Made by a program: the position numbers and the translations under genes. From a virus: a stretch of DNA of 25,579 nucleotides. The stretch's first letter is position 1, and every line of letters begins with the position of its first letter. The stretch covers positions 1 through 25,579 of IMG/VR virus record IMGVR_UViG_3300042881_000777, one strand, 5' to 3'. Under the pieces are notes generated by a model. It did not search any database, was not told the origin of the DNA, and saw only the letters and a program-made list of their open reading frames with translations. Shown here one piece after another: positions 1-25,579 of the stretch.

Positions 1-856
1 TGGCTCCGATTCCGTCTGCAATCAGCTCTGCAATTTCTTGGTGTCCAAGAACTGAAGTCAAGTTACTTGTTAACAGGTTACTTGAATTCATCCTTGTTAA
101 AAGACTTTCTTTAACAACCTGTCTACTAGTACCCTGACTTCTAGTGTTCTCAGCGTTTAGGGACACTCCCGAGTGTCCTATTGGTTGCCTATGTGACTGC
201 TCTTTTTGCGCTTCATTGGACACTGCTGGGTGTCCTATGTGGGATGAGTTATCCACAGGCTGTGAACTGGCTGGCTTTGCCTTTTTGATGGCATTCTTGA
301 TGCTCTTGACTGTCATTGTGTCGGTTGATTTGACCACGATTGGACTCCTCTTTGCTGGTTGTCTGAGTGCTTTGCTGATGGCTTGGGCGACCCTTTGCTG
401 GCCCTCTAAGTCTGCTTTGTCTGCCTGGTCTCGTTGCTCCTTTATGATTAATGGCGGTCTGGTGTCCTCTATGCTGGAGGTGACCGCCATGGCTGTCTCA
501 GCGTCTACTGTTGAGTCGTAGATGATCCGCAGGGTGTTGCACCGCTCGCCCCTGAAACCCTTCTTGAGGATCTCCACATAGCCTGCAGCTCTGAGCCGCA
601 TGAGCTGGTTGGTGATGGCTTGGCGGCTGATGTTGAGGTCTTTGGCCAGCCTGGCTTGGCTCACCCAGGTGATGCCTGCCCGGTTGCAGTAGGAGCACAG
701 CACGCCCAGGGTTCTGATTGAGCCGTCAGTGAGCGCTGGGTCTGTCAGCGCCTTGATGGGCATGACCGAGATCTTGCGCTGGTCTGGCATCGCCTCCTTG
801 AGGTAGATGCGGGGCTTCTTGGCAGGCAGCTTGAACTGGACAATGTTGTCAGGCAT
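1..856 (-). CDS. Winged-helix replication-initiator-like protein (partial, runs off left edge)
   Basis: The reading frame is open from ATG at 856 to the window edge, 285 codons without a stop, so the C-terminus is missing. It begins MPDNIVQFKLPAKK. Residues about 45-100 look like a winged helix-turn-helix: a GITWVSQARLAKDLNISRQA stretch followed by a leucine-rich helix and a wing-like segment. From about residue 130 the chain is polar, low in complexity and rich in Ser, Gln and Lys, as in a flexible linker. This plan, an N-terminal winged helix plus a linker containing DNA repeats, resembles lambda O-type initiators, and the gene carries palindromes and AT-rich DNA at 35-235. The ATG overlaps the methyltransferase stop by 8 nt; a GTG at 865 is an alternative start. 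The DNA-binding domain is well supported. The initiator role is inference; a transcription regulator is the alternative. Confidence 0.65.
   Translation of the reverse strand, partial: MPDNIVQFKLPAKKPRIYLKEAMPDQRKISVMPIKALTDPALTDGSIRTLGVLCSYCNRAGITWVSQARLAKDLNISRQAITNQLMRLRAAGYVEILKKGFRGERCNTLRIIYDSTVDAETAMAVTSSIEDTRPPLIIKEQRDQADKADLEGQQRVAQAISKALRQPAKRSPIVVKSTDTMTVKSIKNAIKKAKPASSQPVDNSSHIGHPAVSNEAQKEQSHRQPIGHSGVSLNAENTRSQGTSRQVVKESLLTRMNSSNLLTSNLTSVLGHQEIAELIADGIGA
35..235. repeat. Cluster of palindromes and short repeats, candidate replication origin
   Basis: Two 18-bp palindromes share the arms GGACAC/GTGTCC. One is at 161-178 (8-bp arms, CC centre), the other at 218-235 (6-bp arms). Both continue into TCCTAT or TCCTAN. 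A third palindrome, TTCTTGG-tgt-CCAAGAA, lies at 35-51 and holds a GTGTCC half-site, and a further GTGTCCT half-site is at 462-468. Between them, 60-150 is AT-rich, with direct repeats of GTTACTTG (62-69, 77-84) and CTTGTTAA (66-73, 93-100) and an inverted repeat TTGTTAA/TTAACAA (94-100, 111-117). All lie inside the initiator-like reading frame. Iterons beside an AT-rich segment inside the initiator gene are the layout of the lambda origin. The repeats are seen directly; the origin function is inferred. Confidence 0.45.
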
Positions 857-1580
857 GGCGCTCACTTAGCAGCCTCCATGCTGTTGCAGCGCAGAGTGGG
901 ACTTGTCCGTTGCCAATGGCTTTAAGTCTGTCCACCCGAGCGGCCATCCCATTCGCATCTCCGAATGCATCGGGTGCGGGTATGTCAACCCGTGTTTTAG
1001 CTTTACATAGTCCCGCCATTGATCGAATCTTAGTTTTCCATTGTCTTGGCGAGCGGCTGTTGTTCCCCCCTTCCAATCTGTCGCCAGCATGGTCGGCAAC
1101 AATCCAGATTCGGTTTCGCTTATGGTCAAATCCTGCAAAGTCAGCTCCCAGCACTCCCCACCTTGCATCAAACCCCATTGCGGCCAAGTCGCCAAGAACT
1201 CGTCCAAGCCCCCGAGTAGTGAGCATTGGTGAGTTCTCCACAAAGACATGGCTGGGTCGAACTTCACGAATGATGCGAGCCATTTCTGTCCACATTCCTG
1301 ATTGCTCTCCATCAATTCCACCCCCCCCCCCTGCGGCTGAGATGTCTTGGCAGGGAAACCCGCCAGATACGACATCAACAATGCCTCGCCACGGCTTGCC
1401 GTCAAAGGTCTGAACATCATCCCAAATCGGGAAAGGCGGGAGAAGACCGTCATTCTGTCGGGCGCACAGTACGCTTGCTGGGTAGGGCTCCCACTCAACG
1501 GCGCAGACTGTTCGCCATCCGAGGAGGTGTCCCCCGATAATTCCTCCACCAGCGCCTGCGAATAAAGCCAGCTCATTCAT
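849..1580 (-). CDS. C5-cytosine DNA methyltransferase (Dcm-like, short)
   Basis: A 243-residue protein with the ordered motifs of C5-cytosine methyltransferases, which transfer a methyl group from S-adenosylmethionine to cytosine in DNA. Motif I is LALFAGAGGG (residues 4-13), motif IV is GGFPCQDIS with catalytic Cys77, motif VI is FVENSP (113-118), motif VIII is HKRNRIWIV (153-161) and motif X is AIGNGQVP (221-228). Only about 60 residues separate motifs VIII and X, so the target-recognition domain is very small or absent; the sequence target cannot be read. The start ATG overlaps the upstream stop (ATGA), and an AGAGG lies about 6 nt before it. No restriction enzyme is adjacent, so a self-protecting or orphan methylase is likely. 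An 11-G run encodes Gly84-88 just after the catalytic loop. Almost the whole gene is shared with a second ORF in another frame. Confidence 0.88.
   Translation of the reverse strand: MNELALFAGAGGGIIGGHLLGWRTVCAVEWEPYPASVLCARQNDGLLPPFPIWDDVQTFDGKPWRGIVDVVSGGFPCQDISAAGGGGGIDGEQSGMWTEMARIIREVRPSHVFVENSPMLTTRGLGRVLGDLAAMGFDARWGVLGADFAGFDHKRNRIWIVADHAGDRLEGGNNSRSPRQWKTKIRSMAGLCKAKTRVDIPAPDAFGDANGMAARVDRLKAIGNGQVPLCAATAWRLLSERHA
866..1576 (-). CDS. Overprinted protein in the +1 frame of the methyltransferase gene
   Basis: A 236-codon frame on the same strand starts 4 nt after the methyltransferase ATG (ATGAATG) and ends in TAA at 866. Its whole length lies inside the methyltransferase gene. It starts MSWLYSQALVEELS, has SRLSRFGM near the end of the first quarter and LMSYLAGFPAKTSQPQ about residue 67, then CSLLGG, TWPQWGLMQGGECWELT and near the C-terminus MGWPLGWTDLKPLATDK. 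From memory, the same phrases recur in many phage and prophage proteins annotated as hypothetical or DNA methyltransferase. Motif X of the enzyme (DRLKAIGNGQVP) and the phrase TDLKPLATDKSH come from the same bases in two frames. Both starts can share one ribosome-binding site. The alternative is that it is only a shadow whose apparent conservation follows from the methyltransferase. No function is known to me. Confidence 0.5.
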   Translation of the reverse strand: MSWLYSQALVEELSGDTSSDGEQSAPLSGSPTQQAYCAPDRMTVFSRLSRFGMMFRPLTASRGEALLMSYLAGFPAKTSQPQGGGVELMESNQECGQKWLASFVKFDPAMSLWRTHQCSLLGGLDEFLATWPQWGLMQGGECWELTLQDLTISETESGLLPTMLATDWKGGTTAARQDNGKLRFDQWRDYVKLKHGLTYPHPMHSEMRMGWPLGWTDLKPLATDKSHSALQQHGGC

Positions 1581-1819
1581 ATACCTCTTTCGGTTTTCTT
1601 GATTTCATGCATGTAGTCGCGCACCCGCTGCTCTGCTCCGGGCCCGTAGCGCTTGTCCATGCTGGCTAGGTGCCGGGTGATCAGCTCCTTGTCTCTGAGC
1701 GCCTCCCATGTAGTCAGCAGCTCCCGTGCGCAGGCCATCAGCATGATGGTCATGTCGGGCTCGATTGGCCCCTTGAACTTTGGATACCATACCTTGAACT
1801 GCCTCTTTAAGAGTTTCAT
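1577..1819 (-). CDS. Hypothetical 80-aa protein upstream of the methyltransferase
   Basis: It begins MKLLKRQFKVWYPKFKGPIE and is predicted to be mostly helical, with a MLMACARELLTTWEALRDKE stretch and a charged C-terminus. I do not recognise a family. The frame is open further upstream to 1894, but the ATG at 1819 is chosen because it overlaps the preceding stop in an ATGA arrangement, as at the other junctions of this operon. Its own stop overlaps the methyltransferase start in the same way. The upstream extension would be out-of-frame translation of the zinc-ribbon gene. Translational coupling to the methyltransferase is likely from this spacing. Confidence 0.65.
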   Translation of the reverse strand: MKLLKRQFKVWYPKFKGPIEPDMTIMLMACARELLTTWEALRDKELITRHLASMDKRYGPGAEQRVRDYMHEIKKTERGI

Positions 1820-1986
1820 TGGGGCTTGGGTGCCTTGGCCTTGATGACTCGGGTCACCGCCTCGGTGGTCACAAACCTGTGAATGTTGGCGCACTCATAG
1901 CGCCTGTAGATGCTGTTGTCGGGGCGCTGACGGGTCTCCTTGACCTCGACCCAGGCCTTGCATACGGGGCAGATCATGTCAGTCAT
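1816..1986 (-). CDS. Small zinc-ribbon protein, NrdR-like fold (56 aa)
   Basis: The frame reads MTDMICPVCKAWVEVKETRQ, continues with an arginine-rich YRRYEC segment and ends in KAKAPKPQ. CPVC at residues 6-9 and C-x3-H near residues 32-36 could bind one zinc. The order CxxC, KETRQRPD, RRYEC, HRFVTTE resembles the zinc ribbon of NrdR-type regulators (CPxC, SR, RRRxC, RFTTxE), but the ATP-cone domain of NrdR is absent. It may bind DNA or a host protein; no specific role can be read. It is held in the operon by an 8-nt overlap with the preceding gene and an ATGA overlap with the next one. A gene this short is easily missed by automatic callers. Confidence 0.7.
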   Translation of the reverse strand: MTDMICPVCKAWVEVKETRQRPDNSIYRRYECANIHRFVTTEAVTRVIKAKAPKPQ

Positions 1987-2227
1987 TGCCCTTGGTCAGT
2001 TGCTCATTGAGCTCCAGCGCCATGCGCCTGACCTGGTCAAGCAGCTCGCGGAGGTCGGCGACCGACTGCATCTCGATCTCAAGCGCGTTCTTGAGCAGCT
2101 CGATCTGGTGGTGCAAGTTGCGAAACTCCCCATTGGCCGATTGGCTATCCCTGACCACCCCGTCATCATCACGGTAAAGCTTGACATAGCTTACATGCAT
2201 GACTTTTTCCATTTCCAATGATTCCAT
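1979..2227 (-). CDS. Hypothetical 82-aa protein with coiled-coil C-terminus
   Basis: The N-terminus contains a HVSYVKLYRDDDG segment, probably a beta strand and turn. The C-terminal half is a heptad-like helix (EFRNLHHQIELLKNALEIE and onward) suggesting a coiled coil. Its stop overlaps the zinc-ribbon start by 8 nt. The start is uncertain: ATGs at 2227, 2212 and 2200 are all in frame, and the first gives a 37-nt overlap with the sigma-like gene. The ATG at 2212 or 2200 would reduce this to 22 or 10 nt. I do not recognise a family. Confidence 0.6.
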   Translation of the reverse strand: MESLEMEKVMHVSYVKLYRDDDGVVRDSQSANGEFRNLHHQIELLKNALEIEMQSVADLRELLDQVRRMALELNEQLTKGND

Positions 2228-2610
2228 GTCATCACTTCGCAGTCCAGCTCGTAAACCGATATGCCGGTAATGCCCATCTGGTATCTGCGCAGCCTGCGCA
2301 TGGCTTGTTTGTAGATCTGGCGCACGCGCTGGCCAGATATAGACAACTGCTGGCCAACCTCTACAAGGGTCAACTCTTCAACAACCAGCAGCCTGATCAC
2401 AATCTCCTGCCGCTCGGTCAGTGGCGCGTCTATCAGGATCTTGGTCAACAGCTCCCGGCACTCAACCTGGTCTAGGTTGTCTTCATGCTGCCATGACCAA
2501 CCCTGCCTCGGCAGCTCTGGCAGCTCCTCATGACGGGTATGCCAAATTGTTCTGACCTCACTCGGGATCGCTGCAATTTGCAGCTCGCCGTAAACAGGTG
2601 CGCGGCTCAT
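2191..2610 (-). CDS. Sigma-70 region 4-like transcription regulator (139 aa)
   Basis: Residues about 62-110 read as a sigma region 4 helix-turn-helix: an APLTERQEIVIRLLVVEELT segment, then VEVGQQLSISGQRVRQIYKQ and a basic MRRLRR tail. In sigma factors this domain contacts the -35 element and the RNA polymerase flap. Regions 2 and 3 are absent, so it cannot melt a promoter like a full sigma factor. It may instead be an activator, an appropriator of host polymerase or a late-gene switch. The start at 2610 is chosen because it overlaps the preceding stop (ATGA) and has GAGG just upstream; the frame itself is open to 2760. The N-terminal 60 residues are not recognised. The domain call is firm; the regulatory role is inference. 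Confidence 0.72.
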   Translation of the reverse strand: MSRAPVYGELQIAAIPSEVRTIWHTRHEELPELPRQGWSWQHEDNLDQVECRELLTKILIDAPLTERQEIVIRLLVVEELTLVEVGQQLSISGQRVRQIYKQAMRRLRRYQMGITGISVYELDCEVMTWNHWKWKKSCM

Positions 2611-2705
2611 TTGACCTCGCACAGCTTGATCAGGCAGTAAATGGCCAGCAATGTCAGGCCCGAGCCCAGGCTGACCAGCACAAAGAAGGTGAGAATGGTT
2701 GTCAT
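2607..2705 (-). CDS. 32-aa single-span membrane peptide
   Basis: The frame encodes a peptide that is almost entirely hydrophobic: MTTILTFFVLVSLGSGLTLL, then AIYCLIKLCEVK. This is one membrane helix with a short charged C-terminal end. It overlaps the resolvase stop and the sigma-like start by 4 nt each, so all three are probably translationally coupled. Its place in an early operon rather than the lysis block argues against a holin. It could be a small membrane modulator of the host or a superinfection factor, but nothing in the sequence decides this. Confidence 0.6.
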   Translation of the reverse strand: MTTILTFFVLVSLGSGLTLLAIYCLIKLCEVK

Positions 2706-3166
2706 GCGTGTTGCTCCAAGCTCCAATGCAGGATCGCCAAAGCGTCTGCCTCGTTGTCATCAGTTACCGGGTGGCCCTTGGCCTGCATGGCCTTGACCAT
2801 CTCATCCTTGCCAGCGTTGCCCTTGCCCGTGGCGTGCTTTTTGATCGTGCCAACCGGCACGCCTTGGTACGGGATCTTGTGGTGCTCGCACCAGGCTGTC
2901 AGGGTGGCCAGCAAGCCGCCGTAGACATGCGCTGAGTCGGTGCTGGCATGCCGCCTGACCTCCTCAAAATACACAGCGTGGAGCTCACCGCCCAGCGTGC
3001 CCTTGAGCTCGGTCAGCCACTGCTTGAACCGCAAGTAGCGCATGCCGCCACCCTCATAGCGGCCAGGCTTAAAGCTCGACCACCCATGCACGACAGGGCC
3101 GGTCATCTGCCTGCATGCCCAGCCGGTGGTGGTGCCCAGGTCAAGGGCAAGGATGGTCTCGCTCAT
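2702..3166 (-). CDS. RuvC-like Holliday junction resolvase
   Basis: A 154-residue RNase H-fold nuclease of the RuvC type. The first acidic residue is Asp9 in ILALDLGTTTGWA, the second is Glu68/69 in VYFEEVRRH, a conserved-type lysine is in GTIKKHATGKG (about 109-115), and the C-terminal acids are in TDDNEADALAI (136-141), giving the D-E-D-D-like metal site. Length matches bacterial and phage RuvC proteins. Such enzymes cut four-way DNA junctions symmetrically. In a phage this could resolve recombination intermediates made by the exonuclease and RecT pair encoded on the other strand, or debranch DNA before packaging. It is tightly coupled to its neighbours by ATGA overlaps at both ends. Confidence 0.85.
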   Translation of the reverse strand: MSETILALDLGTTTGWACRQMTGPVVHGWSSFKPGRYEGGGMRYLRFKQWLTELKGTLGGELHAVYFEEVRRHASTDSAHVYGGLLATLTAWCEHHKIPYQGVPVGTIKKHATGKGNAGKDEMVKAMQAKGHPVTDDNEADALAILHWSLEQHA

Positions 3167-3339
3167 AGCGCACCAGACTGCCGCAATGCCTCAACAAACT
3201 CTTCCATCTCGGAGCATGGGATCTGGGTGGCATGGTCGGCATCACCGCACATGGCCAGCGCCTCAACAATGACAGGTGTCGGGTACTCCACGCCATCCTT
3301 GGACATGTCCAGGATGCGCACTGCGTCTGCGTGGGTCAT
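3163..3339 (-). CDS. Hypothetical 58-aa acidic protein
   Basis: The chain begins MTHADAVRILDMSKDGVEYP and is predicted mainly helical and acidic, with two Cys residues near the middle and C-terminal half. The ATG at 3339 overlaps the stop of the ribbon-helix-helix gene (ATGA), and its own stop overlaps the resolvase start. The open frame upstream of 3339 is the alternative frame of the neighbouring gene and is not used. Small proteins with a similar opening occur in phage early regions as I recall, without an assigned function. Confidence 0.65.
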   Translation of the reverse strand: MTHADAVRILDMSKDGVEYPTPVIVEALAMCGDADHATQIPCSEMEEFVEALRQSGAL

Positions 3340-3539
3340 GGTTGCCTCACGCCAGACAGGAACCGCTGAAGTCGGGGAGTGAGCTCGCCGTAGCGGGGCT
3401 GGAGCTGGTCTCTGACGCACTGGTCAATGATGGACGAAACGCTGCGGTGCTGGTCGGCAGCGGCGGTGTCCAGCAGTTGGCGCGTCTGCGGGTGCAGGCG
3501 CATCAGGAAGGGCTTGAGTTTGGGTGTAGGTGTTTCCAT
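3336..3539 (-). CDS. Ribbon-helix-helix (Arc/MetJ-like) DNA-binding protein
   Basis: The 67-residue protein has a beta-strand-like LKPFLMRLHPQTRQLLDTAA opening followed by a helix and the segment RSVSSIIDQCVRDQL. This is the strand, helix, turn, helix layout of ribbon-helix-helix dimers, which bind operator DNA through the paired N-terminal strands. It is the first gene of the leftward operon and sits directly beside the divergent control region, the usual place for an autoregulator. The start at 3539 is chosen because it begins the domain; the frame is open to 3632, but that would run through the promoter motif. Likely role: repressor of one or both divergent early promoters (inference). Confidence 0.7.
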   Translation of the reverse strand: METPTPKLKPFLMRLHPQTRQLLDTAAADQHRSVSSIIDQCVRDQLQPRYGELTPRLQRFLSGVRQP

Positions 3540-3698
3540 GCGCTCAGTGTATATCACCCAGATATGCTTGCAGGCAGGCCATCTGCAACTTTCTTGCGAT
3601 CTAAGGGTAAGTCCTAATAAAAAGACTTGCACAGCCTACCAAAGCGATATACACTGCGATCATGTTCAACAGGCAGATAACGCCTAAAGGAGTTCAAC
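3540..3698. promoter_or_regulatory. Divergent early promoter/operator region with mirrored 11-bp motif
   Basis: This 159-bp gap lies between the two divergent operons. GATATACACTG occurs at 3646-3656 on the plus strand, and its exact inverse CAGTGTATATC is at 3545-3555, so each operon has the same motif pointing into it. Rightward, TTGCAC at 3627-3632 and TACACT at 3650-3655, 17 bp apart, form a plausible sigma-70 promoter. Leftward, the mirrored motif gives a TACACT -10 at 3551-3546 but only a weak -35. The ribosome-binding site AAAGGAG at 3686-3692 serves the ATG at 3699. The motif may be promoter core, operator, or both; the ribbon-helix-helix product is the obvious candidate ligand. Confidence 0.6.
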
Positions 3699-3884
3699 AT
3701 GACCCACATTGCAGACCGCCTTCACGAAGCCAGCAAGATCAATGATGCTGGTGCCCAGCTTTGGAGCTTGTACAACATACTTGCCGACGATCTTTCTGGA
3801 GATGAGCTGCTCGGACGCTTTGATGCTTATGTCGACGATCTGAGCGAAGAAGCTCAAGCTCTTTACCGCAAGCTGGCTAAGTAA
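3699..3884 (+). CDS. Small acidic protein at head of rightward operon (61 aa)
   Basis: A strong AAAGGAG stands 6 nt before the ATG. The protein is acidic and helical, with a LSGDELLGRFDAYVDDLSEE stretch and the end ALYRKLAK. No family is recognised. As the first gene behind a probable early promoter it will be made early and in quantity. Small acidic first genes of phage early operons often act on host proteins, but that is only analogy here. It is followed after 12 nt by the recombinase gene. Confidence 0.7.
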   Translation: MTHIADRLHEASKINDAGAQLWSLYNILADDLSGDELLGRFDAYVDDLSEEAQALYRKLAK

Positions 3885-3896
3885 GGGGATCTGAAC

Positions 3897-4568
3897 ATGA
3901 CACCCAACACCAGCAAATTCGTCGCCTACTACCGCGTTTCAACCGACCGCCAGGGCCAATCTGGCCTTGGCCTCGATGCCCAGCGTGCAGCCGTGGCCAA
4001 GCACATCGGCGCTGCCGAGCTGGTTGCCGAGTTCACCGAGGTCGAGTCTGGCCGCAAGAATGACCGCGAGCAGCTCGCTGCCGCCATGGCCACCGCCAAG
4101 AAGGCCAAGGCCATGCTGGTGATCGCCAAGCTGGATCGCCTGGCTCGCAATGTTCACTTCATCTCTGGCCTGCTTGAGTCTGGCGTGCCCTTTGTCTGCG
4201 CCGACATGCCCGAGGCTGACCGCACCTTCTTGCAGATGATGGCCGTGTTCGCTGAGTGGGAGGCACGCAAAATCTCCGAGCGCACCAAGTCAGCGCTGGC
4301 CCAAGTCAAGGCCAAGGGCCGCACGCTGGGATGCCCGACACCTGAGATTGGCTCGGCCATCGGCGTGCAAGTGATCAAGGTCAAAGCCGACAAGTACGCT
4401 GACCGTGTTGGCCCAATCGTGCGCGACATCATCGCCCGGTCTGGTGCCAGCACCCTGAGAGACATTGCCGCAGCCCTTGAGGCTCGCGGTGTAGCCACGC
4501 CCCGTGGCAATGTGACCTGGGGGCCAACACAGGCCTCCAACCTTCTGAAACGCCTCAACCTCAACTAA
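3897..4568 (+). CDS. Serine recombinase (resolvase/invertase family)
   Basis: The 223-residue protein has the resolvase fold. FVAYYRVSTDRQGQSGLGLD carries the nucleophile Ser15 and Arg18, KLDRLARN (78-85) holds the catalytic arginines 81 and 84, and the long E helix runs through MMAVFAEWEARKISERTKSA. Residues about 183-223 form a small DNA-binding end (STLRDIAAALEARGV, TPRG, WGPTQASNLLKRL). The size is that of small resolvases and invertases, not of the 450-600-aa large serine integrases of temperate phages. It may resolve genome multimers, invert a segment or act as a small integrase. No pair of invertible sites was found in the window. It follows the small acidic gene closely and precedes a 44-aa membrane peptide, apparently in one operon. 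Confidence 0.9.
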   Translation: MTPNTSKFVAYYRVSTDRQGQSGLGLDAQRAAVAKHIGAAELVAEFTEVESGRKNDREQLAAAMATAKKAKAMLVIAKLDRLARNVHFISGLLESGVPFVCADMPEADRTFLQMMAVFAEWEARKISERTKSALAQVKAKGRTLGCPTPEIGSAIGVQVIKVKADKYADRVGPIVRDIIARSGASTLRDIAAALEARGVATPRGNVTWGPTQASNLLKRLNLN

Positions 4569-4580
4569 GGAGAAAGCAAA

Positions 4581-4715
4581 ATGAAACAGACCTACTTTAC
4601 TCAGCAGAACATGGATCAAGCCCGATCTTTGTTGATCAGCCTCTGCGGCGCTATCTTTTTAGTAGGCTCAGGAGTGATCCTGCTGTTGGCCTACTTTGAT
4701 GTGCTGGTGAAATGA
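4581..4715 (+). CDS. 44-aa single-span membrane protein
   Basis: AAGGAG stands just before the ATG. After a polar start (MKQTYFTQQNMDQARS) comes one hydrophobic span rich in Leu, Ile, Gly and Val (about residues 17-40), ending DVLVK. This predicts a single membrane helix. The stop overlaps the next ATG (ATGATG). No family is recognised. Like the 32-aa peptide of the opposite operon, it is an early membrane protein and not part of the lysis cluster. Confidence 0.65.
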   Translation: MKQTYFTQQNMDQARSLLISLCGAIFLVGSGVILLLAYFDVLVK

Positions 4716-4915
4716 TGTTCAAGTACATGTGGACTGAATTTCGGTCAACCCTCAAGATGCTGCCGCCAGCACAGACTGCCGCGCACGAATTACTTCACGC
4801 AGAGCATGATCTGTTGAGGGCAGAGGCTGGGGTGGAATATGCCCAGGCAATGGTCGCCTGCCAAAAGCAGCGAATCAAGCGCTTGAAGGCATATCTGAAT
4901 GAGGAGAAGGCGTGA
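4712..4915 (+). CDS. Hypothetical 67-aa helical protein
   Basis: It starts within the stop of the membrane peptide. The sequence from residue 20 on is one long amphipathic helix (HELLHAEHDLLRAEAGVEYA and onward, ending in a basic KRLKAYLNEEKA), suggesting a coiled-coil dimer. No family is recognised. The stop overlaps the GTG start of the next gene, implying coupling. Confidence 0.6.
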   Translation: MMFKYMWTEFRSTLKMLPPAQTAAHELLHAEHDLLRAEAGVEYAQAMVACQKQRIKRLKAYLNEEKA

Positions 4916-5208
4916 AAGCTGATCTCACCGCTGGCCGTGCCATGCGCGAGCGCCAGCTCGACATCTTTGAGCAGCAAGACCATCAGTTTCTTGAGCGCTG
5001 CCGGGCGCTGGCCGTGCTGGTCTGCACCCAGCGCGGTGAGGTCTCAATCAACGACATCCGCTCCATCATCGAGGTGCCGCCGGGTGTCCATCCATCTGTC
5101 TTGGGCGCGGTCTTTCGCACCAAGCAGTTCAAGTCGGTCGGCTACACAGAGGCCGTCCATCCCCAAGCGCATGCCAGGGTGGTGCGTGTTTACAAATTAC
5201 AGGAGTAA
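4912..5208 (+). CDS. Hypothetical 98-aa protein, possible winged helix, GTG start
   Basis: The start is GTG at 4912, overlapping the previous stop (GTGA), with GAGGAGAAGG directly upstream; no ATG gives a better fit. After a helical N-terminus (RERQLDIFEQQDHQFLERCR) comes a segment about residues 40-98 with the pattern of a small winged helix: GEVSINDIRSIIEVPPGV, then LGAVFRTKQF, then a strand pair ending RVVRVYKLQE. A DNA-related role beside the recombination genes is plausible but unproven. It lies 3 nt before the exonuclease gene. Confidence 0.65.
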   Translation: MKADLTAGRAMRERQLDIFEQQDHQFLERCRALAVLVCTQRGEVSINDIRSIIEVPPGVHPSVLGAVFRTKQFKSVGYTEAVHPQAHARVVRVYKLQE

Positions 5209-5211
5209 AAA

Positions 5212-6171
5212 ATGGCAGGCAAATTAACAGATGACAAACAAATGAGCGCCAGCCGGTTGCCCGGCTTGCTCGGGTTCAGCCGGTACAGCACCCCGAATGA
5301 TGAGCTGCAATACAGCATCAATGCCATCGATGGCAAGGAGCGGCCAGACATTGGCAATGAGGCCATGGGCTGGGGCAATACGCTTGAGCCGGTGATCTTG
5401 CAGCAAGCAGCCATGCGGCTGGGCATCACCGACTACGACACCCAGATTGGCCAGGCCTACACGCACAGCAGCATTCCGCTGTCGTGCAGCCTGGATGGCG
5501 TTGGCCACGGCACCGGGCAGGAGATCTTTCCAGACCCAGACAAAGGGATCTTTGTGGTTGGCCAAGACTCAATCGTGCTTGACGGGCCCGGCGTGCTGGA
5601 GGCAAAGCTGACCAAGACCATGCCCGAGGAAGTGCCGCACCTGGCGCGTGGCCCGATTCAGTTACAAGGCCAGATGCTGGTGACGGGGCACAAGTGGGGC
5701 GCTGTTGCCGTGCTGTATCAGGGCATCGAGCTGCGCGTGTTCCTGTTCGCACCGCACTACGACACCCAGAAAGAGATCGTCAAGGCGGTGCTGGCCTTTG
5801 AGCAAAAGCTAAAAACCTACCAAAAAACTGGAGCCATAGATTGGTACCCGCCAGAGAGCAGCAAAGAGCTCGACCGGATCTACCCCATGGCCGCTGACAG
5901 GGAAGAGATCCAACTGCCTCCCAGCGTAGGCGACCTGGCCAAGGGCATCATTGAGAACAAGGCCGCGATCCGCGCAGCCGAGGCCAGCATTGATGAGGCT
6001 GAGAAACTGATCAAGCAGGAGCTTGGCCAAGCCGAGCGTGGCCGGGCTGGCCAGTACATCATCAACTGGCCAATGCGCAATTACAAGGATGCGCCCGAGC
6101 GGCTGGTGCCAGCCAAGAAGGCGTACAGCGTGCGCCAATCAACCCTGTCAATCAAGGAATGGCAGACATGA
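5212..6171 (+). CDS. YqaJ/lambda-exonuclease-type recombination nuclease
   Basis: A 319-residue PD-(D/E)XK nuclease of the phage recombination type. Residues 1-25 (SASRLPGLLGFSRYSTP) match the usual opening of YqaJ-like proteins. GNTLEP has Glu59, SCSLDG has Asp95, VLEAKLT has Glu130 and Lys132, and QLQGQM (150-154) is the Gln motif after the catalytic core. Such enzymes degrade one DNA strand from ends to give 3' single-stranded tails. The C-terminal 80 residues hold a predicted helix pair (IIENKAAIRAAEASIDEAEK) before the end. RecT lies two genes downstream, so the two probably act as a Red-like exonuclease and annealase pair. The stop overlaps the next ATG. Confidence 0.85.
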   Translation: MAGKLTDDKQMSASRLPGLLGFSRYSTPNDELQYSINAIDGKERPDIGNEAMGWGNTLEPVILQQAAMRLGITDYDTQIGQAYTHSSIPLSCSLDGVGHGTGQEIFPDPDKGIFVVGQDSIVLDGPGVLEAKLTKTMPEEVPHLARGPIQLQGQMLVTGHKWGAVAVLYQGIELRVFLFAPHYDTQKEIVKAVLAFEQKLKTYQKTGAIDWYPPESSKELDRIYPMAADREEIQLPPSVGDLAKGIIENKAAIRAAEASIDEAEKLIKQELGQAERGRAGQYIINWPMRNYKDAPERLVPAKKAYSVRQSTLSIKEWQT

Positions 6172-6347
6172 ACCTACCCGACAAGCCAGCCATCTGGCAT
6201 GCCTATGAGAAGGCTGTTGTGGCCATGCTTGATGCAACCGACTGCACTGAAGATGAGGCCGAGGCCTTTGTCGATGCCATGACAAACCTAATTTTTACCA
6301 CCATGAAAACCTACTTGAAAGAAACAAATGCAACTGACAACCACTAA
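6168..6347 (+). CDS. Small acidic protein between exonuclease and RecT (59 aa)
   Basis: The ATG at 6168 overlaps the exonuclease stop; another ATG at 6159 is also in frame. The chain begins MNLPDKPAIWHAYEKAVVAM and is acidic and helical, with TEDEAEAFVDAMTN in the middle. The last 20 nt overlap the start of recT, so its translation should feed recT. No family is recognised. Small genes in this slot of phage recombination operons can modulate host nucleases, but no sequence evidence shows that here. Confidence 0.6.
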   Translation: MNLPDKPAIWHAYEKAVVAMLDATDCTEDEAEAFVDAMTNLIFTTMKTYLKETNATDNH

Positions 6348-7401
6348 CAGGGGCTTTGCCCCCACCACCCTCACCGAGGCCATGACCTTCTCAGACATGC
6401 TGGCCAACTCCAGCATGGTGCCCCGTGCCTACCAGGGCAAGCCTCAAGACATCCTGGTCTGTGTCCAGTGGGGCATGGAGATGGGGCTGGCACCCATGCA
6501 AGCACTCCAGAATATCGCTGTCATCAATGGCAAGCCCTCGGTCTATGGTGACGCACTCATGGCGCTGGTGCAGGCCAGCCCTGTCTGTGAGGATATTGAG
6601 GAGTTCTTTGAGGGTGAGGGCACGCCCAACCCGGTGGCCGTCTGCGTGGCCAAGCGCAAGGGTCGCACGCCAGTGACCGCCAAGTTCTCAGTGGAGGATG
6701 CCAAGCGTGCTGGCCTGTGGGCCAAGCAGGGGCCATGGACGGCATACCCAAAACGCATGATGCAAATGCGAGCTCGCGGCTTTGCGCTCAGGGATGCCTT
6801 TCCTGATGTGCTCAAGGGCATGATCACCGCCGAGGAGGCGCAGGACTATCAGGAAGAAACCAAACCCCGACAGGTGGCTAAACCGGCTAATCCGCTGGAC
6901 ATGATCGCGCCAACACCCATGATTGAGCAGACCAGCAACCCGGCGGTGATCGAGTCAGTGTTTGCCCACGATCAGGAGGCCGACACGGTCAATGAGCTGG
7001 TCGCCCAGGCCAAGGCTGACAGTGGTGAATCAGACTTTGTGCTCAAGGCACTCAGCGAGGCCAGCGCTTTTGCAGACAAAATGGTTGAGCGCTTTGAAGT
7101 GTTGAACATCCCCGAGGTGACCGAGCAGGCACCCACAGGCGAGCTGTTTGCTGTCCTGCTGCCCGGCAAGGACAAGCCGCACTCAATGCACGGCACGCTG
7201 GAAGAGTGGCAGGATGCCTATGAGGCGGTTGCTGAGAAGACTGCCATGGCCACCAAGGTGCCAGCGCGGGAGCGTATGACCAAGCTGCGTGAGCTGCGTG
7301 AGCTCAATGAGCCCACCATCGGCAAGGTTGAGATGATCGCTCGCATCAGGCATACCGCTGCCTACAGCAAGCGGCTGGGTGCGCTGGGTGCAGCTCAGTA
7401 A
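6328..7401 (+). CDS. recT: RecT-family single-strand annealing protein
   Basis: The 357-residue protein has the RecT core: FSDMLANSSMVPRAYQGKPQ, then the typical VQWGMEMGLAPMQALQNIAV and INGKPSVYGDALMALV, then KFSVEDAKRAGLWAKQGPWT and YPKRMMQMRARGFALRDAFP followed by DVLKGMITAEEAQD. RecT proteins coat single-stranded DNA and pair it with a complementary strand. The first 190 residues carry the domain. The rest is variable and acidic, as is common, and ends in a basic helix. The partner nuclease is just upstream, and the pair could repair, recombine or circularise the genome. It is the last gene of the rightward operon. Confidence 0.9.
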   Translation: MQLTTTNRGFAPTTLTEAMTFSDMLANSSMVPRAYQGKPQDILVCVQWGMEMGLAPMQALQNIAVINGKPSVYGDALMALVQASPVCEDIEEFFEGEGTPNPVAVCVAKRKGRTPVTAKFSVEDAKRAGLWAKQGPWTAYPKRMMQMRARGFALRDAFPDVLKGMITAEEAQDYQEETKPRQVAKPANPLDMIAPTPMIEQTSNPAVIESVFAHDQEADTVNELVAQAKADSGESDFVLKALSEASAFADKMVERFEVLNIPEVTEQAPTGELFAVLLPGKDKPHSMHGTLEEWQDAYEAVAEKTAMATKVPARERMTKLRELRELNEPTIGKVEMIARIRHTAAYSKRLGALGAAQ

Positions 7402-7410
7402 CTAGGCGCG

Positions 7411-7440
7411 GGTGCTGCTGGTCATGGTGCCAGCAGCGCC
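7411..7440. terminator. Hairpin between convergent operons, possible bidirectional terminator
   Basis: GGTGCTGCTGG (7411-7421) pairs with CCAGCAGCGCC (7430-7440), 11 bp with one G-T wobble and an 8-nt loop. It fills the 43-nt gap between the recT stop and the stop of the M15 peptidase gene, which point at each other. There is no clear T-tract on either side, so termination may be weak or factor-dependent. Confidence 0.5.
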
Positions 7441-7444
7441 CAGC

Positions 7445-7861
7445 TTACGCAAAGGGCCGGGTGCCCTGCTTGTCAATGATCAGCGCTTGGCGGCGTGGCT
7501 TTTCGCTGATGCTGATGTGCGTCCAGGCATCAAACTCACGGATGATCTGGTCGTAGGGCAGGCCAGCCGCAATGATCGCCCTGACCACAGCGTCCGGTGT
7601 CATGCCCGGCACCTTGAAGTCAGCAGCGCAGCCGGTGCGGTGCTGGCTGGTGTCCTTGCTGCCCACGCTGTCGTTGACTTGCTTTGACCGGAAGGCACTG
7701 TTGATCATCACGGGCTTGCCATCAAGCGCAGCCTTTACTTGCTCCAAAAATTCTGCAAGCAGCACCAGGTTGGCCATCTCTGCATCATTCGGGGTGTTGT
7801 CAAACTGGCGGTGGCTGGTGGCTGTCAGCTCTTCCAGCGTGAAGTGTTCTGTGAGGTTCAT
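7445..7861 (-). CDS. M15-family peptidase endolysin
   Basis: The 138-residue protein matches the small M15 (D-Ala-D-Ala carboxypeptidase/L-Ala-D-Glu endopeptidase type) lysins. NSAFRSKQVN (54-63) is the substrate-side motif. The zinc ligands are His74 and Asp81 in SQHRTGCAADF and His115 in AWTHIS. It starts with FTLEELTATSH, typical of this group. It cuts peptide bonds in peptidoglycan at lysis. There is no signal peptide, so it should depend on the adjacent holin. The ATG overlaps the holin stop (ATGA). As the last gene of the late leftward block, it converges on recT. Confidence 0.88.
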   Translation of the reverse strand: MNLTEHFTLEELTATSHRQFDNTPNDAEMANLVLLAEFLEQVKAALDGKPVMINSAFRSKQVNDSVGSKDTSQHRTGCAADFKVPGMTPDAVVRAIIAAGLPYDQIIREFDAWTHISISEKPRRQALIIDKQGTRPFA

Positions 7862-8268
7862 TTTTTAGCCTTCATGTCCATGATTTTTTCCAGCGTGCGG
7901 CCACCAAAGTAAAAGCTCATCACCAGCATACCCCACTGGCCAAGCAGGGTGACATAGACCTCGTTGGCATCCAGCTTGAAGGCAGACATCATGGCAAATA
8001 CAAAGTAGCCAATGAAGATGGCGACCAGTGTCATGGGCCTGATGTTTTTGGACAGCCAAGAGTCCGAGGCCATGTCAGCAGTATGCCGGGCACTTAGGTT
8101 GTTTTGCTCGGCCTTGTACAGCTCGGTATCGTTGGCCAGCTTGGCCAGCTCGCCATCCTGCGCCATCTTGGCCAGGTCAAGCTGGGCTTTGGCCTTGGCC
8201 TCTGGGTCAGGGATCAGTTTGTCAATGAGCTTGCCGCCCACGCTTAACAGTGCATCGAGTCCAATCAT
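7858..8268 (-). CDS. Holin, GTA/3TM-type
   Basis: The 136-residue protein has an N-terminal amphipathic part (IGLDALLSVGGKLIDKLIPD), a long charged helix (about 20-65), then SKNIRPMTLVAIFIGYFVFA and a second span near residues 104-123 (YVTLLGQWGMLVMSFYFGGR), with a basic end KIMDMKAKK. This is the layout of the family called holin of 3TMs for gene-transfer release. It should form membrane lesions that let the M15 enzyme reach the wall. It overlaps both neighbours by 4 nt. Two strong membrane spans are clear; a third would have to be the N-terminal hydrophobic segment. Confidence 0.78.
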   Translation of the reverse strand: MIGLDALLSVGGKLIDKLIPDPEAKAKAQLDLAKMAQDGELAKLANDTELYKAEQNNLSARHTADMASDSWLSKNIRPMTLVAIFIGYFVFAMMSAFKLDANEVYVTLLGQWGMLVMSFYFGGRTLEKIMDMKAKK

Positions 8269-8873
8269 TGCTTACTCCTGGATAACATGGTTGCGGCAAT
8301 TTGCAGCATTGCCTTTGCTTGATCAAGGTCTTCTGGCTGCGTAGCCCAGCCGACTGTGATCTGTCCGACAAAGCGCCCCGGCTCCGGTGGCACGCTGATA
8401 CGGCATGTGTACGCGACACCTCTTGCGATGTACCACAAGCCCATCTCTGATTGAGCTGACTTGTACTCACCGCATGGGATCTCGCTGGCCATCAGCTTGA
8501 CCACATCGGCATTGTTGGCTGCGTTCTGGGTGAACAGGCCGACATCCAGCCCATCATTCGTTTTGTCTCTGCCGTTCTTGCCATAGGCACGGTACAGAAC
8601 CCGAGTGCCAAACATGCTGTTGACCTTGAACACGGCCACCACCAGCGCACCAGACTGCTTGAACAGGTGCGCGGCTGCGTCCTCCACCCTGTCCTCTGCA
8701 ATGCTCGGGATCTTCTTGGACTCTTTGTAGGCACCGATCAACAGGTCTTGGTTTGCGTAGACAAAGTACCCAGCAAAGGTGAGCACGGCCATGAGCACCA
8801 TGGCAAACAGACGGAAGGGGCTGCTGACATAGGCCAGCACCTTGTCAATTAGGGCAAGGCGCTCGTCTGCCAT
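8265..8873 (-). CDS. Membrane-anchored periplasmic-type protein beside the holin (202 aa)
   Basis: Residues about 20-40 (FRLFAMVLMAVLTFAGYFVY) form one membrane anchor. The remaining 160 residues are soluble and, with the charge pattern, probably on the periplasmic side. That domain alternates strands and helices, has two cysteines that could pair (in IPCGEY and AYTCRIS), and ends in a helix QAKAMLQIAATMLSRSK. The pattern is reminiscent of small GAF/PAS-like sensor domains, a weak impression only. Its stop overlaps the holin start. An anchored periplasmic domain coupled to a holin recalls antiholin or lysis-timing proteins such as T4 RI, but there is no sequence match that I can see. Confidence 0.65.
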   Translation of the reverse strand: MADERLALIDKVLAYVSSPFRLFAMVLMAVLTFAGYFVYANQDLLIGAYKESKKIPSIAEDRVEDAAAHLFKQSGALVVAVFKVNSMFGTRVLYRAYGKNGRDKTNDGLDVGLFTQNAANNADVVKLMASEIPCGEYKSAQSEMGLWYIARGVAYTCRISVPPEPGRFVGQITVGWATQPEDLDQAKAMLQIAATMLSRSKQ

Positions 8874-8876
8874 AAC

Positions 8877-9347
8877 TCACCCGCGCTGCTCCATGATGCC
8901 AAAGCTGAAATACAAGATCACCCCGACCAAGCTGAAAAAGACAAGCGCCAGCAAGGCCAACTCAATGACCTCGTCTATTTCTTTCTTGCGCTTTTCAGCA
9001 GCCTCGCGCTCACGCCGAGCGTCATGGGCAGACTCCACATCCATGGCCGCTGCTCTGGACTTGATCTTGTTCCAGACATCGATCTTGCCGCTCTGCATGA
9101 ACAGCAGTTGCAACTCGTCCTCAAAGCGCTTGGCCTGGTCAAGTGCCATCTCAATCTGGATGGCCGTGCCCATGCTGGACTTTGACTTCTTGGCGGCAAC
9201 CGCCGCCTTGCTGGCCGTGGACTTTGCATCGAAGTACTTGCCAAGCACAGGGCCAAGCGAGCTCACATCGTCAACAGTCTTGCTGACCTTCTTGATCAGG
9301 GCGACTGCTGCCTGGATACCAGCGAGGGCTGTTAGAGGATCGATCAT
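8877..9347 (-). CDS. Tail-anchored helical protein (156 aa)
   Basis: The protein begins MIDPLTALAGIQAAVALIKK, which I recall as a common opening of small proteins in marine and freshwater podoviruses with no settled function. The middle is Ala- and Lys-rich helix, then a charged coiled coil (ARREREAAEKRKKEIDEVIE), then a C-terminal membrane span about 133-150. Start choice: ATG at 9347, which follows GGAGGAAG closely, rather than the in-frame ATG at 9371 that lies inside the previous small gene. A membrane-tethered coiled coil in the lysis block could act like a spanin part, but this is speculation. Confidence 0.7.
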   Translation of the reverse strand: MIDPLTALAGIQAAVALIKKVSKTVDDVSSLGPVLGKYFDAKSTASKAAVAAKKSKSSMGTAIQIEMALDQAKRFEDELQLLFMQSGKIDVWNKIKSRAAAMDVESAHDARREREAAEKRKKEIDEVIELALLALVFFSLVGVILYFSFGIMEQRG

Positions 9348-9463
9348 TTTTTCTTCCTCCACTGAAGGCACCAGACCAGCAGCCGGTCAGGTGTCCATGT
9401 CCACTTGATGCACTCAAGGGCAGGCGACTGCGCTGCTGGCGGTGGTGGCGGCAGCGCGTCCAT
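9344..9463 (-). CDS. Proline-rich 39-aa peptide
   Basis: The frame reads MDALPPPPPAAQSPALECIK, then a Trp-rich stretch ending in QWRKKK. Its stop overlaps the start of the 156-aa protein (ATGA), and it starts 2 nt after the stop of the 66-aa gene. The proline run and single cysteine recall Rz1-type outer-membrane spanins, but there is no signal sequence or lipobox at the N-terminus. It could simply be a coupling peptide that carries ribosomes to the next gene. Confidence 0.5.
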   Translation of the reverse strand: MDALPPPPPAAQSPALECIKWTWTPDRLLVWCLQWRKKK

Positions 9464-9465
9464 GA

Positions 9466-9666
9466 TCAGAGCAGTATTTTCTTGAGCAGTTCAGCGGCAA
9501 AGCCTGGCCCAAGCAGCGTGACCGCAATCAGCGCGTACAAGATGTACTCAATGCGAGACATGCGCTTGCTGCCTGACTCAAACGATTTCTGGATCGCCTC
9601 GTAGCGCAGCGCACAGACTTCCTCATGCGTAGCTAGCCTAGCATCTGTTGCGTCAATTTGGTTCAT
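9466..9666 (-). CDS. 66-aa protein with C-terminal membrane span (XhlA-like layout)
   Basis: A helical N-terminal part (ATHEEVCALRYEAIQKSFES) is followed by a basic stretch KRMSRIE and one span YILYALIAVTLLGPGFAAEL, ending LLKKILL. This layout, soluble helix then one C-terminal membrane helix, is like XhlA-type lysis accessory proteins, and short phage proteins opening with an ATHEEVCALRYE phrase are familiar to me without a proven role. It overlaps the upstream gene by 14 nt. Confidence 0.65.
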   Translation of the reverse strand: MNQIDATDARLATHEEVCALRYEAIQKSFESGSKRMSRIEYILYALIAVTLLGPGFAAELLKKILL

Positions 9667-10003
9667 TTACTTCAACCCAAGATAATGTGGCCTCATTCCA
9701 TGAGTAACGCTTGCCGTCAGTTGGCATTGGTGTTGGTGCAGACCACAGGCAAGTGTCCTCGCTCATAGTCCATGATGGGTAAGGCTTGGGTGGGATAAAC
9801 GCATCACGGCCTGAGTCGTAGGTGTAACCAACCCCAGCGTAGTTCTTACGCAGAGGCGTGTTGCCATTGGCGTGAACACCGCCGTGCGTGTTGTATGAGG
9901 TCTGCACCCAGCCGTGACCAAAGATGCCAGTGTCAATGACATCTTGTTCGGCAACGATTACTTGAGTGACTATCCCGTTTTCTACTTTTGCAAAGTGTGA
10001 CAT
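9653..10003 (-). CDS. Conserved phage protein of the MSHFAKVENGIV type, probable fibre-associated
   Basis: The 116-residue protein starts MSHFAKVENGIVTQVIVAEQ and continues with WVQTSYNTHGGVH, LRKNYAGVGYTYDSGRDAFI and a proline- and tryptophan-rich segment. The same phrases occur, as I recall, in many cyanophage and freshwater-phage proteins and at the C-termini of some tail fibres. It is predicted as a small beta-rich domain. Its position directly after two fibre genes suggests a fibre tip, chaperone or accessory structural protein; no biochemical role is known to me. Confidence 0.75.
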   Translation of the reverse strand: MSHFAKVENGIVTQVIVAEQDVIDTGIFGHGWVQTSYNTHGGVHANGNTPLRKNYAGVGYTYDSGRDAFIPPKPYPSWTMSEDTCLWSAPTPMPTDGKRYSWNEATLSWVEVNEPN

Positions 10004-10012
10004 GGTTTTCCT

Positions 10013-12385
10013 TTAAGCTGTGTAAGTTCCAGATGATGTGTAAGTCAGAATTGTGTTTGCGCCGCTTGTTGTGACAGTCGGTGAGCCTGTGGTTGTGCCA
10101 GAGTATTTGGTTGTTGGAATAGACAAGATGACTACGCCCGAACCGCCTGCGGCAGCCGTTACATTTGCACTAAGACCACCGCCGCCACCACCACGATTGG
10201 CAGTTCCAGCCGTTGCATTAGAAATATTAGCGTAAGCACCATTACCTCCACCTCCAGCGCCGCCTGAAGCCACTCTCTCATTATTTCCACCACCACCACC
10301 GCCAGCGTAAGTTACAGATGAACCCGTAATTGATGATGCAGTTCCATCACCACCCTCACCTTGTGCATCTGTATTTCCTGCTTCTCCTGCACCGCCGCCA
10401 CCGCCAGCCGCAAATTCAGGGGATGTATTTAATCCCGAACCACCATTATTACCTTGTGATGGAGATGTGCTAGGCGTGTTTCCTATGCCAACAGTTGTCG
10501 AATCAAATCCAGCGCCGCCACCAGAACCACCGCTTTTCCCATTATTACTTGGCGAGGCAGCGCCACCATTTCCACCGCCGCCGCCAGCAGTTGATGTAAT
10601 TGTGGAGAACACAGAATCATTTCCGTTATTTCCTCCCGCACTTCCACCCGCGCCAACAGTGATGGTGTATGAAGTACCTGAAGTTAGAGCAAATCCTGTG
10701 CCTGTTCTAAAACCACCCGCACCACCACCGCCAGCATTATTATTGCCGCCACCACCGCCGCCGCCTGCAACTACCAAATATTCAATAAAAACAAGAGGGA
10801 CTAAAGACCCGCTGGTCGTAAATGTATGGATAGTGTTGCCACCAGAAGTAGTGACTGTGCCGCCGCTAAACACTTGTGATCCAGCGTAAGAGATGATGAC
10901 TACGCCAGAGCCGCCTGTTCCACTTGAGCCACTCGTACCGCCGCCGCCGCCACCGCCGCCAAGGTTTGCAGTTCCTGCTGTGCCACTTCCCGCGCCATTG
11001 CCAGCGCCGCCACCACCTGTACCGCCTGTTGATGTGCCAGAATTGCGACCTGAACCGCCGCCGCCGCCTGCGTAAGTGACGCTAGAACCTGAAATTGAGG
11101 ACGCTGTACCGTTGCCGCCGTTGCCTGCCGTGCTTCCGCTTGCATTCCCGCCCACTGCACCCGCTCCACCGCCTCCACCACCGGGGTAATTACTGCCATC
11201 GCTATTTCCAGCGCCGCCGTTGTTACCTTGACCAGATATACCAGTTCCACCCGCACCGCCGTAAAAACCGCCGCCGCCAGAACCACCATTTTTGTCTACA
11301 GTGCCGCCGTGTTCGCCGCCCCCTCCTCCAGTTGAGGTGATTGCATTAAAAACAGAGGCCGAACCTTTACCGCCTGAGTTTGGATATGTGCTTGAAGTAC
11401 CACCGCCACCGACTGTAATTGTGTAAATAGAATTTGCGTCAATCTTCAGTCCAGAGCCAGCAAGTAAACCACCCGCGCCGCCGCCACCGCCACCAGAACC
11501 ACCGCCACCACCACCAGCCACTACCAAGTAACTTGCAGTTACAGATGACAAAGGGCTAAGTGCGCCAGAAGATGTGAATGTGTGAATGAAGTTACCGCCT
11601 GATTGGGTAACAGTTCCACCACCGAATAATTGTGTTGCGCTTGTGTAGGAGATGATGACGATACCTGAACCACCATTACCAGCAGTAACAGTGCCTGTAG
11701 AGCCGCCGCCACCAGAGCCTGTGCTTGCTGTTGCGCTGGTCGGGTTAACCGCAGGAGTAAATTTAGCCCCGCTACCGCCAATACTAGAGCCACCAGCACC
11801 AACCGCGCCGTCATATGATGAGCCGCCACCGCCGCCAGCATAAGTAACAGATGCGCCTGAAATGCTTGATGCAGTTCCTGCTCCCCCCGTGCCGCCGCCA
11901 GCGCCTGTTCCCGTTCCAGTGCTTCCGCCTACTGCACCCGCACCGCCACCGCCACCGCCAGCCCAGTTGCCTGATGTTGAACCTGTGCCGCCGTTGTTGC
12001 CTTGGCCTGAAGTTGCTGTGCCTATTGCACCTGATGTTCCACCGCCGCCACCGCCTGAACCACCAGAACCTGCGGCAATAGAGTCATATCCACCTTTTCC
12101 GCCACCTACTGCGGATGTGGCATACCCACTGAATGTTGAGTTTGCGCCATTGGTGTTATTAGAGCCGCCTGCACCAACAGTAACCGTGTAAGACAAAGTT
12201 GGGTTTAAAGACACCGTGCCTGTTAAAAGACCACCTGCGCCACCACCGCCACCGCCGTTTGTGCTACTTCCACCACCTCCGCCACCGCCACCCGCTACGA
12301 TTAGGTAACTAGCAGTAACCGATTGCAATCCTGTCCACCCAAAGGCGGCAAGCGCAGCAGCTCCAATTTTTGATAGACGGGGCAT
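10013..12385 (-). CDS. Glycine-rich three-module tail fibre/adhesin
   Basis: The 790-residue protein starts MPRLSKIGAAALAAFGWTGL and then consists of three modules of about 250-260 residues (22-279, 280-531, 532-790). Each opens with YLVVAGGGG or a variant, has glycine runs separated by YTITVGAGG-like strands and SSISGSSVTYAGGGG, and closes with GGSGVVIISY plus a GGTVT, SGGN, HTFTSSG segment. This is the glycine-rich domain of phage fibres, expected to form bundles of polyglycine-II helices that hold receptor-binding loops at the tip. The modules differ most in the loops between glycine runs. The C-terminal end is TILTYTSSGTYTA. It lies between the T7-like fibre and the lysis block, so it is probably the distal receptor-binding part. 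Confidence 0.8.
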   Translation of the reverse strand: MPRLSKIGAAALAAFGWTGLQSVTASYLIVAGGGGGGGGSSTNGGGGGGAGGLLTGTVSLNPTLSYTVTVGAGGSNNTNGANSTFSGYATSAVGGGKGGYDSIAAGSGGSGGGGGGTSGAIGTATSGQGNNGGTGSTSGNWAGGGGGGAGAVGGSTGTGTGAGGGTGGAGTASSISGASVTYAGGGGGSSYDGAVGAGGSSIGGSGAKFTPAVNPTSATASTGSGGGGSTGTVTAGNGGSGIVIISYTSATQLFGGGTVTQSGGNFIHTFTSSGALSPLSSVTASYLVVAGGGGGGSGGGGGGAGGLLAGSGLKIDANSIYTITVGGGGTSSTYPNSGGKGSASVFNAITSTGGGGGEHGGTVDKNGGSGGGGFYGGAGGTGISGQGNNGGAGNSDGSNYPGGGGGGAGAVGGNASGSTAGNGGNGTASSISGSSVTYAGGGGGSGRNSGTSTGGTGGGGAGNGAGSGTAGTANLGGGGGGGGTSGSSGTGGSGVVIISYAGSQVFSGGTVTTSGGNTIHTFTTSGSLVPLVFIEYLVVAGGGGGGGNNNAGGGGAGGFRTGTGFALTSGTSYTITVGAGGSAGGNNGNDSVFSTITSTAGGGGGNGGAASPSNNGKSGGSGGGAGFDSTTVGIGNTPSTSPSQGNNGGSGLNTSPEFAAGGGGGAGEAGNTDAQGEGGDGTASSITGSSVTYAGGGGGGNNERVASGGAGGGGNGAYANISNATAGTANRGGGGGGLSANVTAAAGGSGVVILSIPTTKYSGTTTGSPTVTTSGANTILTYTSSGTYTA

Positions 12386-12395
12386 CTGCGTGTCC

Positions 12396-14105
12396 TTATG
12401 CGAACTTGGTTACAGAGGCCAACACAGTAAACGCAGCACTGCCTGTTTTGATAATTACATAGGTGTAGCTGTCAATTGAGCTTGCATTGCCGCTTGTCGG
12501 GGCAGAACCACCCTGCCATTTTGGCGTGACAGTGGAGCCATCAACTTGGACAACAGAGTTGTAGTAGGCCGTAGCGCCGTTGGTCACCAGGAATGTGGCA
12601 GACAAAGACTCGCCCGTGGACATGATGGTGTTCAGTGATGTACCGCTTGAACCCCTGAAGTTCACAGTGAAGTTGCCACTGGCATTGGTGGTGTAGTACA
12701 GAACCGATTGGGTTGTGACATCAAAGTTAATTGTGCCTGTGGCCGCAGTTGCAGAGACAGTTGCAACCTCAAGAATGTTGGAGGTCTTCAAGTCTGCATT
12801 TGACGCAGTGCCTGCAAAGGTCTGGAGCGCTGTGAATGTCTGCGCCACATCGGTCTTGGCCGTGTCTGCGTCAAACGCTTGGACATCCGTGCCAATAGCC
12901 AACCCCAAGAATGTACGGGCTGATGCGCCACCGGCACCCAAGGTAGTCAGGTCGGCATCGTAGGCCTGGACATTGGTGCCGATCACAAGGCCAAGGTTTG
13001 TCCTGACAGTTGCAGCAGACGCTGTCAGCTCAGACAGATTGTTTGCAGTGAGCAGATACGCAGCACCAGACACATAAGCGGCCACCCAAGCAGAGCCTGT
13101 GTACAAGCGCATCTCTGGCACTGTCGTGTTGTAGTACAAGGAGCCAGCAAGCAAAGCGTTGCCGTCATTGTCTAGCGTTGGATCGCTTGCTTTGGGGCCA
13201 AGGTAGCGATCATCAAAGTTGTCATACGCAGCCAAGGCTGAGTCGCGTGCCGCTTCAGCAGCGCTCTGTGCTGTGGCTGCATTGCTGGCGCTTGTACTCG
13301 CGGCAGAGGCAGAGCTGGACGCATTGCTTGCGCTGGTGCTTGCATTGCTGGCCGAGGTGGATGCGTTGCTGGCTGATGTGCTGGCTGCTGAGGCAGAGGC
13401 TGCTGCGTTGGTGGCCGAGGTTGTTGCTGATGCGGCATCAACCAGCAGAGTCCATTTTGCAGAGTCAGCGTTGGTGGTAATCGGCAAAGCCCCGCTTGAG
13501 GTATGCGCCGTGATGACTTGGAAAATGTTGTTGGTGGTGGTGTCCTTTGCAATGTCTCGCACATAGTAGACAGTGCTAGCAGCCCAGTTGCCACGGTTGG
13601 TGCCCAAGGTTTCGCCCAGTGCAGGGTTGCCATTGGCATCAAAGCCCAGCGTCTTGTTGGCTCGCAGTGATGCAAGCGGCAAGGTCATGTTGATGTTGGT
13701 CGGGTCTGTCTGTGGAGCTGACAGCGCCCTGACCAAGCCCTCAGCATTTTGCTGGGCAAAGATAGTCTGCTGATCCAGCTCATCATTAAGCGTGTTGGCA
13801 AAGAAGTCGCCGCCGGTTGTGAAGTCGGTTGCCCTGGCAATAGTGCGGTTGCCGACAATGGCGTACTGGGTTGGCGAGGTTGGTGCCAGCGCCAAGCCGG
13901 TGGCTGTGATGGTCACCGAGCCGGTACCGTTGGCGTTGATGACCACTGTGTAGTGGGTGGTCAGCGTCAGCAGGACATCGTCCTTGAACACGGCAATGTC
14001 GGTGTTGGCCAGGATCTCAAAAGTGAACGCATACGGCCCCTCGCCACCAGTGCCACTGGGTGCGTAGACTGCTCGGCGGGTTACATTGCTGATTGGGATG
14101 GCCAT
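12396..14105 (-). CDS. Tail fibre with T7-like N-terminal attachment domain
   Basis: The 569-residue protein begins MAIPISNVTRRAVYAPSGTG, and residues about 20-130 (YAFTFEILANTDIAVFKDDV, HYTVVINANGTGSVTI, YAIVGNRTIARATDF) match the N-terminal part of T7 gp17-type fibres that docks on the tail. Residues about 225-290 are repeats of Ala, Ser and Asn (SASNAST units), a trimeric coiled-coil shaft. Further on are AAYLLTANNLSELTAS and two similar copies of TNLGLVIGTNVQAYDADL / FLGLAIGTDVQAFDADT. The end (EVATVSATAATGTINFDV and onward) looks like a beta-rich domain that binds the next fibre. It probably carries the glycine-rich protein encoded next. Confidence 0.8.
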   Translation of the reverse strand: MAIPISNVTRRAVYAPSGTGGEGPYAFTFEILANTDIAVFKDDVLLTLTTHYTVVINANGTGSVTITATGLALAPTSPTQYAIVGNRTIARATDFTTGGDFFANTLNDELDQQTIFAQQNAEGLVRALSAPQTDPTNINMTLPLASLRANKTLGFDANGNPALGETLGTNRGNWAASTVYYVRDIAKDTTTNNIFQVITAHTSSGALPITTNADSAKWTLLVDAASATTSATNAAASASAASTSASNASTSASNASTSASNASSSASAASTSASNAATAQSAAEAARDSALAAYDNFDDRYLGPKASDPTLDNDGNALLAGSLYYNTTVPEMRLYTGSAWVAAYVSGAAYLLTANNLSELTASAATVRTNLGLVIGTNVQAYDADLTTLGAGGASARTFLGLAIGTDVQAFDADTAKTDVAQTFTALQTFAGTASNADLKTSNILEVATVSATAATGTINFDVTTQSVLYYTTNASGNFTVNFRGSSGTSLNTIMSTGESLSATFLVTNGATAYYNSVVQVDGSTVTPKWQGGSAPTSGNASSIDSYTYVIIKTGSAAFTVLASVTKFA

Positions 14106-14138
14106 GATTCAATCCTTGCTTATGGAAATTGTACGGGT

Positions 14139-17024
14139 TTACTTGGGTTTGTAATAGAGGCCGTTGGCTTTTTTAAGCTCTTCAAGCTCATCAATTTTTG
14201 GCTGTAGGCTGGGCTCTTCTATTTTGAGCTGGTCTTTGGCTGCGTTCATGTATTTGGAATGTACTCTCTGCACCGTCTTTTGCTGATCATCCAGCGACAG
14301 CAAGTCAAAGCCTGGGGTCTGCATGATGTTCAAGATCTCAGCCTTGCTTGGCAGCTCCTTGCCGTAAATGGTCAGCAGCCGGTTGTACTGCACAGCATCT
14401 ATCTCAACACCTTCGATCTTGCGGTCGGGCATGCCAATGGGTGAGCCCATCCGCACCAGCAAGTCATCCACCTCCGAGAACTGCTGGGATGTGACCCTAG
14501 TTGGCAGCACCAACTCATAGACTGCACCCGTGCCTGACTTGGTCGCATCGCCCCACAGGTTCAGCACTTCTGGCAAGTCTGCATTGAAGTACGGGATGCG
14601 CGACTTGTACTTGTTAAACGCCTCAACAAAGCCGCGCATGCCCATGGACAGCTCGGGGCTGGCGCGGGTGTCCCGGTTGGTCGGGTCAGACAGCCGCTCA
14701 AAACCAGCAAGCATTGAGCTATAAGCACCAGCGGGTGAGCCGCCAATAACAAAACTACCGGCCTGTTTAATTATTTGTTCAATGCCTTTTTTAATTTTTT
14801 CATCTTCGTCTGCACCTGTTTTGCCCATACCAAGCACTTTGGCAATTTCTGCAAGACCCTGCAAATAAGGTTGCTCTGCCAAGTATTCGTAAAGGCCAAA
14901 AGCTCCACCTAAAAATACCTCGGCAATTTTGTTGTCATCAGACTCTCGTTGAGCGTATTCACTGTAGTCTGCGGCAATTGCCAAAAAGCCAGACATAGGA
15001 TCCATGCCGTTGTAGCTGTAATATTTGCCGCCAATTTTGAGGGAGTACGGCTGCCACCCGTCACGGATCAGCGCGTCACGGTCTTCTTTCCGTACAGGGC
15101 CACTTCCAGTAATCATCCCTTCAGCGGCCAGTGACCCAAAGGTCGCCAGAGTTGCTGTGCCAAGCGTTACCTTGGCCAGAGCCATGTCGCGGTACACGCC
15201 ACCCTTGGCGATCTCTTCACGCCACTGGCTGGACAGTGGGGCAAACGGGGTGCGCTCAACAAGTTGCAAACCAATGTTGGCTGGTGTTTTAAAGAAAGGT
15301 TGAACCACTTTCATAATTGGATTGTTGAAGACTTTTTGCAGCCCCTTCAAGACCGGTGGCAATTCAGCGGTAAAGGTTCCTTTTTGAGCAAAAAGGGAGG
15401 CAGCTTCATCTAGGTCGCGTGGTGGGTTTTGATACAGGCTGATGGCTTCGGCCTCCATCTTTGCCAGAGCATCAGCTTCGGGAACGCCAGCTTCTATCGA
15501 TTCGCGGTAGACCGTCTTGCTGCGCCGAATGATCAGAGTGTTGAGCTCCATCCGATACAGCGTACCTTTAAAAAATTCATCCTCTGCCATGAGAGCTCTG
15601 CCTGGCAGCGTAACTGCTGTGCCATAGTAGTCAATGGCCTTGGCAAACCATTTGTCCTGCTCAATACCAAAGCCAGCAGAACTGATTGCTGGGACAGTAT
15701 TGCCGCGCTGGGCCTCAACCTTGCTCATCAAGTCGCTGGGCTGATTTTTCTTAAAGGCAGTGCTTGCCAATTCCAAACCTTCAAGGACTCCATTGCGCAG
15801 CGACTGCATCATGGTCAGCGCTTCATCGTAAGCAATTTTGTCTTGCGCGGATCCTGGAAGTAAATCTCCCCATTTGGTAACAAGGTTGGGCATCCGTCCT
15901 TCGCGCACAGCCTTCGGCAAGAAGTTCGAATACATTGAGGCCACCAAACGCTCGGGCATTTGATACAAGCCCATCGTACTGTTGCCGACAATGTTCTTGG
16001 CATGCGACACGCCGCTAGACAGCAGCCCATTGATGTAGGTGGTGAACCACACATCTTTCACGCTCGACATCATCGACTTCTCAACCAGAGCATTCTGAGC
16101 GGCACGCGACTCCAGCGTCAGGTAGGACTTGGCCAAGTCAGACAGGGCAGCGTCACCACCGTACTCATCAATCACCTGGCGCACGATAGCAGCATTGCCA
16201 TCGCGGGGGATGCGGAACACAGCCAGCGACCGAGCTGTCTCGGTCTGGATGCCCTTGACACCGCGCTGGATCAGGCCGTGGAAGGCGATCTGCTGGCGCA
16301 GCTTGAGCTTGTCCACATCGGTGGCCGTGCCGCTGTTGACCATTTTGAACAACTTGTCGAGTTCGTTGGCGCTGGACTCCAGCACCTCCAGCGCTTTGTA
16401 GGTCTCGACAGCGTTGGCCATCATCTTGCCGTCAGTGCCGATCAGGCGCGACAGGAAGGCCTCGCCAATGCCCGACTCAGCAGCCTTGTCCTTGATCTCT
16501 TGGAAGGTGACCGCCTTGGTGCGGATATTCAGCGCATCGGCCACGCCGCCCACAATGGCAGCGGCATCCTCGGTCTGGTAGCGGGACAGGTTGAACGGCT
16601 CATCAGGCGTGCCGCCGGGTTTACCCTCGGTGATGCCAAAGGTCTGCCTGCGGGTGACAGCTCGCTCAACGGCCTCTGTCAACGGCTGGTCAGCCTCGGG
16701 GATCAGCTTAAAGCGGCTAGCCTTGGCAGCATCAGGCAGCTCGCCGGGCAAAGCACGCGCAGCCTCGGGCACCAGGTTGCGCTCGGCCTTGGTGGCTTGC
16801 CGGGTGATCAGCTTGCGCAGAGCAGCGTCCATCGGGCCTGCGACTTGGACACCCTCCTCCATGGACGGGGTGCCGATCTCAGCAACCTCGGGCATCTGAG
16901 TTGTGTCGGCTTGAACGGCCCCAGGCATGGGCTCTAAAGGGATGTCCTCGGCAGGCGTGCTGGGCGCAGCACTCGGCAGGATCTGGCCAAGGCGCTGCTC
17001 AAGGGGTTTCTGCTCAATGGCCAT
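14139..17024 (-). CDS. Large internal virion/ejection-type protein (961 aa)
   Basis: The ATG at 17024 overlaps the previous stop by one base; a GTG one codon upstream is also possible, and AAGGAG precedes both. The first 110 residues are proline- and acid-rich. Then comes a long helical part, the segment INGLLSSGVSHAKNIVGNST typical of very large phage polyvalent or internal proteins, and hydrophobic stretches (VTLGTATLATFGSLAAEGMI) that could enter a membrane. The C-terminal 150 residues are soluble (PEVLNLWGDATKSGTGAVYE and onward). By position it corresponds to T7 gp16, but no lytic transglycosylase motif is seen. Expected role: packaged in the capsid and ejected to form the DNA channel (inference). 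Base composition drops in GC at 14760-14960 and 15290-15560. Confidence 0.65.
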   Translation of the reverse strand: MAIEQKPLEQRLGQILPSAAPSTPAEDIPLEPMPGAVQADTTQMPEVAEIGTPSMEEGVQVAGPMDAALRKLITRQATKAERNLVPEAARALPGELPDAAKASRFKLIPEADQPLTEAVERAVTRRQTFGITEGKPGGTPDEPFNLSRYQTEDAAAIVGGVADALNIRTKAVTFQEIKDKAAESGIGEAFLSRLIGTDGKMMANAVETYKALEVLESSANELDKLFKMVNSGTATDVDKLKLRQQIAFHGLIQRGVKGIQTETARSLAVFRIPRDGNAAIVRQVIDEYGGDAALSDLAKSYLTLESRAAQNALVEKSMMSSVKDVWFTTYINGLLSSGVSHAKNIVGNSTMGLYQMPERLVASMYSNFLPKAVREGRMPNLVTKWGDLLPGSAQDKIAYDEALTMMQSLRNGVLEGLELASTAFKKNQPSDLMSKVEAQRGNTVPAISSAGFGIEQDKWFAKAIDYYGTAVTLPGRALMAEDEFFKGTLYRMELNTLIIRRSKTVYRESIEAGVPEADALAKMEAEAISLYQNPPRDLDEAASLFAQKGTFTAELPPVLKGLQKVFNNPIMKVVQPFFKTPANIGLQLVERTPFAPLSSQWREEIAKGGVYRDMALAKVTLGTATLATFGSLAAEGMITGSGPVRKEDRDALIRDGWQPYSLKIGGKYYSYNGMDPMSGFLAIAADYSEYAQRESDDNKIAEVFLGGAFGLYEYLAEQPYLQGLAEIAKVLGMGKTGADEDEKIKKGIEQIIKQAGSFVIGGSPAGAYSSMLAGFERLSDPTNRDTRASPELSMGMRGFVEAFNKYKSRIPYFNADLPEVLNLWGDATKSGTGAVYELVLPTRVTSQQFSEVDDLLVRMGSPIGMPDRKIEGVEIDAVQYNRLLTIYGKELPSKAEILNIMQTPGFDLLSLDDQQKTVQRVHSKYMNAAKDQLKIEEPSLQPKIDELEELKKANGLYYKPK

Positions 17025-19279
17025 CACTTAGCTCCTTTGGCAGAAATCGCACTGCCTTGATTTACGCCTGGCTGCTGTCCTGCTTGGGTAGGTCTTCCGG
17101 TTCGCTGGGGTCTATTGGCAGCACCACCTTGGACAGCTCGCGGAACAGCGCCAGCGGATCCTGAGTCTGGGATGTTGGTGCCGATTGCGGCGGCGAAATC
17201 ATCAATGAGTTCACGATTTACTCCTGGCCATGTGTACCACGCTTTGCCAAAATATTCGTTTGGCGTACCGTCTGGTAATGTGTCTTTGCTGAAGAATTTT
17301 ACACCAGGAAAGTCATCAGGTATTACCCCATTTTTCTTTTCCATGACATGCTTGAACATTTCATCCAAATCATTTTTGGTCATGGCCACTTTGTCGCCGC
17401 CTGCCGTCTCGTAGACAAACCTGTTGCCGCCTTCTGGCGTGCGCTCATAGGTGATGCCAAAGCCACGCTCATGCGTGCGGCCCTCTTTAACCGGAACATT
17501 GGCAAAAGGCAAATTGGCACCTTCTGCCTTTTTGACAATTGTTTCAAGGGTTGGGTGAGCAACCTCTTGGCCAGACGATAACACCCAGCTCTCCCAGTGG
17601 TAGCGCCCAATGCTGGCCTTGTCAGCTCGGCCAACCTCCTTGTATAGATCCTGTACGCGCAAAGCCAAAGATCGCTCTAGCGCCTCGTATGTGGCAAGGC
17701 CTGGGCCTCCATCAAACAGATGAGCCACATTGTCATAAATCTTGTCGCCGCCAGCAAACAGGCGGTTGATCTGAATACGATCTAACACCATGACATCTTC
17801 ACGGCCAGACACCAACAAGGCAAAGGACAGCACCTTATTCTTGATGCCAACACCTTCGGCCAAGCTATAGAAATCGCGTCTGATCTGTGGCCCTGTCATC
17901 TGTGGATCGGCAACCATATCGTGCAGTGCCTGTAACTTGGTGCGGCCATCAGGCAATTTCTCGCTCATCTTGGGCAAGAATGTTCGCAAGAAATCATTGG
18001 CGTTGCTGGTCACCATATTGCCGGGACTGCCAGCAGGAATCGTTTGACCGATCATTTTTAAACCAGTGTCAATGTCAGCCTGCGTGTACTCGCCGCGCAC
18101 GGCCTTTTGGATAAGCGGCTGCATAGCCTCGGCAAGATCAAGAAAGCCAGACTCATGCGGGTAGGCAGATGCCCTGCGCGAAAGCATGGCCCAGAACATC
18201 AGGGTACCGGTTGTGTCTGCTTTGGCTGTTCCGTTTTGATAGATGTTGCGGAATTTATCTACCACTGCAAAGCCACGATCAGCTTCATCAATCTGGTTTT
18301 TGCTCATAGAGCCAAACCAGCTTGACCATTTTTTCATATCGTTGACATTGCTGATCAACCAGCTTGGCGGGATCGGAACTTCATTGGAGTTGTAGACATT
18401 GGCCATCATGGTGGCAAATGATTCATTTGACTTTAACGGGTCAGGGAATGCTGTCGCCAAATCATCCAACCGTGTAGAAACATCTTGATAGTTGCCGGGG
18501 TTGACATCATTGACAATGTTTTGGCCTTTGCCATCTGGCGTGTATGAGCCGGTTACCTTGACTCGATATTCTGGCAACAACTGCAAGTTCTTTTCGGCAG
18601 TGACTTTTTCACTTAATTTTGCTGCGCCATTGTCAACCATGGCAGATGAGTTCATGGTCATTTGACCATAACGCTCAAGCGGCACAGCGCCCATCCGCAC
18701 TGGCATGCCACCTTTCTCCGCTATGTTGAGCATCATTTCAGCAGCCTTGGGGGCAAGCTGCTTTGTTGCTTTTATTGTGCTTAGTGTTCCCGGCACCAGA
18801 CCAAGTGCAGCACCGCCGGTTTGCAGCGCAGCCGTCCCATAATCTCCGCGCTTGGCTGAACTCACAGCATCGCCAAGCATTTGTCCAGACTCTTCCATCT
18901 GCATTGTTGTGCCCAAATATGGCGCAAAGTCTGCAAGACCAATATCTAAAGGCAAATTGCTGCTAGGGCCACCAATCAATGTTTGCGCATTCTTGCGAGC
19001 TTTGTATTGATCCATGCCCAAGTCTACAAATTTAGACTGCAAGAAGTCAGCCAATCGTTGCCTTACAGTTGGCTCGATAGCCTTGATGGTGTCTGGATAC
19101 CTTCCGGTGTAGGCCTGCTCGGGCATTCCCCGAGAAATGCCAGCCTCGGCCAGCAGAACATCACCAGGCTGTCTGCCTGGGGCTGTTTGCTCTGGCATGG
19201 CCACCTCAACCGGCTCATCCGGGAATTGCATGGCGGTCAATGCTGACAGGTACTTGTTCTCAATGGGGCTGTAGGCCAT
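17024..19279 (-). CDS. Large internal virion/polyvalent-type protein (751 aa)
   Basis: Start at ATG 19279 with AGGAAAC before it. The N-terminal 200 residues are loop-rich, with a repeated phrase GMPEQAYTGRYPDTIKA and a small Ala/Gly-rich hydrophobic segment (GTAALQTGGAALGLVPGTLS). A large domain about 350-600 has FWAMLSRRASAYPHESGFLD, TIPAGSPGNMV, ALHDMVADPQMTGPQIRRDF and VSGREDVMVLDRIQINRLFA, ending KASIGRYHWESWVLSSGQEV. I recall similar phrases in large structural or polyvalent proteins of pelagic podoviruses; the activity is unknown to me. It sits between two internal-type proteins, so packaging and ejection with the DNA is likely. No catalytic motif can be assigned. Confidence 0.6.
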   Translation of the reverse strand: MAYSPIENKYLSALTAMQFPDEPVEVAMPEQTAPGRQPGDVLLAEAGISRGMPEQAYTGRYPDTIKAIEPTVRQRLADFLQSKFVDLGMDQYKARKNAQTLIGGPSSNLPLDIGLADFAPYLGTTMQMEESGQMLGDAVSSAKRGDYGTAALQTGGAALGLVPGTLSTIKATKQLAPKAAEMMLNIAEKGGMPVRMGAVPLERYGQMTMNSSAMVDNGAAKLSEKVTAEKNLQLLPEYRVKVTGSYTPDGKGQNIVNDVNPGNYQDVSTRLDDLATAFPDPLKSNESFATMMANVYNSNEVPIPPSWLISNVNDMKKWSSWFGSMSKNQIDEADRGFAVVDKFRNIYQNGTAKADTTGTLMFWAMLSRRASAYPHESGFLDLAEAMQPLIQKAVRGEYTQADIDTGLKMIGQTIPAGSPGNMVTSNANDFLRTFLPKMSEKLPDGRTKLQALHDMVADPQMTGPQIRRDFYSLAEGVGIKNKVLSFALLVSGREDVMVLDRIQINRLFAGGDKIYDNVAHLFDGGPGLATYEALERSLALRVQDLYKEVGRADKASIGRYHWESWVLSSGQEVAHPTLETIVKKAEGANLPFANVPVKEGRTHERGFGITYERTPEGGNRFVYETAGGDKVAMTKNDLDEMFKHVMEKKNGVIPDDFPGVKFFSKDTLPDGTPNEYFGKAWYTWPGVNRELIDDFAAAIGTNIPDSGSAGAVPRAVQGGAANRPQRTGRPTQAGQQPGVNQGSAISAKGAK

Positions 19280-19281
19280 GC

Positions 19282-21084
19282 TTAGTTTCCTCGAGCTCTC
19301 TTGAGCAGCTTCTCAAGCTCATTAATTTGTCGCATCTTGGCGGGATCATTGCCAGCCTTTTGACGCAGGGCAGGCAGATTTTCTTCCGTTACCGGCCCTG
19401 TAATCCAATCACGGCCTGATTTGTACTTGCCGTCTGCGCCTTTGGCAAACTCAGCCAGCGACTTCTGTGCGGCCTTGGCATCTTCGCTGTTTCGGCGCTT
19501 GACAATGTTGTCTTCAAGCTGGGTCAAGATCTGGCGCGGTGTCAAGGTCTTGTTGTCAAGTGCAGCCGCTGACTGAATCTGAAATGCCTCGGCTTGCAAT
19601 TCTTTGCGGCGCTTGAACTCCTCGCCCTTGGGGTCAAGAACCACTACGCTACCAGCAATTACTGGGATGCCAGCAAGCTGGGAGATGCCGCGCTCAAGCT
19701 GAGAGCTGTCGCTCTTGTTGTCGCTTTGTAGCAGCTTGAGAACTGATACAGCATCTTTGCCGGTGATGCCTTTGCCAACCAATGCCTTGATCTGGGATGA
19801 GTCAGTGATGGTGTTGTTGTAGATGCCATCAATCAGATTAAAAAGAATGCCCTGGTTGGACTCAGCTTCTTTCACTGGCTTTGGCTCCAGCACATCCTTG
19901 AGGATGCCAACCGACACCGAGCCCTCTGGCAAAGCGAGTAGCTGTTTAATCAGCGCCTTGCGCTCGGAGCTGTTCTCTGCCAGCGGAAAGATCTGCTCCA
20001 ACAGGTTAATGGCTTGACCCTCGGCAACTCGCTTGTCATCTGCTATCTTGGCATCCTTGATCGACTTGCGCTGATTGACGGCCACCATGAAGTTGGCAGT
20101 CACCTTGGCCACCGACTCAAAGTCATTGGTGATCATGGATTGCAGCACCGGGCTCATGTTGCCCAGGTCGCCAGCCTTTAGCTTGGCCAGCGTCTTCTCT
20201 GGGTCAGCCATGTTGGCATCAGACATTAGCGCCTTGGTTACAGCGTTGATCTTTGCTGTGCGCAGTGCCACCTCAAACTTAGTGCTGTAGCCGGTCTGCA
20301 AAGCCTTGTCGCCAAGCAGCAGGGATTGAGTCAGCACATTCTTGCGGAACACATCCGCGAGCTCGTCAACAGAACGCACCTGGCCGGTTGAGTCTGTAAA
20401 GCTGCCTTGCGATACCGTTTCTTCCAGCAATCTAATACTGTTGTCAAAGTCAGCGTCAAACTTGGCAATGCGTTGGTTTTTGGCTCTTTCTAGCTCGGCC
20501 TTGTAGGCGGCATTGAGCACAGTGTTGCCGTGCGTGGCCATGGTGGCGCGAAACTTAATTGAGGCTTCTGGGTCACTGTTTGCCAGCGCTTTAGGAAAGA
20601 AGCCGTCTGACATGGCTTTAATCTTGGCGCCGACCTGCTCTGATGTGACGCTGCCGTTTTCTACACCAACCAACAATTTGTTGAGCTCGTTGCGGCCTTC
20701 AATTTCAAAATGGCTTGACAGCTCCAAGCTGCGAGCCTTGGCCACGGCCTGATCAAAGAAGTTGAGCGAGCCGGTGCTGCCAATTGAAGATGTTTCACCC
20801 CGACCGCCAAGGCCAATCGTCACCCCGTTTTTTGCAGCCTCAAGCTGTTCGGCTGAAGGCGGGTTGCTTGCAACATATTGCAAGCCTTCTTGCTGGCGCA
20901 GGGTGCCTGCCATCTGGAATGCACTTGCGCTCATGCGGTCGAGAACCTGGGCAAGCTGGCCAGCACCTTGAGCCGCCACCCGTGGGCCAATGTAGTCCAC
21001 CGACTGCTGCTGGGCCTGCACCATGGGCACGCTGCCGACCGAGCGAATTTGCATCTGACCTGATTCGATTCGTTGGGTGGCCAT
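19282..21084 (-). CDS. Internal virion protein, gp15-like position (600 aa)
   Basis: Begins MATQRIESGQMQIRSVGSVP and is predicted almost wholly helical, with long charged coiled-coil stretches (KFDADFDNSIRLLEETVSQG, AVNQRKSIKDAKIADDKRVA) and no membrane span or Cys-rich motif. Size and place, after a gp14-like gene and before very large proteins, match T7 gp15-type inner-core proteins that are ejected into the cell and form the periplasmic tunnel. Sequence similarity to gp15 is not evident by eye, so the call rests on architecture and order. Confidence 0.65.
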   Translation of the reverse strand: MATQRIESGQMQIRSVGSVPMVQAQQQSVDYIGPRVAAQGAGQLAQVLDRMSASAFQMAGTLRQQEGLQYVASNPPSAEQLEAAKNGVTIGLGGRGETSSIGSTGSLNFFDQAVAKARSLELSSHFEIEGRNELNKLLVGVENGSVTSEQVGAKIKAMSDGFFPKALANSDPEASIKFRATMATHGNTVLNAAYKAELERAKNQRIAKFDADFDNSIRLLEETVSQGSFTDSTGQVRSVDELADVFRKNVLTQSLLLGDKALQTGYSTKFEVALRTAKINAVTKALMSDANMADPEKTLAKLKAGDLGNMSPVLQSMITNDFESVAKVTANFMVAVNQRKSIKDAKIADDKRVAEGQAINLLEQIFPLAENSSERKALIKQLLALPEGSVSVGILKDVLEPKPVKEAESNQGILFNLIDGIYNNTITDSSQIKALVGKGITGKDAVSVLKLLQSDNKSDSSQLERGISQLAGIPVIAGSVVVLDPKGEEFKRRKELQAEAFQIQSAAALDNKTLTPRQILTQLEDNIVKRRNSEDAKAAQKSLAEFAKGADGKYKSGRDWITGPVTEENLPALRQKAGNDPAKMRQINELEKLLKRARGN

Positions 21085-21086
21085 GC

Positions 21087-21698
21087 TTATGTCACTTTCA
21101 AGTAATCAGTGGCACCCTTGAGCAAGGTTGCATTGGCCAAGATGCCACCCGTCCTGCGAGCAGAAGCTCCAGCAAAATCAAGTTGGCCAGCCTGGCTGCG
21201 TGCGCTGTACAGGTTGAGCATGTTCTGGTAGTCGGTTGATTGCAGCATGGCGCTGGCATCCTCAAAGCCCAATACCCTCGCGGTCAGGGCGTTAAGGTCG
21301 GAGATCCCAACATCGCGCATTGTTGCGGCCACATTCTCGCGCTGCACAGCAGCCACAGAGCCCTCGCCCACCACCACGCCACTGGCAGCAGCCCGAGCTC
21401 GCATAGAGGCGTTGGTGGCACGCATGTTCTTGAGCAGGGTGTTGCCAGCGATCTGGTAGTTCTGCGCCTCAATTTCAGCCTTCTTGACCGTGCGGCCAGC
21501 TTGGATGGTGGCGTACTGCTCGCTCATGTCGGCACGCACCTCGGCCACCATCAGCGTGTCGCGTGCCTGTAGGAGGTAGCTTGTCTGCTGGTTTATTGCC
21601 GCAGCCTTTTGAGCCTCGGCTGCGCCGTAGGCACCAATGAGGCCTGCCGCACCCGCCATCTGGCCTGCATACGGATTTGCTGCTGGTGTTGTTGCCAT
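21087..21698 (-). CDS. Internal virion protein, gp14-like
   Basis: The 203-residue protein opens ATTPAANPYAGQMAGAAGLI, an alanine- and glycine-rich hydrophobic segment, then a helical rod (QTSYLLQARDTLMVAEVRAD, AIQAG-like repeats, KKAEIEAQNYQIAGNTLLKN). RARAAASGVVVGEGSVAAV and a QRENVAATMRDVG segment follow, as in gp14-type proteins of podoviruses. Such proteins are ejected first and insert in the outer membrane. The gene lies 3 nt after the stop of the tail tube B gene, within the virion gene run. Confidence 0.75.
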   Translation of the reverse strand: MATTPAANPYAGQMAGAAGLIGAYGAAEAQKAAAINQQTSYLLQARDTLMVAEVRADMSEQYATIQAGRTVKKAEIEAQNYQIAGNTLLKNMRATNASMRARAAASGVVVGEGSVAAVQRENVAATMRDVGISDLNALTARVLGFEDASAMLQSTDYQNMLNLYSARSQAGQLDFAGASARRTGGILANATLLKGATDYLKVT

Positions 21699-21701
21699 GT
21701 C

Positions 21702-23918
21702 TTATGTCCCTGAGAAAACAGCCACGCGATAGTCGAGGCCGAGCAAATTCATCTTGAGCGGCAGATCTTGGGACAGCTCAATAGACTGCTCGCGGCTGTA
21801 GCCAAGCACGCCATTAACGCGCTTAATTCCGGTGAACTCTGGCACGGGATCATCAAGCAGTGGGTTGTCAAACAAGCGGAAAGCCACCGGCTGGTTGTTG
21901 ATGATCAGGTTCTGGGTCTCATTGACCACAGCGCTGATCTCGACAATGCGCTTCTTGAACGACACCCTGCTGCCGGTCTGTAGCTTGACCTCGGCAGGCA
22001 TGGTCTTGACAAACACGCTGATGGGCAGGCCGACCTCAAAGCTGGTGGTGCTTTCCCGATCAAAGGTTACAGCGCCGCCGCCGCTCACAGTTTCATTGCC
22101 TTGAGGTGAGCCATCACAAATTACATTGAGCGACTTGCCAATGTGGGGCAGGCCACTTCCAACACCCCCAGCAGAGGCACCAACAAACGCACAGTCGGTG
22201 AAGTACTCGTAGCCAAACATTTCAATGAAGTACCTGTCAACGCTGTTGAATGTTCGCTTGGTCACCGCATAGATCGTATTAACATCCACGCCCACATCAA
22301 TGAACCGGCCATCGGTGGTGAACTCGCTGGGGCTGGTTACTTGCTGGCTGCGCATGATGCTGAAGGCAGCAATGCTGCCGTCATCGGTGTTGGTCATCAG
22401 CAACAGATCAGCCTCTTCAGTGCTGGATGCCTTGCGCAGGGCGACCCTCTGCGGCCCCTTGAGCAAGTGCCCGGACAGCAGCGAGATGCGCTGGGTGATG
22501 TAGGTCAACTGAGTGTCGTTAAAGATGAACTCGTTGAGCGACTTGCCCTGGCGCTGAATGTAGATTGAGCCAGAGTCCACCGACTGCACCCGGGTGCCAG
22601 GCTTGATGCCATTGCGACTCACATTCTTGAATGTGAAGGTCAGCGGCGTGACCGGATCAGATCCAGCTTGCGGAATGAAGAACTCGCCGCCCGTGCTGAA
22701 CACTTGGAAGTCACGCCCAGAGATGATGTCAGTGATGACATTCAGGTCGTTGGTATCCAGCGTGGCCTCGACCGCATCATCATCCAGCGACTCGCTCGGC
22801 ACAAAGTCAAAGAACAGGCCGATCTTTGAGCCCCAGATTGTGGATGGCCGAGACTTGCTGCCGCCAAAGTAGAGCCTGCCTTCGTGGAAAGTTACTGTGC
22901 GTGGCCAGCCCTTGGTGCTCGACCAGACATCTTCATAACCATGTTCAATTTCCCATTTGCCCTGATCAATGGTAGAAGTTGAAAAAAACGGGTATTCAAC
23001 AACAGCCCTAATTTTAGTGTCTGTCAACACTTCAACAATTCGGGCACGCCCTTGAGGCTGCGCATTTATATATTGGTTTACCGCCGCCGCCTTAAAAGAT
23101 GAAATTTCATATTGGCTGGCGCTGTTTGGTGTTGTCACCCAAGCAGGATGAACTGTCAAAACCTTGGTTGTGCCGTCGTAGTCTTCGCATAAGCGTGTCT
23201 GTCCAACACCAGTTCCAGATGTGATTTCAATAAACATGCCAACATAAATATCATCGACAGAACTTGATGCCGACTTTAAAGTAATAGTACTGGAAGTCGC
23301 CGCCTGCGCCGTGCCGGTAGTATGGTTGGTGTTTGTAGCAGTTAACTCCACATTTCCAGAAACAGCCGTCAACGCCAATGTACTTGTTGTGCGAATGTGT
23401 GTATCAAGTTCAAAAGCATATTTTGGTATTGAATCAAAATTGATAGATGCAACTTGCCATGCTGTATCACTTGTCCTGGTGATTCGCACAGGCTGTAAGT
23501 CAGGATGCACCACGATCAATGTATCGGCAGACTGAGTCCAGCACATATCGTCAACAATGTCGCTGCCAATTGTGGTGGTCAAGTAGCTGTTGCCGGTGCC
23601 ATTGATGTTGGCCTGCACCACGCCATTTTTGATGACATGCATGCGGTTGTGGGTAAAGCACAACATGTAGCTGTCAGTGACTGAGAACTGGAAAGACACC
23701 AACCGCACGCCATTGCCAGCGCTTGGGGTGCTGCTGTTTGGCAGCTCAAACACATGCTTGGTGCCTGGCCTGCGGCGCAGCCCACCTTGGGGCTGGATCA
23801 GCACATTGGTGGCTTTGGCCAAGGCGTTGTTGTACGCAGCCAGGTCTACCCGCGCACGCAGCAGCGGGTCAAGCTCGCCGGTTGCAAAGTTGGTGGTGAA
23901 CTCGACAAAACGGGGCAT
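21702..23918 (-). CDS. Tail tubular protein B (nozzle, gp12-like)
   Basis: The 738-residue protein begins MPRFVEFTTNFATGELDPLL and RARVDLAAYNNALAKATNVL, followed by IQPQGGLRRRPGTKHVFEL, the clear signature of the podovirus nozzle protein. WPRTVTFHEGRLYFGGSKSR and the IWGSKIGLFFDFVPSESLDD segment (about 338-385) are further family marks. Hexamers of this protein extend the short tail and hold the fibres. Residues about 201-272 form an inserted-looking module (GTAQAATSSTITLKSASSSV, FIEITSGTGVGQTR, DYDGTTKVLTVHPAW) met in unrelated phage structural proteins, and its DNA is AT-richer than its surroundings. The ATG overlaps the tube A stop (TGATG). Confidence 0.9.
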   Translation of the reverse strand: MPRFVEFTTNFATGELDPLLRARVDLAAYNNALAKATNVLIQPQGGLRRRPGTKHVFELPNSSTPSAGNGVRLVSFQFSVTDSYMLCFTHNRMHVIKNGVVQANINGTGNSYLTTTIGSDIVDDMCWTQSADTLIVVHPDLQPVRITRTSDTAWQVASINFDSIPKYAFELDTHIRTTSTLALTAVSGNVELTATNTNHTTGTAQAATSSTITLKSASSSVDDIYVGMFIEITSGTGVGQTRLCEDYDGTTKVLTVHPAWVTTPNSASQYEISSFKAAAVNQYINAQPQGRARIVEVLTDTKIRAVVEYPFFSTSTIDQGKWEIEHGYEDVWSSTKGWPRTVTFHEGRLYFGGSKSRPSTIWGSKIGLFFDFVPSESLDDDAVEATLDTNDLNVITDIISGRDFQVFSTGGEFFIPQAGSDPVTPLTFTFKNVSRNGIKPGTRVQSVDSGSIYIQRQGKSLNEFIFNDTQLTYITQRISLLSGHLLKGPQRVALRKASSTEEADLLLMTNTDDGSIAAFSIMRSQQVTSPSEFTTDGRFIDVGVDVNTIYAVTKRTFNSVDRYFIEMFGYEYFTDCAFVGASAGGVGSGLPHIGKSLNVICDGSPQGNETVSGGGAVTFDRESTTSFEVGLPISVFVKTMPAEVKLQTGSRVSFKKRIVEISAVVNETQNLIINNQPVAFRLFDNPLLDDPVPEFTGIKRVNGVLGYSREQSIELSQDLPLKMNLLGLDYRVAVFSGT

Positions 23919-24532
23919 CAGTTCCTCACTGCAATCAGGCTGTAGTCTTCAATGACTCGCACGGGATTGTTCTGGCCATCAATCTGGGCAGCAGTGCGGA
24001 AGTAGCCGCCACGGCCATTCTCGCTGATGTCGCCTGTGGCCACGCGCTGCCACTTGTTGGCCTTGTCTTGCTGCTCGGTCACGGTCTCGGCAATGTGCCA
24101 TGCAACCATATATTTGAGCAATTGCACAAAGTATTGCGGCATCGCAAACTCTGGCACGCTGTATTGGTAGTCAATGAAGACTTCGGGCTGATTCGTCAGG
24201 AGCTTGTCGCCCTGGATCTCCCAATCCTGCCGTGGGCGAGCGCCTGGCTGCGCGGTCTCATAGACGGCGCGGGGGCTGGCGAGTCGGTCACCCGGCAGTT
24301 GATATTCGTACAGCCATACGCTGTTTGGGGTGGTGATCAGCTTCGCAAGCTGCACCTTCTTCATGCCAAATGTCCACGGGTACATGACCAGGGTGGAATC
24401 ACGGATGTCGGGATACAGGCGGTCGCAAACACTCGACTCGTCTGTGCCGTCATTGAAAGACGATATTGCCTTTGCCCCGATCAGGAGGAGGGCATCAGAG
24501 CAGATCGAAACACCAGTGTCACCAGCAGCCAT
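23918..24532 (-). CDS. Tail tubular protein A (gatekeeper/adaptor, gp11-like)
   Basis: The 204-residue protein has SICSDALLLIGAKAISSFND, SVCDRLYPDIRDSTLVMYPW and TFGMKKVQLAKL, the signature of T7 gp11-type proteins, which form the ring joining portal to nozzle. FIDYQYSVPEFAMPQYFVQL and the C-terminal helix region (LLKYMVAWHIAETVTEQQDK) complete the usual length of about 200 residues. GAGGGG precedes the ATG. It is the first gene after the terminator behind the capsid genes. Confidence 0.88.
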   Translation of the reverse strand: MAAGDTGVSICSDALLLIGAKAISSFNDGTDESSVCDRLYPDIRDSTLVMYPWTFGMKKVQLAKLITTPNSVWLYEYQLPGDRLASPRAVYETAQPGARPRQDWEIQGDKLLTNQPEVFIDYQYSVPEFAMPQYFVQLLKYMVAWHIAETVTEQQDKANKWQRVATGDISENGRGGYFRTAAQIDGQNNPVRVIEDYSLIAVRN

Positions 24533-24546
24533 TTGAACCCCTCAAT

Positions 24547-24586
24547 GTAAGAAAGGCCATCCTCCGAGAATCCCCAGAAGATGGCC
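24547..24586 (-). terminator. Intrinsic terminator behind capsid genes
   Basis: On the minus strand GGCCATCTTCTG (24586-24575) pairs with CGGAGGATGGCC (24566-24555), 12 bp including two G-U wobbles, with an 8-nt loop, followed at once by TTTCTTAC. This has all parts of a rho-independent terminator. It sits between the 91-aa capsid-associated gene and tail tube A, like the T7 terminator after gene 10, so capsid protein could be made in excess over tail proteins by partial termination. Confidence 0.75.
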
Positions 24587-24604
24587 CAGTTGACTCAACA
24601 CCGA

Positions 24605-24880
24605 TTAGTCGGTGTCAGTTGCGCTCACGGTAGTTCCGTCAGCAATGTCAACCACACCAGCCGAGGATACAGCATTGACATAAGTCAACACCAAACTTGG
24701 CGTAGTAGCGTCATAGACAAAAATAATGTCACCCACATTTAACAGCGATGCAATGCTGTCAAAGTAGCTCACAGTGTTAACCGTGGCTTGAGTATCTGTT
24801 GTCTTATACAGATACATGTTGGGCGCGTTTCCAGATTTGGAAGCGCAAACGGTCACAAGACCAGTGCTAGAAAAAGCCAT
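24605..24880 (-). CDS. Small capsid-associated protein, probable decoration (91 aa)
   Basis: The chain begins MAFSSTGLVTVCASKSGNAP, is beta-rich, contains YLYKTTDTQATVNTVSYFDS and a VGDIIFVYDA strand, and ends VVDIADGTTVSATDTD. I recall similar short proteins, with the same order and ending, directly after the capsid gene in other phages. A role as head decoration or minor capsid protein is inferred from place and beta character. AGGAGG precedes the start, and the gene lies 15 nt after the capsid stop. Confidence 0.7.
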   Translation of the reverse strand: MAFSSTGLVTVCASKSGNAPNMYLYKTTDTQATVNTVSYFDSIASLLNVGDIIFVYDATTPSLVLTYVNAVSSAGVVDIADGTTVSATDTD

Positions 24881-24895
24881 TTTGCGACCCTCCTA

Positions 24896-25579
24896 TTAAG
24901 CCGCAGCCGCTGTGTCGCGTGCGGTAATTTTCACAATACCTTCACTATCGATGGCAATTGCGCCTGCGCTAAACAGGGCATTGACAAGATAGCTGGTCTT
25001 CTCTGGGATGTAGTTGATCTCGGTCTTTGGAGCGATACCTTCTGCATAGCCAATCGCATCCTTGTGGAATGCGAACAGAGTGCGGTCACTGGAAGCATCG
25101 ATGGGCAAGCCACCTTCAGTGCGGTCACCCAGCACATGGAATGTAAAGCCCATGAATTGGTTGATCTCACCTTGAACCAGAGCTTTAACACTGTTGAAAT
25201 CCGAGCTTGTAACGGAGGTTTGCTCCAACATCGATGCCAACGAATTGGCGTGGATGATGATGTTGCGACCTTCGGCTGGCACATTCTTGGTGTTCAAGAT
25301 CTTTGCGGCTTCACGCAGCTTGGAAATATTCATGTTGGTGTTTGAACCACCAATTGAATTTGCCACGGTGCCGGTGCTGCTGGCAGCGATCAGTGCATCA
25401 AGGATCAGTTGATCCTGGCGGCGACCGATTGCGTTACCGACAACTTGCACAAGCTCAGAGCGCTCGTCAAAGTTAACTTTTTGCTGGCTGAACACATCGC
25501 TGTATTCGGCTGCATTGAAGTCAGACAATGTGCAAGTGACAGTGGAGAACCCAACATTCATTGGGGTGACATCGGTCTG
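24896..25579 (-). CDS. Major capsid protein (partial, C-terminal 227 residues)
   Basis: The frame is open through the right edge, so the visible part starts inside the protein at QTDVTPMNVGFST; the methionine at 25561 is internal. FNAAEYSDVFSQQKVNFDER, VVGNAIGRRQDQLILDALIA and IIHANSLASMLEQTSVTSSD are familiar from HK97-fold major capsid proteins of podoviruses. The final segment has KTSYLVNALFSAGAIAIDSE and VKITARDTAAAA. It ends in a double stop (TAATAG). Its N-terminal arm lies outside the window, so cleavage or scaffolding features cannot be judged. Confidence 0.82.
   Translation of the reverse strand, partial: QTDVTPMNVGFSTVTCTLSDFNAAEYSDVFSQQKVNFDERSELVQVVGNAIGRRQDQLILDALIAASSTGTVANSIGGSNTNMNISKLREAAKILNTKNVPAEGRNIIIHANSLASMLEQTSVTSSDFNSVKALVQGEINQFMGFTFHVLGDRTEGGLPIDASSDRTLFAFHKDAIGYAEGIAPKTEINYIPEKTSYLVNALFSAGAIAIDSEGIVKITARDTAAAA

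Follow-up and report, generated by a model that had tools for sequence, protein, structure and literature searches.

Organization of the locus

The stretch of DNA studied here (hereafter the window) is a virus record of 25,579 bases from IMG/VR. On one strand, two open reading frames start 4 nt apart, within an ATGAATG sequence, and overlap almost entirely (Table 1). The first frame, alpha, encodes the catalytic part of a C5-cytosine DNA methyltransferase (MTase). The second one, beta, is read in the +1 frame, and about 97% of the gene is double-coded. The original prediction, made from the letters of the sequence alone, had placed two frames of 243 and 236 codons at these positions; coordinates and translation bear it out, and the +1 readings that it quoted are right, FAGAGGG giving SQALVEE and DRLKAIGNGQVP giving TDLKPLATDK. 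Among the neighbours, the genes at 2191-2760 (-), 3897-4568 (+) and 5212-7401 (+) correspond to a sigma-70 region 4 protein, a serine resolvase, and a YqaJ-like recombinase with RecT.

Table 1. Features of the alpha/beta locus, in window coordinates.
Feature	Position	Strand	Basis or remark
alpha, C5-cytosine methyltransferase catalytic (large) domain, 243 aa	849..1580	-	PF00145 and motifs
beta, 236 aa, read in +1; target-recognition region and motif IX inferred	866..1576	-	stop depletion, fourfold-site suppression, conserved ATG, selection hand-over, motif IX match
AAAGAGG, Shine-Dalgarno-like	1584..1590	-	3 nt before alpha ATG, 7 nt before beta ATG
alpha motif I (FAGAGGG)	1542..1562	-	
alpha motif IV (PCQDIS, catalytic Cys77)	1338..1355	-	
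G11 homopolymer on the coding strand, just 3' of motif IV; putative phase-variation tract, both frames	1321..1331	-	
alpha motif VIII (RNR)	1110..1118	-	
variable region, motif VIII to motif X; target-recognition region inferred in beta	969..1091	-	beta frame more conserved than alpha
beta motif IX-like segment YPHPMHSEMRMGWPLGWT (family consensus LNPxWVEWLMGWPxGWT)	929..982	-	hhalign
alpha motif X (LKAIGNGQVP)	897..926	-	alpha constraint back here

The Alpha Frame

Alpha belongs to the C5-cytosine MTases: it matches PF00145 (E 8e-27; 94.9 bits for a cut-off of 22; residues 4-180) and possesses motifs I, IV, VI, VIII, and X. In 85 homologues, its catalytic and SAM motifs are invariant or nearly so. 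A single-chain enzyme of this class carries the target-recognition region (TRD) and motif IX on the same chain, and alpha does not fulfil this criterion. No motif IX is recognisable in alpha, the alignment with M.HhaI and M.HaeIII covers motifs I-VIII only, and the Pfam, PDB, and canonical profiles all end near residue 180. Across the family, the length of alpha between motifs VIII and X ranges from 55 to 164 aa.

The +1 Frame Is a Conserved Coding Frame

The beta frame was studied in 75 unique homologues that had been fetched via the MTase frame alone, so that the sampling cannot favour an open beta frame. A larger set of 123 unique viral homologues combines these MTase-fetched loci with beta-fetched ones. 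The loci and pairs are mostly metagenomic and one contig may carry two locus numbers; exact duplicates were removed from the counts. Numbers of expected stops were derived from synonymous-codon shuffling, which assumes that codon choice is independent of position. The beta frame is open in 74 of the 75 MTase-fetched loci for 0.2 expected, with a single stop for 353 expected, and the whole set of 123 loci contains 2 stops for 589 expected. For a gene identical to that of the window (locus L001), none of 300 synonymous shuffles kept the beta frame stop-free. As a control, 19 canonical MTases were treated in the same manner, and no depletion of +1 stops was observed (328 versus 335 expected).

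The signals for a separate start of beta are also conserved. The beta ATG is present in 121 of 123 loci, including those where residue 1 of the MTase corresponds to a non-start codon. This ATG is supplied by the codon of Asn2, which is AAT in all 104 genes having Asn at this position (104/104), as compared to 43% AAT among the Asn codons elsewhere in the same genes. A Shine-Dalgarno (SD)-like site is found in 92 of 107 homologues, mostly 7-12 nt 5' of the beta ATG. Moreover, divergence at the fourfold sites of the MTase frame is only 0.293, versus a weighted value of 0.56 in control gene clusters taken from the same contigs and showing similar protein divergence. This suppression is seen all along the gene, codons 61-95 being the least affected. 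The few exceptions go in both directions: two viral loci (L006 and L122) have a stop in beta with an intact alpha, and in two bacterial loci alpha is interrupted by a stop (at about 1937 in L187 and about 1810 in L192) with beta open throughout.

Beta is a conserved protein-coding frame, not an annotation error. Stop depletion, fourfold-site suppression, and codon choice at the beta ATG all support real overprinting, which was one of the two options left by the original prediction. The outcome that would have refuted it, namely stops arising freely in the second frame and no constraint other than that of the MTase frame, was tested for and was not found.

Selection Passes From One Frame to the Other

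The codon position at which changes occur (position 1 versus position 3 of the MTase codons) was counted along the gene for 32 disjoint pairs of closely related sequences, the pattern having been anticipated before the count. Over codons 1-160, changes are chiefly located at MTase position 3, and sequence identity amounts to 0.91-0.96 for alpha and 0.67-0.86 for beta. From motif VIII to motif X, changes occur at MTase position 1, which is the third position of beta; identity is 0.761 for alpha and 0.902 for beta, and changes at position 1 outnumber those at position 3 in 29 of 29 non-tied pairs. Over the last ten codons 5' of the shared IX/X stretch, the corresponding identities are 0.834 and 0.934. 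At motif X, the alpha frame dominates again. Hence, constraint lies first on alpha (motifs I-VIII), then on beta (TRD and motif IX), and finally on alpha (motif X). This hand-over is the division of a C5-MTase into large and small domains, as in M.HhaI, where motifs I-VIII are followed by the TRD and motif IX, and then by motif X (PMC3404938).

Beta itself matches no Pfam or NCBIfam family, and PDB sequence searches gave nothing meaningful. It is related to phrog_1008, labelled DNA methyltransferase (E 1.3e-16), a family also matched by 85 of the 85 beta relatives tested. When the C-terminus of beta was compared with 47 canonical MTases using hhalign, the single best local match was motif IX, with 26.2 bits versus 20.8 for the best of 28 decoy families and 20.7 for the best of 60 column shuffles. 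LNPxWVEWLMGWPxGWT in beta is thereby aligned with rLTPREcARLmGFPDxF in the canonical enzymes. It should be noted that this match extends over only 18 columns (E 0.004, HHalign probability 8%). With a motif-IX weight matrix built on six canonical MTases, the signal was too weak to be significant, and the profile-profile comparison was used instead. The same segment is found in the MTase frame of two actinobacterial single-chain MTases, L314 and L317 (RLMPEFVEWMMGLPAGWT and RLNAAFAEWLMFWPAGWV, respectively), right before motif X, the place that it has in canonical enzymes.

In these two loci from Actinomycetota, a long +1 ORF still lies over motifs VI-VIII and has the N-terminal half of beta (e.g., FYDPESSSLRTSQ...LLPTPTA). 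This ORF is not explained by a simple small-domain picture. Residues 1-95 of beta have no counterpart in known MTases, and the N-terminal half cannot be called a small domain. AlphaFold2 models of beta alone are of low confidence (pLDDT 54 and 57, with 85 and 103 homologues, respectively). Such poor models could be compatible with a protein that folds only on alpha; they are no evidence for it.

A Homopolymeric Tract Common to Both Frames

The G11 tract, which the original prediction had not mentioned, is the sole G/C run of at least 8 nucleotides in the window. Run length at this site is bimodal in the 123 homologues, with 2-5 nucleotides in 112 of them and 10-12 in 11. Additional alleles were collected by a pattern scan in which the downstream frame was unconstrained. 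The downstream MTase frame is off-phase in 32 of 105 alleles with 8 G or more at this site, versus 1 of 171 with shorter runs (Fisher p 3e-14). Tract-bearing viral homologues have 9 to 17 G at the same site and are often out of phase; the off-phase alleles, when read out, give a full-length open chimera made of the N-half of alpha and the C-half of beta, or the reverse. The gene thus has the simple-sequence tract with frame-changing length variants expected of a phase-variable gene, and the simplest reading suggested by these data is phase variation of both subunits at once.

Homopolymer assembly error is, however, not fully excluded. The contigs are metagenome assemblies, in which long G runs are error-prone, and there remains some chance, clearly the smaller one, that variation in tract length arises from sequencing or assembly; this would concern the G tract only and not the reality of beta. 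Against it, G/C runs of at least 9 are otherwise rare, with 16 in the 1.9 Mb of these contigs, yet the tract occurs here in 5 of 75 loci that were not picked for it, and the bimodal length distribution is that of loci not fetched by the tract. In addition, the near-identical pairs L392/L404 and L363/L444 differ by one G and in phase.

In a Gallionella MAG (L199), the alpha and beta frames trade places at a G9 run (about 3240-3260) that occupies the same site. This is the only off-phase copy seen in a bacterial genome. Its description as a locus with a broken MTase and an intact beta was dropped in favour of a frame swap at the G tract.

Distribution and Annotation of the Pair

Genomes of bacteria, proteobacteria for the most part, contain the alpha/beta pair, and so do phages of Pseudomonas, Salmonella, Klebsiella, Acinetobacter, Vibrio, Microcystis, Stenotrophomonas, and other hosts. 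The beta profile has matches in 28 of 398 genomes from the phylum of a Citrobacter genome, in 10 of 296 from that of an Acidimicrobiales genome, and in 20 of 195 from that of a Verrucomicrobiota genome. Nearly all these matches are in the +1 register over an MTase, and some weak ones are MTase shadows. The +1 score with the beta profile reaches 181 bits for a Bacteroides plasmid (L223), versus 70 +/- 11 in synonymous shuffles, and 52 bits for a distant locus (L257), versus 7.5 +/- 7; for most canonical MTases, it is not far above the shuffles. Recurrence in phages and in bacteria of several phyla argues that the extra frame is a real gene and not an annotation error. In more distant relatives, beta starts inside the gene and occupies its C-terminal two-thirds (177-232 aa in the first ones examined), and these nested betas often have an ATG and an SD-like site. 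Because distant betas begin inside the gene, it can be inferred that the whole-gene overlap seen in the window probably arose when an older nested gene was extended upstream.

The widespread family of phage proteins referred to in the original prediction does exist, as phrog_1008 and as annotated hypothetical proteins. It looks unexplained because gene callers usually keep only one frame, sometimes alpha and sometimes beta. For instance, alpha is called DNA methylase in Vibrio phage 1.003.O, and beta is called hypothetical protein in its relative 1.236.O. Beta-frame gene calls are also found in Pseudomonas phage phPA-G and Microcystis phage Mwe-JY08. Of the other option then considered, that of a long-lived annotation artefact, only one part stands: the frame is real, but a problem of annotation exists.

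Individual records illustrate the diversity of the gene calls. CDSs in the beta frame are labelled hypothetical at L210 1501-2229, L215 1501-2199, and L219 392-652, while in related phages the annotation follows alpha. The MTase of Mycobacterium phage Llama is annotated as two genes, 74 and 75 (L344 1432-2191), with a frameshift inside the double-coded region; that of a relative, Spikelee gp77, is not so split.

A Probable Two-Subunit Methyltransferase Encoded by Overlapping Frames

It is very probable that one stretch of DNA encodes here a two-subunit C5-cytosine DNA MTase of the M.EcoHK31I kind, activity and complex formation being inferred. Alpha, in frame 0, would be the large catalytic domain, with SAM binding, the catalytic Cys, motif VIII, and motif X. 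Beta, in the +1 frame, would be the small domain and would contribute the variable target-recognition region and motif IX. Beta would be started at its own ATG, 4 nt downstream of that of alpha, with an SD region common to both. The two chains would thus be translated separately from one mRNA, via two adjacent starts, and would then assemble. The assembled enzyme probably would modify the DNA of the phage itself against host restriction; self-protection is inferred to be the likely role because no restriction gene adjoining the locus was recognised among the window neighbours scanned. A less certain step is that one slip in the 11-G tract would probably inactivate both subunits together, or re-pair them. 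That the chains are translated separately and assemble, that methylation depends on beta, the target, and the biological role are all inferred. A broader proposal is that two MTase domains are distributed over two frames, kept across bacterial phyla and phages, and that in some aquatic phages one poly-G tract switches both subunits and exchanges halves; taken as a whole, it is evenly balanced between being right and being wrong.

The original prediction had mentioned that beta might be a partner or a modulator of the methylase. The partner option is supported and can be sharpened, as beta behaves as the missing small domain (TRD and motif IX) of the same enzyme. It is improbable, though it cannot be dismissed, that beta is instead a modulator or an unrelated protein (an inhibitor or an anti-restriction protein), with alpha as a complete minimal enzyme. 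The variable gap between motifs VIII and X could house a small recognition segment in some alphas, and the 95 N-terminal residues of beta are unlike anything in known MTases. However, alpha is the less conserved frame within this very gap, and the match to canonical motif IX, together with its in-frame copies in L314 and L317, points to small-domain sequence in beta. Production of a fused chain by programmed frameshifting or transcriptional slippage, for example at the G tract, with no separate chains, seems very unlikely. The 105 collected alleles do have their run of at least 8 G at a fixed site, and off-phase alleles do retain a full-length open chimera, but merely 5 of 75 MTase-selected alleles have the tract, beta has its own conserved ATG and SD spacing, and many nested betas have an ATG and an SD site. 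Finally, the idea that openness and conservation of beta are merely the shadow of conserved MTase codons is scarcely tenable: shuffled near relatives still retain about 40-50% of the bits scored with the beta profile, and weak +1 matches to this profile occur in a few canonical MTases, but 2 stops for 589 expected, suppressed fourfold sites, the invariant AAT at the start, and a recognition region more conserved in the beta frame than in the alpha frame all oppose it.

Near full-length overlaps on the same strand with selection in both frames have rarely been documented in bacteria and dsDNA phages. In the present case, the selective load shifts between frames at the point where the domains of a structurally known enzyme meet, which makes the two-subunit proposal directly testable. 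Reading the gene in two frames accounts for recurring hypothetical proteins of phages and prophages, and provides an annotation rule for a class of MTases usually called in one frame only. The G tract suggests a switch in which two subunits are flipped by one slip. The pair also points to natural split methyltransferases having a separate recognition subunit.

Comparison With Known Systems

A literature search retrieved EcoHK31I and ShiLan, and no report of the alpha/beta family as overprinted. In the ShiLan-type element, as in the window, a second frame is read within a phage methylase gene; there, it corresponds to an out-of-frame HNH endonuclease, a mobile insertion (PMC11855218). Unlike this element, beta is not an insertion, its frame crosses the conserved MTase body, and no HNH family match was obtained with beta and its 85 relatives.

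The profile of phrog_1008 (329 positions) matches beta and, further along, the C-terminus of single-chain MTases. As inferred from the matches of L314 and L317, it appears to add a motif X-like end that is absent from the window beta. In Paenibacillus phage Lily, the only record examined in which both frames are annotated, gp63 (164 aa; L343 1474-1965) is a +1 "g62 internal gene" whose product is given as DNA methyltransferase. This protein ends with PNYCELIMGFPIKWTDL and, in contrast to the window beta, is nested in the C-terminal two-thirds only. No function test of Lily gp62/gp63 was found.

In M.AquI, the catalytic domain and the recognition/motif IX part are on separate chains; motif X is on the smaller chain as well, and each chain holds part of the variable region (PMC3404938). 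The window resembles this enzyme in having its catalytic and recognition/motif IX parts on two chains, but beta, unlike the smaller chain of M.AquI, has no motif X. M.AquI is not known to have a whole-gene overlap of frames.

In M.EcoHK31I (YGGCCR), beta (176 aa) is said, from work by Lee and colleagues in 1995, to be encoded in an alternative frame inside the gene of alpha (309 aa), and both polypeptides are reportedly needed in vitro. Likewise, the second subunit of the window comes from an alternative frame of the alpha gene, and the nested layout itself is found in distant relatives of the window (177-232 aa ORFs). In M.EcoHK31I, motif IX is present solely in the smaller polypeptide, the large one having motifs I-VIII and X (PMC3404938). 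The window shows the same partition: alpha carries motifs I-VIII and X but not IX, and motif IX is assigned to beta by a match that is short, stands above decoys, and has in-frame copies in L314 and L317. When plasmids and E. coli were searched for a locus resembling that of EcoHK31I, no restriction-modification pair was found. The two systems differ in several respects. The TRD of EcoHK31I is predicted to be in the large subunit and not in the small one (PMC3404938), whereas that of the window is placed in beta by selection. The window beta has its start only 4 nt downstream of that of alpha and spans about 97% of the gene, and the pair is phage-borne, with no restriction enzyme recognised nearby. 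A split MTase with its second chain in another frame is therefore already known from EcoHK31I, and Lily gp63 is a precedent in phage annotation; what is new is the overlap of nearly the whole gene, its breadth across phyla, the recognition region assigned to beta by selection, and the poly-G tract.
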